Source of the DNA: Parasporobacterium sp.
GTDB taxonomy: Bacteria; Bacillota; Clostridia; Lachnospirales; Lachnospiraceae
Length of the DNA: 64,000 bases
Assembly (NCBI GenBank): GCA_017459985.1
Contig: JAFUBX010000001.1
Span: 1 to 64,000 of the forward strand
Reading direction: 5' to 3'
In this document: one piece after another, positions 1-64,000 of the stretch
Layout of the letters: every line of letters starts with the position of its first letter
Numbering within the stretch: the first letter of the stretch is position 1
Made by a program: the position numbers and the translations under genes
Notes under the pieces: model-generated
Databases searched by the model: none
The model's input: only the letters and a program-made list of their open reading frames with translations
Told to the model about the DNA's origin: nothing

Positions 1-2409
1 AACCTCTTCTGAGAATCTTTCTTCCTCAACTTCTTCTTTCGGTCTCCGGGTTCCTGTTCTGAGAACCCGTTCGGTCCGGCTCGGTGCTTTCTTTTCTTTC
101 TTTCCTTTTTCTTTTTTCTCTTTTTTAACTTTTTCTTTTTTCTCTTTCTTTCCGAATGCAGCCTTCAGATTCAGCTTGCCGCCATTGAGAACCGCGTCCT
201 CCTGCGCCCGGTAGAGATCTTCTTCCGGCTCTTCTTCCACAGCAGGTTCTTCTTCGAGCTCCGCCTCCTGTGTAGTCTCCAGTTCTTCTTCGATTACTGA
301 TTCTTCTTCGATGACCAGTTCTTCCTCCACAGCAGGTTCTTCTTCAGAAACGATCGCTTCCACAACTTCAGGCTCTGCGGAGACGAACTCCTCCACCGCC
401 TCAGACACTTCGACGATCTGCTCTTCCGGTTCCTCTTCGAAAACTACCGGTTCTTCTGTAATCTCCGGTTCCTCAACAGCCAGCTCTTCTTCGACCACCA
501 GTGCTTCTTCGGGAACCGGCGTTTCTCCGATCTCCAGAGCTTCTTCGGCAGCCGGAGTTTCTTCGATCACCGGTTCTTCTTCGATCGCCACAGTTTCTTC
601 TTCAACAACCACGGTCTCTTCTTCTGCCGCCGGCTCTTCCGTGATCTCCGGCTCTTCCGTGATCTCCGGCTCTTCCGTGATCTCCGGCTCTTCGGAAATC
701 AGCTCTTCGGCAACTGGTTCTTCCGTGACCGTTTCCTCCGGAACTTCTGCAGGCGGCTCCTCCGGAATCCTTTCTTCCCTTGTCGCCACAACCATTGGTT
801 CTACCGGAACTGCCGGCGTTTTTCTGCGGCGCTCAGGAATGACAGAATTGCCGAAAATCAGATCCAGATGGAACTCCGGCTCCGCCGGAGCCTCTGCTGC
901 TTCGATTTGCTCCTCTTCCGCCGTCTCTGCTCCGGCGGCTGTTTCTGCTTCAGCGGCCAGCTCTTCTTCCGCCGTCTCTTCTCCGGCGGCCGTCTCTTTT
1001 TCGATAACCGGCTCTTCTTCGGCCGGCTCTTCTTCCGCCCCGGTCTCTGCCGCTGATCCGATGGCGACCTTTCCTGCGGCACTGCCCGGATCGATCTCTT
1101 CGTAAACAGCGGTCTCCCCCACCACGGTCGGTGGAATCTGATCTTCCTCTTCTTTCAGTTCTTCCGAAATCCGGGCATTAATCTGCTCCACCGGAATAAA
1201 CTGTGTGGCATCCACAGACTGTTCCTTCCGGAGGGGCTCTTCCTCCTGGATCTCTCCGTTCTCCATTTCAAAAGCAAATTCCGCAGCCCGTTCACCCAGA
1301 TCTTCTCCGCCGTCGTCGATGGGCTCAATAATATCTTCCCTGTTCAGCAGCGGAACCTCCGGCTCAATCACTGCTTCCACAGGTTCATTTTCATCCGTAT
1401 CATTTTCAAACTGCTCCAGAACCGAAGAATCGTGGCTGTCGTTGACCTCAGCCAGGATCTGTGCCGCCCGGTCTTCACCCAGCCGGTTCATCTCTTCCCG
1501 GTCTTCCACGGTCTGGTTCCGGAATGCCTGGAACATGGCTGACAAAGACAGCTGTCCTTCCATGCTCTCTTCATCTTCGTCTCCGCGATCCTCGGTAAAG
1601 GAATCCGGCACCGGAAGGACCACGACAGGCGCTTCTTCAGCCACCGGTTCTTCCGCTGTTTCCGCCGTCTCTTCTCCTCCGGTCATTTCAGACTCCGGCA
1701 CTTCTGTTTCGGTATCCGCTGCCTCAGGCGCCTGAGCTTCCGGTTCTTCGGCTTCCGGCTCCTCTGTCTCATTGACTCCCGGAATGGCGAGGACATCTTT
1801 CATGATCTCTTCATACCGCGCCTGCTGGGAGGGGGTCAGGGCCTTATGCATATTTTTCAGTTCCAGGGCCTTTTTCTCATAATCCCCGTTGGCATACCAC
1901 AGGATGATCTGATCGCAGACAGCGGCGCACTTCTCGTCGTCTCCCATTTCGTGATACAGCCTGGCCAGCTCATATTCCCATTTATCATCCATTTCTCTGG
2001 AATTATAACTCTCCAGAACATTGGCAAGATCGGAGATCGGAACTCCGCCTGCCTTGCCGATCTCATATTTCAGAAGAAGCCGCTGGCTGTCCTTGGGCGC
2101 CATTTTGCAGAAATCTTCATAGAACATGACCGCACTGTCCAGATCATTCAGTTTAATGCACAGGAGGGACAGATTGTAAGCGATCCGCTTTCCTGTCGGC
2201 GTTCTTTTATATGCAACAAGGAGCACATCCCGTGCCAGATCACTGCGTCCAAGCGCTTCATAGGCTTTGGCGATAATCTCCAGAATGCTGTTTTCCCGGA
2301 TCTTCTCGACTTCCAGCTGATCTGATACTTCGATGACTCCTTCGTAATCTTTCTGCAGGTATTTGTTTTTTATATTTCTGATTAGTTCCCTGTATTCGAC
2401 CTTATCCAT
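1..2409 (-). CDS. TPR protein with long Glu/Pro-rich acidic tail (partial, C-terminus missing)
   Basis: The reading frame starts at 2409 (MDKVEYRELIRNIK) and stays open to base 1, so at least 803 codons are present and the C-terminus lies outside the window. Roughly residues 1-190 are helical and repeat-like (for example KAYEALGRSDLARDVLLVAY), which suggests tetratricopeptide repeats and a scaffolding role. The next 550 or so residues are low complexity, dominated by EEP, EET and VEEE runs, with an exact tandem repeat encoding EITEEP. The visible end turns strongly basic (KKEKKEKVKKEKKEKGKKEKK). No signal peptide or membrane segment is visible in this part. It lies 34 nt after recR and is probably co-transcribed with dnaX-ybaB-recR. 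I do not recognise a specific function. The opposite strand shows a long serine-rich frame that is only the shadow of the Glu codons. Confidence 0.8.
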   Translation of the reverse strand, partial: MDKVEYRELIRNIKNKYLQKDYEGVIEVSDQLEVEKIRENSILEIIAKAYEALGRSDLARDVLLVAYKRTPTGKRIAYNLSLLCIKLNDLDSAVMFYEDFCKMAPKDSQRLLLKYEIGKAGGVPISDLANVLESYNSREMDDKWEYELARLYHEMGDDEKCAAVCDQIILWYANGDYEKKALELKNMHKALTPSQQARYEEIMKDVLAIPGVNETEEPEAEEPEAQAPEAADTETEVPESEMTGGEETAETAEEPVAEEAPVVVLPVPDSFTEDRGDEDEESMEGQLSLSAMFQAFRNQTVEDREEMNRLGEDRAAQILAEVNDSHDSSVLEQFENDTDENEPVEAVIEPEVPLLNREDIIEPIDDGGEDLGERAAEFAFEMENGEIQEEEPLRKEQSVDATQFIPVEQINARISEELKEEEDQIPPTVVGETAVYEEIDPGSAAGKVAIGSAAETGAEEEPAEEEPVIEKETAAGEETAEEELAAEAETAAGAETAEEEQIEAAEAPAEPEFHLDLIFGNSVIPERRRKTPAVPVEPMVVATREERIPEEPPAEVPEETVTEEPVAEELISEEPEITEEPEITEEPEITEEPAAEEETVVVEEETVAIEEEPVIEETPAAEEALEIGETPVPEEALVVEEELAVEEPEITEEPVVFEEEPEEQIVEVSEAVEEFVSAEPEVVEAIVSEEEPAVEEELVIEEESVIEEELETTQEAELEEEPAVEEEPEEDLYRAQEDAVLNGGKLNLKAAFGKKEKKEKVKKEKKEKGKKEKKAPSRTERVLRTGTRRPKEEVEEERFSEEV
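634..687. repeat. Three perfect 18-bp tandem repeats inside the acidic tail
   Basis: The unit CTCTTCCGTGATCTCCGG is repeated exactly at 634-651, 652-669 and 670-687, followed by a decayed partial copy. On the minus strand it encodes EITEEP three times. Perfect nucleotide identity implies recent slippage-type expansion within the coding sequence. Confidence 0.95.
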
Positions 2410-2443
2410 GTTACGCCACTCTAATCCTTTTTAATATCAATTA

Positions 2444-3040
2444 TTAAATCTCTGTTCTGCCTTCCAGGGCTCTTAACAGTGTTACCTCGTCGATGCACTC
2501 CAGGTCTCCGCCCACCGGAACTCCGCTTGCGATCCGGGAGACTTTGATCCCCGCCGGTTTCACCAGCTTGCTGATGTACATGGCGGTGGTTTCTCCCTCA
2601 AGGCTGGAATTGGTTGCGATAATGACCTCCTTCACGTCACCGCGAAGCCGCTCCACCAGTTCTTTCAGGCGAATGTCGGAGGGCCCGATCCCCTGCATCG
2701 GGGAAATCGCTCCCTGCAGGACATGATAGACCCCTTCATACCGCCCGGTCTTCTCATAGGCTGCCAGATCCCGGGTGGTCTCCACGACCATAATCGTGCT
2801 GTGATCCCTTAACGGGCTCCTGCAGATCGGACATTCCTCTTCATCCGTGATCGTAAAACAGGTCCGGCAGTATTTGATATTTTTCTTTGCTTCCAGAATG
2901 GAACCGGCCAGCTCCTCCGCCTGTTCCAGCGGCATTTCCAGAATATGAAATGCCAGTCTTGCGGCGGTTTTGGCCCCGATCCCCGGAAGCTTTGATAATT
3001 CCCCTATCAGTTTTGAAAAATGATCGCTGTAATAATTCAT
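2444..3040 (-). CDS. recR: Recombination mediator protein RecR
   Basis: RecR works with RecF and RecO to load RecA on gapped DNA. The 198-residue protein has the expected order: an N-terminal helix-hairpin-helix ([20 protein letters not shown]), a four-cysteine zinc finger near residues 58-73 (CRTC...CPIC) and a Toprim domain ([19 protein letters not shown], then [19 protein letters not shown]). Length matches the family. The start overlaps the ybaB stop by one base (TGATG), indicating translational coupling. The order dnaX-ybaB-recR is conserved in Bacillota. Confidence 0.98.
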
Positions 3041-3384
3041 CAGAACAATCCGCCGCCGAATCCTCCGGTGATCGCACTCATTCTCTGGCTTGAGAGTTCA
3101 TCCATTTTACGGAGTGCCTCATTGACAGCTGCCATAATCAGATCCTGCAGCATTTCCACATCATCAGGATCCACCACTTCTTTATCGATCACGATCTTCG
3201 TGACTTCCTTCTTGCCTGAAACCGTCACTTCCACGGCACCGCCGCCTGCAGTGGCAGTTGCCTCTTCCGTCTCCAGAGAAGCCTGGGCATCTTCCATCTG
3301 CTTCTGCATTTTCTGTGCCTGTTTCAGCAGGTTATTCATATTTGCCGGCATTCCTCCGCCGTATCCGCCGCGTCCTTTGCCCAA
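3040..3384 (-). CDS. Nucleoid-associated protein YbaB/EbfC
   Basis: Small DNA-binding dimer, 114 residues, with the family hallmark [19 protein letters not shown] and the [24 protein letters not shown] strand pattern. The N-terminus is Gly-rich ([12 protein letters not shown]). The start is a TTG at 3384, only a few bases after the dnaX stop and about 9 nt from a GGAGG; an internal ATG at 3351 is the alternative. It sits between dnaX and recR, as in many Bacillota. Confidence 0.93.
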
Positions 3385-3385
3385 T

Positions 3386-5161
3386 TTACCATTCCTCCGT
3401 TCCTATGTTTATATTGATGTTTCCGAGAAGATCCTCCGGAAACGCATTGCCCATATCGGAGGGCGCCGTATCCGGCCCGGCCAGAACCACCTGGACTGTC
3501 ATGTCCTTTCCCATGGTTTCCGAAGCCGTCCTGCGGAGAATCTCCAGTTCCGTATCTTCCTTGATCTGTTTCAGTACTACTATATTGGGGGCATAAACCC
3601 GTACCACACTGTCCTCCGGAAAATCCGCCGAACACTTTCCGAGAGCGATCCGGATTCTGGGATTGCTGCAGGATCGGACTATCTGTTCCCACAGTCCGGA
3701 AGCATCTGCCGGGGCGGCCGGTGCAGTCGGAACGCTCTGGTAACCGGATCCCGCCGGCGCTGTCTGCCGGGCCGGTTCCGCCGGAATACTCTGATTGCCG
3801 GGTCCCGCCGGCGCTGTCTGCCGGATTGGTTCCGCCGGAATGCTCTGATAAGCGGGAGGCTCCGGTGCATTTGCCCAGAAGGGCTCCTGGGGAATATTCT
3901 GAAAAGCCGGATCTTCCTGTGGGAAATAGGGCTCCTGCAGGTCATTCCAGGGAATTCCGCCGTTTCCTCCAGGCGCCTTTGCGGGCCTGGCCGGCTGAAA
4001 CTGTCCGGATCTCAGCTCCTGTTCCAGATGCCGGATCCTGTCTGCCAGGCTGGCCGTATCGGTTTCCATTTCCGGTTTTGCCAGTTTGATGATCCCGACT
4101 TCCAGAAGCACCTGTTTCTCCGAAGCATACCGGATCTGACCCAGAAGTTCCGAAAGAATCCGGATATACCGCATCAGCACCGGTTCTTCCGCGATCTGCG
4201 CATCCCTGACCAGCTGTTCCATATTCTCGGATGAGATTCCCAGGATCTCCGGATCCCGGATCCCCGCAGCCTTTGTCATCAGAATGTTCCTGACATACCA
4301 GATCAGGTCGGTCGCAAACTGGGTAAGATCCCTTCCTTCGCCTGCTGCCCGGTCAATCACCTGCAAAGCTCCGGCTGCATCACCGGAATATACAAACCGG
4401 AACAATCCGGAAAAAACCTCTGTATCCACGGTTCCCAGAGTGTCCAGAACTGTCTCATAGGTGAGCGTCTCTCCGAGGTTGAATGCAATGCATTTATCCA
4501 GCAGGCTGATGGAATCTCTCATGGACCCGTCTCCTGCCCTGGCGATATAACGAAGTGCCTTTCCGTCGGCGCTGATCCCCTCCCTGTCAGCAATATAGTT
4601 CAGGTTTCCCGCGATCTCATCCTGGCTGATCCGTTTGAAATCATATCGCTGGCATCTGGACAGAATCGTGATCGGCAGTTTATGAGGCTCCGTGGTCGCC
4701 ATGATGAATACCGCATAGGCAGGGGGCTCCTCCAGCGTCTTTAAAAACGCATTGAATGCCTGGCCCGTAATCATATGGGCTTCATCAATGATGTATACTT
4801 TGTATCTTCCCCGGACCGGCGTATAGCGGACTTCTTCAATGATCCTGCGGATATCATCCACGCCATTGTTGGAAGCCGCATCCACCTCCGCCACATCGAC
4901 AAAGCTGCCTGCATTAATGGCCCTGCAGTTCTCGCATTCATTGCAGGGCTCTCCTTCCTTCAGATGCAGACAGTTGACTGCCTTGGCAAACAATTTGGCC
5001 GCCGAGGTCTTGCCGGTTCCCCGTGTCCCTGTAAACAGATACGCATGACCGATCCGGTCAGCCTTTAACTGATTTTTCAGGGCTCTGACCACATGCTCCT
5101 GACCTTTTAACTGGTCAAAGGTCTGCGGTCTGAATTTTCTGTAAAGAGCAACATATGACAT
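3386..5161 (-). CDS. dnaX: DNA polymerase III subunits gamma and tau
   Basis: Clamp-loader ATPase of the replisome. The first residues [18 protein letters not shown] are typical, followed by Walker [10 protein letters not shown] (about residue 45), a four-cysteine zinc module [16 protein letters not shown], and Walker B DEAHM. The C-terminal third is Pro/Ala-rich with short repeats around PAEP-RQTAPAG, typical of tau linkers, followed by a folded end. I place the start at 5161 because a GAGGA lies 6 nt upstream; an in-frame codon at 5194 would add 11 atypical residues. 591 residues. Confidence 0.96.
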
Positions 5162-5227
5162 TGAATTCCTCGCAACGGCTTCTTTACAGACCACTACATA
5201 AACCGGCCTGCTTACAAACTACACCAC

Positions 5228-5255
5228 AAGATATAGTAGCATATCGACATGTCAA
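5228..5255 (-). promoter_or_regulatory. Candidate promoter for dnaX-ybaB-recR
   Basis: On the minus strand TTGACA (5255-5250) is followed after 16 nt by TATCTT (5233-5228). It lies about 70 nt upstream of the dnaX start. The -35 is a consensus match, the -10 a weaker one. Confidence 0.5.
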
Positions 5256-5327
5256 TATCAATTGGATTTCGCAAAATCCCCGGGATACATTGGATTCCTG
5301 AGAACCGGAAACAATGTCTTCGCACCG

Positions 5328-5426
5328 CCGGCCGTTTCTGCACGTTTTTTTCGGTTACGTTTGACATCTCCGGCTGTTTCTGCGCATTTTTTTCGGTTAC
5401 GTTTGATCCTGCCAAACGTAACCGAA
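5328..5426. repeat. Intergenic repeat pair with 14-bp inverted repeat
   Basis: Two 37-nt copies of a CCGGCYGTTTCTGC...TTTTTTTCGGTTACGTTTGA unit lie at 5328-5364 and 5370-5406, 5 nt apart. The end of the second copy pairs with 5413-5426 to give a perfect 14-bp stem (TTCGGTTACGTTTG / CAAACGTAACCGAA) around a 7-nt loop. The array occupies the 5162-5508 gap between malic enzyme and dnaX. Apart from the dnaX promoter I see no gene there; the 81-codon minus-strand frame is simply the translation of the repeats. Confidence 0.85.
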
Positions 5427-5508
5427 CTTTTTGTGTCATTCTATCCGTGTTTTTCAAACGCAGCCGCCATTTTTGTGCAGCACTGCCCTCTTTTCGGAGC
5501 TCCGCCCC

Positions 5509-6681
5509 TCAGATCCGGGCCACGCCGCTCTCCCGGGCAGCCTGCGCCACCGCTTCCGCCACGGCCTTTCCCACCCGCGGGTCAAAGGCCGCCGGGATAA
5601 TATAATCCTCGCTCAGTTCTTCTTCATGGATCAGGCCTGCCAGCGCGTTCGCCGCCGCGATCTTCATCTCCTCGTTGATCTTGCTCGCCCTCACATCAAA
5701 GGCGCCGCGGAAGATCCCCGGGAACGCCAGCACATTGTTGATCTGGTTCGGGAAATCCGACCGTCCCGTCGCGACCACCCGCGCTCCCCCTTCCTTCGCC
5801 TCCTCCGGGAAGATCTCCGGCGTCGGGTTCGCACAGGCAAATACGATCGCGTCCTTTGCCATCGTTTCCACCATCTCCTTCGTCAGCATCCCCGGGGCGG
5901 AGACTCCGATGAATACGTCCGCGCCCTTCACGATCTCTGACAGCGGCCCCCGCCGCTTCTCCGGGTTGGTGATCCCCGCCATCGCCGCCTTCGCGCTGTT
6001 CAGCCCTTCCCGGCCTTCATAGATCGCCCCGGAACGGTCACACATGGTGATGTCCTTCACCCCGTAGTTCACCAGGAGCTTCGTGATGGCGGTGGCGGCG
6101 GCTCCCGCCCCGCTCACGGCGATCCGGATCTCCTCCTTCTTCTTCCCCACCACCTTCAGGGCGTTCATCAGCCCCGCAAGGGTGATCACCGCCGTCCCGT
6201 GCTGGTCGTCATGGAACACCGGGATGTCGCACCTCTCCTTCAGCTTCTCCTCGATCTCAAAGCACCGCGGGGCGGAGATGTCCTCCAGGTTGATTCCCCC
6301 GAAGCTCCCCGAGATCAGGTATACCGTGTTCACGAACTCCTCCACGTCCTTCGTCCGGATGCATAAGGGGAAGGCGTCCACGCCGCCGAACTCCTTGAAG
6401 AGGACGCATTTGCCCTCCATGACAGGCATGCCCGCCTCCGGGCCGATATCCCCCAGGCCCAGGACCGCGGTCCCGTCCGTGATGACCGCGCACAGGTTCC
6501 ACCGCCGGGTCAGCTCGTAGGATTTCGACAGGTCCTTCTGGATCTCCAGGCAGGGCTGGGCAACCCCCGGCGTATAGGCCAGGGACAGATCCTCCTTGCC
6601 CTTCACCGGCACACGGGAGATCACCTCGATCTTCCCCCGTTTCTCTGCATGCAATTTCAGGCTTTCTTCTGCTACTGTCAT
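5509..6681 (-). CDS. NAD(P)-dependent malic enzyme
   Basis: Oxidative decarboxylation of malate to pyruvate and CO2. The 390-residue bacterial-type protein shows LAYTPGVAQPCLEI near the N-terminus, the metal and substrate region GGINLEDISAPRCFEIE, DDQHGTA, and the dinucleotide-binding AVSGAGAAATA around residue 190. An AAAGGAG lies 8 nt before the ATG. It follows the PreA-like gene by 60 nt and could be the last gene of the liv operon; this would fit a route in which the cluster feeds fumarate or malate to pyruvate (inference). Base composition is visibly richer in G+C, with C- or G-ending codons almost throughout, unlike both neighbours. Confidence 0.95.
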   Translation of the reverse strand: MTVAEESLKLHAEKRGKIEVISRVPVKGKEDLSLAYTPGVAQPCLEIQKDLSKSYELTRRWNLCAVITDGTAVLGLGDIGPEAGMPVMEGKCVLFKEFGGVDAFPLCIRTKDVEEFVNTVYLISGSFGGINLEDISAPRCFEIEEKLKERCDIPVFHDDQHGTAVITLAGLMNALKVVGKKKEEIRIAVSGAGAAATAITKLLVNYGVKDITMCDRSGAIYEGREGLNSAKAAMAGITNPEKRRGPLSEIVKGADVFIGVSAPGMLTKEMVETMAKDAIVFACANPTPEIFPEEAKEGGARVVATGRSDFPNQINNVLAFPGIFRGAFDVRASKINEEMKIAAANALAGLIHEEELSEDYIIPAAFDPRVGKAVAEAVAQAARESGVARI

Positions 6682-6721
6682 AGAAAAACTCCTTTATAAT
6701 TCAAAATACTGATATTCCAAT

Positions 6722-6739
6722 GATCTTCTTAAGAAGATC
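6722..6739. promoter_or_regulatory. 18-bp perfect palindrome upstream of malic enzyme
   Basis: GATCTTCTTAAGAAGATC is its own reverse complement. It begins just after the stop codon of the PreA-like gene and ends 40 nt before the malic enzyme start. It could be an operator or a short hairpin separating the two genes; there is no T-run for a convincing terminator. Confidence 0.45.
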
Positions 6740-6741
6740 TT

Positions 6742-7914
6742 CTAAAAACGGATCGCCTGCTTCGGACACAGGGACGCGCACAGGCCGCAGCATTCACAGA
6801 GGGCGGGATCCACCTTCGCCTTTCCGTCCTCCAGAGTAATGGAACGGCAGAACGCGATCTTTGCACAGGTCCCGCAGCCGACACACCGTTCTGTATCCAC
6901 CTGCGCGGGAGGTCCGATGGTATAATCCAGTTCATTTGCCGGGATCTCATGCTTAAGCGCCAGTCCCTTCATCTGAGAGATCGTATCATAGCCCTGCTCC
7001 TCCATGAACCGGAGCAGGAAGTCATTGAACTTCGGAATGATCTCAAATCCCTCCAGCATGATCTGCGTGTGCATAAAAATCAGATCCGCACCGAACATGA
7101 TCGTTTCGATCGCATGCTCCGGTTTGCTGATTCCGCCTCCCCCGATGATCGGAAGGGAGGGCGCCGCCTTATATGCTTCCGCCACGATCCTCTGGGAGGG
7201 CTTGCGGATCCCGGGTCCGTTGATCCCGCCGAAGCTGCATTCCTGCATAGCCGCCATTTTCGGCCGGCCGCCCTGATAGATATCAATCGGAAATGCTCCC
7301 CGCGGACTGCAGAAGGCCACCATTCCGGCCGCGCCTGATTTCTGCGCAGTTCTGCTGAGGGCTGCCGTATCCGTGCCCTCCCCGGAGAATTTCACCCACA
7401 CCGGGATCCGGACCGCAGAGGTCAGACCGGAAATCACGGTTCCTGCCAGATCCGGATACTGGCTGATGGAGGCGCCATACTGATATCCGCCCCCGTTATT
7501 TCCCAGCTTGTCCGGAGGATTCGGGCAGGCAAAATTAAGTTCTACGCCGTCCGCGCCTGCCTGTTCCATCAGATCCGCCAGGAAGATCCAGCTGTCCACA
7601 TTGGCTCCGTCCCCGAGAATATTGACAAGGACCGCCATATCCGTAGTGTCCTTAATGGCTTTTACCATATCGACGGTTTCCCGGTAATCCAGTCTGGTAT
7701 CGCTGGGATTGAAGAAATATCCGCCCCGTTCGGCGTACATTTTCCGCACTCCGGGCCGGGGCTGGGAAAAGGGTGTCTGTTTGATGCTCACCGCACCTGC
7801 CCCGCAGTCTGCCGCTTTTTTCAGAAGATCCAGTCTGCCGGTCAGCGGGCCGGCCCCCACGGTTACGGGGCTTCGAAACACAATGCTGCCAATCCTTTGC
7901 TGTAATGTACTCAT
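6742..7914 (-). CDS. Dihydropyrimidine/dihydroorotate dehydrogenase-like flavoprotein with ferredoxin tail (PreA-like)
   Basis: A TIM-barrel FMN oxidoreductase of the PreA/PyrD family, 390 residues from the ATG at 7914, chosen because a GGAGG lies 5 nt upstream; a longer frame would run into livF. Visible features are VTVGAGPLTGRLDLLKKA, SIKQTPFSQPRPG, the active-site strand ELNFACPNPPDKLG, and IIGGGGISKPEHAIETIMFGAD. The C-terminus carries two 4Fe-4S motifs, CVGCGTCAKIAFC (about 344-356) and CECCGLCASLCP (about 373-384). PreA reduces uracil and thymine together with PreT; no PreT is present here. The start lies 2 nt after the livF stop, so it is co-transcribed with the ABC importer. The substrate is therefore probably what the importer brings in, but is unknown. 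Confidence 0.8.
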   Translation of the reverse strand: MSTLQQRIGSIVFRSPVTVGAGPLTGRLDLLKKAADCGAGAVSIKQTPFSQPRPGVRKMYAERGGYFFNPSDTRLDYRETVDMVKAIKDTTDMAVLVNILGDGANVDSWIFLADLMEQAGADGVELNFACPNPPDKLGNNGGGYQYGASISQYPDLAGTVISGLTSAVRIPVWVKFSGEGTDTAALSRTAQKSGAAGMVAFCSPRGAFPIDIYQGGRPKMAAMQECSFGGINGPGIRKPSQRIVAEAYKAAPSLPIIGGGGISKPEHAIETIMFGADLIFMHTQIMLEGFEIIPKFNDFLLRFMEEQGYDTISQMKGLALKHEIPANELDYTIGPPAQVDTERCVGCGTCAKIAFCRSITLEDGKAKVDPALCECCGLCASLCPKQAIRF

Positions 7915-7915
7915 A

Positions 7916-8629
7916 TCATCCTCCGAGGTAGATTTCCCGAACCTTGTCGTCATTTGCAAGTTCCTTTGAGGAGCCGCTGAGAGCCACCGTTCCTGTTTCA
8001 ATCACATAGGCTCTGTCCGAAAACTGAAGGGCCAGATTGGCATCCTGCTCCACCAGAAGGATCGTGGTTCCGCTTTTATTGATATTGGCAATTGCCTCAA
8101 ACAAAGATTCCACCAGCACCGGAGCAAGACCCATGGAAAGCTCATCGATCAGGAGAAGTTTCGGTCTGGACATCAGGGCCCGGCCCACTGCCAGCATCTG
8201 CTGTTCTCCGCCGGAAAGGCTTCCTCCCTTCTGGGAAAGACGTTCCTTCAGCCGGGGGAATATCCCGAAGATCAGATCATAGTCGCTGCTCAGATCCTCC
8301 TTCCGGGAACGGGTATAGGCTCCCATTTTCAGATTCTCCATGACACTCAGCTCACTGAAGATCTGCCGGCCTTCCGGGACCAGGGCAATGCCCATTTTCA
8401 CGATTTTATCGGAACCGGTGCGGGTGATGTCCGTGCCATGGTAGCTGATCGTTCCGTCAGATTTCGGCATGACCCCGGCAATGCATTTCATCAGGGTCGA
8501 TTTGCCGGCACCGTTGGCGCCGATTACAGTCACGATCTCGCCCTCCTGCACTTCCAGGGAAACCCCCTTCAGCGCTTCAATACTTCCGTAATGGGCCTTT
8601 ACATTATCCACTTTCAGGATCACACTCAT
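7916..8629 (-). CDS. livF: Branched-chain-type ABC transporter ATPase LivF
   Basis: Cytoplasmic ATPase of an HAAT-family importer. Walker A GANGAGKST (37-45), signature LSGGEQQMLAVGRALMSRPKLLLIDELSMGLAP and H-loop region are intact, and the 237-residue length is typical. LivF starts inside the end of livG (4-nt ATGA overlap). In this family the imported molecule may be an amino acid, amide or other small acid; the neighbouring pyrimidine-type enzymes make a ureide or heterocycle plausible (inference). Confidence 0.93.
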   Translation of the reverse strand: MSVILKVDNVKAHYGSIEALKGVSLEVQEGEIVTVIGANGAGKSTLMKCIAGVMPKSDGTISYHGTDITRTGSDKIVKMGIALVPEGRQIFSELSVMENLKMGAYTRSRKEDLSSDYDLIFGIFPRLKERLSQKGGSLSGGEQQMLAVGRALMSRPKLLLIDELSMGLAPVLVESLFEAIANINKSGTTILLVEQDANLALQFSDRAYVIETGTVALSGSSKELANDDKVREIYLGG

Positions 8630-9399
8630 TGCCGCACGCCTCCTTTCCCGAGATAGGCTTCGATCACCACCGGATCATGCTGGACATCCTGGGGAATCCC
8701 CTCCGCGATCTTCTGTCCATGATCCAGTACGGTCACCATGTCGGAAATGCCCATGGCAACCCGCATATTGTGTTCAACGATCAGTATGGTGATGCCGTCG
8801 CTTTTGATCTTGCGGATGATCTCCACCAGTTCTTCGCTTTCCGAAGGGTTCATTCCGGCGGCGGGCTCATCCAGAAGCAGCATGGACGGATCCAGGGCCA
8901 GGGCCCGGGCAATCTCCAGAAGGCGCTTTTTGCCGTAGGGCAGGCTTCCGGCCTTCTGGTTCGCCGTTTCCTTTAATCCCACGTAATCCAGCAGTTCCAG
9001 GGCCTTCTCTTCCGAACCCCGTTCTTCCCGGAATGCCTTCGGGGTACACAGGATCGTCTCCACCAGGGACTGTCTGGTTTTCAGGTGCCGCCCGATCATA
9101 ACATTTTCCTTTGTCGACAGATCGTCGAACAGCAGAATGTTCTGGAAGGTCCGGCCGATCCCCAGGGCCGCAACCTCATGGGATTTCAGATTTCCGATGG
9201 ACTGTCCCTTGTAGATTATGGAACCGGAGGTGGGTGTATAAATACCGGAGATCATGTTAAACAGGGTGGTCTTTCCGGCACCGTTCGGTCCCAGAAGTCC
9301 GTGGACGCTGCCCTCTGCCACATTCATGTCCACACTGTCCACAGCGATGAGGCCGCCGAACTGCATGGTCGCTTTCTCTGTCTGCAATATCGTTCCCAT
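8626..9399 (-). CDS. livG: Branched-chain-type ABC transporter ATPase LivG
   Basis: Partner ATPase to LivF. Walker A GPNGAGKTT (37-45), LPYGKKRLLEIARALALDPSMLLLDEPAAGMNP in place of the classical LSGGQ as is usual for LivG, and the C-terminal extension KIAEGIPQDVQHDPVVIEAYLG. 257 residues. It starts 3 nt after livM ends and overlaps livF by 4 nt. Confidence 0.93.
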   Translation of the reverse strand: MGTILQTEKATMQFGGLIAVDSVDMNVAEGSVHGLLGPNGAGKTTLFNMISGIYTPTSGSIIYKGQSIGNLKSHEVAALGIGRTFQNILLFDDLSTKENVMIGRHLKTRQSLVETILCTPKAFREERGSEEKALELLDYVGLKETANQKAGSLPYGKKRLLEIARALALDPSMLLLDEPAAGMNPSESEELVEIIRKIKSDGITILIVEHNMRVAMGISDMVTVLDHGQKIAEGIPQDVQHDPVVIEAYLGKGGVRQ

Positions 9400-9402
9400 A
9401 CC

Positions 9403-10410
9403 TTACGCCTCCTTTCCCTGATCCGCTGCCGGTTTTTTGTTTTTCCGGAAAAGTGCTTCCAGTTTATCCAGGCCCAGCTGAATCGGATAGATGATGCCCC
9501 GTGGCATGAACCTGAGGATCACGACGATCAGAGCGCCGTAGATCGTCAGCTCATAACGGCTGAAATTCCGTAAGAATTCCGGCAGAAGCCCGGCGATCAC
9601 AGATCCCAGCACGCCGCCGCCCAGATCGCCCATTCCGCCGATGATTCCCATGGTAAGAATCTTGAAGGACATGTTATTGACAGTAAATGCTTCCGCCTGG
9701 ATATAGCGGATATTGAATGCATACAGGACGCCGGCCAGTCCGCACATGGCGGATGTGATGGCGAAGATCAGCAGCTTGTACCGGTTGACATTGATTCCCA
9801 TGGCTGCCGCCGCGATCTGATTGCCCTTGATGGCCTTCAGTGCCCGGCCGGTTTTGGAATTGACCAGACGGAAGCAGATGAACAGTACGATCAGCACAAA
9901 GGCCAGTGTCATCAGATAATACTGCAGCTTAGTCATGTTCTGGCCGAACCACTGAACCTGCCGGATCCCGGTGATTCCGGAGGCTCCGCCGGTGAACTGG
10001 GAATTGTTGATGATCAGATAGATGATCGTATTGATTCCCGCCGTAGACAGTCCCAGGAAAATGAAGTTCAGCTTGGTTGCCGGGAACCCCAGGATAAAGC
10101 CGACCAGGAAGCACAGCACAACGGCCGCGATCAGCGCAATCGGAAACGGAACTCCCAGGTTCATCACCAGAAGAACCGAAGTGTAGGCACCGATGCCGTA
10201 GAAGCCGGCGGTTCCGAGGGAGATTTGCCCGGAGTACCCGATCAGCAGATTCATGGAGGAACCCAGGATTACATAGATGGCCAGATTGATAAATATATTC
10301 ATATAGTATCGGTTATCCCGCATGATGACCGGAACAATGATGGAAGCCAGGATAACGATCACTATGATAATTTTCGTTCTTAATTTTACGGATTTGATCA
10401 TATCACGCAT
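9403..10410 (-). CDS. livM: Branched-chain-type ABC transporter permease LivM
   Basis: Integral membrane permease, 335 residues with about eight to nine hydrophobic segments. It carries family motifs LIGYSGQISLGTAGFYGIGAYTS and the EAA-like ALKAIKGNQIAAAAMGINVNRYKLLIFAIT. A charged tail (LEALFRKNKKPAADQ) ends the protein. It is followed by livG after 3 nt and preceded by livH with a 13-nt gap. Confidence 0.93.
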   Translation of the reverse strand: MRDMIKSVKLRTKIIIVIVILASIIVPVIMRDNRYYMNIFINLAIYVILGSSMNLLIGYSGQISLGTAGFYGIGAYTSVLLVMNLGVPFPIALIAAVVLCFLVGFILGFPATKLNFIFLGLSTAGINTIIYLIINNSQFTGGASGITGIRQVQWFGQNMTKLQYYLMTLAFVLIVLFICFRLVNSKTGRALKAIKGNQIAAAAMGINVNRYKLLIFAITSAMCGLAGVLYAFNIRYIQAEAFTVNNMSFKILTMGIIGGMGDLGGGVLGSVIAGLLPEFLRNFSRYELTIYGALIVVILRFMPRGIIYPIQLGLDKLEALFRKNKKPAADQGKEA

Positions 10411-10423
10411 CGCATTTCCCTCC

Positions 10424-11302
10424 TTATACCTTGAATATGCTCTTGCGTCCCAGGATACCCTGCGGCCGTACGAAGAGGATAATGATCAGGAAGATAAACG
10501 CGAAAGCGTCCTTATATGCCGAAGAGATATAAGTAGCGCCCAGAGTCTCTATCAGACCCAGAAGAACACCTCCCAGGATCGCACCTGCTGAATTGCCGAA
10601 TCCGCCCATTACCGCTGCGATCAATGCTTTCAGGCCGATGCTGGCGCCGACGGTCGTGGTCACCGTGTAGATCGGTGCGGTGAAAACGCCGGCGATGGAA
10701 GCAAGAGCCGCCGCGATCGCATAGGTGATCACCGTGATCTTACTGTAATTGACGCCCATAAGAGACGCCGCGAAAGCATTCATGGAAACCGAAGACATGG
10801 CGAGGCCGGTCTTGGTCTTTTTCATGAAGATAAATAAAGCGGCAACTAATATCACAGCAACCCCGATAATGATCAGATTCTGGGGCATAATGCTGATATT
10901 TTCTGTGATCTTGATCGGTGTGCTTCCGAAAAGCGCCGGGAAAGTGTGGGCTTCCGTACCGAACACCAACTGTGCTGCGTTCCGGAGAAACGTTGCCATA
11001 CCGATCGTCGTAATAAACAAATATAGAGAAGATACCTTCAGGATCGGCCGGAAGATCCCGCGTTCCAGGAGCAGCAGGACGATCACTGTAATAATAATGG
11101 AAAGAATCAGGGCGATAACAAACGGCAGAGCAGCTGTTACATAGAAGGTAAAGCCCAGGAACATACCGATCATATAGATATCGCCCATGGCGAAGTTCGC
11201 TGTTTTTAAAGTTCCGAACAGGATGGTATAAGCCAGAGCGATAATGGCATAGATCGCACCGACGGATATACCGCTGATCAGGCATTGAATCAAAATACTC
11301 AT
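10424..11302 (-). CDS. livH: Branched-chain-type ABC transporter permease LivH
   Basis: Second permease of the importer, 292 residues. Motifs include ISGISVGAIYAIIALAYTILFGTLKTANFAMGD and the EAA loop MSSVSMNAFAASLMGVNYSKITVITYAI. The C-terminus RPQGILGRKSIFKV is typical. A GGGAGAGGG sequence lies before the ATG. Between livK and livH lies a GAAA-loop hairpin that may set the ratio of binding protein to permease. Confidence 0.93.
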   Translation of the reverse strand: MSILIQCLISGISVGAIYAIIALAYTILFGTLKTANFAMGDIYMIGMFLGFTFYVTAALPFVIALILSIIITVIVLLLLERGIFRPILKVSSLYLFITTIGMATFLRNAAQLVFGTEAHTFPALFGSTPIKITENISIMPQNLIIIGVAVILVAALFIFMKKTKTGLAMSSVSMNAFAASLMGVNYSKITVITYAIAAALASIAGVFTAPIYTVTTTVGASIGLKALIAAVMGGFGNSAGAILGGVLLGLIETLGATYISSAYKDAFAFIFLIIILFVRPQGILGRKSIFKV

Positions 11303-11324
11303 ATCAAATCCCTCTCCCTTTGAT

Positions 11325-11352
11325 TATGCCTGCAGGTTTCCCTGCAGGCATA
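11325..11352 (-). terminator. Post-livK stem-loop with GAAA tetraloop
   Basis: A perfect 12-bp stem (TATGCCTGCAGG / CCTGCAGGCATA) with a GAAA loop on the minus strand. No T-run follows, so it is more likely an RNA stabilising or processing element behind the binding-protein gene than a full terminator. Confidence 0.6.
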
Positions 11353-11379
11353 TCATTGACAAGCTGTTTAGTTGCCGGA

Positions 11380-12549
11380 TTATTTGATCAGTTCTTCCAC
11401 GCCTTCAGCGTTGTAGCAGACAATGTAGGACTTGTCCAGGCACTCGCCATTTTCAGCCGGAGTCAGGGTTCCCTGAAGGCCTTCCACAGAAGATGCCTTG
11501 ATGGCTTCATTTAACTTCACTGTGAAATCGGATGCATTGACATCATACGGTCCCATGTTGTTCAGGGCAGTTGCCAGCAGGTACATACCGTCGTACTGAC
11601 GAACGGTCACCGCGCCGGGTGCCATATGCTGATCATCGATCTCCTTGAACTCTTCGATGTATTTCACGGATCTTTCATCTGTAAATGCGGAAGACCATGC
11701 AACCGGATAGATAACGCCTGCGCGCTGTTCCGGTGTGGTAGCTTCGATGAAGGAAGCGTTGGAGAAGTTTCCATCACCGCCGACCACGGTTTCTGTACCG
11801 ATCAGCTGCTTGATCTGATCCATCATGGTAGCACGCTGTGTTACTTCACCGCCCCAGATGATCACGCAGTCAACCTCTTTGCTCTTCATGCTGAGGAACT
11901 GTCCTGTATAATCGCTGTCGCCGACCACATAGGTCTGGGCATCTGCAAATTCCATTCCAAGAGCGTCCAGAGCTCTCTTACAGAATTCATAGCCGGACTG
12001 TCCCTGGTCATTGTTGCAGTACATCATACCAAGTTTGGTCTTTCCAAGATCATTTACCAGGTAGTTCACCAGAGAAGCTGCCATGATCCTGTCCTGCGGA
12101 ACGCAGAGGTATACATATTCATAACCGCTGTCAACAACCTTTTCGGAAGATCCGGAAGGAGTAAAGCAGGGAACCTGTGCCTCTTCATAAACACTGATAC
12201 CGGCCAGTGTAACAACGGCATTCAGATGTCCGAACACAGCCTTGACACCATCCTGATAGACCAGCTTGTTCGCAACGGAAACTGCTTCCGTAGCATCATA
12301 TTTATCATCGCCGGTGATCAGTTCAAAATCATAATACTGGCTGTAGCCGCTTTCATTGATCTCATCCAGCGCAACCTGAAGACCATACAGCTGGGTATTG
12401 GCTCCACGTGCACCGTCACCTGTGAAACAGGTTGCAAGACCGATCTTGATGGTCTGCTTCTCCTGGGCTTCCCCTGCAAATGCAGTCATAACGCCGAGGA
12501 TCATGGTAAGTGCCAGACAGATCGCAACGATCTTTTTCAAATTCTTCAT
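11380..12549 (-). CDS. livK: Branched-chain-type ABC transporter substrate-binding protein LivK
   Basis: Type I periplasmic-binding-fold protein, 389 residues from the ATG at 12549, which has AAAGGAAG upstream. A signal peptide MKNLKKIVAICLALTMILG ends at AFA with a signal-peptidase-I-like site; no lipobox cysteine is visible, although Gram-positive binding proteins are usually lipoproteins. The mature part begins QTIKIGLATCFTGDGARGANTQ and has the family's LVYQDGVKAVFGHLNAVVT and PCFTPSGSSEKV regions that line the ligand pocket. It is the first gene of livKHMGF and is transcribed divergently from the maleate-isomerase-type genes. Confidence 0.9.
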   Translation of the reverse strand: MKNLKKIVAICLALTMILGVMTAFAGEAQEKQTIKIGLATCFTGDGARGANTQLYGLQVALDEINESGYSQYYDFELITGDDKYDATEAVSVANKLVYQDGVKAVFGHLNAVVTLAGISVYEEAQVPCFTPSGSSEKVVDSGYEYVYLCVPQDRIMAASLVNYLVNDLGKTKLGMMYCNNDQGQSGYEFCKRALDALGMEFADAQTYVVGDSDYTGQFLSMKSKEVDCVIIWGGEVTQRATMMDQIKQLIGTETVVGGDGNFSNASFIEATTPEQRAGVIYPVAWSSAFTDERSVKYIEEFKEIDDQHMAPGAVTVRQYDGMYLLATALNNMGPYDVNASDFTVKLNEAIKASSVEGLQGTLTPAENGECLDKSYIVCYNAEGVEELIK

Positions 12550-12619
12550 ACTTTTTCTTCCTTTCCACATATAGTTTTTTTACAGTTATCAAACTCTTTT
12601 TTACGTACTGTACACTTTG

Positions 12620-12665
12620 ATACTACCCGCCGATAAGTCAAAAAGCAAAGTATACATTTGCATAC
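12620..12665 (-). promoter_or_regulatory. Candidate livK promoter with GTATACAT operator-like site
   Basis: On the minus strand TTGCTT (12648-12643) and TAGTAT (12625-12620) are 17 nt apart. Immediately upstream lies GTATACATTTGCATAC (12650-12665), which shares GTATACAT with the two matched promoter blocks at 20.1 and 31.8 kb. The -35 is weak. Confidence 0.35.
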
Positions 12666-12696
12666 AAAAGTCCACCTGATTATTAGCATGTATAAC

Positions 12697-12726
12697 TTGC
12701 GCTGCCTGTTTTTCCCTGCCTATAAT
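12697..12726 (+). promoter_or_regulatory. Promoter for the maleate-isomerase/PyrK/PyrD operon
   Basis: TTGCGC (12697-12702) and a perfect TATAAT (12721-12726) are separated by 18 nt, about 43 nt before the start codon at 12769. The 12550-12768 gap therefore holds divergent promoters for the two halves of the catabolic region. Confidence 0.65.
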
Positions 12727-12768
12727 GACTGTATCTATAGAAGAAAATCTGCAGAAGGAGAAGGGCAA

Positions 12769-13509
12769 ATGCTTGATACAAGCGGACTTGGATATGTAGA
12801 CGGAAACAGGGGCCGGATCGGTCTCATCACGCCTGCTCCCGGCAGTTCCACCGAGTGGGAGTTCAATCATTACAAGCCGGAAGGTGTAGCCGTGCTGACC
12901 ACCCGGGTACCGCTGTTCGGGATTTCCTACGATGGGATCGCCAAAATGATGACTTATGTGGATCAGGCTGCCATGATGCTGGCAGAAAGTTCCGTGGTGG
13001 ATATGATCCTGTTCAGCTGTACTGCAGGCAGCTTTCTGGAAGGCGGCAATTTTGATGAAGAGCTGACCGCACATCTGGAGGAATTGACCGGCGTCAGGTG
13101 CACGACCACCAGTTCCTGCATCAAACAGGCAGTCCGGGCACTGAATGTCAAAAAGCTCCATGTGGTAACTCCCTATTCCGCAGAGATCAATCAGCTGGAG
13201 AAACGGTTTCTGGAAGAGATCGGGATCGAAGTACTGAGTATCTCCGGTGCTCTTCTTACAATATCCCAGAACACCCCTAAAGTTCCCGCTTCGGTCATGG
13301 CACAGTATGCCAGAGAAGCGGATACCAAAGAGGCAGATGCCATGTTCATCAGCTGCACGGGACTTCATGTAGATGGGATCATCTGTTCTTTGGAAGAAGA
13401 ACTTGGAAAGCCGGTGATCACCAGCAACCAGTGCGGATTGTGGGGATCATTGCGGCTGTTGGGAATACAGGACAATATCCCGGAACTGGGAGGACTGTTC
13501 CGGTTCTGA
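12769..13509 (+). CDS. Maleate cis-trans isomerase / arylmalonate decarboxylase family protein (both cysteines present)
   Basis: A 246-residue member of the Asp/Glu racemase superfamily. The start at 12769 is fixed by AAGGAG about 8 nt upstream. It has RGRIGLITPAPGSSTEWEFN at the N-terminus, first catalytic cysteine in FSCTAGSFLEG (Cys84) and second in ISCTGLHVDGI (Cys196), then SNQCGLWGSLRLLG. Maleate isomerases use two such cysteines to turn maleate into fumarate; arylmalonate decarboxylase keeps only the second. With both cysteines, isomerase or racemase chemistry is more likely here. The second copy follows after 27 nt. Confidence 0.85.
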   Translation: MLDTSGLGYVDGNRGRIGLITPAPGSSTEWEFNHYKPEGVAVLTTRVPLFGISYDGIAKMMTYVDQAAMMLAESSVVDMILFSCTAGSFLEGGNFDEELTAHLEELTGVRCTTTSSCIKQAVRALNVKKLHVVTPYSAEINQLEKRFLEEIGIEVLSISGALLTISQNTPKVPASVMAQYAREADTKEADAMFISCTGLHVDGIICSLEEELGKPVITSNQCGLWGSLRLLGIQDNIPELGGLFRF

Positions 13510-13536
13510 ATACCCTGACTCAAAAAGGAGAACGCA

Positions 13537-14265
13537 ATGGGAGACAGATTCACAGACGGATACAGAGGACGGATCGGGCTGGTAGCGACTGCCCCGGGAA
13601 ATGCCACGGAAGCGGACTTTAACCGGTACCGTCCGGAAGGAGTGGCAGTTATGACCACTCGTACTCCTCTTTCCAGTTCCACTCCCGAAGGGATCGCGCA
13701 GATGAATCAATACACGGATGCAGCCGTTCGTATGCTGGCAGAAAATGCTTTCTGTGATATCATTCTTCTGAGCAGCACTGCCGGCAGTTTTCTGGAAGGA
13801 GAGGAAGCGGACCGGGCAAAAGCTGACTTTCTCAGCCGGGAAACAGGAACAAAAGTGATCACCTCGGCAGGCTGCATGCTGAAAGCGCTTCATGCCGTCG
13901 GTGCAGAAAAGATCACCTTGATCACTCCTTCTTCTCCAGCCTTGAACAAAGTGGAACAGGGCTTTCTGGAAGCAGCAGGGTTTACGATCGCAGCAGTGGG
14001 AGGGTTTTCTTTTTCCAGCCCCAGACAGATCCTGTGCGTCTCCCCTGAAGAGGTGATGCAGATGGTCCTGGACACGGATGTCCCGGGATCGGATGCAGTG
14101 CTTCTTAGCTGTTCCGGCCTTCATGTCATGGAAATGATCGATCCGTTGGAGCAGACACTCGGCAAATGTGTTCTGGCCAGCAACCAGTTCGGATTATGGG
14201 GATCTGTGCGTGAACTCGGGATCACAGACCGGATCCGCGGCTGCGGCAGATTATTTACTTATTAG
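13537..14265 (+). CDS. Maleate isomerase family paralogue lacking the first catalytic cysteine
   Basis: A 242-residue paralogue of the preceding protein (RGRIGLVATAPGNATEADFN; SNQFGLWGSVRELG). The first cysteine is replaced by serine (LSSTAGSFLEG, Ser80) while the second is kept in LSCSGLHVMEM (Cys192). A single-cysteine site is the arrangement seen in arylmalonate decarboxylase, so this copy may decarboxylate, act on a different epimer or serve as a partner subunit to its neighbour. An AAAAAGGAG lies upstream of the ATG. It belongs to the same plus-strand operon. Confidence 0.82.
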   Translation: MGDRFTDGYRGRIGLVATAPGNATEADFNRYRPEGVAVMTTRTPLSSSTPEGIAQMNQYTDAAVRMLAENAFCDIILLSSTAGSFLEGEEADRAKADFLSRETGTKVITSAGCMLKALHAVGAEKITLITPSSPALNKVEQGFLEAAGFTIAAVGGFSFSSPRQILCVSPEEVMQMVLDTDVPGSDAVLLSCSGLHVMEMIDPLEQTLGKCVLASNQFGLWGSVRELGITDRIRGCGRLFTY

Positions 14266-14295
14266 TATGTGGCTTGTACAAACGAAAGGAGAGTC

Positions 14296-15042
14296 ATGAA
14301 AGCAGAACTGATCAAAAAACAGGTGATCACCGGCAAAGATACCTTATATGTTTTCCGATGCCCGGAGATTGCTGAAAAAGCCTTGCCCGGACAATTTGTG
14401 GAAGTAAAACTGTCCGCCGAATTCTTCCTTCGAAGACCTGTCAGTATCTTCGACTGCGACGGCAGCGAGACCATTTCCCTTCTGGTAAGATCCGTCGGTA
14501 AAGGCACTGAATATATGCTCTCTCTGGCTGAAGGAGAGGTTCTTGATATCCTGGGACCACTGGGACAGGGATTTTCTCTTCCGGCTGAACCTGGCAAATG
14601 CCTTCTTGTCGGCGGAGGAATTGGCCTGGCGCCTTTGTATTATCTGGCGAAATGCCTGAAGAAACAGGGAAATGACGTGCAGCTGTTCTTTTCTCCCCGT
14701 CGGGATGCACAGCTTCTGGATGCGATCGACAATGATCAGTTCCCGGCAGTCATTGCCGAAAACAGAAAGGATATTGCCGACAGGCTCCCACAGTCCATCG
14801 AAGGTATGCAGTATGTCTTTTCCTGCGGGCCGGAAGGGCTTCTGGAGCAGACTGCCCTGGAATGTATAAAAAAAGATATCTTCTGCCAGGTCTCTATGGA
14901 ACGCAGAATGGGCTGCGGGATCGATCTGTGTAAAGGATGTGTCGTTGCAGTCTATACAGAAAACGGTCTGGAATATAAAAAGGCCTGCTGTGACGGTCCT
15001 GTATTTGATGCAAAGGAGGTGGCTTTCCATGAAAAACCTTGA
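14296..15042 (+). CDS. PyrK-like electron transfer flavoprotein (2Fe-2S, FAD, NAD)
   Basis: Ferredoxin-reductase-fold protein of 248 residues, start at 14296 with AAAGGAGA 5 nt upstream. It has the FAD-binding FFLRRPVSIFDCDG, the NAD-site GGGIGLAPLYYLAKCL, and the PyrK-type iron-sulfur motif MGCGIDLCKGCVV...KKACCDGPVFD near the C-terminus. PyrK passes electrons between NAD and the class 1B dihydroorotate dehydrogenase PyrD. The next gene is PyrD-like and overlaps by 14 nt. Because the operon is otherwise catabolic and has an importer alongside, this pair probably runs a dedicated redox step rather than pyrimidine synthesis (inference). Confidence 0.88.
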   Translation: MKAELIKKQVITGKDTLYVFRCPEIAEKALPGQFVEVKLSAEFFLRRPVSIFDCDGSETISLLVRSVGKGTEYMLSLAEGEVLDILGPLGQGFSLPAEPGKCLLVGGGIGLAPLYYLAKCLKKQGNDVQLFFSPRRDAQLLDAIDNDQFPAVIAENRKDIADRLPQSIEGMQYVFSCGPEGLLEQTALECIKKDIFCQVSMERRMGCGIDLCKGCVVAVYTENGLEYKKACCDGPVFDAKEVAFHEKP

Positions 15043-15952
15043 GACAAAACTGGGACGGGCAGTTTTCCGCAATCCACTGTTCGGATGTTCGGGATGCGTA
15101 GGGCATGCCTATGAACTGGCTCCTTATACCGATCTCTCCCAATACGGTGGGCTGAGCCTGAAAACGGTCACCTATCTTCCGAGGGTCGGCAATCCTGCGG
15201 ACCGGATCTGCGAAGTGACCGCCGGATGCATCAGTTCAGTCGGTCTTCCCAACAAAGGGCCTGACGACTATTTTGCCAACGTGGTTCCCAAGGCATTGAA
15301 CGTGCTGGATCCGGATCAGGCGATCGTCAGTGTGGCCGGTGATTGTGTGGAAGAATACGTGGAATTATGCGAACGGGTCCAGGATCTGTTCGGGAACAGG
15401 ATCGCAGCCATTGAACTGAATGCTGCCTGTCCCAATGCAAGCCACGGGATCGGCTACTTCAGCCGCGATGCAAAAGCAGCATCCGAATTGATCCATGCTG
15501 CCAAAAGTTCCGTAGATCTTCCGATCCTGTACAAATTCAATACCAATTTCGAAAACTATCTGGAAGTCGGAAAAGCCGTCAGCGATGCAGGTGTGGACGC
15601 GATCTTTACCACCAGTACCCCGATGGGGATCAAGATCGACATCAAGACGAAAAAACCGGTACTGGGCAATACCATCGGTCCGGCATGCGGACCGGCTGTA
15701 CTGCCTTTCGGCATGCTGCGGATCTGGAATCTGTACAAAGAAGTGGAGGTGCCCCTGATCGCCAGCGGCGGAGCCGCATCCTGGCGGGATGTGATCGAAT
15801 ATATGCTGGCAGGTGCCAGCGCCGTAGGCATCGGAAGCGCGCACTTTGCCACGCCGGATATCGTTCCCGGTATCCTGGCAGACCTTAAGGAATATATGGA
15901 AAGAGAAAAACTGGACAGCCTGACCGGACTCATTGGGGCTGCGCACCGATAA
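15029..15952 (+). CDS. PyrD-like class 1B dihydroorotate dehydrogenase homologue
   Basis: FMN TIM-barrel subunit, 307 residues. The start at 15029 follows AAAGGAGG and lies inside pyrK-like. Recognisable are FRNPLFGCSGCVGHAYEL, LSLKTVTYLPRVGNPADRI (Lys45), the active-site NAACPN with the catalytic base Cys134, IKIDIKTKKPVLGN and ASGGAASWRDVIEYMLAGA. Two Asn that hold orotate in class 1 enzymes look changed: the first Asn of NxxGLxN is Ser69 (SSVGLPN), and the Asn of the INT motif is Ser196 (TTSTPMG). The usual VKLSPN is LYKFNTN. A substrate related to but different from dihydroorotate is therefore likely. Confidence 0.85.
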   Translation: MKNLETKLGRAVFRNPLFGCSGCVGHAYELAPYTDLSQYGGLSLKTVTYLPRVGNPADRICEVTAGCISSVGLPNKGPDDYFANVVPKALNVLDPDQAIVSVAGDCVEEYVELCERVQDLFGNRIAAIELNAACPNASHGIGYFSRDAKAASELIHAAKSSVDLPILYKFNTNFENYLEVGKAVSDAGVDAIFTTSTPMGIKIDIKTKKPVLGNTIGPACGPAVLPFGMLRIWNLYKEVEVPLIASGGAASWRDVIEYMLAGASAVGIGSAHFATPDIVPGILADLKEYMEREKLDSLTGLIGAAHR

Positions 15953-15985
15953 TATATCTTTATCACATCTGATAATACTTGTACA

Positions 15986-16030
15986 AAAAAGGAATGGTCG
16001 CCGAACCCCGGAAACCATTCCTTCTTCTTA
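15986..16030. terminator. Bidirectional terminator between pyrD-like and GntR genes
   Basis: A 10-bp stem AAGGAATGGT (15989-15998) / ACCATTCCTT (16013-16022) around a 14-nt loop, followed by TCTTCTTAT on the plus strand and preceded by an A-run that serves the minus strand. It sits between converging genes. Confidence 0.8.
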
Positions 16031-16044
16031 TACGTTATCTGTCT

Positions 16045-16743
16045 CTATTCTGATATTTTTTTCAGCCGGTCAAACACTCTCTGCGAATGCTTCAGTGAAA
16101 TCCGCAGTGCTTCTTCCGAATCGTGCCTTACAAGGGCATCGAACATGTCCTTGCGTTCCTGGTCGGCCTCCCTGCTGTAGGCTTTCATCATTTCCTGCAG
16201 ATTGACGGTCTTGAAGATCACGTTCATCAGTTTATCCAGCCGGTCATAGCACTCGATCAGATAATGATTGTCTGCGGCAACGCAGATATATTGATGGAAT
16301 TTCTCGTCCAGCTTGAACCTCTCCGATGCGCATTCATCCGGGTCAGGGTATTTCCCGGGCAGTGAATCGATCTCTTCGATGATCTTTTTCAGCCGGCTGA
16401 GGTCGATCCGGCTGATCCTCTCTGCCGCCTCTTTGGTAGTGATATTGCGGAGCAGTTCCATGGCCTGGATATAATCATAGATCTCTTTCAGGGTGAATTC
16501 CCGTACGCAGATACTTCCGTGGGAAGAATAGACCGCCAGTCCTTCCGCCACCAGCTGACGGGTTGCCTCCCGGACAGGGGTACGGCTCACCTCCAGGGTA
16601 TTGGCCACCTCCACCTCCAGGATTCTGTCGCCTGGTTTCAGGATGCCTTTTTCAATCGCTTCATAAAGGACATGAAAGACGGCATCTGTAACAGTTTCCA
16701 TAAAGAAATATTTCTGTTTCAGTTCGACAATCGAGTCAGCCAT
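16045..16743 (-). CDS. GntR family transcriptional regulator (FCD type)
   Basis: A 232-residue regulator starting at 16743 (AAAGGA upstream). The N-terminal winged helix contains KPGDRILEVEVANTLEVSRTPVREATRQLVAEG, the classical GntR signature. The C-terminal all-helical FCD domain (about 95-225) contains the His-bearing FHQYICVAADNHYLIE and SLKHSQRVFD that often coordinate metal or a carboxylate ligand. It lies between the pyrD-like and purB-like genes and is the obvious candidate controller of this catabolic region. It has its own good promoter. Confidence 0.9.
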   Translation of the reverse strand: MADSIVELKQKYFFMETVTDAVFHVLYEAIEKGILKPGDRILEVEVANTLEVSRTPVREATRQLVAEGLAVYSSHGSICVREFTLKEIYDYIQAMELLRNITTKEAAERISRIDLSRLKKIIEEIDSLPGKYPDPDECASERFKLDEKFHQYICVAADNHYLIECYDRLDKLMNVIFKTVNLQEMMKAYSREADQERKDMFDALVRHDSEEALRISLKHSQRVFDRLKKISE

Positions 16744-16802
16744 AACGTTTCCTTTCCCACAGATCATCGGATCTTTTACAGATTTCCTAAACCTACCTAC
16801 TA

Positions 16803-16831
16803 TTTATATATAGATTTTTTCTTTCTGTCAA
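16803..16831 (-). promoter_or_regulatory. Promoter of the GntR gene
   Basis: On the minus strand a perfect TTGACA (16831-16826), a 17-nt spacer and TATAAA (16808-16803), about 60 nt before the start codon. Confidence 0.65.
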
Positions 16832-16851
16832 TCCGTATGGTCTGCGAAAGA

Positions 16852-18168
16852 TCAGTACCCTTTACGGCTCATCTGCACATACTCTCTTGCAAGATCTGCT
16901 GCCGATCCGGCATAAGCCACCGGATCCAGAAGGTTGTCGATCTCTTCCTCCGTAAACTGACAGTTTACTCTCTCATCTGCTTTCAGGAGCTGCGCCAGGG
17001 GGATATCTTCCCGCACTGCTTTTGTGGCCAGCTCTGTAATGACATCCTTTGCGGACATTTTACCGATCTTTTTGCCCAGCTCCAGCATAACGTGCTCAGA
17101 CTGCATCGCTCCCTGCAGGATATCCAGGTTCTTACGCATGCGCTCCTTATCTACATACAAAGTGCTGATCATTTCCATGCTGCGGTCCAGAAGATCTGCC
17201 ATGGTAAGTCCCATATGCTCCAGGGTTGTCCGCTCATCATTGAAATGGACCAGGTTGTGCTCATGATCGATCGCCATACATTCAATGCAGTGAGCGGCAT
17301 CATAACGAAGGAACCTGGCATCGCCGATGATATGCTGGCAGTTGATGGGGTTGATCTTGTGCGGCATGGTAGAAGATCCGACGATCCCTTCCCGGAATCC
17401 TTCTGCCAGTTCCCGGACCTCCGTTCCCATCAGAAGATACACTTCCTGCGCGATCCTGCCCATCGTCCCTCCGATGATCGCCAATGTGCAGGCAGCTTCC
17501 GCGATCCGGTCTCTTGCTGCATGCCAGGAAAAAGCAGGCGCCTTAAGACCCAGCTCTTCTGAGATCTTCGCTTCCAGTTCCTTGCCTCTGCCTTCAAAGG
17601 ATGCCATGGTGCCGGCTGCTCCGCTGAATGTGCCAACAAAAATACGATCTTTGGAAGTCTCCAGCCGTTCGATATCCCGATGGATCTCATCGGCCCATAC
17701 AGCTGCCTTCCACCCGAATGTGATGGGGAGCGCCTGAATGTTATGGGTTCTTCCCGCCATAACGGTATCCGCATGATCTTCTGCCATTTTCACGATACGG
17801 CATTCCAGATCCTTCAGTACCTCGGTCGTGATCTCCCACAGTTCCTTCAGGGAAACCATTTTTGCCATATCCACGATATCATGAGTGGTTGCGCCCACAT
17901 GCAGGTATTCCCCGGAAGCGCCTATCGCCCTGCGGTAAAGCCCTAGAAGCGGCACCAGCGGCTGTTTTGCCTCGATATATTTTTTCCGGTATTCTTCCAT
18001 GTCAATATTGGCAACATCTGCTTTTGCTGCAATATCCTTGGCAGCCTGCTGCGGGATGATCCCCATTTCCGCCTGGCACTTCGCAAGGGCAGCTTCCACA
18101 TCCATCCACAGCTGGAGTCTGTGCTCATCCGTAAAGATCCGGCTGATTCTCTCTTCGATCGTACTCAT
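16852..18168 (-). CDS. Adenylosuccinate lyase-like enzyme of the fumarase/aspartase superfamily
   Basis: 438 residues. Superfamily signature GSSTMPHKINPI (around 265-276), the first histidine motif GATTHDIVDMA and the second GRTHNIQALPITFG are intact, so it should be an active lyase. PurB cleaves N-succinyl compounds to fumarate plus an amidine or amine. It stands apart from purine genes, next to a dihydroorotase-like hydrolase, PyrDK-like redox proteins and an importer. A role in splitting an N-substituted aspartate such as N-carbamoylaspartate to fumarate is attractive but unproven; housekeeping PurB or 3-carboxymuconate-type chemistry remain possible. AAAGGAGAAGCGT precedes the ATG. Confidence 0.85.
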   Translation of the reverse strand: MSTIEERISRIFTDEHRLQLWMDVEAALAKCQAEMGIIPQQAAKDIAAKADVANIDMEEYRKKYIEAKQPLVPLLGLYRRAIGASGEYLHVGATTHDIVDMAKMVSLKELWEITTEVLKDLECRIVKMAEDHADTVMAGRTHNIQALPITFGWKAAVWADEIHRDIERLETSKDRIFVGTFSGAAGTMASFEGRGKELEAKISEELGLKAPAFSWHAARDRIAEAACTLAIIGGTMGRIAQEVYLLMGTEVRELAEGFREGIVGSSTMPHKINPINCQHIIGDARFLRYDAAHCIECMAIDHEHNLVHFNDERTTLEHMGLTMADLLDRSMEMISTLYVDKERMRKNLDILQGAMQSEHVMLELGKKIGKMSAKDVITELATKAVREDIPLAQLLKADERVNCQFTEEEIDNLLDPVAYAGSAADLAREYVQMSRKGY

Positions 18169-18231
18169 ACGCTTCTCCTTTTATTGTTTTTTTAAATATG
18201 CAGTTCAGGCAAGTTAGATACCTTAAACTGT

Positions 18232-18555
18232 TTACTGAATTAACTTGATTTATAGACGATCTAACGCCGAAACAGATCCGTAAAAACATTTTCCCATAAT
18301 CAACTGTAAATAACAGTGGTTATATGGGAAAAAAGATTGATTTCCCATTCTATCCCTGTGTTTTTAAAGAAATATGGGAAAACTTCTAATAGTAAGCTTG
18401 TTTTCCCATGCAAGGTGTTCTAATGGACGGTTATATGGGAAATAAAACGTTTTTCCCATATATTCATCTGAAAACACTCCCGAAATGGGAAATAGCCACT
18501 TTACTGAATAGTGTTGCGGTAAACTGAAATTATCCGAGAAACAGATCCGCAAACA
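18232..18555. repeat. Structured intergenic array of alternating TTTCCCAT / ATGGGAAA sites
   Basis: Eight TTTCCCAT motifs alternate strictly in orientation at about 18289, 18323, 18341, 18373, 18402, 18433, 18452 and 18484, so neighbouring copies can pair as hairpins. The block is flanked by two related ends that each begin TTTACTGAAT (near 18232 and 18500) and contain GAAACAGATCCG (18269-18280 and 18538-18549). It fills the gap between the PurB-like start (18168) and the amidohydrolase stop (18659), which otherwise holds no visible gene. Confidence 0.8.
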
Positions 18556-18658
18556 GTAATTGACCGAAACCATCAGACAGATTCATCCGGCGGAGCATCT
18601 CCGCCGGATGAAGAATGGGCTTATCTCCATGTTAGCATGCGGCAGCCCTCATTATTCA

Positions 18659-20041
18659 TTACAGGCTGCAGTCTTCCGGGCGGATAAACTTGCCATAGCC
18701 GCGCGCATCCGCGACTTCATCATGATCCATGATGACTTTGCCTCTGACGACAGTATACATAGCCTTTCCGTGCATTTCCCTTCCGACATAAGGCACACAC
18801 TGATTCTTGCAGTATACCTTGTCATCCTTGGAAACAGTCCAGTTGTAATTGGTATCCACGATCGTGAAGTCTGCATCGGAACCTACTACATTGGAACCCT
18901 TGCGCGGATAGAAGCCAAATGCTTTCGCCGCATTGACGGATGTGATCTCTGCCAGTTTCTCCAGGGAGAAATCTCCTTCCATGGCGTGAGAGATCAGCAT
19001 ATTGCCAAAGTAGTCTGCATTGCCGAATCCGGCGGAGAACTTCGGATTGTCATTGGCTTTCTGATATTCCTCTACGCTGTGAGGCGCATTGTCGGAACCG
19101 ATGGCATCGATCGTGCCGTCCCTGACGCCTTCCCAGATCGCAGCCATATCCGGCTGATTGTCATGCGCGCACAGAAGCCATTCCTGGGTCGTCTGGGACC
19201 AGATATAATCAGAGGGTTCGATCGCCGGCATATATTCAAGGCTGGAGAACACTTTCATATTGCCTCTTGCCTTGACACGTCTTACCAGTTCGATGAAATC
19301 CTTATGCCATGCATGCATTGCATACCAGGGCATGCCGGCATTTTCCGCCAGGAAGGAAAGCTGATAAGCTGCGGAAGTCATCTCTTCATTGGTATAGGTC
19401 CTTGGACGGACATGTTCCATCTTCATCGGAAGACCGTCATCTTCTACGCTCTGCACTGCGTGCTCATAGAAATACTGGTCAAACGGATGAACAGAACAGA
19501 ATTTCCCTTCTGCTGCACATTTCTTGAAAGCTTCGAAGATCCGGTAGGTATCCAGTGTTCCGGCCGCTGTATTATAGGGATACGGAGCTTTCTTCTGGAA
19601 CAGCTTGAACCAGGCAGAACCATATTCAGACATTTCATGAACTGCATTGGGATCTTCACCCAGCGGACATCCGGGAGGATTGAAATCGATCACGGAATTG
19701 GCTTCACCGGCTTCGATCTCCTGCTTATATGCATCCAGTGTCAGCGGCACCGGATCCAGGTTCGGCTGCGGGCAGATCATGGTAATACCGCTGTGTGCAA
19801 ATGCACGGGATCCGTGATAAAAGTCTTCCTTATGAGTAAACCCGGGCTCTCTTAAATGGCAATGTACATCGATAAATCCGGGAAATACATGCATTCCTGT
19901 GGCATCGATCACTTTTTCCGCTTCTACTTCCTGATTCGGACAGATCAACCCGGCGATCCGTTCTCCTTTCACAACAATGTTCATCGGATAGAAGCCCTGC
20001 TCGGTATAAACAAGACCGCCTTTTATGAAAAGATCATACAT
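18659..20041 (-). CDS. Dihydroorotase-like cyclic amidohydrolase
   Basis: Amidohydrolase-superfamily enzyme of 460 residues. Metal ligands and substrate Arg are in DVHCHLREPGFTHKEDF, the carboxylatable Lys probably in AWFKLFQKK, the histidines in CSVHPFDQ and YAMHAWHKD, and the catalytic Asp in GSDNAPHS. The dihydroorotase-type Asn is kept in PQPNLDPV, though the usual MPNT is altered. The reaction would be ring opening of a cyclic ureide or amide (dihydroorotate, allantoin, hydantoin or a relative). AGGAGG lies upstream. Position and promoter suggest that it acts with the PyrDK-like and PurB-like proteins in one breakdown route. Confidence 0.85.
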   Translation of the reverse strand: MYDLFIKGGLVYTEQGFYPMNIVVKGERIAGLICPNQEVEAEKVIDATGMHVFPGFIDVHCHLREPGFTHKEDFYHGSRAFAHSGITMICPQPNLDPVPLTLDAYKQEIEAGEANSVIDFNPPGCPLGEDPNAVHEMSEYGSAWFKLFQKKAPYPYNTAAGTLDTYRIFEAFKKCAAEGKFCSVHPFDQYFYEHAVQSVEDDGLPMKMEHVRPRTYTNEEMTSAAYQLSFLAENAGMPWYAMHAWHKDFIELVRRVKARGNMKVFSSLEYMPAIEPSDYIWSQTTQEWLLCAHDNQPDMAAIWEGVRDGTIDAIGSDNAPHSVEEYQKANDNPKFSAGFGNADYFGNMLISHAMEGDFSLEKLAEITSVNAAKAFGFYPRKGSNVVGSDADFTIVDTNYNWTVSKDDKVYCKNQCVPYVGREMHGKAMYTVVRGKVIMDHDEVADARGYGKFIRPEDCSL

Positions 20042-20103
20042 AAATACCTTCCTCCTTCTGCTGTTTCCAGTGTGATAATTAACGTATTATTTCTGTTATT
20101 TTG

Positions 20104-20152
20104 ATTATAGATATGAGATTTTCCAAAGTCACGGTATTCCTGTGTATACATA
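20104..20152 (-). promoter_or_regulatory. Promoter and operator block of the dihydroorotase-like gene
   Basis: On the minus strand GTGACT (20132-20127), a 17-nt spacer and TATAAT (20109-20104), giving a leader of about 55 nt. The 24 bases 20129-20152, which cover the -35 and a GTATACA palindrome just upstream, match 31822-31845 at 23 positions. A GntR-type operator is likely. Confidence 0.65.
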
Positions 20153-20195
20153 TGTGCTCTTCTTCGCCAACTGGGCACTTTTGAACAATATGGAG

Positions 20196-21032
20196 TTAAT
20201 ATGACCGAAGATGGAAATGTTCCCTTACCTCTGCCGGTGTAGCGATCGCCCGATTGGAAAGTTCGATGAATTTCCTGCTCCGTTCCACAAAATCCACATT
20301 CTTTTGTGCTTTTACCCCGGCATCCAGATAGATGTTATCCTCAAAACCCACACGTATATTTCCACCCAATGCCAGTGTGCCCAGAAGAATGGGAAGGTGG
20401 CCTCTTCCTCCGATCCCGAAAGCCGACCAGGAAGCATCTTCCGGAAGCAGATTTTTCATCAGGACTAGATTATCCACCGTTGCCGGCATGCCATTGTGCA
20501 TGCCGAGGACAAACTGAAAATGAGCAGGCCCATCGATATACCCTTTCTCAATGAATCTTAAGGCAGTATAGATCATGGACAGATCCATCACTTCCAGTTC
20601 TGGTTTGATATGCAATTCCTGCATCCTGCGGGCGCCGTCTTCCAGAAACTGCAGGCTGTTATGGAATACAAAATCTCCTGCTACATTCATAGATCCCATA
20701 TCCAGAGTGGCCATATCGGGCAGCAAATCCAACGGTTTGATCCGGTCCTCATTCGATACGCCGAATCCTCCTGCTGTTGTCATATTGATCACAATGTCAC
20801 ACTTATCCCGGATCCGTTCGATCGCTTCCTTGAATTTCTCATAGGACATGCAGGCTTTTCCCTGATCATCCCGCACATGTAAATGGAGCACGCTGGCTCC
20901 GGCCTTCCAGCATTCATACGCATCCTCAGAGATCTCCTTCGGCGTCATAGGAAGATTCCGCGCCTGAGCACGGGTCGTGGAGGAACCGGTAGAAGCAACT
21001 GTCAGGATTACTTTATTATTCATATTAGGCAT
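20196..21032 (-). CDS. Beta-keto acid cleavage enzyme (BKACE, DUF849, Kce family)
   Basis: TIM-barrel zinc enzyme that condenses a beta-keto acid with acetyl-CoA to give acetoacetate and a new acyl-CoA. The 278-residue protein has the zinc histidines in VLHLHVRD (His50, His52), the third ligand in VGFEDNIYLDAG, and family segments MTTAGGFGVSNEDRIKPL, FQFVLGMHNGMPATVDNL and AFGIGGRGHLPI. In Kce, Glu14 (TGAETT) binds the amino group of 3-keto-5-aminohexanoate; here the position reads TGSSTT (Ser18), arguing against that substrate. It closes the twelve-gene run that begins with NIPSNAP and the TRAP importer; the CoA-transferase genes lie just upstream. Confidence 0.92.
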   Translation of the reverse strand: MPNMNNKVILTVASTGSSTTRAQARNLPMTPKEISEDAYECWKAGASVLHLHVRDDQGKACMSYEKFKEAIERIRDKCDIVINMTTAGGFGVSNEDRIKPLDLLPDMATLDMGSMNVAGDFVFHNSLQFLEDGARRMQELHIKPELEVMDLSMIYTALRFIEKGYIDGPAHFQFVLGMHNGMPATVDNLVLMKNLLPEDASWSAFGIGGRGHLPILLGTLALGGNIRVGFEDNIYLDAGVKAQKNVDFVERSRKFIELSNRAIATPAEVREHFHLRSY

Positions 21033-21053
21033 ATCTGTCCGCCTTTCGTTGTT

Positions 21054-21371
21054 TTATAGATCCATATATTTCTTTTTCAGGAGATAAAAAGCTGCTGCCA
21101 TAACAAAGACCAGAATAATATCTCCAATCAGCAGGGAAACAGATGATCCGGCTCCAAGCATCAGTCCTGCCAGGACCAGCAGGATTGCTCCAAATCCAGT
21201 CTCTATTTTTCCCACTTTTTCTGTATATTCCTCGATCCTACTAACATGATCCTTTACGGTTCCAGTCAGATCATCGGGATTCTTCTTTTTCATGATACTG
21301 ATCCCTCTGGTCAGAATGATCCCGCCCACGATCACATTGATCATAAATAATACTGTCAGCATACCTGCCAC
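21054..21371 (-). CDS. Small membrane protein of unknown function
   Basis: 105 residues with an N-terminal hydrophobic segment (about 2-21), a short charged middle (KKKNPDDLTGTVKDHVSRIEEYTEKVGK) and a C-terminal hairpin of two hydrophobic segments (about 60-97) ending KKKYMDL. The frame starts with GTG at 21371, a few bases from GGAAGATGA; ATG at 21362 is an alternative. It overlaps the end of the CoA-transferase B gene, so it belongs to the operon. I do not recognise a family. Confidence 0.65.
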   Translation of the reverse strand: MAGMLTVLFMINVIVGGIILTRGISIMKKKNPDDLTGTVKDHVSRIEEYTEKVGKIETGFGAILLVLAGLMLGAGSSVSLLIGDIILVFVMAAAFYLLKKKYMDL

Positions 21372-22030
21372 TCATCTTCCATTTCCGGTATCTCCTCCGG
21401 AATGATCAGCTGACAATCTGTGATATTCTGCACATCCTGCGCAGAATACCCTTTTGCCAGTTTGATCAGTTTCAATCCTTCCGGCACCGTTTCCAACACA
21501 CAGTACTCAGTCACGATATAGTTCACTTCCTCTTTGCAGGTCAGCGGATAGGTGCATTCCTCCATGATCTTGGATCTTCCATCTCTGGCGCAGTGCTCCA
21601 TAGCCACGATCACGCATCTGGCGCCGATACACAGATCCATAGCACCGCCCATCCCTTTAAGGGCTTTCCCTGGCACATCCCAGTTGGCCATACTGCCATG
21701 GCGGTCAACCTGCATGGCTCCCAGGATGGTGACGTCGATAAAACCTCCCCGGATCATACCAAAAGCCGTCTGGCTGTCAAAGCATAAGCCATCCTCTTTC
21801 AGGGAAGCATAGGACGTATCCGGCGCGATCAGTGTCCGAATGATCTTATCCGGATCGGTCACCTTGGGGCCTGCCCCTATGGTACCGCATTCAGACTGGA
21901 TCATGATCTCACTGTCCTGATCGATATATTCCGTGATCAGGAACGGGATCCCTGCTCCGAGGTTCACCAGATCTCCCTTTTTCAGAAGGGGGACAACATT
22001 TTTCGCAATAAAATGTCTTTTATCGGTCAT
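21356..22030 (-). CDS. CoA-transferase subunit B
   Basis: Beta subunit of a 3-oxoacid-type CoA-transferase, 224 residues from the ATG at 22030 (AAAGGAG about 9 nt upstream). The catalytic Glu that forms the CoA thioester is in QSECGTIGAGP (Glu47), with GIPFLITEYI and GGFIDVTILGAMQVDRHG typical of the family. It overlaps the A subunit gene by 11 nt. With BKACE in the same operon it may activate a carboxylic acid or recycle CoA from acetoacetyl-CoA. Confidence 0.9.
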   Translation of the reverse strand: MTDKRHFIAKNVVPLLKKGDLVNLGAGIPFLITEYIDQDSEIMIQSECGTIGAGPKVTDPDKIIRTLIAPDTSYASLKEDGLCFDSQTAFGMIRGGFIDVTILGAMQVDRHGSMANWDVPGKALKGMGGAMDLCIGARCVIVAMEHCARDGRSKIMEECTYPLTCKEEVNYIVTEYCVLETVPEGLKLIKLAKGYSAQDVQNITDCQLIIPEEIPEMEDEWQVC

Positions 22031-22727
22031 AGTACGCTTCTCCTTTGGGAACAGGGACAATCATATCCACAAAAACCCCGGGAACCATGATCTCACAATC
22101 TTTCATTTCACCGATCTGTACGATCCCTTCTTCCGGTACTTCCACAATCGTATAATCCGCCGCGCCGGGGATCACTGTATTATAATTGCGGCTGTTATAG
22201 GAAAACATCAGATTGCCAAAGGGATCCGCTTTTTCCGCCCGCAGGATCGCCACATCTGCCCGAATGGGAAGTTCCAGAAGGTAATCCCTATCATTGATCC
22301 GAAGGACCTGTTTGCCCTGCGCAACCACCGTGCCGACTCCTGTCGGGGTCAGAACGCCTCCCAGTCCGTAAGCGCCTGCCCTGACCCGCTCCACGTAAGT
22401 GCCCTGGGGCATAGCTTCTACCTCCATCGCTCCTTCATTAGCCAGCTGCCCCACCAGAGGATTATTAGCAGCATGAGTCAATCTCAGGCACTTGATCCTT
22501 CTTTCTTCCAGTAATCTGGAAAACCCGATATTAAAGGGAGCAGAAGCAGGCGCCACGCCCGAGGTGATCACCGTCAGGTCCCGGCAGTCTGTTTCATACA
22601 GCCACTCATACAGCATGGTTGGAAACCCGGCAGGCCCAAAACCGCCGGCCAGAAGCGACATACCGGAAGAAAAATGGGCAATTGCTTCTTTTCTGGATGC
22701 TATTTTATGGTGTGATATTTTTCCCAT
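22020..22727 (-). CDS. CoA-transferase subunit A
   Basis: Alpha subunit, 235 residues. It carries the glycine motif LAGGFGPAGFPTMLYEWLYE near the N-terminus, then HAANNPLVGQLANEGAMEVEAMPQGTYVERVRAGAYGLGGVLTPTGVGT and ADVAILRAEKADPFGNL. Subunits A and B form the active heteromer. The acyl specificity cannot be read from the sequence. Confidence 0.9.
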   Translation of the reverse strand: MGKISHHKIASRKEAIAHFSSGMSLLAGGFGPAGFPTMLYEWLYETDCRDLTVITSGVAPASAPFNIGFSRLLEERRIKCLRLTHAANNPLVGQLANEGAMEVEAMPQGTYVERVRAGAYGLGGVLTPTGVGTVVAQGKQVLRINDRDYLLELPIRADVAILRAEKADPFGNLMFSYNSRNYNTVIPGAADYTIVEVPEEGIVQIGEMKDCEIMVPGVFVDMIVPVPKGEAYYDR

Positions 22728-22739
22728 ACCTTCTCCTGC

Positions 22740-23525
22740 TCAGTTTCGTAACGGCGCAAAGATCTCTTCATTCACCTGTTTACATGCTTTTGCCAGAATA
22801 CCCCTGTCATTGGAATACGCAAGATAGCGTACCCCCAGATCGTAATATTTTTTCATGGCCTGCGGACTCCCACAGAGCATGCCCATGATCTTGCCGCCGG
22901 CCAAACCTCTTCTTACGATATCGGCGATCTTTTCTTCCACTTCCGGATCTGTCAGTTTTCCGGGCTTTCCCATGGAAAGGCTCAGATCTCCGGGGCCTAC
23001 AAACAACACATCGATTTCAGGAATCTGACAAAGTTCCTCCACTTTGTCAGCCATTTCCAGGCATTCCACCTGCACCACCCGCAGTGTTCCTTCTTTGATC
23101 GTCTGCATGTATGGCTTTTCCTCTGACCACAAGGTGAAATGACCTGCCCTGACAGCCGGGTTCGGACTTCTCTTTCCGGCTGGGAACAGAGCTGCTTCTT
23201 CAATACAGTCGGCGGCATCCTGCACGCTGGTGATGCTTGGTATCTGAACACCAATGGCACCGCTTTCCAGGGCATGATGCACGTAATTCGGATCCGGGCC
23301 ATTGGTCCTTACGATACTGGCAAGACCGCTGACCTGGCATCCCCGGATCACATCTTCAATGCTCTTGAAATGAAAAGCGCTGTGCTCTCCGTCTATGATG
23401 GCAAAATCAAATCCGCTGTATCCCAGGATCTCTGCAACATTCGGATCATCACTTTTCAGAAATGTACCGAATACCGCCTCTCCGGCCATTAATCTTGCTT
23501 TCAGTTCAAATGGATTCTTCATCAT
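22740..23525 (-). CDS. HpcH/HpaI family aldolase
   Basis: Class II pyruvate-type aldolase, 261 residues. It shows the catalytic His in DGEHSAFHF (His48), the Arg in SIVRTNGPDPNYVHHALESGA, the metal Glu in VVQVECLEMA and Asp in FVGPGDLSLSMG. HpaI enzymes cleave 4-hydroxy-2-keto acids to pyruvate and an aldehyde. Six nt separate it from the cupin gene upstream. In this operon it could take the carbon skeleton to pyruvate, while BKACE handles the keto-acid portion (inference). Confidence 0.9.
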   Translation of the reverse strand: MMKNPFELKARLMAGEAVFGTFLKSDDPNVAEILGYSGFDFAIIDGEHSAFHFKSIEDVIRGCQVSGLASIVRTNGPDPNYVHHALESGAIGVQIPSITSVQDAADCIEEAALFPAGKRSPNPAVRAGHFTLWSEEKPYMQTIKEGTLRVVQVECLEMADKVEELCQIPEIDVLFVGPGDLSLSMGKPGKLTDPEVEEKIADIVRRGLAGGKIMGMLCGSPQAMKKYYDLGVRYLAYSNDRGILAKACKQVNEEIFAPLRN

Positions 23526-23531
23526 GCTGTA

Positions 23532-23963
23532 TTACTCCTCTGTCACCTCATCGGTGATTCCCTTGTCCCAGTTTTTGTGCCCAAGATCGCAGATACGCGG
23601 GGTCTGCTTGCGGTCGGAACGCTTCGGGGTAAAGATATCAAAATCTATGACATACATATTGCCTTCTGCTTCAATGCCATGTTCCGCATTGGGTGGGATC
23701 ACCATAAAGCAGCCTGCATCCAGTTCATAATCGATACCGTCACACCAGAATTTACATTTTCCTTCCGGTACAAAAACAATCTGCTCATATTCATGTCTGT
23801 GAAGTCCCACTTCATGAGGCTGACGGATCTGGCACCACTGCAGAGTCACATTTTCCGAAGCCTGGATCACTTGCATACGGCCATTTTGCTTGCCTTCCAT
23901 AAATTTGTGTTCTTTCAGATCGTATAAGACGGGTTTCTGCGGTACATATTTTTCTTCTGACAT
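23532..23963 (-). CDS. Cupin domain protein
   Basis: 143 residues with a single cupin barrel. Motif 1 is GLHRHEYEQIVFVPEGKCKFW and motif 2 is FMVIPPNAEHGIE, giving His and Glu residues that can bind a metal. Possible roles are an isomerase, lyase or auxiliary binding protein for the pathway. It is tightly spaced in the TRAP-BKACE operon. Confidence 0.8.
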   Translation of the reverse strand: MSEEKYVPQKPVLYDLKEHKFMEGKQNGRMQVIQASENVTLQWCQIRQPHEVGLHRHEYEQIVFVPEGKCKFWCDGIDYELDAGCFMVIPPNAEHGIEAEGNMYVIDFDIFTPKRSDRKQTPRICDLGHKNWDKGITDEVTEE

Positions 23964-23988
23964 GATAATAATCCTCCTTCTATATTGA

Positions 23989-24891
23989 TCATTCCTGATT
24001 CATGATCTTAGCAGGGTTTTCCTTGCACAGCATAGTCAGTACTTTCTCATCAAAACCAAGCCAATCATTTAACAGATTCAAATATTTCAGATAGCCATCC
24101 ACCGGATGAGGTGAGATTGACTGCCCGAAATCGGTATCCACGAACATTTGCTCTAAAGGTACACCGGCGTCCAGATACCGGTTCCAGATATATATTGAAT
24201 TAAAACGGGTATCATCATCCCAGATCACCTGTCCGAATTCACAGGCAGTCTTTTCGATCCAGGCACCCATTTTTGCCCATCTGGCAATGACATCTAAGGG
24301 GGCGTTGATCTGAAAACTGGGATGATTGACAACGATATTCTTAACGCCCAGTTCCAAAGCCGCCGGGATCAGCACGTCACTTTCCTGCCACGAAATATGT
24401 CCTGTGGAGATGGTAATATCACCCTTCTCTGCCGCATATTTCAGAATCTCCAGACATTCCGGGACCACTTTCCCATCCGTTCCCAGCACATCGATGGGCT
24501 CTTCCATAGCTACTGTCACCATATTTCCGGATCCGGTAAACTTCTTACCTTTATGCCCATCTATATGAAGACGGGAAGAGACTGTGGGCATATAAACCAT
24601 TCGGGTTCCCATATTGTAGGCAGCATCCACAGCTTCCAGATTGAATCCCCCGATGGAATTATTGCAGGCAATGGAGCTGAATGCTTTGCACGAACCATCT
24701 CCCAGGAACTTTTCCACGAGGAGACATCCGTGGGCGGAAGGGACATAATGATCTTTCACCAGAAATCCTTTGTATCCAACTTCCATCGCTGCTTTCATCA
24801 TATCTCCCGCATCCACAAGCCGGTTTGCCACAGACGGGCCAGTGTGGATGTGAAGATCATATGCGCCTTGTAAAAATGATTTATCCAACAT
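23989..24891 (-). CDS. DUF6282 family metal-dependent hydrolase-like protein
   Basis: 300 residues with an amidohydrolase/PHP-like start YDLHIHTGPSVANRLVDAGD, a probable metal pair HIH, further His in VKDHYVPSAHG, STGHISWQE and VNHPSFQIN, and the late DTDFGQSISPHPVDGY. These fit a TIM-barrel metallohydrolase. The family is uncharacterised as far as I know. It begins 6 nt downstream of the flavodoxin-like gene, so both probably act on the same substrate. Confidence 0.75.
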   Translation of the reverse strand: MLDKSFLQGAYDLHIHTGPSVANRLVDAGDMMKAAMEVGYKGFLVKDHYVPSAHGCLLVEKFLGDGSCKAFSSIACNNSIGGFNLEAVDAAYNMGTRMVYMPTVSSRLHIDGHKGKKFTGSGNMVTVAMEEPIDVLGTDGKVVPECLEILKYAAEKGDITISTGHISWQESDVLIPAALELGVKNIVVNHPSFQINAPLDVIARWAKMGAWIEKTACEFGQVIWDDDTRFNSIYIWNRYLDAGVPLEQMFVDTDFGQSISPHPVDGYLKYLNLLNDWLGFDEKVLTMLCKENPAKIMNQE

Positions 24892-24897
24892 AATTTA

Positions 24898-25809
24898 CTA
24901 CCTTTCCGGCTTTATAAATATACCGCCAAAATCTTCCAGTTCTTTTGCTTTTTCCCTGATCCTGTCTTTGTTCTCAGCTGCAAGTTTATGACTTGCACCG
25001 ATCTCGCCGCGGTGGTCATTTTCTCCCCATACAGTAAAGCGGTTATGCTCCATGATATCGTCTGCCCACCGGATCCTGATCTTTCCATTCTCTATCGCAA
25101 GCTCTCCGGTTGCAGCGCAGTATGGGCAGCGAACCTTGCTGCCGCCGGTCATCTCCAACAGACTGATATGGCATACAGGACAGATACCTTCATCGCCTTC
25201 ATAGCCGAAGGACTCTCCCCGCTCTCTCTTCAGCAGCGCTTCTCCGACTCTCCGCCCGAGCAGTTTTGCCCGCTCCATCAGGTCTTCCCGGCAGCCGACC
25301 ATGCCCGGAGCTGTATTATGCCCTGCAATCAGGCGGTCTACAACCTGTGCACTCTTGCTGAGATTGCAGAGAATCAGGTTTACAATGGGTTCCGTAAAAT
25401 CGATCCAGTCCGATCCTCCTATAGATATGACTGCACCGACCTTTGGATTGCTCCTGCACGCCTGCTGAAAATCTTTTCCCACGCCGAGAGCCCGGTTGAC
25501 CAGATTCACCATAGCGCCGGATGGGATCATATCGTAGACCGGAGCAGTGACCAGGAATCCGTCTGCCTCCAGGATATGCTCCTTCAGAAATCCCAGATCA
25601 TCATCCTGGTAGACACAGTCTCCGTTTCCTCCGGTGGTAAGTCCTCTCATACACGTTTCACAGCCGGAGCAGAAATGCAGCTGGATATCTTTCATCCGGA
25701 TCACTTCCACCTCCGCACCTGTTATAGCCTTTGCTTCCTTCAGTGCAGCTTTCAGGAGCAATTCATTATTGCCGCCCGCTCTTCCACCGCTGATAGCCAG
25801 TATTTTCAT
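24898..25809 (-). CDS. Flavodoxin-fold NAD(P)H-dependent reductase with zinc-ribbon insertion
   Basis: 303 residues. The N-terminal half is an FMN reductase-type flavodoxin fold: KILAISGGRAGGNNELLLKAAL, a cysteine-rich CSGCETCMRG loop and the flavin-binding TAPVYDMIPSGAMVNLVNRA. The C-terminal part adds a four-cysteine ribbon at Cys210, Cys213, Cys228 and Cys231 (CPVC...CPYC), which is not part of the usual fold and may bind zinc. It may reduce the imported substrate or protect against redox stress. It is 21 nt from the dctM stop. Confidence 0.75.
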   Translation of the reverse strand: MKILAISGGRAGGNNELLLKAALKEAKAITGAEVEVIRMKDIQLHFCSGCETCMRGLTTGGNGDCVYQDDDLGFLKEHILEADGFLVTAPVYDMIPSGAMVNLVNRALGVGKDFQQACRSNPKVGAVISIGGSDWIDFTEPIVNLILCNLSKSAQVVDRLIAGHNTAPGMVGCREDLMERAKLLGRRVGEALLKRERGESFGYEGDEGICPVCHISLLEMTGGSKVRCPYCAATGELAIENGKIRIRWADDIMEHNRFTVWGENDHRGEIGASHKLAAENKDRIREKAKELEDFGGIFIKPER

Positions 25810-25830
25810 ATCTTGTTCCTTTCCAATGGA

Positions 25831-27129
25831 TTATGATGTGTAGCCGAATACCTTCGGAAGCAGCAGGACTACATCCGGCAGATAGGCCAGTATAAATGTT
25901 GTAGCAAACGAGGCGATCACAAAGGGCCAGATATTTTTGACCAATGGCTTAAATCCAACCCCTGAAACATTACAGGTGATAAACAAAACCTGTCCTACAG
26001 GTGGCGTGATCATACCGATCGTGATCATCAGCGAGAAGATAATGCCAAAATGCACCACATCCATCCCGATTGCCTGGATCAGCGGGAACATGACCGGGAT
26101 AAAAATCAGGGTTGCTGATGACATATCAAGGACACATCCTACCAGCACAAGTATAAAGAGAATCAGTAAAATGATCAGATATTTGTTGGTGGTAAGAGAG
26201 GTAATGGCAGAAATGATCTTGGTCGGGATATTGTCTTTGGCCATGGTCCAGGCAAGAAGATTGCCGAACGCAATGATCATAAAGATCGCGCCAGTAGAGA
26301 TTGCTGACCGGAACATCATTTCCGGGATCTTTTTAAAGTTTAGTTCCCGATAGATCAGGCTGGCGATAAACGCTGCCACAACCGCTACTGCTCCGGCTTC
26401 CACAGCCGTGCAGAATCCAGTCAGAACGCCGCCAATGATAATGGTCGGCACCAGAAGAGCAGGAATGGCTTTTACAAAGGAAAGCAGGAACTGCTTCCAA
26501 CTGAACCGGCCTTCAGGTTTTTTGATGTTCTTTCCGATCTTCCCGTTTTTCCTCGTCGTGATGAAGACCGTAATACAGTACGCAAGTGCAAGGATCACCC
26601 CGGGGATGATACCTGCAATAAACATATATTTGATAGATACTTCCGTCAGATAGCAGTAAAAGATAAACATCGTGCTGGGCGGAATGATAGGACCCAGCAC
26701 AGAAGCGCCTGAGATCAGGGCTCCTGAGAAGGATCTGGGATAACCATCTTTTTCCAGTTCTCCAGGAAGGATCTGATTAAGCAATGCTGCATTGGCCTGG
26801 GCAGAACCCAGAATTGCTGCCAGGATCGCAGAAAGCGCGATCGTACAATAGGCTAATCCCCCACGAACATGGCCCAAAAAAGAACGAAGAAACTCCAGCA
26901 GTCTTTTTGTGATGCCGCCTCCGTTCATGATCTCTCCTGCCATGATGAAAAAGGGAATACAGGATATACTGATAATATTGACCGCATTGAACATTCGTCC
27001 GATGATAATACCGAAATAGGAAGCATTTCCCATCATGGCGATATGTGCAACGCCAAACATTCCCAACGCAATGGCGATGGGCATGCCGATACACAGGAGA
27101 ACGGCAAAAACAAGAATCGCAACGATCAT
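25831..27129 (-). CDS. dctM: TRAP transporter large permease DctM
   Basis: 432 residues, about twelve hydrophobic segments, typical of the TRAP M subunit that couples uptake to a sodium gradient. Recognisable are GMPIAIALGMFGVAHI near the start, GSAQANAALLNQILPGELEKDGYPRSFSGALISGASVLGPIIPPST in the middle, and IGMITPPVGQVLFITCNVSG towards the end. Its start overlaps the dctQ stop by 4 nt. TRAP systems import carboxylates or related acids. Confidence 0.93.
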   Translation of the reverse strand: MIVAILVFAVLLCIGMPIAIALGMFGVAHIAMMGNASYFGIIIGRMFNAVNIISISCIPFFIMAGEIMNGGGITKRLLEFLRSFLGHVRGGLAYCTIALSAILAAILGSAQANAALLNQILPGELEKDGYPRSFSGALISGASVLGPIIPPSTMFIFYCYLTEVSIKYMFIAGIIPGVILALAYCITVFITTRKNGKIGKNIKKPEGRFSWKQFLLSFVKAIPALLVPTIIIGGVLTGFCTAVEAGAVAVVAAFIASLIYRELNFKKIPEMMFRSAISTGAIFMIIAFGNLLAWTMAKDNIPTKIISAITSLTTNKYLIILLILFILVLVGCVLDMSSATLIFIPVMFPLIQAIGMDVVHFGIIFSLMITIGMITPPVGQVLFITCNVSGVGFKPLVKNIWPFVIASFATTFILAYLPDVVLLLPKVFGYTS

Positions 27130-27650
27130 GACGTTATTACCTCCTCTTTCTGATCAGCATTCATTTTCTTCAGGCTGATGATATTTCCAATGACCTTTTC
27201 CACGGTAAACAGTGTCATGCACAGAAATCCAATGGGAATCCCCAGGTAGATCCAGCGGATGGATATTCCCCCCAATTCAATACTCTTCTGATTGACAATA
27301 GATGGCTTGAAAAATGTTTCCGCCCCCATTTGGGTCAGCCAGAAGGCAAATGCCAGGATCAGAATATTAACGATGATTTCAAAAATAAGCTTCTTCTTTA
27401 CCCCGAACTTCTGTACCACCAAGTCAAAACTAACAAGCTGTCCCTTTCGGAAAGCAGCTGCACCGCCCAGGAACGTACACCAAACGATCATATATCTGAC
27501 CAGGACTTCGGACCACAGAAACGTCTGTGAGAAGAAATATCTCCGGATCACTTCCACAAAGGTCAGTAATGTCATGAAAATCAGCAGCGCTGCCACAAAG
27601 TATTTCAGGATTGTAAATATACAATCGCATATTTTAGATAGTATTTTCAT
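27126..27650 (-). CDS. dctQ: TRAP transporter small permease DctQ
   Basis: 174 residues with four hydrophobic segments; FLWSEVLVRYMIVWCTFLGGAAAFRKGQLVSFDL is the family's most conserved part. It lies behind a strong hairpin after dctP and overlaps dctM, the usual P-Q-M order. Confidence 0.9.
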   Translation of the reverse strand: MKILSKICDCIFTILKYFVAALLIFMTLLTFVEVIRRYFFSQTFLWSEVLVRYMIVWCTFLGGAAAFRKGQLVSFDLVVQKFGVKKKLIFEIIVNILILAFAFWLTQMGAETFFKPSIVNQKSIELGGISIRWIYLGIPIGFLCMTLFTVEKVIGNIISLKKMNADQKEEVITS

Positions 27651-27676
27651 AACTCATCTTCCTTCTGTAAGAAAAA

Positions 27677-27704
27677 GCATACCGGATGTTTCCATCCGGT
27701 ATGC
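27677..27704 (-). terminator. Attenuating stem-loop between dctP and dctQ
   Basis: A perfect 12-bp stem GCATACCGGATG / CATCCGGTATGC with a GAAA tetraloop on the minus strand followed by TTTTTCTT. It should end part of the transcripts after dctP, giving more binding protein than permease. Confidence 0.8.
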
Positions 27705-27721
27705 AGTTAAAGCGAGTTTTT

Positions 27722-28762
27722 TTATTCGGCTTCTTTCAAAGCTTCGACCGCGATAACGAAATCCTTCATCAGAGGATCCACATCATCTCCGGTATACTTG
27801 TCGATCAATGGCTGAACAGCTTCTACCCAGGCATCATAATCTGTCAGTTCGCTGACCACAACACCGTTTTCTTCCATTCCCTTCTTGCAGAAGGCATCTC
27901 CCTGAACGACAGTCTCAGAGAAGAATTTTTCCATGCACTCGTTCATAACGCCCTGCATGAAATCCCAGTAACCTTCCGGAAGAGAGTCTACAAAGTCTTT
28001 GTTGAATACATGGAAGGACGGATACGGATACATACCGATCTCTGTCCAGTTGGTAAGAACTTCAAAATGGTTCTGGAAGTAAGCAGAACCGTAGTTTACG
28101 TCTTCACCGGTAACCTGACCATTCTTTAATGCAGAGTATACTTCTGTGTAATCTACCGGGGTTGGATTGCAGCCTAACAGCTTGAGGGCTTCGGTTAACA
28201 TAGCAGAGGAAGCCGTACGGATCTTTTCGCCCTGGAGATCTGCCAGACAGGTAACCGGCTTGCTTACCATACCGATATGACGCATACCGGAGTCGATTGC
28301 ACCGCAGATATAAACTGTGCCAATATATTCTTCTGTTTGTTTGAGAATAGCTTGCCATTCCGGAGTATTCAGAGCCTTCCATTCCAGGTCATAGCTGGTG
28401 ATCAGGAAAGGCAGCTGGAAGATCTCACAGTTCGGATTATAAGACTGGTAAGTTGCAATACCTGCTGTACAGCCTTCGATCTGTCCGTCGATAGTCTGCT
28501 GGAAGGTTTCATATTGATTACCAAGAGCAGCACCGGGCTGATAATCCACAGTGATCATGCCGCCGGATTCTGTCTGGATCCTGTCGATCCACTCTTCGAT
28601 CATAGAAGAATCGGTAGAACCTTGCTTACCTGCGGATGCAAAGGTAAAGGAAACCGGGGTATCAAAATTGACTGCCGGGGCTTCTTCCGCAAACGCCGGA
28701 GTAATGCCGGCAACCATGACTGCTGCCAGAGTAACTGCCATTATTCTTTTAAAAAGTTTCAT
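27722..28762 (-). CDS. dctP: TRAP transporter solute-binding protein DctP
   Basis: 346 residues from the ATG at 28762, placed by an AAGGAGG just upstream; longer frames lack this. The signal peptide MKLFKRIMAVTLAAVMVAG ends at AFA-EE with no lipobox. The carboxylate-binding Arg is expected in LQGEKIRTASSAMLTEAL, followed by the family motif TEVYSALKNGQVTGEDVN. The ligand is probably an organic acid. It is the second gene of the operon, after NIPSNAP. Confidence 0.92.
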   Translation of the reverse strand: MKLFKRIMAVTLAAVMVAGITPAFAEEAPAVNFDTPVSFTFASAGKQGSTDSSMIEEWIDRIQTESGGMITVDYQPGAALGNQYETFQQTIDGQIEGCTAGIATYQSYNPNCEIFQLPFLITSYDLEWKALNTPEWQAILKQTEEYIGTVYICGAIDSGMRHIGMVSKPVTCLADLQGEKIRTASSAMLTEALKLLGCNPTPVDYTEVYSALKNGQVTGEDVNYGSAYFQNHFEVLTNWTEIGMYPYPSFHVFNKDFVDSLPEGYWDFMQGVMNECMEKFFSETVVQGDAFCKKGMEENGVVVSELTDYDAWVEAVQPLIDKYTGDDVDPLMKDFVIAVEALKEAE

Positions 28763-28808
28763 TGTTATCCTCCTTATGGTTTTATTTATAAAGCACCTCG
28801 CTTTATTA

Positions 28809-29489
28809 TTATTGAATGGGTGACATGGGCATAGCTTCCCAAATGTTACTGTCAAAATCCAGCAGACAACAAGACAGCTGTTTATAGGCCTGGCTATATG
28901 CCGCATCTTCTCGTAATACTTTTATAGTTTCCGTCCGTTCCTGCAGAGATCGGTACGCCCGCATCTCAAAGATACATTCCGGTCCGGAATCGCTGGTAAA
29001 ATAGCCCAGTGTATATGGAACAATCTTGTCTGCCAGAGGATAAAGACTGTCCCGGAATATATCCAGGGCTTCTTCCCGATAACCTGGCTTTATGAAATAC
29101 GTATTCCATTCGATCATTCTTTTTCCCACAGCTTCATCACGAAACACCGGATTATCCGGATTCCGGTCTTGGATAGGAGAAAAATCGGTGGGTATGATAC
29201 AGATACTTCTCTGGATCCTGATGCAGCCATCCGCTCCCTCTTCTCCGTTAGTGAACGCCTGCTTATCCATACTGGACAGATAGTTCCGCCGGCATTCATC
29301 CCGGTGATCATGGTCTTCATAGGCAAATAATTGGATTGTTGTATTGACTTCTTCATTCGAGCGGGTAAAAAGCCCCATGTTAAAGCCGAGAAATCTGGCG
29401 GTGATCGCATAACCCGATTCCTGATAGATCTTCAGAAACTTCCGGTAGTGATCTGGTTTATGGGTATAAGTTCTCATATCGATGATCAT
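28809..29489 (-). CDS. NIPSNAP family protein
   Basis: 226 residues with two ferredoxin-like alpha-beta repeats: MIIDMRTYTHKPDHYRKFLK, with QLFAYEDHDHRDECRR, and EWNTYFIKPGYREEALDIF, with IFEMRAYRSLQERTETIKVL. NIPSNAP proteins are small dimeric alpha-beta barrels sometimes found in catabolic operons, with no firm enzymatic role. As first gene of the TRAP-BKACE operon it lies divergent from a GntR regulator. Confidence 0.82.
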   Translation of the reverse strand: MIIDMRTYTHKPDHYRKFLKIYQESGYAITARFLGFNMGLFTRSNEEVNTTIQLFAYEDHDHRDECRRNYLSSMDKQAFTNGEEGADGCIRIQRSICIIPTDFSPIQDRNPDNPVFRDEAVGKRMIEWNTYFIKPGYREEALDIFRDSLYPLADKIVPYTLGYFTSDSGPECIFEMRAYRSLQERTETIKVLREDAAYSQAYKQLSCCLLDFDSNIWEAMPMSPIQ

Positions 29490-29528
29490 ATTCTATCTCA
29501 CCTCTTGATAAATCCCAGATGATTCGTG

Positions 29529-29553
29529 AAATCAAATATTGTATATTTGATTT
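29529..29553. promoter_or_regulatory. Operator-like palindrome 1 between NIPSNAP and GntR genes
   Basis: AAATCAAATAT and ATATTTGATTT are perfect 11-bp arms around TGT. It lies about 40 nt upstream of the NIPSNAP start and shares ATCAAAT with palindrome 2. It is most likely a binding site of the adjacent GntR protein. Confidence 0.65.
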
Positions 29554-29639
29554 ATTTACTATATAATCTGCCTGATAAAAATTCTATTCGTAAGAAAAAC
29601 AAAATTCCGTCGAATTGTTGGTTTATTTTTGAAATTAGA

Positions 29640-29671
29640 ATCAAATCTTAATCAATTTGCGAAGATTTGAT
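29640..29671. promoter_or_regulatory. Operator-like palindrome 2 just before the GntR start
   Basis: ATCAAATCTT (29640-29649) and AAGATTTGAT (29662-29671) form perfect 10-bp arms separated by 12 nt and end 14 nt before the regulator's start codon. This suggests autoregulation. Confidence 0.6.
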
Positions 29672-29685
29672 CAGAAAGATTTTGT

Positions 29686-30465
29686 ATGAAAGAGACTCTT
29701 TCTAAAAACGAGTACGCCTATCAGAGATTAAAGGAGGAAATCACTTCCGGGGTTTTTATACCCGGTGAAAAACTGGTAGTCGGCTCGATCAGCAAAAGAT
29801 ACCAAGTATCTCCCATGCCCGTGAGAAATGCTATTAACAAGCTTCAATCGGAAGGATTTGTAGCTGTCACCCCCATGTGCGGCGCCCGTGTGCATGTATG
29901 GAATTATGATACATTCTGCAGTCTGATGCAGATTTCCACTGTTCTTGAGAAAACCGCCTCAAGACTCGCGGCTCATTATGTGACGGAAGAGATTCTGGAA
30001 GAACTGCGGTCCATCTGCAAAAAAATGGAATCAGCCGGGTTATCACGGAATTTCCAGCTTTACGAGCAATACAATCATTCCTTTCATTTTCTGATCTACC
30101 GGCAATGCAGAAACGATGATCTGTACGAACATATACAGGAATTGCATGAAAAGACGTATCCCTACACTTCCATCTCTTTTCATATCAAAGGCAGGATCCA
30201 GCTGTCTATGGCTCAACACAAAGAATGGCTGGCGGCTTTGGAAAACCATGATCCGGACGCCAGTGAAGCCATCTGCAGTTTACAACGTGTCCAGTCCTAC
30301 AGCAATTTTCTGACTCATTTGGAAAGCTGTCTGGAACACCTTGACGACGGAGAAGCATACTATTATATATATGGGTTCGGAAGCACTTTTGCGAATATGT
30401 CAGTAGAGGAGATCAAAGAAAAACTATCCTCTTACCGAGAAGCAATGGATATCCTCCGAAACTGA
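29686..30465 (+). CDS. GntR family transcriptional regulator, divergent to the TRAP-BKACE operon
   Basis: 259 residues. N-terminal winged helix EYAYQRLKEEITSGVFIPGEKLVVGSISKRYQVSPMPVRNAINKLQSEGFV is a clear GntR domain, with the usual TPVREA altered to MPVRNA. The helical C-terminal domain (EYNHSFHF-like YEQYNHSFHFLIY) is FCD-like, and the C-terminus is unusually long. The ribosome binding site is weak (AGAAAGA). Divergent position and the two palindromes mark it as the local regulator. Confidence 0.88.
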   Translation: MKETLSKNEYAYQRLKEEITSGVFIPGEKLVVGSISKRYQVSPMPVRNAINKLQSEGFVAVTPMCGARVHVWNYDTFCSLMQISTVLEKTASRLAAHYVTEEILEELRSICKKMESAGLSRNFQLYEQYNHSFHFLIYRQCRNDDLYEHIQELHEKTYPYTSISFHIKGRIQLSMAQHKEWLAALENHDPDASEAICSLQRVQSYSNFLTHLESCLEHLDDGEAYYYIYGFGSTFANMSVEEIKEKLSSYREAMDILRN

Positions 30466-30529
30466 TCGAAGCGATTTATGCTTCTCACAGGAGCTCCGCT
30501 TGATATTCTGTGTAACACAAACTTTGACC

Positions 30530-31750
30530 TTATGAGAAATGGTCCTCCAGAATATACGCCTCATCCACCTTTGCTTCATCAATATCCATGCCGATCCCCG
30601 GCGTTTCCAGCGGCGTGAAGAATCCGTTTTCCGGGCGTACCGGATATTTCAGGAAATACTGGGATGCTTCCCCCACCAGCATCAGATATTCTTCAATGGG
30701 AACCACACTGGTGGGATAAATTGAGCTCATATGCGTTCCGACTCCGGGCAGGCTGTTATGGATGGATGCCAGCCGGTCATAGGCAGAGATCAGATCAATG
30801 ATCCGCCTGCACTCGGAGATTCCCCCACTCCAGGCCGGATCAGGCTGATAAAGCGCGCAGGCGTCTTTATCCAGCAGACTCTTATAGCCCCACCTCGTAT
30901 ATTCATGTTCCCCTCCGGAAATGGGAATACAACAGTGTTCATTGAGATAGGCATAGCTGTCCGTAAGATCCGGCATCATCGGTTCTTCGATCAGACAGAC
31001 ATTCAGTTCCTTCAGTCTCTGTGCGATCCGCAGAGTATAGCGTACATCCCAGCTGCTCCAGGCATCCAGCATAATGGAAATATCCTCCCCTACGGTTTCC
31101 CGGAGTGTCCGGAATATCTCCACGGTTTTTTTCATTCCTTCTTCGCCCTGCGCCGGCCCATAGGCGATCCCCCATTTGATCGCTGTGAATCCTTTTTCTT
31201 TTAGATCTTTTCCTGCCGTCCGGACACTCTCAAGATCCTGGGGATACCCGGCAGTATTGGCATAAGCGCGGATCTGTTTCTGTACTTTCCCGCCCAGCAT
31301 TTTATACAGCGGAAGTTTTGCTGCCTTGCAGCGGATATCCCACAGAGCACAGTCCACATAACTGATTGCCTGCATATTCTCGCCTTTTCGCCCATTGATG
31401 CAGCTGCGGTACATAATGTCCCATAACCGGTCCGCATCCCATGGATCCTGTCCCAGAAGGATCGGTTTCAGATAGGTATAAATATAGAAAGGAGGCATGG
31501 GATTGCTGATGGGTCCCACGACTCCTTCAATATTGGCATCTGTCTCGATGACCAGGAAATGATGTGTGATCTTGAAAGTGCCATCAGGCTGCGGCACATG
31601 GGTCACACTGATATGACCTTTTTTCTTATGATATTCGGGATGGATATCTGTCGGCGCAACACGCTGCACCTTTTTGTTGTCGTAGATCATTCCGCCGGGA
31701 TGCTCGTCAATCCCGACCAGTGTTCTTATCTTAACATCGGTGATTTTCAT
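30530..31750 (-). CDS. Enolase-superfamily sugar-acid dehydratase (mandelate racemase subgroup)
   Basis: 406 residues. Residues for magnesium binding lie in IMLDAWSSWD, CLIEEPMMPD and ISGGEHEYTRWGY; the catalytic Lys is in FTAIKWGIAYG and the late catalytic His in LASIHNSLPGVGTH. The GGEHEYTRWG stretch resembles rhamnonate-dehydratase-like members, so dehydration of a sugar acid to a 2-keto-3-deoxy acid is likely. The HpcH/HpaI aldolase nearby could cleave such a product (inference). Its promoter shares an operator block with the dihydroorotase-like gene. Confidence 0.85.
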   Translation of the reverse strand: MKITDVKIRTLVGIDEHPGGMIYDNKKVQRVAPTDIHPEYHKKKGHISVTHVPQPDGTFKITHHFLVIETDANIEGVVGPISNPMPPFYIYTYLKPILLGQDPWDADRLWDIMYRSCINGRKGENMQAISYVDCALWDIRCKAAKLPLYKMLGGKVQKQIRAYANTAGYPQDLESVRTAGKDLKEKGFTAIKWGIAYGPAQGEEGMKKTVEIFRTLRETVGEDISIMLDAWSSWDVRYTLRIAQRLKELNVCLIEEPMMPDLTDSYAYLNEHCCIPISGGEHEYTRWGYKSLLDKDACALYQPDPAWSGGISECRRIIDLISAYDRLASIHNSLPGVGTHMSSIYPTSVVPIEEYLMLVGEASQYFLKYPVRPENGFFTPLETPGIGMDIDEAKVDEAYILEDHFS

Positions 31751-31769
31751 AATGCTCTCCTTTATCCAG

Positions 31770-31817
31770 AAAAAAACGGGGTGTGGATCCTGTTTGGATT
31801 ATATCCACATCCCCGTT
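31770..31817 (-). terminator. Terminator of the MATE gene overlapping the next promoter
   Basis: On the minus strand AACGGGGATGTGGAT pairs with ATCCACACCCCGTT (one bulged base) and is followed by seven T residues at 31776-31770. It ends only 19 nt before the enolase-type start codon at 31750. Confidence 0.85.
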
Positions 31818-31845
31818 TTACGTCACGGTATTCCTATGTATACAT
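31798..31845 (-). promoter_or_regulatory. Promoter and operator of the enolase-type gene, inside the MATE terminator
   Basis: On the minus strand GTGACG (31826-31821), a 17-nt spacer and TATAAT (31803-31798). The TATAAT lies in the loop side of the terminator stem. The palindrome ATGTATACAT (31836-31845) sits immediately upstream of the -35 region. Bases 31822-31845 are a near copy of 20129-20152. Confidence 0.65.
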
Positions 31846-31847
31846 TT

Positions 31848-33239
31848 TCAGGCTGCCCTGTCCCGGGTCAGATTCTTCATCCAGTTGAACCGGTTGATCT
31901 TGACGACAGCCACAAAGCACTTCAGGATCTGATCGCATTTGAGGCAGGCGAACACGACCCAGGGCGGAGCGCCAAGCAAAAAAGCGATGATCGCGGAAGG
32001 CAGTACCACAAGAAACACAAAGATGGCATCATTTTTGAAGACAAAGCTGATATCGCCGCCGGACTTGACCAGGCCGAACAACCCGGCAGCCTGATAGCAG
32101 GTACCCACCGATGTTACAGACAGCACCAGGCAAAACTGTGCGGCGTACTGCGCAGTCTCGGGGGCAATTCCCCGATACAGGGAAATAAACGGCAGACGAA
32201 GAAGAAAGACCAGCAAACCGGTCACCAGCCCAAGTCCCAGGAACAAAACCTGGGTGGTCCGGGCATATTCTTTCATCAGTTCGGTCTTGCCCGCACCGAC
32301 GGTCTTGCCCGTGATGATCCCGACAGCAGCTGCGCTGCCGTTCATGGTAACATAAGCCAGTGAATTCATGGTATTGGCAATACTGACCGCTGCAATGACA
32401 TATTGATCAAATCTGCCCATGATGGCAGAATTGCTCATTAAATTGATACTCCAGACGACCTGGCCTCCGATCAGGGGAAGTCCGTAACGGATAAAATCCT
32501 TTCGCAGCACCGGATCTGTTTTCAGCAGATCGGAAAGGTCCATCTTAAGTTTCTGGTCCTTTTTAAAGACATACAGGAACATAACGGTCGTTTCCACGAT
32601 CCTGGAGATCAATGTCGCGATCGCAGCACCCTGGATCCCCATGGCAGGGAGTCCCAGTTTTCCGAAGATCAGGATATAATTGAGGCCGATGTTCACGACC
32701 AGGGAAATACCGGAAACGATCATTCCGATATTGGCTACCTCCACGCTGCGCATGGCAGCGATCAGAGACTGGGTCATACAGAAAAACAGATAGGAAAAAC
32801 AGACGATCCCAAGATATAAAGCACCATCCCGGATCACGGACGCTTCATGAGTAAAGATCCCGATAATACTTCCCGGCATACAGACACAGATAATGGTCAG
32901 GAGAGCTCCGAATCCGATAGAAAAATGGATCCCGATGGAAATGATCCTTTTGATGCTTTCCCTGTCCTGCCGCCCCCAGTACTGTGCAGCCAGGATCAGG
33001 ATAGCGCCTTCGATCCCTGCCGAGAACATCTGCAGGAACGTCTGGATCTGAGTCCCCATATAAACACCGGAAATGGCGGAATCCCCCAGGGTGCTCACCA
33101 TCAGATTGTCGGCAAAGGTGACGGCAAAGGTGATCAGGTTCTGGAGCGCCACCGGTATCGCGAGCCGGATCAGCGATCGATAGAAACTCTTGTCTCTTGT
33201 TAAAAGCAGATTTCTCGGTTGATAAGCTGCCTGATTCAT
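31848..33239 (-). CDS. MATE family multidrug/cation efflux protein
   Basis: 463 residues with about twelve hydrophobic segments in two halves (first: LIRLAIPVALQNLITFAVTFADNLMVSTLGDSAISGV; second: FIRYGLPLIGGQVVWSINLMSNSAIMGRF), the MATE pattern. It exports drugs or metabolites in exchange for sodium or protons. It follows truA by 21 nt and is likely the last gene of the long ribosomal/ECF operon, ended by the terminator at 31770-31817. Confidence 0.9.
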   Translation of the reverse strand: MNQAAYQPRNLLLTRDKSFYRSLIRLAIPVALQNLITFAVTFADNLMVSTLGDSAISGVYMGTQIQTFLQMFSAGIEGAILILAAQYWGRQDRESIKRIISIGIHFSIGFGALLTIICVCMPGSIIGIFTHEASVIRDGALYLGIVCFSYLFFCMTQSLIAAMRSVEVANIGMIVSGISLVVNIGLNYILIFGKLGLPAMGIQGAAIATLISRIVETTVMFLYVFKKDQKLKMDLSDLLKTDPVLRKDFIRYGLPLIGGQVVWSINLMSNSAIMGRFDQYVIAAVSIANTMNSLAYVTMNGSAAAVGIITGKTVGAGKTELMKEYARTTQVLFLGLGLVTGLLVFLLRLPFISLYRGIAPETAQYAAQFCLVLSVTSVGTCYQAAGLFGLVKSGGDISFVFKNDAIFVFLVVLPSAIIAFLLGAPPWVVFACLKCDQILKCFVAVVKINRFNWMKNLTRDRAA

Positions 33240-33260
33240 GTCTGTCCTGCTTTCCTGTAT

Positions 33261-34088
33261 TTACAGATATCGTATCTCCATCAGGGTCAGTCCCCTTGCA
33301 GCCGCTTTCGGTGCGGAAAGACGGCGGTCACGGCTGTCCAGGATCTCTTTGACATATTCCGGCGGATAAACGCCCATACCGACTTTTTCCAGCGTGCCTG
33401 CGATGATCCGGACCATATTGTACAGAAAGCCATTGCCGGAGACTGTGATCCGGATCAGCTTCGGCGGGTATTCCTTATTGGAGACGTTTTGCTCTTCCGT
33501 TTCGGCAGCTGCTTTTGCACTGTTTACGATCCAATCTGCGTCCGGCTGCAGCCACTCACTTTCGATATCGATCCGGTCGATCCTTCGCACCGTGGTCTTT
33601 TGCTGTCCCCCGGAACTGGAAAAGGCAATGAAATCATGCTCTCCCACCAGATAAGACGCCGCCTGCCTCATTTTCTCCACATCCAGATAATAATACACAT
33701 AGTCTGCGTACAGCCTGAAGGTGGGCACATTGTACCGGCTGTTCAGGATATTGTACTGATAAGTCTTGATACAGTCTGCATAGCGGGGATGAAAGTCCTC
33801 CGGCACTTCTTCCGAGCGGACGATCCTGATATCCTCCGGCAGTCCCTGATTCAGGGCGAGGCTGATCTTTTCCGGCGCAATCCGGGTCTGGGTATAGAAT
33901 GTTGCCACATTTCCGCGGGCATGGACGCCGGAATCCGTCCTGCTGGCGCCGCATACCGCGATCTCTTCCTTCAGGAGCTTAGACAGATGTTCGTTGATCA
34001 CCTGCTCAACCGCAAGACCGTTTTTCTGAACCTGCCAGCCAACATAAGCCGTTCCGTCATAGGCGATAATAAGTTTGATCTTTTTCAT
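33261..34088 (-). CDS. truA: tRNA pseudouridine synthase A
   Basis: Forms pseudouridine at positions 38-40 of tRNA anticodon arms. The 275-residue protein starts at MKKIKLIIAYDGTAYVGWQVQ and has the catalytic Asp52 in CGASRTDSGVHARGN, then the conserved GEHDFIAFSSSG and SGNGFLYNMVRIIAGTL. The start at 34088 is 4 nt after the ecfT stop; AGGAAGG lies upstream. In many Bacillota rplM-rpsI follow truA, but here a MATE pump follows. Confidence 0.96.
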   Translation of the reverse strand: MKKIKLIIAYDGTAYVGWQVQKNGLAVEQVINEHLSKLLKEEIAVCGASRTDSGVHARGNVATFYTQTRIAPEKISLALNQGLPEDIRIVRSEEVPEDFHPRYADCIKTYQYNILNSRYNVPTFRLYADYVYYYLDVEKMRQAASYLVGEHDFIAFSSSGGQQKTTVRRIDRIDIESEWLQPDADWIVNSAKAAAETEEQNVSNKEYPPKLIRITVSGNGFLYNMVRIIAGTLEKVGMGVYPPEYVKEILDSRDRRLSAPKAAARGLTLMEIRYL

Positions 34089-34092
34089 ACGG

Positions 34093-34920
34093 TCAGATCC
34101 TTCCTGTCTGCAGACAGCGTTCCATGATAAGCCGCAGGGCAATGACCGCCAGCAGGAACACTAAGATCAGCACGTAAGCGATCTTATCCCGTTTCTGATA
34201 GGTCAGCGGATGCAGTCTGGTACGTCCCTGTCCGCCGTGATAGCAGCGCGCTTCCATGGCAGTGGCAAGATCGGCTGCCCGCCGGAACGCTGATACAAAA
34301 AGAGGGATCAGGATCGGGATCATTCCTTTTGCTTTCTTAATGAAGCCGCCGGTTTCAAAATCCGCTCCCCTGGCCAGCTGCGCATTGGTGATCTTATTGA
34401 CTTCCTCCGCCAGGATCGGGATAAAACGAAGCGCAATGCTCATCATCATGGCGATCTCATGGGCTGGGAACCGGATAACCCGGAGATGGGAAAACACTTT
34501 TTCCAGTCCGTTGGTCAGGGTCGTGGGGGTTGTGGTATAGGTCAGAAGACCCGTACCCAGTATGACACAGATCAGCCGCAGCGCAAAAAATGCCGCCCTG
34601 AGGATGCTGCTGTATGTCAGTGTCAGGATCCACCATTTCCAGATAACGGTACCTGTTCCGGAAAACAGATTGAAGATCACTGCCAGTATGATCAATATCA
34701 ATGCAGGCCGCAGGCCTTTGATCATATAGCCGACAGGCACATGTGACAGGCCGATCAGTACGGCCAGCACGCCTCCCAGAAGAAGGAAGCCCCATATATT
34801 ATTCATGATAAACAGCGCGGCAATATACACAACAACCCCCAGGAGCTTTACTCTGGGGTCCAGTCTGTGGATCACGGAATCCACCGGATAATATTGTCCG
34901 AGCGTGATATTTCGAAACAT
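34093..34920 (-). CDS. ecfT: ECF transporter transmembrane subunit EcfT
   Basis: Scaffold subunit of the energy-coupling factor module, which powers vitamin uptake by separate S components. 275 residues; SVIHRLDPRVKLLG at the N-terminus, five or so membrane segments, and the two ATPase-contacting Ala-Arg motifs AQLARGADFE and MEARCYHGG are present. It lies between ecfA2 and truA in the common Bacillota order. Confidence 0.94.
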   Translation of the reverse strand: MFRNITLGQYYPVDSVIHRLDPRVKLLGVVVYIAALFIMNNIWGFLLLGGVLAVLIGLSHVPVGYMIKGLRPALILIILAVIFNLFSGTGTVIWKWWILTLTYSSILRAAFFALRLICVILGTGLLTYTTTPTTLTNGLEKVFSHLRVIRFPAHEIAMMMSIALRFIPILAEEVNKITNAQLARGADFETGGFIKKAKGMIPILIPLFVSAFRRAADLATAMEARCYHGGQGRTRLHPLTYQKRDKIAYVLILVFLLAVIALRLIMERCLQTGRI

Positions 34921-34937
34921 CGTACTTCTTTACCGCA

Positions 34938-35777
34938 CTACTCCGGAAGAATTGCATATTTCGCGCAGATGGCCTGCACCGCTTCCTCTATCGTGATATT
35001 GCCTTCCAGTCCCAGGGAAAGACACAGCTGTTCTGCCTGCGGGATATCAAGTCCCGCCTCCCTGAGTTTTTCCGGATGGGAAAAGACTTCATGGGATTCC
35101 CCATCCATCAGAACGAATCCGTTTTCCATGACAATGATCCTGGAGGCATACTCTGCAGCCTCGTCCATGTTATGGGTCACCATGATCACCGTGGAATGAT
35201 TGTTCTCCTGATATCTTCTGACCAGATCCAGGATCTCTTCTTTTCCGAGAGGATCCAGCCCGGCTGTCGGTTCATCCAGGATCAGGACCTCCGGCTCCAT
35301 TGCCAGGATCCCTGCGATCGCAGCCCTTCTTTTTTCACCACCGGACAGATCAAAGGGGGATTTTTCATAGGTCTCCTCAGGAAGTCCTACCTGCTGCAAT
35401 GCCTCTTTTGCTTTCTCCAGAGCTTCCGGTTCTGACAGGCCTTTATTTTTCGGTCCATAGGAAACATCTTTCAGGACGGTCTCATCAAAGAGCTGGTATT
35501 CAGGGTACTGAAATACCACGCCAATCCGGCAGCGGATCTTCTGGAGTTCTTTCCGGTCATTTGCAAGGACGCTGCTATCATAACTGACGGATCCCGAAGA
35601 AGGGACCTTGAGCCCGTTCAGGATCTGGACCAGAGTGGATTTGCCGGACCCTGTACTTCCCGCAAGGGCGATAAACTCCCCTTCCCGAATGGTCAGGTTA
35701 ACGTCCCTTAAAGCCTGTCTGGCATTGACCGTTCCCGGATTATATATGTAATTGACCTTTTCCAGTGTAATGATCAT
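34938..35777 (-). CDS. ecfA2: ECF transporter ATPase EcfA2
   Basis: 279 residues; Walker A GSTGSGKST (about 40-48), Q-loop VVFQYPEYQLFDETV, signature FDLSGGEKRRAAIAGILAMEPEVLILDEPTAGLDP and the usual late SHEVFSHPEKLREAGLDIP tail. It forms a heterodimer with EcfA1; the 1-nt gap suggests coupled translation. Confidence 0.95.
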   Translation of the reverse strand: MIITLEKVNYIYNPGTVNARQALRDVNLTIREGEFIALAGSTGSGKSTLVQILNGLKVPSSGSVSYDSSVLANDRKELQKIRCRIGVVFQYPEYQLFDETVLKDVSYGPKNKGLSEPEALEKAKEALQQVGLPEETYEKSPFDLSGGEKRRAAIAGILAMEPEVLILDEPTAGLDPLGKEEILDLVRRYQENNHSTVIMVTHNMDEAAEYASRIIVMENGFVLMDGESHEVFSHPEKLREAGLDIPQAEQLCLSLGLEGNITIEEAVQAICAKYAILPE

Positions 35778-35778
35778 A

Positions 35779-36699
35779 TTATGAATCTGATGTATTCAGG
35801 TTTTCGTTTTCTGAAATCCCGGTAAGGCAGGAGATCAGCTGCTGCTGCGTGATCACAGAAGCCGGGATCTTCATGCCTTTTTGTCGCAGCTCTTCGGCGA
35901 TCTGACAGATCACCGGAAGCTTCAGCCCTGCTTCAAGGATCTCATCGCTTTTGCAGAACACTTCCTTCGGCGTCCCGCTCAGCAGGATCTTTCCCTTATG
36001 CATGACAAACACACGGTCTGCATGGACTGCTTCCTCCATGAAATGGGTAATGCAGATCATGGTGATCCCGTGTTTCCGGTTCAGCTCCAGGACGGTATTC
36101 ATGATCTCCCTGCGCCCCTTCGGATCCAGCATGGCGGTGCTTTCATCCAGGACAATACAGGCGGGCCGCATCGCCAGGATCCCGGCTACGGCAGTCCTTT
36201 GTTTCTGTCCGCCGGAAAGATTGGCAGGATTTTCCTTTTCCAGGCCGCTCAGACCGACAGACGCCAGTGCTTCTTTGACCCTTTGTTCCATATCCTCTGA
36301 CGGGAACCCGATATTCTCCAGCCCGAAAGCAACTTCCTCTTCGATCTGGGAAGCAACCATCTGATTGTCCGGGTTCTGAAACACCATCCCCACCTGGGCA
36401 CGGATCTCCCACAGATACCGGTCATCCCGTGTATCCATGTCACCGATCCAGACAGACCCCTCATCCGGGACCAGAAGAGCATTCAGATGCCTTGCCAGTG
36501 TGGATTTTCCGGATCCGTTGCTTCCCAGGATACACAGAAACTGCCCCTTTTCCACCTCCAGGTCGATCCGGTCCAGGGCAGGCGGAAGGCTGCCTTTGTC
36601 CTTTGAGGGGAGTTCCTGCTCCGGCTCTTCCGTCATATCTTCCGTGTCCGTGGGATAGCGATATGTAATTTTATCAATCCTGATCAGGTTCTTCTGCAT
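35779..36699 (-). CDS. ecfA1: ECF transporter ATPase EcfA1
   Basis: 306 residues from the ATG at 36699; a longer frame would run through the hairpin at 36716-36743. It has Walker A GSNGSGKST, Q-loop VFQNPDNQMVASQIEEEVAFGLEN and signature LSGGQKQRTAVAGILAMRPACIVLDESTAMLDP. Note Ser in place of the more common Pro-Thr after DE. An acidic insertion (TEDMTEEPEQELPSKDK) near residue 18 separates the first strand from the rest, which is unusual. The ribosome binding site is weak. Confidence 0.93.
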   Translation of the reverse strand: MQKNLIRIDKITYRYPTDTEDMTEEPEQELPSKDKGSLPPALDRIDLEVEKGQFLCILGSNGSGKSTLARHLNALLVPDEGSVWIGDMDTRDDRYLWEIRAQVGMVFQNPDNQMVASQIEEEVAFGLENIGFPSEDMEQRVKEALASVGLSGLEKENPANLSGGQKQRTAVAGILAMRPACIVLDESTAMLDPKGRREIMNTVLELNRKHGITMICITHFMEEAVHADRVFVMHKGKILLSGTPKEVFCKSDEILEAGLKLPVICQIAEELRQKGMKIPASVITQQQLISCLTGISENENLNTSDS

Positions 36700-36715
36700 T
36701 TCTCGGGTATTCAAA

Positions 36716-36743
36716 GATGTCTTCCGGTTTCCCGGAAGACATC
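36716..36743 (-). terminator. Stem-loop between rplQ and ecfA1
   Basis: A perfect 12-bp stem (GATGTCTTCCGG / CCGGAAGACATC) with a GAAA loop on the minus strand followed only by TTTG. Partial termination or RNA processing between the ribosomal and ECF genes is likely. Confidence 0.65.
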
Positions 36744-36776
36744 CCTTATCCTTTGTTCTTTCTGAAAACAATCTCG

Positions 36777-37313
36777 TTATACAAGCTCGATCATTACTTC
36801 CATCGCACCATCGCCATGACGCTGTCCGATTTTTACGATACGGGTATATCCGCCATTACGGTTCGCATACTTCGGTGCGATCTCATCAAACAGCTTTGCA
36901 ACCAGATCCACCTGCTCGGTTCCGCGTTTTCTTCCTGCGTTTTTCTCAGGTACCTTCTTTACAGGATATAATACCTTGAGCATTTCTCTTCTTGCATGAA
37001 GACGGGACGGAGCGTCCTTCTTGATCTTCTTGTCCACTTCGTCAAATACAGTCACTTTCTTTCCGTCTTTGACTTCGGTAACTCTCTTGCCGTCTTTATC
37101 CTTGCGGGCTACTTTTGCTTTCACGGTTACTTCTTCGAAGTTATCCTTCTCTCTGACTGCCAGGGTGATCAGATGCTCTGCCTGTCTGCGGATCTCCTTT
37201 GCCTTGGCGTCAGTCGTAACGATCTTGCCATTGTATAATAAAGCGGTAACCTGGTTACGGATCAAAGCCTTTCTTTGTGATGCTGTTCTTGACAGTTTTC
37301 TATATCCGGCCAT
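36777..37313 (-). CDS. rplQ: 50S ribosomal protein L17, enlarged form
   Basis: Starts [29 protein letters not shown] as expected, but is 178 residues instead of about 120. The additional sequence is a charged insertion from about residue 55 ([30 protein letters not shown]) and a longer linker further on. The C-terminus [25 protein letters not shown] is normal. It ends the alpha operon after rpoA. Confidence 0.96.
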
Positions 37314-37366
37314 AACCTTTTGCCTCCTTGTTAATTAAATACTACATACTTACTGTTACGACGGTC

Positions 37367-38332
37367 TTACTCTCCGTCACTGTTTGAATTCTTTAACTCA
37401 AGACCTAATTCCTTAAGCTTTGCGAATACTTCTTCTAAGGACTTGCGGCCAAGGTTACGAACCTTCATCATCTCTTCCGGTGTCTTGCTGATCAACTCTT
37501 CCACCGTATTAATGGATGCTCTCTTAAGACAGTTGTAGGAACGAACCGAAAGCTCCAGCTCATCGATATTCAGCTCCAGCACTTTCTCTTTATTATCATC
37601 TTCCTTTTCCACCATGACTTCTGCCGTCTTGGCATTTTCGGAAAGATTGATAAACAGGCTTAAATGCTCTGACAGCACCTTTGCGGCAAGGCTGATGGCC
37701 TCATCCGGAGCGATGGCGCCATTGGTGAAGACCTCCACCGTCAGCTTGTCGTAATCCGTGATCTGTCCGACACGGGTGTTCTCGATCTGGATATTGACCC
37801 GCTCTACCGGGGTATAGATGGAATCCACAGGAATCACACCAACCGCCAGATTATCGGAGGCATTCTTCTCAGCACTTACATAGCCTCTGCCCTTTGTGAT
37901 CGTCAGCTCCATGTAGAACTTGCTGTCCGCGCTGTCCAGTGTCGCGATCACCAGGTCCGGATTGATGATCTCAATGTCCTGGTCGACCTGGATATCCGCT
38001 GCTGTTACAATGCCTTCCCCTGTAAAATCGATATATGCGATCTTCGCTTCATCGGTCTTGCTGTTGTTTCTGATTGCAAGTTCCTTGACATTCATGACGA
38101 TTTCGGTCACGTCTTCCTTGACGCCCGGGATCGTTGTAAATTCATGCAGAACTCCTGCGATCTTGATCTGGCTGACTGCACAGCCAGGCAGGGATGAAAG
38201 CATAATTCTTCTTAAAGAGTTGCCAAGAGTTGTCCCGTAGCCTCTTTCCAAAGGCTCTAAAGTGAATCTGCCATATTTCTTATCTTCTGAGATTTCACAA
38301 ACCTCAATATTAGGTTTTTCAAATTCGAACAT
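37367..38332 (-). CDS. rpoA: RNA polymerase alpha subunit
   Basis: 321 residues. The N-terminal dimerisation domain has [29 protein letters not shown]; an acidic linker ([15 protein letters not shown]) leads to the C-terminal domain with [44 protein letters not shown], which binds UP elements and activators. It lies 18 nt after rpsD. Confidence 0.98.
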
Positions 38333-38350
38333 GAGCCCTCCTTGCTTCTT

Positions 38351-38950
38351 TTATTTACTGTACAACTCGACGATGAGCATCTCGTCTACAGGAACATCGA
38401 TCTCTTCTCTGCGCGGCAGCGCATTGACGGTGATCTTCAGATTTTCCTGATCGGAAGTCAGCCATGCCGGGACCAGTCTTCCGCCTGTGACCTCAAGGAT
38501 ATCTTTGAATCTGACAGACTCTTTGCATTTTTCCTTGACTTCGATCACATCGCCGGCTTTGATCCGGTAGGAAGGAATATTCACGCCCTTGCCATTCACG
38601 AGCAGCTGCTTGTGATCGACGATCTGGCGGGCTTCCATACGGGTTCTTGCCAGGCCTGCACGGAACAGGACATTGTCAAGTCTGGATTCAAGGATGACCA
38701 TCAGGTTTTCACCGGTCTGTCCCTTCATCTGTTTTGCCTTAAGATAATAATTCTTGAAGGGCTTCTCCAAAACACCATAGATGAATTTCGCTTTCTGTTT
38801 TTCTCTTAACTGAAGGCCGTATTCACTTTTCTTTGCAGGACGTCTGCCGTTTGCAGCGCCTCTGGTTGATTTTTTATCAATTCCTAAATAAATTGGATCT
38901 AATCCAAGTGATCTGCATCTTTTAAGAACAGGAACTCTGTTAACTGCCAT
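38351..38950 (-). CDS. rpsD: 30S ribosomal protein S4
   Basis: 199 residues, primary 16S-binding protein. It has the S4 RNA-binding domain LDNVLFRAGLARTRMEARQIVDHKQLLVNGKGVNIPSYRIKAGD. The N-terminus MAVNRVPVLKRCRSLGLDP lacks the four-cysteine zinc site of the C-plus form. It sits between rpsK and rpoA. Confidence 0.98.
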   Translation of the reverse strand: MAVNRVPVLKRCRSLGLDPIYLGIDKKSTRGAANGRRPAKKSEYGLQLREKQKAKFIYGVLEKPFKNYYLKAKQMKGQTGENLMVILESRLDNVLFRAGLARTRMEARQIVDHKQLLVNGKGVNIPSYRIKAGDVIEVKEKCKESVRFKDILEVTGGRLVPAWLTSDQENLKITVNALPRREEIDVPVDEMLIVELYSK

Positions 38951-38967
38951 TTTTACGCACCTCCCTA

Positions 38968-39366
38968 TCAGACTCTTCTACGTTTCGGCGGACGGCATCC
39001 GTTATGCGGAACCGGTGTCACGTCGCTAATACTTGTTACATGAAGCCCGTTAGCTTCGAGAGCACGGATTGCTGCTTCTCTTCCTGAGCCAGGGCCTTTA
39101 ACGAATACCTCAACATATTTGAGTCCGTGTACTAAAGCTGCTTTTGTAGCAGTTTCAGCTGCCATCTGAGCTGCATAAGGTGTAGATTTCCTTGAACCTC
39201 TAAATCCAAGACCGCCCGCACTTGCCCATGAAAGAGCATTGCCTTCTGTGTCAGTCAGAGTAACAATGGTGTTATTAAAGGATGACTGAATGTGGGCCTG
39301 TCCTCGTTCAACGTTCTTCTTAACGCGCTTTTTGGTCACTTTTTTCGTAACTTTTTTTGCTGCCAT
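38968..39366 (-). CDS. rpsK: 30S ribosomal protein S11
   Basis: 132 residues; [44 protein letters not shown] and the C-terminal [18 protein letters not shown] are diagnostic. The N-terminus is a lysine-rich extension ([15 protein letters not shown]). Part of the platform of the small subunit. Confidence 0.98.
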
Positions 39367-39444
39367 TTTCTAAACTAACCTCCCTTATGGGTCCCCGTTC
39401 CGGTCTCTATATAAACTTCGTTTTCCGGATAGGGTTACTTTACA

Positions 39445-39813
39445 TTATTTTTTCTTATTCGCTACAGTTCTCTTCGGTCCCTTACGTGTTCTGGCATTAT
39501 TCTTGGTGTTCTGCCCGCGAACAGGAAGGCCCTTACGATGACGGATGCCTCTGTAGCATCCAATCTCCTGAAGACGCTTGATATTTAAAGCGACATCTCT
39601 TCTTAATTCACCTTCAACTTCGTAACCTTCTTCGATCACTGCAGAAAGCTTTCTGACTTCTTCATCTGTCAGATCTCTGACGCGAGTGTCGGGATTCACT
39701 CCGGCGGCATTGACGATCCTGGTTGCGGATGTTCTGCCGATACCATAAATGTAAGTCAATCCAATTTCGATACGTTTGTCTTTTGGTAAATCAACTCCGG
39801 AAATACGAGCCAT
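39445..39813 (-). CDS. rpsM: 30S ribosomal protein S13
   Basis: 122 residues; [26 protein letters not shown] and the C-terminal [23 protein letters not shown] are typical. It contacts the subunit interface and tRNA. It lies between rpmJ and rpsK. Confidence 0.98.
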
Positions 39814-39844
39814 TTATTCTACCTCCATTAAAATTTTCAGGTAA

Positions 39845-39958
39845 TTAACCCTGAACCTGTTTATGCTTCGGGTTCTCACAGATAATTCTGATCTTACCTT
39901 TTCTCTTGATAACTTTGCACTTTTCACAAATTGGTTTAACTGATGCTCTTACCTTCAC
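39845..39958 (-). CDS. rpmJ: 50S ribosomal protein L36 (GTG start)
   Basis: 37 residues beginning at a GTG (39958), with GGAGAG about 8 nt upstream. The short protein begins [20 protein letters not shown] and ends with [11 protein letters not shown], carrying the CxxC and C/H zinc ligands, so it is the zinc-binding form. It sits between infA and rpsM as usual. Confidence 0.97.
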
Positions 39959-39986
39959 GTCAAACTCTCCTTTCTTAAAAGTATTC

Positions 39987-40205
39987 CTACTTGTCCCTCC
40001 AGATGATCCTGCCCTTGGTCAGATCATAAGGTGACATCTCTAATGTAACTTTATCACCAGGCAATATTCTGATATAGTTCATACGCAGCTTGCCGGAAAT
40101 ATGGGCCAGTACAACATGTCCGTTTTCCAGCTCTACCTGAAACATAGCGTTTGGCAATTTCTCAACAACTTTTCCTTCAAGTTCAATTACGTCTGCCTTC
40201 GACAT
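39987..40205 (-). CDS. infA: Translation initiation factor IF-1
   Basis: 72 residues, single OB fold: [30 protein letters not shown], then the conserved [34 protein letters not shown]. It follows map by 9 nt, without the KOW-domain gene that some Clostridia have here. Confidence 0.98.
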
Positions 40206-40214
40206 ACTACCTCC

Positions 40215-40967
40215 TTATAGTGATAAAATCTCGGGTTCACCGTCTGTGATCAATATCGTATTCTCATAATGAGCGGAAAGACTTCCATCTTCGGTTGTAC
40301 AGGTCCATCCGTCGTCGCTGAACACGACATCGCCGCGGCCGATATTGATCATTGGCTCAATGGCCAGGGTCATGCCTGCCATGAGCAGAATTCCTTTTCT
40401 TTTCTGGGGAAAATTAGGAATCTGTGGTGATTCATGCAATTCCTGGCCGATTCCGTGACCGACCAGATCCCGTACGACTCCATAGCCCCGCTCGATACAA
40501 TAGTATCCGATGGCGTTGGAGATATCATGCAGGTGGTTTCCTGCTTTCGCAAACTTGATTCCTTCAAAGAAGCTCTGCCGGGTCACTTCGATCAGATCCT
40601 GCGCTTCCCGGGAAACCTCGCCGACTGCATGCGTACGGGCCGCGTCGCTTTGGTATCCCTGGTAGATCAGGCCGATGTCGAGACTTACGATATCTCCGTC
40701 CCTGATGATCCTGTCTTTTCTGGGAATACCATGCACTACCTCATCATTGATGGATACACACACCGATGCAGGATATCCCTCATAGTTCAGGAAGGAGGGG
40801 ATGGAACCGGTTTTCCGGATCAGCTCTTCTCCCAGTTTGTCCAGGTCCCAGGTGGAGATTCCGGAGGCGACTTCCTCGCCCAGCCTAAGATGCACCTCGG
40901 CCAGACGTTTCCCCGCCTCTCTCATTAATTCAATCTCTCTGTGACTTTTGATTGTAACTCCGGACAT
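40215..40967 (-). CDS. map: Type I methionine aminopeptidase
   Basis: Removes the initiator methionine. 250 residues; metal ligands in SLDIGLIYQGYQSDAARTHAVG (two Asp), GHGIGQELHESPQIPNF (His), TLAIEPMINIG (Glu) and TTEDGSLSAHYE (Glu). It starts 1 nt after adk ends, as in many Bacillota. Confidence 0.97.
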   Translation of the reverse strand: MSGVTIKSHREIELMREAGKRLAEVHLRLGEEVASGISTWDLDKLGEELIRKTGSIPSFLNYEGYPASVCVSINDEVVHGIPRKDRIIRDGDIVSLDIGLIYQGYQSDAARTHAVGEVSREAQDLIEVTRQSFFEGIKFAKAGNHLHDISNAIGYYCIERGYGVVRDLVGHGIGQELHESPQIPNFPQKRKGILLMAGMTLAIEPMINIGRGDVVFSDDGWTCTTEDGSLSAHYENTILITDGEPEILSL

Positions 40968-40968
40968 T

Positions 40969-41616
40969 TCAGTTCGCTCCTAAAACTGCTGCAATTGCTT
41001 CAAACACTTCATCCATTTTGACGGTTCCGTCAATCTCCTTCAGGACTCCCTGACCGGTGTAATACTCGATCAGCGGCTGGGTCTGTTCATGATACACATC
41101 CAGTCTCTTCTTCACCGTCTCCGGCTTGTCATCGTCCCTTAAGATCAGATCGCTTCCGCATTTGTCGCATTTGCCTTCCGTTTTCGGCGGAATATTGACG
41201 ATATGATAAGTGGCTCCGCAGCTGACACAGGCTCTTCTTCCGCCCATTCTGTCAATGATATGCTGATCCGGCACTTCAATGTCGATGGCATAATCCAGTG
41301 CCGTTCCCATTTCTGACAGGGCTTTGGTCAGTGCCTCGGCCTGGGGAATGGTCCGGGGAAATCCGTCAAGGACGAATCCGTCTTTCGTATCCTCCCAGGT
41401 CAGTCTGTCCGCCACAAGGTCAACCACAAGTTCATCCGGAACCAGAGCTCCCTGATCCATGAAAGTCTTGGCTTTCCGGCCCAGTTCGGTTCCTTCCTTG
41501 ATGTTTGCCCGGAATATATCACCGGTGGATATATGCGGGATATGATATTTTTCTGAAATGATCTTGGCCTGGGTGCCTTTGCCGGCACCCGGACCTCCTA
41601 ACATCACGATCTTCAT
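40969..41616 (-). CDS. adk: Adenylate kinase (zinc lid)
   Basis: 215 residues; P-loop GGPGAGKGTQ (8-17), DGFPRTIPQAEAL, and a LID with four cysteines (CVSCGATYH...CDKCG), the zinc-containing Gram-positive type. It interconverts AMP, ADP and ATP. Positioned between secY and map. Confidence 0.98.
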   Translation of the reverse strand: MKIVMLGGPGAGKGTQAKIISEKYHIPHISTGDIFRANIKEGTELGRKAKTFMDQGALVPDELVVDLVADRLTWEDTKDGFVLDGFPRTIPQAEALTKALSEMGTALDYAIDIEVPDQHIIDRMGGRRACVSCGATYHIVNIPPKTEGKCDKCGSDLILRDDDKPETVKKRLDVYHEQTQPLIEYYTGQGVLKEIDGTVKMDEVFEAIAAVLGAN

Positions 41617-41623
41617 ATGCTCA

Positions 41624-42946
41624 TCACTCCTTTGCCAGGAATCCGGAATAGTTACGAACGATCATCATGGATTCGATCTTCTTGGCTGTTTCCAGAATAA
41701 CACCTACAACGATGATCAGAGATGTTCCGGCAAATGAAAGCGATGCATTAAAGATGCCGGAAACAAGCATCGGTACCAGGGCTACGATGATCAGGCCGAC
41801 GGCTCCGATAAAGATCAGGTACTTCAGGATCTTTGAGAAATATTCTTCTGTCGGCTTGCCCGGTCTGATACCCGGTACGAAACCGCCCTGCTTCTTGATA
41901 TTGTTTGCTACTTCCGTCGGATTGAAGGTAATCTGTGTATAGAAGTATGCAAAGAATATGATCAGAGCCACGTACAGGATAAATCCCAGCGTATACCGCA
42001 TTGCCTGCGGTCTGAACCAGTAACTTGATGAGAAGTAATGGGTCCATTCCGGTGAGGAACCGCCAGTTGCGAAATTAGCGATCAGTACCGGGAACTGGAA
42101 TAAGGATGCTGCGAAGATGATCGGGATCACGCCTGCGGTGTTAACCTTCAGCGGAATATGAGATGACTGTCCGCCATATCTTCTTCTTCCCTGCATCTTC
42201 TGAGAATACTGTACTGCGATCCTTCTTTCACCATCCTGCAGATATACGATGAACGCAACAACAGCGATCACAAGCGCAATGATGATGATTACCGCCAGGA
42301 CTGCCATACCGACAGAGCTGGCGCCTTCTACAAACTGATGATAAAGTGACACAAAATCATTCGGCATTGTAGAGACAATATTGATCAGCAGGATAATGGA
42401 AATACCATTGCCGATCCCGCGTTCCGTGATCTGTTCTCCCATCCACATGATGAGTACAGCGCCCGCGGTAAGGATCAGAATATTACAGATAATGGTCCAG
42501 GTATAGGTGCTGCTGGTTCTGCTGCCAAACACACCCTGCCGTCCGAACCCGATTGCCATTGCCGTACTTTCCAGAAGAGCCAGACCCACGGTCAGATATC
42601 GTGTGATATTCGCGATCTTCTGTCTTCCGTCTTCGCCTTCCTTCTGCATTTCTTCCAGTTTCGGGAATGCGATGGTAAGCAGCTGGATAATAATGGATGC
42701 GGTAATATATACTGTAATATTCAGTGCGAAGATGGACATGGAACTGAAGGAGGATCCTGTCAGCGCATCGAAAAATCCAAATCCGCCTGCTGCGAGACTT
42801 CCCAGAACTTCCTTGATCACACTGGAGTCTGTTCCCGGAAGGGGAAGCTGGCAGCCGATTCTTACAATAACGAGCATTATTATGGTAAAGATCAGCCGGT
42901 CACGGATGTCTTTAATCTTAAATGCCTGTCCTATTGTCTTGAACAT
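41624..42946 (-). CDS. secY: Preprotein translocase subunit SecY
   Basis: Core of the Sec channel, 440 residues with ten membrane segments. Starts [22 protein letters not shown]; the plug and lateral-gate region GSSFSSMSIFALNITVYI and cytosolic loop KKQGGFVPGIRPGKPTEEYF are typical. The start overlaps the rplO stop by a base. Confidence 0.98.
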   Translation of the reverse strand: MFKTIGQAFKIKDIRDRLIFTIIMLVIVRIGCQLPLPGTDSSVIKEVLGSLAAGGFGFFDALTGSSFSSMSIFALNITVYITASIIIQLLTIAFPKLEEMQKEGEDGRQKIANITRYLTVGLALLESTAMAIGFGRQGVFGSRTSSTYTWTIICNILILTAGAVLIMWMGEQITERGIGNGISIILLINIVSTMPNDFVSLYHQFVEGASSVGMAVLAVIIIIALVIAVVAFIVYLQDGERRIAVQYSQKMQGRRRYGGQSSHIPLKVNTAGVIPIIFAASLFQFPVLIANFATGGSSPEWTHYFSSSYWFRPQAMRYTLGFILYVALIIFFAYFYTQITFNPTEVANNIKKQGGFVPGIRPGKPTEEYFSKILKYLIFIGAVGLIIVALVPMLVSGIFNASLSFAGTSLIIVVGVILETAKKIESMMIVRNYSGFLAKE

Positions 42947-43383
42947 TATTCTACCTCACATGTTCCGCCTGCTGCTTCGATTTTAGCTTTGGCGCCTTCG
43001 CTGGTCATGACTTTAACTGTAAGCTTCTTTGAAAGGTCTGCATTACCGATGATCTTCACGCCGTCTCTCGGATTCTTTACGATCCCGAGATCCATCAGGC
43101 TGTCAACCGTCACTTCTGCGCCGTCTTCAAATCTGTCCAGTGCTGCAATATTCACAGCAACGATATCTTTGGTATTTCTGTTCGTGAAGCCTCTCTTCGG
43201 GAGTCTTCTGTATAAGGGCATCTGACCACCTTCGAAACCGATTCTCGGGCGTCCGGAACGCGCCTTCTGTCCTTTATGTCCCTTACCTGCAGTCTTGCCG
43301 TTTCCTGAGCCGTGGCCTCTTCCTCTTCTGAAATTGTCACTGTGCACGGATCCTTCTGCAGGTCTTAATGTAGATAAATTCAT
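42946..43383 (-). CDS. rplO: 50S ribosomal protein L15
   Basis: 145 residues; [44 protein letters not shown] and [16 protein letters not shown] are diagnostic. The glycine-rich tail inserts into 23S rRNA. Confidence 0.98.
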
Positions 43384-43406
43384 TTGATGGACCTCCTTTT
43401 GGTTCC

Positions 43407-43592
43407 TTAGGCTTCTTCAACCTTTACTAAATGTCTTACATGCCAGATCATTCCTCTTACAGCTTCGTTATCCGGAAGTTCCTTTGTCTGGTTCAGTTTG
43501 TGAAGTCCAAGGGCTTCCACTGTCTTTCTGTGCTTCGGGATAGAACTGATAGGAGATTTTACTAATGTAACTTTGATTGTTTTCTCTGCCAT
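43407..43592 (-). CDS. rpmD: 50S ribosomal protein L30
   Basis: 61 residues, [35 protein letters not shown]. Two in-frame ATG codons lie 6 nt apart; the second (43592) is preferred because the GGAGG is 7 nt away from it but almost touches the first. Confidence 0.97.
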
Positions 43593-43606
43593 TTTCATAC
43601 CTCCTC

Positions 43607-44125
43607 TTACGCTGTAATCTCTTCGACCGTTTTATCTCTGAGTCTTGCCACCTCTGCCGGGCTCTTCAGAGCCTTCAGTCCTTCCAGGGTAGCCAGAACG
43701 ACGTTCTGCTTATTGTTGGAACCCAGGGATTTGGTACGGATGTTCTTGATTCCTGCAAGCTCAAGAATGTTACGTGCAGGACCGCCTGCGATAACACCGG
43801 TACCTTCAGGAGCTCTCTTCAGAAGAACGGTTGCTCCGCCGTAGTTGCCCAGAATATCATGGGGGATACTGCTGGTCTCGTCCACCGGAACATCAACCAT
43901 GTTCTTCATTGCGTCTTCTTTTCCTTTACGGATTGCCTCAGGAATTTCAATTGCCTTTCCGAGGCCGACTCCGACACGGCCTTTGCCATTACCAACTACC
44001 ACCAGTGCCGTGAATTTGAAGTTACGTCCGCCCTTTACAACTTTGGTTACACGCTTGATGGTAACAACCTTTTCCTGAAACTCGGGAGCTTCAGCAGGTG
44101 CGTGCATCTCGTCTTTGTTTCTCAT
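43607..44125 (-). CDS. rpsE: 30S ribosomal protein S5
   Basis: 172 residues; dsRNA-binding N-domain [43 protein letters not shown] and C-domain [33 protein letters not shown]. It contributes to decoding accuracy. Lies between rplR and rpmD. Confidence 0.98.
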
Positions 44126-44140
44126 GTGCGTTTCCTCCTT

Positions 44141-44509
44141 CTAGAATTCTAATCCGGCTTCTCTGGCCGCATCTGCTAATGCTTTAATCTTGCCGTGATA
44201 TACATAACCGCCTCTGTCAAACACGACTTCGGTAATTCCTGCAGCCTTTGCTCTTTCAGCGATCACCTTTCCCAGATAAGCGGCTGCTGCAACATCATTG
44301 GTCTTTTCCAGTTCGGACTTAATGTCTTTCTGAACTGTGGAAGCAGATACCAGTGTTTTCTGTGCAACGTCATCGATGATCTGGGTATAAATATGCATAT
44401 TGCTTCTGTACACACTAAGACGCGGTCTTTCGGCTGTGCCCTGGAAGCGATTGCGTAATTTCATGTGCTTTTTCACACGCACTTCTGATCTGGATTTCTT
44501 GCTAATCAT
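44141..44509 (-). CDS. rplR: 50S ribosomal protein L18
   Basis: 122 residues; [35 protein letters not shown] and [26 protein letters not shown] are diagnostic of this 5S rRNA-binding protein. Confidence 0.98.
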
Positions 44510-44523
44510 AGTTTCACGCTCCT

Positions 44524-45063
44524 TTATTTACCGGTCTTGCCGACTTTACGTCTGATTGTCTCTGTCTCATACTTGATTCCTTTGCCCTTGTACGGTTCCG
44601 GTAATCTGTACTCACGGATCTCAGCAGCAACCTGTCCGACCTTTTCCTTGCTGATTCCCTTCACAATGATCTTGGTCTGTTCCGGAACCTCAATGGTGAT
44701 TCCTTCCGGTGCCTTATAAACGATCGGATGGGAATATCCCAGTGACAGATTCAGATCACTGCCTGCCATGGATGCTCTGTAACCGACGCCGACGATCAGA
44801 AGGGTCTTCTGGAATCCATCGGTAACGCCGACAACCATGTTGTGAAGAAGCGCTCTTGTCAAACCATGAAGTGATTTGTTTCTCTTAAGATCATTGGGTC
44901 TTGTGACGATCAGCTCGGATCCTTCCATCTTAATGGTCATCTCCGGAGCAAACTGTCTTGAAAGTTCTCCCTTTGGTCCTTTTACTGTCACTAAATTATT
45001 TTCTGCTATATCTACAGTAACTCCTGCAGGTACAGCGATAGGCATTTTTCCAACTCGTGACAT
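44524..45063 (-). CDS. rplF: 50S ribosomal protein L6
   Basis: 179 residues; [19 protein letters not shown] at the start and [25 protein letters not shown] at the end. The 106-nt gap to rpsH upstream is the longest inside the spc cluster and shows no gene. Confidence 0.98.
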
Positions 45064-45169
45064 GCCCGTTCCTCCTTTTCTTAAATGAGTTTATCCCGCA
45101 TCTGCACTGGTGGTGGTAGCACCGGCATTAACAGCGGATATGATTCGTACAGTCTTTCTCCTCGCAGTA

Positions 45170-45574
45170 CTACCAGATGTAGCACAGCACTTCGCCGCCG
45201 ATTCCTGCAGCTCTGGCTTCCTTGTCGGTGATCACGCCTTTGTCTGTGGAGATGATCGCAACGCCCAGTCCGCCCAGAACCTTCGGAAGTTCGTCTCTGG
45301 ATGCATAAATACGAAGTCCGGGTTTGGAGATTCTCTTTAATCCGGTAATGATCTTTTCGTTCTTGTCTTTTCCGTACTTCAGATCAATATGGATCACATC
45401 AAATCCGTTTTCATCTTTGATGATGTCGTATTTTGCAATATATCCTTCATCCAGCAAGATCTTGGCAATCGCAAGTTTCATTTTAGATGACGGGACGTCT
45501 ACGCTGTCGTGTTTCGCTGTGTTTGCATTACGGATTCTTGTAAGCATATCAGCAATCGGATCGCTCATTGTCAT
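45170..45574 (-). CDS. rpsH: 30S ribosomal protein S8
   Basis: 134 residues; [37 protein letters not shown] and the C-terminal [31 protein letters not shown]. It starts at MTMSD, 8 nt from GGAGG. Confidence 0.98.
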
Positions 45575-45602
45575 AACTGTTTCCTCCTTCTAAAATTTCA
45601 AC

Positions 45603-45788
45603 TTACCATGACGCTTTGCGAACGCCAGGAATCTCGCCCTTGTATGCTAATTCGCGGAAGCAAATTCTGCAGATACCGTATTTTCTCAAATATGCATGAG
45701 GACGTCCGCAGATTCTACATCTGTTGTATTCCTGTGTAGAAAATCTTGCTTTACGCTGCTGTTTTACCTTCATAGCTGTTTTAGCCAT
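45603..45788 (-). CDS. rpsN: 30S ribosomal protein S14, type Z
   Basis: 61 residues with the zinc ligands [21 protein letters not shown]. This short zinc form is the standard one in Bacillota and needs no partner copy. Confidence 0.98.
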
Positions 45789-45799
45789 AGTATCCTCCT

Positions 45800-46339
45800 T
45801 TATTTCTCAAACGGCATGTTGAACATTGTAAGTAATGCCCTTGCTTCTTCATCCGTGTTGGCGGTGGTAACGATGATGACATCCATACCCCTTACCTTGT
45901 CGATCTTATCGTATTCGATCTCCGGGAAAATAAGCTGCTCTTTGATACCAAGAGCGTAATTGCCTCTTCCGTCGAATGCGTTCGGATTCACACCTCTGAA
46001 GTCACGTACACGTGGAAGTGCCAGATTGATCAATCTGTCGAGGAAGTTATACATTTTATCGCCTCTCAGAGTGGTCTTGCAGCCGATCTGCATGCCTTCC
46101 CTGATCTTAAAGTTGGCGACTGACTTTTTCGCCTTTGTGGTCACAACATGCTGGCCGGTGATGATCTCCATATCATGTGCAGCGGCTTCCAGTGCCTTTG
46201 CATTTTCCTTGGCTTCTCCGACACCCATGTTCACAACGATCTTTGCGATCTTCGGAACCTGCATGATGTTCTTGTATTCAAACTTCTTCATCATCGCATC
46301 TACGATTTCAGAATTGTACATATCTTTAAGTCTGCTCAT
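45800..46339 (-). CDS. rplE: 50S ribosomal protein L5
   Basis: 179 residues; [25 protein letters not shown] and the conserved [30 protein letters not shown]. It binds 5S rRNA at the central protuberance. Confidence 0.98.
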
Positions 46340-46365
46340 GTGCTTTTACTGACCTCCTTCCTTCA

Positions 46366-46680
46366 TTAATCGATTGCTTCGTTTGCTGATTTTGCATAAC
46401 GTACCTTCTTGCCGTTTTCATCAACATGGAAGCCGATTCTGGTAGGCTGTCCCTTATGAACGTACATTACGTTTGAAACATTGATGGGGCCTTCCTGGTT
46501 GATGATGCCGCCTTCCTGGGTCTGACGTCCCGGTTTCAGGTGCTTCTTGATCATGTTGACCCCTTCCACCAGAACGGTCCCGGCCTTTGCATTCACTGCC
46601 AGTACCTTGCCTTCTTTGCCTTTATCGCTGCCTGCGATTACCCTTACGGTATCGCCTTTTTTAATTTTTAATGTTGCCAT
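46366..46680 (-). CDS. rplX: 50S ribosomal protein L24
   Basis: 104 residues; KOW motif [24 protein letters not shown], then [14 protein letters not shown]. An early assembly protein, located between rplN and rplE. Confidence 0.98.
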
Positions 46681-46693
46681 TTACGCGCACCTC

Positions 46694-47062
46694 CTATAAT
46701 ACTTCCGGAGCGAGGGAAACGATCTTCATGAACTGTTTCTCTCTAAGCTCTCTGGCTACCGGTCCAAAGATACGTGTACCTGTAGGTGTTTTGTCGTCTT
46801 TGATAATGACTGCAGCATTTTCGTCAAATTTGATATATGACCCGTCTTTACGGCGTGCGCCCTTGGTAGAACGGACTACGACGGCCTTCACCACGTCACC
46901 CTTCTTCACGGTGCCGCCCGGTGTCGCGTCCTTTACCGTAGCAACAATGATATCTCCGATGTTGGCATATCTTCTAGTAGAACCGCCAAGAACTCTTATG
47001 CACAGAATCTCTTTTGCACCGGTGTTATCTGCAACCTTCAGTCTGCTTTCCTGTTGTATCAT
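46694..47062 (-). CDS. rplN: 50S ribosomal protein L14
   Basis: 122 residues; [27 protein letters not shown] and the end [24 protein letters not shown]. It lies at the subunit interface. Confidence 0.98.
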
Positions 47063-47082
47063 AACAATTCTCCTTTCTACTA

Positions 47083-47337
47083 TTATTTTGCCTTTTCAAC
47101 GATCTCAACCAGTCTCCATCTTTTATCCTTGGATAACGGTCTGGTTTCCATAACTCTGACTGTATCGCCGATGCCGCACTCGTTGTTCTCATCATGAGCT
47201 TTTAACTTGTAGGTTCTCTTCACGATTTTCTTGTATAAAGGATGTTCAACGTTGTCAACGACTGCTACAACGATGGTCTTATCCATCTTATCGCTTATCA
47301 CCTTACCCACACGGGTTTTTCTAAGATTTCTTTCCAC
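47083..47337 (-). CDS. rpsQ: 30S ribosomal protein S17 (GTG start)
   Basis: 84 residues; [49 protein letters not shown]. The start codon is GTG at 47337 with GGAGG 8 nt upstream. Confidence 0.97.
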
Positions 47338-47355
47338 GTCTGATTCCCTCCTTTA

Positions 47356-47565
47356 TTACTCGGCAGCCTTGGTTTTCGCAGAAATAACTGTCTGAATTCT
47401 GGCGATGTTACGTCTTACTTCTTTGATCCTGCCTGTATTTTCCAGCTGGTTCGTTGCATTCTGGAATCTTAAGTTGAAAAGCTCTTTCTTGGCAGAAACC
47501 AGTTCCTGGTTCAATTCAGCGACTGATTTCGCATTTAAGTTCTCTAAATATTTCTTAGTTTTCAC
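47356..47565 (-). CDS. rpmC: 50S ribosomal protein L29 (GTG start)
   Basis: 69 residues, [34 protein letters not shown]. Two in-frame GTG codons are possible; 47565 matches the family's start and has a suitable AAGGCGG spacing, while 47574 is nearly on top of it. The start overlaps the rplP stop. It forms part of the exit-tunnel docking site. Confidence 0.93.
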
Positions 47566-47992
47566 TCGATTCACCGCCTTCCAGATCTGCTTTCGAAGCG
47601 ATCTTGCACTTCACCGGCAATTTGTGAGTTGCAAGTCTCAGGGCTTCTTTTGCAAGGTTCTCAGGGATTCCGCCGATCTCGAACATGACTCTGCCCGGCT
47701 TGACGACTGCAACCCAGTATTCCAATGTTCCTTTACCGGAACCCATACGGGTTTCAGCAGGCTTTGCTGTGACCGGTTTATCAGGGAAAATCTTGATCCA
47801 GACTTTACCGTTACGTTTCACGTATCTTGTCATAGCGACACGGGCTGCCTCGATCTGGTTGGATGTGATCCAGCCCGGTTCCTGTGCAACGATTCCATAA
47901 TCGCCGTAGCTGATGACATTTCCTCTCATTGCCTTGCCGGCCATGGAACCACGGAACTGTTTACGATGTTTTGTTCTTTTTGGCATTAACAT
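47555..47992 (-). CDS. rplP: 50S ribosomal protein L16
   Basis: 145 residues; [40 protein letters not shown] and [27 protein letters not shown]. The start at 47992 adds Met-Leu before the usual Met; both fit the frame. Confidence 0.98.
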
Positions 47993-47994
47993 AG

Positions 47995-48654
47995 TTATCT
48001 ATCGCTCCCTTCCTTGTTTCCTTTTGTCGGAAGGACTTCACCTTTGTAAATCCAAACCTTAACTCCGACTTTACCATAGGTTGTGTCTGCTTCTGCAAAA
48101 CCGTAGTCGATATCAGCTCTCAGTGTCTGAAGCGGGATGGTTCCCTCCGAGTAGAACTCTGTACGGGCCATATCGGCGCCGCCGAGACGTCCGGAGCAGG
48201 AAGCCTTGATTCCCAGTGCACCGGCTTTCATGGCACGGCTCATGGAGCTCTTCATTGCACGTCTGAACGATACACGGTTTTCCAGCTGCTGCGCGATATT
48301 TTCTGCTACAAGCTGAGCTTCTCTGTCAGATCTCTTGATCTCGATGATGTCAAGGGAGACATCCTTGCCGATCAGTTTCTTAACTTCTGCTCTGACCTTT
48401 TCGATCTCTGCGCCGCCCTTGCCGATAATCACGCCCGGCTTGGCTGCATTGACTTTGATCTTAATGGATTTGTTTGAAGCTCTTTCAATCTCAATCTTTG
48501 AGATACCGGCATTATAAAGTTTGTTCTTGAGGAACTTTCTGATCTTGTAATCTTCAACCAGATTATCTGCAAAATCGCCTTCTGCATACCACATTGAATC
48601 CCAGTTCTTTATAACACCAACTCTCAAACCATGAGGATTAACTTTCTGTCCCAT
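47995..48654 (-). CDS. rpsC: 30S ribosomal protein S3
   Basis: 219 residues; [34 protein letters not shown] domain [25 protein letters not shown] and C-domain [34 protein letters not shown]. It lines the mRNA entry site. Confidence 0.98.
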
Positions 48655-48663
48655 ATTTTCCTC

Positions 48664-49050
48664 CTATCTTTCTTCGAGCACGATTGTAATGTGGCTGAGT
48701 CTCTTTTCGATTCTGTAAGCCCTTCCCTGTGCTCTTGGTCTAACACGTTTCATCGTTGGTCCCTTGTTTGCGTAGCACTCAGCTACCACAAGATTTTCAG
48801 GATTCATGCCATTGTTATTCTGTGCGTTTGCAATAGCGGATTCCAGTAATTTTTTGATGATTGATGCGCCGTATCTCGGGTTATATGTCAGGATACCTAA
48901 AGCATCTCCCACTTTCCTGCCTCTGATTGCGTCCAGTACGTAACAAGCTTTCTGAACGGAAATTCTGGCAAAGGAAAGCTTTGCTGACGGACGGGTATCC
49001 TTCTTAGCATTTCTTTCTCTTTTGATTTGTGATCTATGACCTTTTGCCAT
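48664..49050 (-). CDS. rplV: 50S ribosomal protein L22
   Basis: 128 residues; ARISVQKACYVLDAIRGRKVGDALGILTYNPRYGASIIKKLLESA and the tunnel loop ECYANKGPTMKRVRPRAQGRAYRI, site of macrolide-related changes. It lies between rpsS and rpsC. Confidence 0.98.
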   Translation of the reverse strand: MAKGHRSQIKRERNAKKDTRPSAKLSFARISVQKACYVLDAIRGRKVGDALGILTYNPRYGASIIKKLLESAIANAQNNNGMNPENLVVAECYANKGPTMKRVRPRAQGRAYRIEKRLSHITIVLEER

Positions 49051-49073
49051 GGTTTACCTCCTTTCAAAACCTG

Positions 49074-49349
49074 TTATCTGGATTTCTTCTCATCCTTGCC
49101 ATGTCCTCTGTAGGTCCTGGTTGCAACAAACTCTCCGAGCTTGTGGCCGACCATATCTTCTGTTACATATACAGGAACATGTCTTCTTCCGTCATGAACT
49201 GCAATCGTATGTCCCACGAAGCTCGGGAAGATTGTGGATCTTCTGGACCAGGTCTTCACAACCTGCTTGTCATCGGCCTTATTCAGTGCATCGATTTTCT
49301 TCATCAGGCTTGCATCTGCAAAAGGTCCTTTTTTTAATGATCTTGCCAT
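49074..49349 (-). CDS. rpsS: 30S ribosomal protein S19
   Basis: 91 residues; [22 protein letters not shown] and [39 protein letters not shown] are diagnostic. Confidence 0.98.
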
Positions 49350-49362
49350 GTTCGCTCCTCCC

Positions 49363-50205
49363 TTACTTCATGTTGCGTCCATCACGACGACGGATGATTA
49401 ACTTATTAGACTGTTTGTGTTTGTTTCTGGTCTTGAGACCCAGTGCAGGCTTGCCCCAGGGGGTTGACGGGCCCGGACGTCCGATACCGGTCTTGCCTTC
49501 ACCACCGCCGTGCGGATGATCGTTCGGGTTCATTACGGAACCTCTTACGGTCGGTCTGATACCCATGTTTCTCTTCCGTCCTGCTTTACCGACATTGACA
49601 AGGCCATGCTCCACGTTGCCGACCTGGCCGACGGTTGCTCTGCAGTTAATCGGAACCATTCTCATCTCGCCGGAAGGAAGTCTCAGGATTGCGTACTTGC
49701 CTTCTTTTGCCATGAGCTGTGCGGCGTTTCCTGCGCTGCGGACCAGCTGTCCGCCCTTGCCCGGATACAGTTCCACATTGTGGATCTCAGTACCGATCGG
49801 GATATTCTCCAGCGGGAGGCAGTTGCCGACTCTGACCTCTGCGTTCGGTCCCGACATAACAGTCATTCCGTCTGTCAGTCCCAGGGGAGCCAGGATGTAT
49901 GCCTTCTCGCCGTCTGCGTAATGCAGCAGTGCGATATTGGCGGTTCTGTTCGGATCGTATTCGATGCCGGCTACTTTTGCGGGTACTCCGTCTTTATTTC
50001 TCTTAAAATCGATGATTCTGTACTGTCTTCTTGTGCCACCGCCCTGATGTCTGACAGTGATCTTGCCCTGATTGTTACGTCCTGAGCTTTTCTTGTTTAC
50101 GGTTAAGAGGCTCTTCTCAGGTGTTTTCTTGGTGATGTCTTTCTTATCAAGAGCAGTCATCTGTCTTCTGGAAGGTGTATATGGGTTAAATGTTTTGATT
50201 CCCAT
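49363..50205 (-). CDS. rplB: 50S ribosomal protein L2
   Basis: 280 residues; [32 protein letters not shown]-type region [35 protein letters not shown], and [30 protein letters not shown] with the peptidyl-transferase-proximal His. Confidence 0.98.
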
Positions 50206-50285
50206 TATTCAGTTACTCCTTTCGTTTCCTGTTTCTTATCGGGCTTGTCTGCCCATAACTGGGCCCTTGCAAAGGGCGCTCCTGC

Positions 50286-50585
50286 TTACAGTCCTGCGAA
50301 GATCTCAATATCCTTGCTGTCTGCTGTCAGCTGTACGATCGCTTTCTTGGACTGGGCGGTCTTTCCGGAGATCCGTCCCCGGGTCCGGGTTTTCGGATGG
50401 CGGTTCATGGTGTTGACACTTTCCACCTTGGTTCCCTCGAACATTTTCTCAACTGCTTCCTTGATCTGGGACTTGGTAGCATCGGTGTGAACCAGGAATG
50501 TGTATTTCTTGTCAGCCATCATGTTCATGCTCTTTTCAGAGATCACCGGTTTAAGGATAACATCATAATATTTGATATCTGCCAT
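50286..50585 (-). CDS. rplW: 50S ribosomal protein L23
   Basis: 99 residues; MADIKYYDVILKPVISEKSMNMMADKKYTFLVHTDATKSQIKEAVEKMFE. It docks trigger factor and SRP at the exit site. It overlaps rplD by one base; 80 nt separate it from rplB. Confidence 0.98.
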   Translation of the reverse strand: MADIKYYDVILKPVISEKSMNMMADKKYTFLVHTDATKSQIKEAVEKMFEGTKVESVNTMNRHPKTRTRGRISGKTAQSKKAIVQLTADSKDIEIFAGL

Positions 50586-51205
50586 TATGCGTACACCTCC
50601 TCGATTGTTGCCAGAGCTGCCTTGTCAATTACCAGCGCATCATATTTGAGAATATCAAAGGTATTGATGGTATTGGTAAGAGCAGTCTTTACTCCTTCAA
50701 TATTTCTTGCCGAGCAGATGACGTTCTGATCATTGTCTTTCAGGACGATCAGCGCTTTGCCCAGATTCAGGGCCTTCAGCAGCTCAGCCATGGTCTTTGT
50801 CTTGATCTCTTCGCACTTGATCTCATCGATTACAAAGAGTTTTTCTTCCTGAACTCTGGAAGTCAGGGCGCCTTTCAGGGCTGCTCTCTTTTCCTTTTTG
50901 TTCAGTCTGATCTCGTAGTCACGCGGCTTCGGTGCAAAGATGATACCGCCGCCTTTCCACTGTGCGGCACGGATGGATCCCTGACGGGCATGTCCTGTGC
51001 CCTTCTGTCTCCAGGGCTTTCTTCCGCCGCCGGAAACTTCTGAACGTGTCTTTGCACTCTGTGTGCCCTGACGCTTGTTTGCCAGCTGTGCAACTACTGC
51101 TGCGTGAACCAGATGCTCATTGACTTCTACGCCGAAAACTGCATCATTCAGTTCGATGTCGCCGACAACTGCGCCTTTCATATTATATACAGATACTTTT
51201 GACAT
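50585..51205 (-). CDS. rplD: 50S ribosomal protein L4
   Basis: 206 residues; the rRNA-binding loop AKTRSEVSGGGRKPWRQKGTGHARQGSIRAAQWKGGGIIFAPKPRDY is intact. L4 can also act as an autoregulator of S10 operons in some bacteria, which is relevant for the leader upstream of rpsJ. Confidence 0.98.
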   Translation of the reverse strand: MSKVSVYNMKGAVVGDIELNDAVFGVEVNEHLVHAAVVAQLANKRQGTQSAKTRSEVSGGGRKPWRQKGTGHARQGSIRAAQWKGGGIIFAPKPRDYEIRLNKKEKRAALKGALTSRVQEEKLFVIDEIKCEEIKTKTMAELLKALNLGKALIVLKDNDQNVICSARNIEGVKTALTNTINTFDILKYDALVIDKAALATIEEVYA

Positions 51206-51231
51206 CTGAATTTCCTCCTTTCCCTGATTCC

Positions 51232-51864
51232 TTAGTTCGCTTTGACCGCGTCGCGAACTACTACCAAAGATTTCTTAGGTCCGGGAACTGCACCCTTAAC
51301 CAGGATCAGATTATCTTCAGCGTCAACTCTAACTACTTCCAGATTCTGAACGGTCACCCTCTTTGCTCCCATCTGGCCGGGCATGTGCTTTCCTTTGAAA
51401 ACACGGCTCGGATCGGATGCGGAACCATTGGAACCTGCATGTCTGTGGTACTTGGAACCGTGAGCCATAGGTCCTCTGTGCTGTCCGAATCTTCTGATCG
51501 CGCCCTGGAATCCCTTTCCTTTGGAGATTCCGCTGACATCGATCTTGTCACCTGCGGCAAAGATGTCTGCCTTGATCTCATCCTTTACCTGATAGTCTGC
51601 TGCATTCTCCAGCCGGAACTCTCTGATGAATCTCTTGTAAGGGATGTTTTCCTTGTCGAATTTGCCTCTGTCAGGAGAGTTGACCAGGGTCTCTCTCTTG
51701 TCTTCGAATCCAACCTGAACGGCATTGTAGCCGTCCTTTTCCTCTGTCTTGACCTGGGTTACCACACAGGGTCCTGCCAGAAGAACCGTAACCGGTGTTA
51801 ACACGCCATCTTCACTGAAAATCTGTGTCATACCGATCTTCTTTGCTAAAATCGCTTTCTTCAT
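51232..51864 (-). CDS. rplC: 50S ribosomal protein L3
   Basis: 210 residues; [28 protein letters not shown] and [51 protein letters not shown]. 86 nt without a gene lie between it and rpsJ. Confidence 0.98.
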
Positions 51865-51950
51865 TATTTAAATAACCTCCTGTTTCTTACAGCGGAACAT
51901 TGATCGCAGGCAAAACGCCCCGTCGTCCCTGTTCATTCTAGAACAGTCGC

Positions 51951-52268
51951 TTACTGCTCCTTCATTTTCAGATTTACGTATACGCCGGCCGGAACGTCCA
52001 GTTTCTGGAGTGCTTCCATTGTCTTCTGGGTCGGTGCGATAACGTCAATGAGTCTCTTGTGAGTCCTCTGCTCGAACTGCTCGCGGGAATCTTTGTATTT
52101 ATGGACCGCTCTTAAGATGGTGATGACTTCCTTCTTGGTCGGAAGCGGAACCGGCCCTGATACCTGAGATCCGTTCTTTTTCACAGTTTCGATGATTTTC
52201 TGAGCACTCTGGTCGATCAGCTTGTGGTCATATGCTTTCAGAGTGATTCTCATAACCTGGTTTGCCAT
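51951..52268 (-). CDS. rpsJ: 30S ribosomal protein S10
   Basis: 105 residues; [76 protein letters not shown]. Start set at 52268 by AAGGAGG 7 nt upstream. First gene of the operon; the str operon (rpsL, rpsG, fusA, tuf) is not adjacent. Confidence 0.98.
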
Positions 52269-52344
52269 TGATTGCCTCCTTGAATAATAATGATTTTTTG
52301 TGTTGTACACGCACCCGTGTGTATCGCATTTTTTCCATAAAGAA

Positions 52345-52365
52345 AATTGGCATAGTATGCCAATT
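52345..52365 (-). terminator. Attenuator-like hairpin in the rpsJ leader
   Basis: AATTGGCAT / ATGCCAATT, nine perfect pairs around ACT, followed on the minus strand by TTCTTTA. It lies about 80 nt before the rpsJ start within a leader that also contains several short stems, for example at the CCGTC/GACGG and GGAAC/GTTCC arms around 52430-52500. Confidence 0.5.
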
Positions 52366-52612
52366 CTTCCCTATGATCCGCCAGCCCTTCCCGCTCGTAA
52401 GTCCTGCTCCGTCGTCGGGGTGCCCCTCGATCCGTCAATCGAAAGGAACCGGTTGGCTCTTGTTCCTGCTGATCACACGTTGTTTCCGTCTCACTTGACG
52501 GACCTTCTGGTGTACTGATGTGTACCGGATCTGTCCGGAACTCGCTCCGCGGAATTACCTGCTTCATCTGCAGCAACTTCTCACTTCATCGCTATCACAT
52601 CACAGCCTGTCT

Positions 52613-52641
52613 AGAATACAATACTTTTTCTGCAAATGCAA
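52613..52641 (-). promoter_or_regulatory. Promoter of the S10-spc-alpha operon
   Basis: On the minus strand TTGCAT (52641-52636), a 17-nt spacer and TATTCT (52618-52613). Transcription would start near 52606, leaving a leader of about 340 nt before rpsJ. Confidence 0.6.
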
Positions 52642-52741
52642 GCTGTTTTTCTTAATTTTTCAAAATTCCCGGGACAGGCCGGCGGGTATTCCCGGAACGC
52701 TTCCGATCTTACCTGGCGGCTGTCTTCCGTATTTTCTGATT

Positions 52742-54142
52742 TCAGGCTTTCTCGAATACGGTCTTCATGCATTTGTAAGTCATATAACAGTCAAATTTTG
52801 CCACGGTCTCGTAAGGGGCATGCATGCTGAGCACCGGAACACCCGCATCAATGGTCTCAATATTCCGGTTTGCCAGATCCAGGGCTACGGTTCCGCCTCC
52901 GCCGTTATCATTCTTCCCCATCTGGGTCATCTGCCATACCACACCATTGTCATTCATAAGCTTGCGGAGCTTTCCGACTGTCTCTGCCGATGCATCGGAT
53001 GCCCCGGATTTTCCGCCGTGTCCGGTATATTTGCAGAATGCCACTCCATGGTTGATCTTGGAATCATTTCTTACCTCGAAGGCTTCGGCATAATTGGGAT
53101 CGTAAGCAGCTGTCACATCCGCGCTGACGCAGAAGGAATGGGCAAAGCAGTCCCGGATATCCACCTTCTGGGCTTTGCAGAGATCTCCGACAAACCATTC
53201 GAAGGCTTCACTGATCATTCCGGTCACACCGACGGAACCGATCTCTTCTTTATCCGCGAAAATGCAGACTCCGGTCTTTTTCACCTTTCCGGCATCAAAA
53301 AGCCCTGCCATCTCTGCATAAGCGCAGACCCGGTCATCATGTCCGTATGCTGCGATCAGACTTCGGTCAAACCCGATATCCTTTGCCTTTCCCGCCGGAA
53401 CCACCTCCAGTTCCGCGGAAATAAAATCTTCTTCTTCCATCCCGTATTTCTCGTTCAGAAGTTTCAGGATGCCCATTTTGACCCGCTCGGATTCCTCGCT
53501 CTTGCCGATGGGACGGGATCCCACCAGTACATTCAGGATTTCGGAAGGAACCGCCTGATCCAAGGGCTTCTGATCGGTTGATTTTTTCAGATGCGGCAGA
53601 AGATCTTCTATAATAAACTGGGGATCACCCTCATCCGCTCCGATATTGACTTTTACTTCTTCCCCATTTCTTAAGACCACCACTCCATGAAGCTCCAGCG
53701 GTCTGGCGACCCACTGGTATTTCCGGATTCCGCCGTAATGGTGGGTCTTCAGATATGCCATTTCCGCGTCTTCATAAAGGGGATTCGGCTTCAGATCCAG
53801 CCGCGGAGCATCCGTATGTGCCGCTGTCAGATTAATGCCCTGATCCAGGCTGTCGGAGCCGATCACCGCAAACATGATGGATTTTCCTCTGTTATTAAAA
53901 TAGAATTTATCCCCTGCCTTGATCTTCTGCCCGAACCGGTATTCTTTGAACCCCTGCTTCTTTGCCAGCTCAATACAGTAATCCACACAGAGCCGCTCTG
54001 TTTTGCAGTGATCCAGAAAGTCCTTATATCCGTCGCAATATTGATTCATTTTTTTCTCTTCTGCAGCCGTCAGTTTGTCATATCCGTTTCCCGGCTGATA
54101 AAAGAGTTTTTCCTTGATCTCATTTTTCTTTTTTTCCGCCAT
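52742..54142 (-). CDS. M18 family aminopeptidase
   Basis: Zinc exopeptidase with a preference for acidic or other N-terminal residues. 466 residues from the ATG at 54142; ATG at 54160 would add six residues and neither has an ideal ribosome binding site. The metal ligands appear in TAAHTDAPRLDLKPNPLYED, ADKEEIGSVGVTGM, AAYGHDDRVCAYAEM and the late His in GVPVLSMHAPYE. It is a cytoplasmic enzyme and could process peptides brought in by the Opp system next door. Confidence 0.92.
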   Translation of the reverse strand: MAEKKKNEIKEKLFYQPGNGYDKLTAAEEKKMNQYCDGYKDFLDHCKTERLCVDYCIELAKKQGFKEYRFGQKIKAGDKFYFNNRGKSIMFAVIGSDSLDQGINLTAAHTDAPRLDLKPNPLYEDAEMAYLKTHHYGGIRKYQWVARPLELHGVVVLRNGEEVKVNIGADEGDPQFIIEDLLPHLKKSTDQKPLDQAVPSEILNVLVGSRPIGKSEESERVKMGILKLLNEKYGMEEEDFISAELEVVPAGKAKDIGFDRSLIAAYGHDDRVCAYAEMAGLFDAGKVKKTGVCIFADKEEIGSVGVTGMISEAFEWFVGDLCKAQKVDIRDCFAHSFCVSADVTAAYDPNYAEAFEVRNDSKINHGVAFCKYTGHGGKSGASDASAETVGKLRKLMNDNGVVWQMTQMGKNDNGGGGTVALDLANRNIETIDAGVPVLSMHAPYETVAKFDCYMTYKCMKTVFEKA

Positions 54143-54299
54143 ATCGCATTCGCTCTCCATTCTTTTTATATCAGCTGATAATAAGCAGCTTTCCGCATTG
54201 TAGCACTCTTATGGTCAGCTGGCAAATCCTTCCGGGGCGAGACGCAATAACTGGTTCTTTTTCTGTGTCTATAAGTATCAAAAAAACAATCGCCGCTGT

Positions 54300-54519
54300 A
54301 CCGCAATGCTCGATGTTTTTGACAACGACTGCCGAAATATTGCAGCATTGCGTGAGATTTTCGGCAGACAACCCCTAAAAGCCCCTATTTTACCGAAATA
54401 TTGCAGCAATGCGTGAGTTTTTCGGCAGAAATGACTCTCTGGAAGCTCCATTGACGAAAAATTGCAGCATTGCGTGAGTTTTTCGACAGCACCTGCCGAA
54501 ATATTGCAGCATTGCGGTA
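54300..54519. repeat. Interspersed array of 38-39-nt semi-palindromic repeats
   Basis: Copies at 54329-54367, 54391-54428 and 54452-54489 plus a truncated one from 54494, consensus TGCCGAAATATTGCAGCATT followed by GCGTGAGTTTTTCGGCAG. Each copy has complementary ends (CTGCCGAAA / TTTTCGGCAG). Spacers are 23, 23 and 4 nt. The whole block is bounded by an inverted 11-mer ACCGCAATGCT (54300-54310) / AGCATTGCGGT (54509-54519). It lies in the 54143-54697 gap, which otherwise holds only a terminator. Confidence 0.85.
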
Positions 54520-54638
54520 AAATCCCCTGCAATGGGGCTGCTCCGTGCTCCATGCTCACGCACTCCCCAAGGTCCATTCGGATTTCCGCGTTCTCCGAGC
54601 GCTCCATCCTCATGTCCTCTGTCCGAACAAAAAAATAA

Positions 54639-54669
54639 GGCCCCTGCTCGTGCGGGCACGGCAGGGGTC
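54639..54669. terminator. Terminator downstream of the Opp operon
   Basis: GGCCCCTGC / GCAGGGGTC (one G-T pair) around a 13-nt GC-rich loop, with an A/T-rich run on both sides (AATAAGG and TTTTTTTTTG), so it can act in both directions. It ends the minus-strand oppBCDF-binding protein operon. Confidence 0.85.
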
Positions 54670-54697
54670 TTTTTTTTGTTCGGGCTTTTGTTCGGGC

Positions 54698-56398
54698 TTA
54701 TCTGCCAAACTGGCAGTCGTTGTTTCCGGATGCGGTTACCCACATTTCGAGCATGTTGATCGGGTCGTTGAAGTCAGCGATCCAGCCTTCACGTGCGAAA
54801 TCGAAGTTACCATTCTTACGTTCCTCAAGGAATACGTTCCAGTCCTGAACCTGGATGGACATATCAATACCGACTGCTGCAAAATCCTGCTGCATGGACT
54901 CGGCGATTGCAATGTGTCCTGAATTCTCGTTGGTCAGATATTCGATGGAGATCGGAGTCTCAGCGGATAACAGGCCGTCATCACCGAACTCATATCCTGC
55001 AAACTCAAGCAGTTCGATGGCTCTTGCTACAGTTGCGTCATAGTCATCGTTGATGGCGTACGGATCATAGTAGCCGGTTTCGGTATCTTCTTTGAAGATG
55101 CCGCCGTTGCCGTCTGCCATACCGATCGGGATATAAGCATTGGCTGCAACCTGGCCGGTCTGTCCGATGTTCTCGCAGATGTAGTCACGGTCGATCAGCA
55201 GGGAGAATGCTTCTCTCATTGCTGCTGCCTGCTCTGTGGTCTTGCCTTCAAACAGAGAGCTCTTTGCATTGAATGCTGCATAGTAGGTTCCCAGTTCGTC
55301 AACAATGTGGAATTCCGGATTTTCTTCCTCTAACAGAGTTGCGATCTCATCGGTCGGAACAGAGTCAGCAAAGTCGATGGATCCGTCATTGTAAGCGGCG
55401 TAGATTGCGGTATCGTCTGCGGAAAGCATGAACTCAAGCTTTTCAACAGTTACCTGATCAGCGTTGTACCACAGCGGGTTCTTCTCATAAGTCATGGAAG
55501 TGTCATGGCTCCATCCGGTGCAGACATATGCGCCGTTGGACGGGAAGCCCGCTTCCTGGCACCATGCGCCGGGAGCTTCTGCGGTTGCATGCTCTTCTAC
55601 CCATGCTTTCTGAACCGGATAGAAGGTCGGGAATGCCATAAGGTCCTCGATGTAAGCGCAGGGAGCGGTCAGAACGAACTGCAGTGTGGTGTCATCCAGA
55701 GCCTTGACATTCAGGTCAGTGGTTTCACCTTCTACATATCCGTCAAATCCGGAGAACATGTAAGCGTAGTCTGCTGCAGTTGCCGGATCAGTAGCTCTCT
55801 TCCAGGAATACTCAAAGTCAGCAGCGGTCAGGTCAGTGCCATCGCTCCACTTCAGGCCTTCCTTCAGGGTAACGGTGTAGGTCAGACCATCTTCTGTAAC
55901 TTCATAGCCTTCTGCACAGGCCGGAACGGTAACACCGTCAGCATTGTAGGTGTACAGACCAGAGAAGGAGTTGGCTGCCAGGCAGGCGCCGTCTACGGAA
56001 CTGTTCAGAGCCGGGTCAAGATAATCCGGTTCGGAAGACAGGTTCAGCTTCAGGGTGTCGGAACCGTTAGCCATGGTGGTATACATAAAGAACTTGGTTG
56101 CAAACGGGTTGGAATAGATACCGTCCACATAGTCTTTCTGCATATAAACATCGTTGTAATAATAGATCGGAATGACGCAGTAGGTAGCCATGAGGATATC
56201 CTCAGCTTCATGCATCATCTCGGTACGTTTTGCCATGTCAGTTTCAGCCTTGATCTGTGTGATCAGCTCATCATACTGAGCCCAATCAGCGGAAGGATCG
56301 ATCAGAGCATCGCTGACCATAGCTTCTGCTGCAAATACGGATGATGCCATTCCGATGCACATCACTGCAGCAACTACGAATGCAATTACTTTTTTCAT
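54698..56398 (-). CDS. Oligopeptide ABC transporter substrate-binding protein, circularly permuted
   Basis: 566-residue SBP_bac_5 (OppA-like) protein. The signal peptide MKKVIAFVVAAVMCIGMASS ends at VFA-AEA with no lipobox. Residues about 36-108 (DWAQYDELITQIKAETD... IPIYYYNDVYMQKDYVDG... KFFMYTT) are what normally forms the C-terminal end of OppA; compare the E. coli OppA end with VPVYYYVNARLVKP. The usual mature N-terminus follows at about residue 112 (DTLKLNLSSEPDYLDPALN), and the protein stops after FNDPINMLEMWVTASGNN, exactly where that C-terminal segment is normally found. In the folded protein the two ends are close, so the permuted form could still fold. It is the last gene of the Opp operon. 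Confidence 0.88.
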   Translation of the reverse strand: MKKVIAFVVAAVMCIGMASSVFAAEAMVSDALIDPSADWAQYDELITQIKAETDMAKRTEMMHEAEDILMATYCVIPIYYYNDVYMQKDYVDGIYSNPFATKFFMYTTMANGSDTLKLNLSSEPDYLDPALNSSVDGACLAANSFSGLYTYNADGVTVPACAEGYEVTEDGLTYTVTLKEGLKWSDGTDLTAADFEYSWKRATDPATAADYAYMFSGFDGYVEGETTDLNVKALDDTTLQFVLTAPCAYIEDLMAFPTFYPVQKAWVEEHATAEAPGAWCQEAGFPSNGAYVCTGWSHDTSMTYEKNPLWYNADQVTVEKLEFMLSADDTAIYAAYNDGSIDFADSVPTDEIATLLEEENPEFHIVDELGTYYAAFNAKSSLFEGKTTEQAAAMREAFSLLIDRDYICENIGQTGQVAANAYIPIGMADGNGGIFKEDTETGYYDPYAINDDYDATVARAIELLEFAGYEFGDDGLLSAETPISIEYLTNENSGHIAIAESMQQDFAAVGIDMSIQVQDWNVFLEERKNGNFDFAREGWIADFNDPINMLEMWVTASGNNDCQFGR

Positions 56399-56469
56399 GT
56401 TTTTCCTCCTAGTTTTTTTGCCCTGCAGGGCGTTATTTATATCATGGGAAAGGCTCCCAAAAGATATCG

Positions 56470-57432
56470 TTATTTATTCCAGCAGGCGCTGAAATGTCCG
56501 TCTCCCCGGTCTGTCAGGGGCGGCATTTCTTTGGCACACTGCTCGCTTGCATATCTGCAGCGGGTCCGGAACGGACAGCCGGAAGGCATATGCAGGGGAC
56601 TCGGCACGTCTCCCTCCAGAATGATCCTGCTTCGTTCTCTTGCGATCTTCGGATCCGGAATCGGAACCGCGGACATCAGGGACTGGGTATAGGGATGCAG
56701 CGGATGATCCGAGATGGAATCCGCATCCGCCATCTCCACCATCTTGCCCAGATACATAACCGCGATATTTTTGGAAATATGGCGGACTACCAGAAGATCG
56801 TGGGCAATGAACAGATAGGCAACTCCCAGCTTTTCCTGCAGCTCCTCGAACATGTTGATCACCTGCGCCTGAATAGAAACATCCAGGGCGGAAACCGGCT
56901 CGTCACAGACGATAAACTGCGGATTGACGGCCAGAGCCCGGGCAATGCCGATCCTCTGCCTCTGGCCTCCGGAGAACTCATGGGCGTACCGTCTTGCATG
57001 CTCCGCATTCAGACCGACCAGTTCCATCAGATGCAGGATCTTCTCCCGGCGGTCCTTACGGCTGTCGTATAATTTGTGGACATCCAGCGGCTCGCCGATA
57101 ATATCTTCTACCGTCATTCTCGGGTCCAGGGAAGAATAGGGGTCCTGGAAAACCATCTGCATTTTCTTCCGCATCTGCCCGATATTTTTCGCAGTGACTT
57201 CCTCTCCGTCAAACCGGACGATCCCCGCAGTCGGCGTATAAAGCCGCAGCAAGGTCCGGCCTACTGTGGTTTTGCCGCAGCCGGACTCCCCGACCAGTCC
57301 CAGGGTCTCTCCGGCATTAATCGAAAAGGACACGTCATCCACAGCCTTGAGGGTCAGTTTTTTGAAACCATCTGTTACCCGGAAATATTCTTTCAGATGT
57401 TCCACTTCAACCAATGGTCTGTTCTGTTCCAT
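56470..57432 (-). CDS. oppF: Oligopeptide ABC transporter ATPase OppF
   Basis: 320 residues; Walker [10 protein letters not shown], signature [39 protein letters not shown], and the C-terminal iron-sulfur/zinc-type cysteines of oligopeptide ATPases ([14 protein letters not shown]). The start overlaps the oppD stop by one base (TGATG). A 71-nt gap with a GCCCTGCAGGGC palindrome precedes the binding protein gene. Confidence 0.95.
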
Positions 57433-58517
57433 CAGTTATTCCCCTCCTTTCCGTCTGCAGCGCTGTCCGGTACGGATCCTTCCGGAAGTCTCAGGCATTC
57501 GGGAAGTTCTCCACCGAATTCCTCCGGAAGTTCCCCTCGCTCCGTCATCTCTTTGATATTCATCCAGCAGGAAGCCAAGTGATCCTGATTGATCCGGATC
57601 TCCTGGGGGATCTCTTCCAGGCAGATCTTCATGCATTCATCACAGCGGGCAGAAAATGCGCAGCCCTTCGGCATATTCAGCATGTTAATCGGAGTACCGG
57701 CGATCGGGATCAGCTTTTTCTTCATATTATTGATGCTCGGAATCGACCGGAGAAGTCCTTTGGTGTACTCATGCTTCGGATTGTAGAAGATCTCATCCGC
57801 GGTGCCCCGCTCACAGATCCGGCCTCCGTACATGACGATAATGGTGTCGCACATATCGGCAATGACACCCAGATCATGGGTCACGATAATAATCGCCATG
57901 CCCAGTTTCTTCTGCAGATCCAGCATCAGCTCCAGGATCTGCGCCTGGATGGTCACATCCAGAGCCGTTGTCGGTTCATCGGCAATCAGGATATCTGGTT
58001 CGCAGGCCAGTGCCATAGCAATCATATCACGCTGCCGCATACCGCCGGAATGCTCAAAGGGATACTGTTTCAGACGTTTCTCCGGATCGTTGATCCCGAC
58101 CAGCTCCAGAAGTTCCCTGGCTCTGGCCTTGATCTCATCCCCCTTCTTGTCTGTATGAAGACGGATCGCCTCTTCAATCTGATTTCCGATGGTAAACACC
58201 GGATTCAGGGAGGTCATGGGATCCTGGAAAATAATGGAACAGTTCTTACCCCGGAACTGGGACATCTGCTTCTCGTTCCATTTGGTAATATCCTCTCCCT
58301 TATAAAGGATCCTGCCGCTTTTAATATAGCCGTTGTTGGCCAGAATCTGCATAATGGAATAAGCCGACACGCTCTTTCCGGAACCGGACTCTCCGACGAT
58401 TCCCAGGACTTCTCCCCGGTCCACGTTGAAGGAGATTCCGTTGACAGCCTGGACTTCTCCGGAATCTGTCCGAAATGACGTATGCAGATCCTGAACGCTT
58501 AATAATACCTCACTCAT
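57432..58517 (-). CDS. oppD: Oligopeptide ABC transporter ATPase OppD
   Basis: 361 residues; Walker [11 protein letters not shown]-loop [19 protein letters not shown], signature [38 protein letters not shown], and the cysteine cluster [14 protein letters not shown]...C near the end. A variable acidic tail ([21 protein letters not shown]) follows. Confidence 0.95.
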
Positions 58518-58521
58518 ATCG

Positions 58522-59598
58522 TCACCTCTTCAGTTTCGGGTCAAAGGCGTCTCTCAGGCCGTCACCCAGTAAATTCAGACTTAACACAATCAGACAGATC
58601 ACAACCGCCGGAAATACCAGCTTATACGGGTAGCTCTGCAGTCCTTCCCGGGCAGCGTTGGCCAGGGAGCCCAGAGAAGGCATCGGAGCCTGCACGCCCA
58701 GTCCCACAAAGCTCAGATAGCTTTCGGTAAAAATAGCGGAAGGAATCTGGAGGGCTGTCGAGATAATGATTACCGACAGACAGTTCGGCAGAATATGTTT
58801 GCGGATGATCCTGCCCTTCTTCGCACCGATGGAACGGGCGGCCAGAATGAACTCATTTTCCTTGATCGACAGGATCTCGGCCCGGATCAGTCTCGCCATG
58901 CCGACCCAATACAGACATCCGAATACAATAAACAGGGAAATCATGTTGGTTCCCAGGGATGCCAGCAAGGATCCGCTCTGGAACACCAGGACCGTATTCA
59001 GTACTACGGACAGCAGGATGATGACCAGCATGTCCGGCAGCGAATAGATAATATCCACGATCCTCATCATGATCATATCCGTTCGTCCGCCGGTATAACC
59101 CGCGATACTTCCGTAGATCATTCCGATGATCAGAACGATGATACTTGCGAAAAATCCGACCACCAGCGAAACTCTGGTTCCGTATACGACACGGATGAAA
59201 TAATCACGGCACTGCTCATCGGTCCCGAAGATATGGGGGAACCGGGTGCCTCCTTTGTCAATAAATGCCTGTTCATTCTTGCTGTAAGTAAATGGCGCCA
59301 GATTCTTGGCCGATTTATCCCGCTTGCCCTCCACGGAAAGGATCTCCGCATAGCCATAGGGAACGATAGCCGGAGCCACAAGGATGATGCCGACGATCAG
59401 CACCAGTACAACGATACTTGCAACCGCAAGTTTATTTTTAAACAGCCGGCGCATTCCGTCTTTAAAGAACGTGGTGCTCTCGCTCATGACGTCCTGCTGC
59501 CGTTTCTCCTCTTCGGTTGCCTTTCCGAATTTCTGCAGGTTCAGCTGCAGGCTGAAAGGAGACTTTTTGGGCATTCCATTCTGATCATACTGAATCAT
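58522..59598 (-). CDS. oppC: Oligopeptide ABC transporter permease OppC
   Basis: 358 residues with an N-terminal cytoplasmic stretch, a first membrane helix (about 55-77), and the transport domain with EAA loop VYGTRVSLVVGF... AARSIGAKKGRIIRKHILPN and YLSFVGLGVQAPMPSLG. The second of two in-frame ATGs (59598) is preferred because AAGGAG is 7 nt upstream of it but adjoins the first (59604). Confidence 0.93.
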   Translation of the reverse strand: MIQYDQNGMPKKSPFSLQLNLQKFGKATEEEKRQQDVMSESTTFFKDGMRRLFKNKLAVASIVVLVLIVGIILVAPAIVPYGYAEILSVEGKRDKSAKNLAPFTYSKNEQAFIDKGGTRFPHIFGTDEQCRDYFIRVVYGTRVSLVVGFFASIIVLIIGMIYGSIAGYTGGRTDMIMMRIVDIIYSLPDMLVIILLSVVLNTVLVFQSGSLLASLGTNMISLFIVFGCLYWVGMARLIRAEILSIKENEFILAARSIGAKKGRIIRKHILPNCLSVIIISTALQIPSAIFTESYLSFVGLGVQAPMPSLGSLANAAREGLQSYPYKLVFPAVVICLIVLSLNLLGDGLRDAFDPKLKR

Positions 59599-59612
59599 AC
59601 GCATTCTCCTTT

Positions 59613-60524
59613 CTATTCATACTTGATCCGGGGATCCACGACTTTATACAGCAGGTCGCAGATCAGGTTCGCCACCACCATCAGCACCGCAAGGAAGATC
59701 GTCGTCGCCATGATCATGGTATAATCCCGGTTGTTGATGGCGCTGACAAACTTACTGCCGATTCCGCCGATGGTAAATACCGTTTCCACGACCATGGACC
59801 CGGTAATGATATATGCGATCTCCGGTCCGGCATAGGTAATGACCGGGAGCAGGGAGTTTCTGAGAGCATGTTTGAAGATCACCTTCCACTTGGCCACACC
59901 CTTTGCCTTGGCGGTCCGGATATAATCCTGGGAAAGCGCGTCCAGCATGCTGGTCTTGGCCAGACGGGTGGTATAGGCCATGGGATAGGCGCACAGAGCG
60001 ATCACGGGAAGCACATAGTTGGTGCTGTTGGCGCTCCAGACCTGTACCCAGCCCAGCTTGATGGAGAATACAAGCAAAAGCAATGTCGCCAGGATGAAAC
60101 TGGGCACCGCCGTGAACAGCGTCGACAGAAAGATGATGATCCGGTCAGGGAGCTTATTCCTCATCAGGGCCGCGATACTGCCGAAAATGGTGCCCAGCAC
60201 CAGGGCAATGCTCACCGCCAGCAGACCGATCTTGCAGGAGATCGGGAAGGACTCGCCGATAATGTCTTTGATTTCACGTCCGTTCTTCAGGCTGACGCCG
60301 AAATCTCCCTGAACGATCCCCTTCATATACAGTCCGAACTGCACCAGGATCGGCTTGTCCAGATTATACCGTTCATTCAACGCCTGGATCGTAGCCTCCG
60401 ACAGTGCCTTTTCCCGGTTGAACGGGCCTCCGGGCACCGCATTCATCAGAAAGAATGTGATAATGCAGATCAGAAGCACAGTAACGATCGCCAGGATAAT
60501 ACGTTTGATGATATACTTTAACAC
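59613..60524 (-). CDS. oppB: Oligopeptide ABC transporter permease OppB (GTG start)
   Basis: 303 residues, six hydrophobic segments; N-terminal LKYIIKRIILAIVTVLLICIITFFLMNAVPGGPF and EAA loop YIRTAKAKGVAKWKVIFKHALRNSLLPVITYAG. Start codon is GTG at 60524, with AAGGGG 8 nt upstream. First gene of the Opp operon. Confidence 0.94.
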   Translation of the reverse strand: MLKYIIKRIILAIVTVLLICIITFFLMNAVPGGPFNREKALSEATIQALNERYNLDKPILVQFGLYMKGIVQGDFGVSLKNGREIKDIIGESFPISCKIGLLAVSIALVLGTIFGSIAALMRNKLPDRIIIFLSTLFTAVPSFILATLLLLVFSIKLGWVQVWSANSTNYVLPVIALCAYPMAYTTRLAKTSMLDALSQDYIRTAKAKGVAKWKVIFKHALRNSLLPVITYAGPEIAYIITGSMVVETVFTIGGIGSKFVSAINNRDYTMIMATTIFLAVLMVVANLICDLLYKVVDPRIKYE

Positions 60525-60593
60525 AATTCTACCCCTTTAATCTTTGTCGCATCTGGGGATAATCCTCCGGATATACCTCAACGCGTATATCAA

Positions 60594-60622
60594 ATAATAA
60601 TCTATTTGCAGGTATCATTCAA
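60594..60622 (-). promoter_or_regulatory. Promoter of the Opp operon
   Basis: On the minus strand TTGAAT (60622-60617), a 17-nt spacer and TATTAT (60599-60594), about 70 nt before oppB. Confidence 0.55.
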
Positions 60623-60651
60623 GCTTTTACGAAATCATTTTTTCAAAAATA

Positions 60652-60675
60652 CAGGGCTGCCTGAAGGCAGCCCTG
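60652..60675 (-). terminator. Terminator of the dehydrogenase gene
   Basis: CAGGGCTGCC / GGCAGCCCTG, ten perfect pairs around TTCA, followed on the minus strand by TATTTTTG. It separates the dehydrogenase from the Opp promoter. Confidence 0.85.
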
Positions 60676-60705
60676 CAGATCTTCCCTGAAAGAACCGGGT
60701 TCCGA

Positions 60706-61809
60706 TCAATAATTCATACTCGGACTTGTTAATCTCTCACTTTCGGAGTCCTCTTCTTCCCAGCAGATCAGTCCGCCGGTGATCTCCTTGCTCGGATGCG
60801 GGAATACGTATTTGTCATAGGCCTCCGGGATCTGCTCATAGGTAAAGGTGTGGCTGATCAGCGGAGTGACATCGAGACGGCCGTATTTGATCATGTTCAG
60901 ATAGACCTTGATATCTTCATCACTGGTCCAGACATCGCAGTTCTTATAAGGAGCCAGCTTGTCTGCCATAACCGGCGGCCAGGTTCCCGTGATCAGAAGG
61001 TCTGCTCTCTTAAGCTTATACGGTTTGGAATTGACATAGGTCCCGATCAGGCTGGCACCCTTCTGCATGATCGGATCATCGATCGGAGGAAGATCCTCTC
61101 CGTGAGCCTGGGAGATCATGATCACGCGGCCTCTTTCCGCCACCAGCTGGCAGGCCTGAAGAAGGGCTGCTCTGTTGCCGGTTGCTTCGAAGATGACCGG
61201 AACGCCGCTTTCCAAAAGGCCCAGTTCTGCCAGAAGTTTTTCCAGTCCTTCCGGATCGGTCTTGGTATTGACAGTATAGTCAACGCCCATCTTCCTGGAT
61301 GCTTCCAGTTTCTCATCATGATGTCCGGTCAGAATCACCGGGCAGGCGCCTGCGATCCGCGCAAGCTGTGCGGTCACAGCACCGACAAATCCTTCGCCCA
61401 TTACGATGCAGGCCTCTCCCATCTGGATCTGGGAACGGCGCAGCGCATACATTCCGGTATGTCCGAGATTCCAGAATGCTGCCTGCTTCAGGTCTACGCC
61501 CTTCGGGCACAGAGTGCAGTTCAGTTCGGAGGTGATAATATACTGTGCATGCTCAATCGTGGAAACAACGTGATCCCCGACCTTGAATTCCTCAACTCCT
61601 TCACCGACTTCGATGATCTCGCCGGCCATGGCGTAGCCAATGTTGGTCGGCAGCGGAACGATGGCTTCATGAAGAAGACCGCATTCCGTACCGGGACTCA
61701 TGGCACTGTACTTTGCCTTGATCAGGACTTCTCCCGGGCCCGGATGTCCCAGTTCCTTCTCTGCCAGTACAACCTTCCCCGGATGTGCTTGTGAATAAAT
61801 TGTTTTCAT
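60706..61809 (-). CDS. Medium-chain dehydrogenase/reductase family protein without the classical zinc motif
   Basis: 367 residues of the alcohol-dehydrogenase-like fold. It has YSAMSPGTECGLL and GYAMAGEIIEVGEGVEEFKVGDHVV, where GHE of zinc enzymes is replaced (AMAGE), and the NAD-binding region CIVMGEGFVGAVTAQLARIAG with a late VIFEATGNRAAL. It is similar in layout to SorE/BchC-like or threonine-dehydrogenase-like proteins. The substrate cannot be told, possibly a polyol or sugar derivative. Alone in its transcription unit. Confidence 0.8.
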   Translation of the reverse strand: MKTIYSQAHPGKVVLAEKELGHPGPGEVLIKAKYSAMSPGTECGLLHEAIVPLPTNIGYAMAGEIIEVGEGVEEFKVGDHVVSTIEHAQYIITSELNCTLCPKGVDLKQAAFWNLGHTGMYALRRSQIQMGEACIVMGEGFVGAVTAQLARIAGACPVILTGHHDEKLEASRKMGVDYTVNTKTDPEGLEKLLAELGLLESGVPVIFEATGNRAALLQACQLVAERGRVIMISQAHGEDLPPIDDPIMQKGASLIGTYVNSKPYKLKRADLLITGTWPPVMADKLAPYKNCDVWTSDEDIKVYLNMIKYGRLDVTPLISHTFTYEQIPEAYDKYVFPHPSKEITGGLICWEEEDSESERLTSPSMNY

Positions 61810-61955
61810 TCGATTCTCCTTGTAAAAAATATTCCAATACTTTCTTCAGTTTTACATATGTTCAGAATTATTCTATCATTAAATTGCACAAAACTACAAC
61901 CGTTCTTCCGAAAAAAACCGGTATCTTTGTTCGTACACAGGGTTTGCGGCGGACA

Positions 61956-63389
61956 TCAGGAGCCCTGGTAGACTACCCGGTCCTCCAGCGCTGTTGTGAC
62001 CGTATCATATTTGAAGACCATATTGTTATAGGCCCACATTCCGATCTGACCCACCTGCTCTTTATATTCCTGAGCCGTGGTCCCGGAGCCGAACCCGCTG
62101 CGGACATAGTCCTCCAGGCTGTTATCCAGATCTTCCACGGTATACCGGATCCCCAGGTCCATCATAACCTTGTTGACGATCATGGCACTGGTAATATAAG
62201 AAGAGGCTTCGGTCTGGATATAGGCATCTGCGGATTCATAGCCCATGGCAGCCGCATAGGAAGCGGCATCATAGCCGTAATATCCTGCTGTGCTGGACAG
62301 GGTCATCGCCGCATAATTCAGGAGCATCTGGGCCACATCCCCGTTATAGCCGGTGATCGTGGTTCTCTCCGCCAGATAATTAAAGATTGCTGCATGAAGC
62401 GCTGTCTTTTCCTGATACGCCCTGCAGTATTCCCGGAATTCACTGACGTTATTCAGTTTCTCCGGCAGATATTCTGCCGTAAATGTCTGCACCCACTCAT
62501 CGGTTAATTCCGGTACCGTCACCACCGTCTTTGAGAGGATCTGTGTGGAAAAGCTGGCTGTTTTCCCGATCAGACGCTCTTCGCCGGAATAATCCTCCGG
62601 GAAAGTGATCGTAACCTGTACTGTACTTCCGATTTCCTGACCGGTTAACTGTTGTTCAAAGTCTTCGATCAAAGCTCCGGATCCCAGCTGCAGCGTCAGG
62701 GAGTCGGAGGTTCCTCCCTCAAAGGGTTCCTCTTCCCCTTCCAGGATTCCTTCAAAGGAGATCGTCACAATATCTCCTTCCTGCGTAACCCCCTCCGTGA
62801 TCGTTTCGGAGGTCTGCTGTCCCTGCAGAATGGAGCGGATATAGCTTTCCACATATTCCTCACTGATCTCAACAGTGGCCGGATCAATCTCGATCACAGA
62901 ATAATCCCCGATCCGGATATGATTCATATCTTCCAGTGCAAAGCTATAGAGCGCGGACGCTTCCCCTCCGGAATGAAGAATCAGAAGATCATCAACAAAT
63001 TCATAGTCGTATTCCTCTTCTTTGCCGCCGGCTGTGATCAGAAGCGAGGTTCCGTCATAAGAAAAGGTCCCCTCCCGGTATTCTCCCCGGTCATAAAGAA
63101 CTGCGGTTCCGTCTTCATTAAACCGATAGATCACAGTCTCCGCTTCCTCCGATGCCGCTGTCAGATCTGCCTCCGAGATGGTATTCAGCGATACCTTTTC
63201 GCCTGCTTCGGAATAATTGGCGATATAAAATCCCAGGATCTGCCGGGCGGCAGTCTCTTCCTGTGTGACAGTCTCCTCCTGGGCGGCGGCCTCTTCCTGT
63301 ACGGAAGTTTCTTCCTGGGCTAGAACCGTACCGCCTGCCAGCATCACAAGCATTCCCGCCAGCAGAACTGATAAAATTTTCTGTTTCAT
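61956..63389 (-). CDS. Secreted FKBP/trigger-factor-type peptidyl-prolyl isomerase
   Basis: 477 residues from the ATG at 63389 (AAGGGGA 6 nt upstream). Signal peptide MKQKILSVLLAGMLVMLAGG to VLA-QEE, without a lipobox, then QEE repeats (25-47). Residues about 85-140 form a small beta-rich region (YRFNEDGTAVLYDRGEYREGTF). An FKBP domain of the trigger-factor sort covers about 205-287 (GDIVTISFEGILEGEEEPFEGG, FEQQLTGQEIGSTVQVTITFPEDYSG), and a helical C-terminal part resembles a chaperone arm. It probably helps folding of exported proteins. Confidence 0.85.
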   Translation of the reverse strand: MKQKILSVLLAGMLVMLAGGTVLAQEETSVQEEAAAQEETVTQEETAARQILGFYIANYSEAGEKVSLNTISEADLTAASEEAETVIYRFNEDGTAVLYDRGEYREGTFSYDGTSLLITAGGKEEEYDYEFVDDLLILHSGGEASALYSFALEDMNHIRIGDYSVIEIDPATVEISEEYVESYIRSILQGQQTSETITEGVTQEGDIVTISFEGILEGEEEPFEGGTSDSLTLQLGSGALIEDFEQQLTGQEIGSTVQVTITFPEDYSGEERLIGKTASFSTQILSKTVVTVPELTDEWVQTFTAEYLPEKLNNVSEFREYCRAYQEKTALHAAIFNYLAERTTITGYNGDVAQMLLNYAAMTLSSTAGYYGYDAASYAAAMGYESADAYIQTEASSYITSAMIVNKVMMDLGIRYTVEDLDNSLEDYVRSGFGSGTTAQEYKEQVGQIGMWAYNNMVFKYDTVTTALEDRVVYQGS

Positions 63390-63456
63390 AAAAAGTCCCC
63401 TTCCCGGGCCGCTTTCTGCGGCTCCGTCTTCTATTTTAGGTATTCTGCCGCATTTT

Positions 63457-64000
63457 TCAATCTGTTTCTCTCTGCAGAAGAAGATAAACTTTGAGGATCG
63501 CAGCAATCGTTTTGCCGTCACTGATCCGGCCGCTCAGGACCAGATCCACAGCCTCCTGAAGCGGCATCTCAAATACTTCCAGGAACTCCTCCTCGTCCAG
63601 ATGCCTCTCTCCTCTGTGAAGCCCCCTGGCCAGAAACATGGTAACCCGTTCCTGGGTGTAGGCCGGTATGGAGATAAACTCCCCGATCTCAGTCCAGTGA
63701 TCTGCCGTGATCCCTGTCTCTTCTTTTAATTCCCTTTTAGCTGCCTCCAGCCGGTCTTCATCCGCACGGTCCAGCTTGCCCGCCGGAATTTCCGTGATGA
63801 CTCTTCCGATCGGGTACCGGTACTGCTTCTCCAGAATCACATTTCCCTCGTCTGTAAGCGCAACCATGCAGACAGCCCCGATATGCCGGATATATTCCCT
63901 TACGGCAGTTTTGCCGTCCGGCAGCCTTACTTCATCAGAAAATACATGCAGCAGCTTCCCGCGGTATTTCTCCGCCGAGGACAGCTGCCACTCCTTCAGA
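63457..64000 (-). CDS. NUDIX hydrolase, ADP-ribose pyrophosphatase-like (partial, N-terminus missing)
   Basis: The frame is open to the right edge, so its start lies beyond base 64000. The visible protein begins with LKEWQLSSAEKYRGKLLHVF and VRLPDGKTAVREYIRHIGAV, then VILEKQYRYPIGRVITEIPAGKLD, and has the Nudix box ending KRELKEETGI. It hydrolyses nucleoside diphosphate derivatives, most likely ADP-ribose. It ends 67 nt before the secreted isomerase gene. Confidence 0.93.
   Translation of the reverse strand, partial: LKEWQLSSAEKYRGKLLHVFSDEVRLPDGKTAVREYIRHIGAVCMVALTDEGNVILEKQYRYPIGRVITEIPAGKLDRADEDRLEAAKRELKEETGITADHWTEIGEFISIPAYTQERVTMFLARGLHRGERHLDEEEFLEVFEMPLQEAVDLVLSGRISDGKTIAAILKVYLLLQRETD

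Follow-up and report, generated by a model that had tools for sequence, protein, structure and literature searches.

A natural circular permutant of an OppA-type oligopeptide-binding protein, with relatives cut at four sites

The last gene of an opp operon in the window (the whole stretch of 64,000 nucleotides analyzed here) encodes a natural, secretion-compatible circular permutant of an OppA-type protein, in which a signal peptide is followed by the canonical C-terminal segment and then by the canonical mature N-terminus. Judging from its sequence, the product, encoded by a rotated coding sequence, very probably (about 0.9) serves an Opp-type ABC importer as a functional oligopeptide-binding protein. 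The original prediction had described the gene as a natural circular permutation, and the order of its parts, the conservation of that order across genomes, purifying selection and a pair of canonical and permuted orthologues (at another cut site) bear this out. What the prediction did not contain is that circular permutation is recurrent in these proteins, at four cut sites.

Order of parts in the window protein

The predicted reading frame, 566 codons from an ATG behind AGGAGG, is correct at both ends, as is the predicted junction of the old termini at residue 109/110 (window 56072/56071). The features of the locus are the following:

54698..56398, minus strand: circularly permuted SBP_bac_5 (OppA-type) protein, 566 amino acids (Pfam, order relative to solved chains, and profile)
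56405..56410, minus strand: AGGAGG ribosome-binding site just 5′ of the ATG (sequence reading)
56330..56398, minus strand: Sec-type signal peptide, residues 1-23 (MKK...SSVFA), with no lipobox cysteine at the cleavage region (by inspection)
56285..56329, minus strand: spacer preceding the relocated segment, residues 24-38
56072..56284, minus strand: relocated segment, about 70 C-terminal residues of canonical OppA; residues 39-109 (40-109 being profile positions 441-510)
54701..56071, minus strand: canonical mature N-terminus up to the cut, residues 110-566 (profile 4-440), ending DPINMLEMWVTASGNNDCQFGR
56470..57432, minus strand: oppF-type ATPase (ABC_tran and oligo_HPY; Pfam)
57432..58517, minus strand: oppD-type ATPase (ABC_tran and oligo_HPY; Pfam)
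58522..59604, minus strand: oppC-type permease (BPD_transp_1 and OppC_N; Pfam)
59613..60524, minus strand: oppB-type permease (BPD_transp_1; Pfam)
52742..54160, minus strand: M18 aminopeptidase, downstream on the same strand

SBP_bac_5 (PF00496) is the single Pfam family found in the protein at E ≤ 0.001, with a match on residues 158-560 (E = 1.6e-78, 264.9 bits against a cut-off of 32.4); the score for the NCBIfam OppA equivalog PRK15104.1, 225.8 bits, stays below the cut-off of 947. Homology to SBP_bac_5 / OppA-type cluster C proteins covers the N-terminal, middle and C-terminal parts, and it is their N-to-C order, usual in the family but not defining for homology, that is absent. Solved chains display the reversal directly: residues 111-562 correspond to positions 17-450 of 8are (OppA) and residues 41-96 to positions 456-511, and for 8ay0 (DppE) residues 110-560 correspond to 18-444 and residues 39-99 to 448-510. 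Both chains, which we take to be B. subtilis proteins, have Opp-type transporter partners; they are homologous to the window protein over its full length and contain the same GWxxDFxDP region, but their order is canonical. Among the listed solved chains (best 60 per search), no best-scoring stretch bridges both parts across the junction. On a canonical profile of 511 positions, built from eight canonical-order sequences of which one was the window protein after rotation, the protein reads 441-510 and then 4-440.

The proposal that residues 36-108 represent the C-terminus of OppA is supported by alignment, given that they match 106 of 109 canonical SBP_bac_5 sequences (97 of them distinct) at E < 1e-3, and that all 106 matches end within 24 amino acids of the canonical C-terminus. 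Chance similarity of this segment is rejected, since its best match scores 109 bits and none of 200 shuffled versions exceeds 30 bits. Assignment of residues 112-566 to the N-terminal part is likewise in agreement with the solved OppA and DppE chains, which match residues ~110-562 at chain positions ~17-450. The protein stops at the motif SGNNDCQFGR, and 87 of the 106 distinct proteins with the same cut (type A, see below) stop exactly at this motif, variants allowed. Two complete parts in reversed order, without overlap, in one open reading frame and in more than one genome are the marks of a natural circular permutant, and they are found for type A as well as for type C described below.

Gene order at the locus is oppB-oppC-oppD-oppF-oppA with the permuted oppA last, so that the gene has two permease and two oligo_HPY ATPase genes as neighbours, as is usual for OppA-type proteins. 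The M18 aminopeptidase is a possible functional partner of the permuted OppA. Between these two genes lies a 37-nt repeat in four copies (window 54303-54532; spacing 61, 61 and 42; 70-100% identity). A repeat search inside the permuted gene itself was uninformative, yielding a single direct pair (17 nt) and a single inverted pair (20 nt).

Permuted relatives, cut sites and anchoring

The prediction pointed to related genomes as the place to look for the same order, and the permuted order was present in one open reading frame in 80 of the 80 relatives kept (the best 80 of 331 related stretches from genome contigs). Order was checked block by block in each of them, and a hit range of 1-566 was not accepted as proof. 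These loci include Treponema bryantii XBD1002 (L057) as well as bins labelled Lachnospiraceae, Oscillospiraceae, Spirochaetes and Chloroflexi. Permuted genes are also carried by three one-contig genomes, G249 (type C), G869 (type A) and G951 (type A, broken by a stop), and G694 has a type A gene on a contig of 3.43 Mb. A set of 60 relatives contained same-order matches at 84-90% identity in G006, G012 and G013; the window genome itself lacks a second close copy, and the two further matches in it are 31 and 34% identical. Whole-gene dN/dS is 0.073, 0.083 and 0.052 relative to G006, G012 and G013, respectively, and values of 0.038 and 0.054 were obtained for the relocated segment relative to G006 and G012, the segment being saturated for G013. 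Across the junction dN/dS is 0.08-0.14; relative to T. bryantii, synonymous sites are saturated. With whole-gene values of 0.05-0.08 and an order conserved in many genomes, both an assembly fault and a relic are excluded, and we reject a pseudogene on the same dN/dS values.

Relatives in which the middle part comes first revealed three further permutations, again as single open reading frames, with export signals recognized by eye. The four cut sites are:

A (window): profile 440|441; 106 distinct proteins; 8are 450|456
B: profile ~273|274; 5 distinct proteins, one of them start-clipped by a contig end; near 279 of 1b05
C: profile ~350|354; 12 distinct proteins, with L273 added later; 8are 362|363
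D: profile ~117|120; 3 distinct proteins; 8are 128|140

Domain I of Salmonella OppA, which we assume to be the protein in 1b05, comprises residues 1-44, 169-270 and 487-517, domain II residues 45-168 and domain III residues 271-486. By these limits, cuts A, B and C presumably fall in domain III and D in domain II, with none in domain I, presumably the home of the natural ends. The median number of residues between the aligned parts where the old C- and N-termini meet is 0 for A, 2 for D, 8 for B and 16 for C. The GW-x-x-D-F-x-DP pattern is present in 102/106 type A, 5/5 type B, 8/12 type C and 3/3 type D proteins and in 64/97 canonical ones; the matching region of OppA is assumed here to hold the aspartate that binds the amino end of the peptide. 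The order oppBCDF-A is found in type-A operons and in both type-D operons examined, and oppA-BCDF in the type-C operons examined; type B is organized as oppA-BCDF in L115 and L256 and as oppC-D-F-A in the partial stretch L164. In T. bryantii (L057:2862-3937) and in L090 (2674-3751), oppC is split into two open reading frames, possibly by a frameshift.

Prevalence was surveyed using A2, a profile of the joined ends with 164 positions, for which permuted genes score at least 173 bits and cover at least positions 5-162, single canonical genes score at most 152 bits among the rows listed, mostly as half matches, and tandem canonical pairs with intervening stops score 159-168 bits. The counts are lower bounds, from overlapping genome samples (the window genome is in three) whose centre genomes were picked as carriers of the gene and whose candidates were scored in part (3 per genome in the first survey, at most 9-18 in the junction-profile surveys): a junction-spanning gene is present in at least 11 of 398 genomes of the same phylum (the window's own type A, one B and nine C, including G432 with a stop), at least 8 of 295 of the same order, at least 24 of 348 of the same family (the gene of G951 being broken further on), at least 3 of 247 Spirochaetota, stop-free, and at least 1 of 201 Chloroflexota, the centre genome itself with two genes. 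Eight Spirochaetota genomes spanning A2 (159-168 bits, 1-2 stops) were set aside, as they contain two successive canonical open reading frames, the second broken in L207. An in-frame stop breaks the permuted genes L287:6040-7851 (G951, type A) and L163:6803-8476 (G432, type C), both from genomes in one contig.

The prediction also stated that the protein has no lipobox, which holds for the window protein and its closest relatives (L004, L005 and L006) but not for permuted proteins generally: a rough pattern detects a lipobox in 84 of the 106 distinct type A proteins, 4 of 5 type B, 4 of 12 type C, 3 of 3 type D and 72 of 97 canonical proteins. A link between permutation and lipobox loss is rejected on the type A count. 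Monoderm importers use lipoproteins, and a binding protein lacking the lipobox is expected to leave the cell; the protein of the window clade may be unattached, or an uncleaved signal may hold it. The missing lipobox speaks for placing the window protein off the importer, as a secreted peptide scavenger or a relic, a reading that we consider improbable given that dN/dS is 0.05-0.08 and that the gene still adjoins four conserved transporter genes. In the working binding protein that we favour instead, the ~70 residues that close the canonical chain come first, directly behind the export signal, and almost nothing separates the old C-terminus from the old N-terminus. After export, presumably by Sec, the chain would fold into the two-lobed cluster C structure, since the old and new junctions both fall between conserved blocks. 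It would then bind peptides through the GW-x-x-D-F-x-DP region and deliver them to OppBC, the rotation having shifted the attachment end of the chain from domain I to domain III (to domain II for type D). Two permuted relatives differ at their front end. L109:5320-7608 has a spacer of ~200 residues rich in E, A and V between lipobox and body, and in L100:527-2425 a dockerin-like N-terminal stretch (Dockerin_1, 22.5 bits against a cut-off of 22.9) replaces the lipobox. This stretch could possibly link the protein to a cellulosome-like scaffold, and suggests that the new front end may serve as an attachment point.

Trees, origins and orthologues within one genus

For phylogenetic analysis, binding-protein sequences were rotated to the canonical order and 84 of the 267 classified sequences were kept as representatives by identity cut-offs. 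Approximately unbiased (AU) tests for A and C used 78 rows, 6 long-branch canonical rows being omitted, and those for B and D used 45 of the 78. The OppB/C/D/F transporter tree contains 47 of 49 rows (L276 and L282 omitted), and L288, which sits in a divergent operon, was omitted from its AU test. All trees come from quick searches, and some of their branches are long. In the binding-protein tree, well-supported branches require at least nine changes of the canonical state, with type C in two places and type B in two. The AU tests reject a single clade of C (p = 4e-69) and likewise of B (p = 4e-107, 45-row tree) but not of D (p = 0.29, 45-row tree); type D could represent one or two origins. 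A single A clade (without L010) is rejected at p = 0.0003, as the canonical L119, L250, L251 and L259 nest among type A. L010 and L116, which stand apart from the other A proteins (87% in the binding-protein tree), may represent a further origin.

The transporter genes reveal a similar picture. In their tree, 34 type A and 4 canonical operons form one group with 100% support, in which the canonical operons occupy two places, three of them joined at only 81%, and a single clade of type A is rejected (p = 1e-47). Counted by eye, this tree corresponds to one gain of type A with two reversions to canonical order, or to some six gains at site A; this permutation either originated more than once or was reversed. 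On the fewest-changes reading there are at least six origins: A, two for B, two for C and one for D. Much less probable is one ancient permutation per cut site, with the scattered canonical relatives explained by tree error or gene replacement. The quick trees with their long branches and the result for D are compatible with it, and rejection of a clade alone would allow one gain and later losses, but the AU tests reject single clades for A, B and C and one canonical gene (L251 in the binding-protein tree, L270 in the transporter trees) nests alike in both, which argues against gene replacement. In the transporter tree, the oppBCDF-A operons of spirochaetes (L057, L041 and L292, from Treponema and other Spirochaetota) nest among those of Bacillota, which suggests that the complete permuted operon was transferred horizontally.

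Canonical and permuted orthologues coexist within one genus. A second operon of the window genome, oppA-B-C-D-F on G000:C97, contains a canonical oppA, and in G007 the same operon, with oppB, oppC, oppD and oppF in the same order at 84, 78.5, 83 and 86% identity, carries a type C oppA. Canonical residues 42-400 match residues 219-577 of the G007 protein at 76.6% identity, and canonical residues 400-564 match residues 51-215 at 76.4%. This orthologue is canonical in G000, G006, G012, G013 and G011 and permuted in G001, G002, G003, G004 and G007; a canonical gene in G008 was rejected as an orthologue at 31% identity. The genes oppB-C-D-F follow oppA in G000, G006, G013 (oppF clipped by the end of the stretch), G011, G007 and G004 (oppF in two open reading frames), oppB alone follows it in G001 and G003, and oppA lies at contig ends devoid of transporter genes in G012 and G002. 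Since the more distant G011 (transporter genes at 70-76%) has a canonical oppA, the direction of change was apparently from canonical to permuted. Together with the unchanged neighbours, the equal identity of both parts makes rotation of the gene at its existing position the likeliest event. A search of the flanks in this within-genus case found no remnants of the missing parts.

These orthologues also bear on domain shuffling, in which the front segment would be the C-terminal piece of another paralogue and the protein's own end would have been lost later. Paralogues of these binding proteins are frequent in these genomes, but a paralogue chimera is very hard to reconcile with two parts equally near a single canonical orthologue and with cut points that abut with little or no overlap; moreover, the four blocks of type A proteins are broadly alike in identity to the window protein in most relatives, those of L010-L012 being uneven (34-57%). 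An assembly or binning artefact, a canonical gene mis-joined at 56060-56080, might be suspected in a window genome of 131 contigs with 4.98% contamination whose listed relatives are mostly metagenome bins, but this explanation, which the prediction had named as what could overturn it, is scarcely credible given the independent assembly of many species with the same order, the one-contig genomes and 3.43-Mb contig cited above, and the dN/dS over the junction.

Known parallels and routes to permutation

As a rule, natural circular permutations are ancient single events that are difficult to trace. DNA methyltransferases are known for repeated circular permutation within one family; the OppA permutants differ in being secreted, with an N-terminal export signal kept while the body rotates, and in that canonical and rotated orthologues share one operon position within one genus. 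In the portion of PMC3320104 cited here, DNA methyltransferases figure as a family with documented permutation intermediates, and duplication and fission with fusion as the two main models of permutation. A closer parallel is TpMglB-2 (Tp0684), the “Type Ic / Cluster Bc” glucose-binding lipoprotein of T. pallidum, which the cited part of PMC4990184 presents as a natural permutant with relatives in treponemes and Gram-positive gut bacteria, and for which its authors suggest a link with membrane tethering. Both are naturally permuted ABC binding proteins with relatives in these two groups, but TpMglB-2 has the cluster B sugar-binding fold, needs a fourth hinge crossing, and is described there in one topology (PMC4990184), against four cut sites and within-genus switching in OppA. 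By sequence, the window protein is unlike the “Type Ic” group, as its sole Pfam family is SBP_bac_5. Judged by titles and the beginnings of abstracts, a search limited to open-access papers, without subscription papers or preprints, returned none on a permuted SBP_bac_5 (OppA/DppA) protein.

A peptide-binding protein evidently tolerates cutting and re-ordering. In one large transport-receptor family, four sites account for at least six origins if changes are kept to the fewest, and sister species of one genus carry canonical and permuted orthologues next to transporter genes whose order is unchanged, all of which makes the origin of permutation directly testable. For protein engineers, the cut sites identify loops at which OppA-type proteins can take new ends, and the permutants constitute a natural experiment on whether the lobe that bears the membrane anchor matters to an ABC importer. 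Models that depend on order may match permuted genes only piecewise.

As to how the rotation arose, we lean slightly towards permutation by duplication, combined with limits on tolerated ends: a tandem oppA pair would fuse, its redundant outer parts would be trimmed and the export signal kept, and a fold tolerating new ends at few loops only would explain the recurrence of the same sites. Tandem canonical oppA pairs exist in at least 8 of 247 Spirochaetota genomes, and L111 has a tandem permuted pair; no fused double binding protein, the expected intermediate, was found among the listed junction-profile matches. The precision of the cuts makes trimming after duplication less than obvious, and exact, recurrent cuts fit either strong limits on end tolerance or a route through a circular intermediate. 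More speculatively, and we offer this tentatively, SBP_bac_5 genes may be rotated repeatedly and reversibly, one operon position switching order at four preferred sites, with the canonical order restored from site A at least twice, by a frequent mutational route (turnover of tandem oppA genes or re-insertion of a circular intermediate) that could shift the export and anchor end between lobes during adaptation. In the Spirochaetota loci L200-L206, 18-24 nt separate the stop of the first tandem canonical oppA gene from the start of the next, and in L111 (4073-7602) the two permuted genes, both of type A, lie behind a single oppBCDF set.
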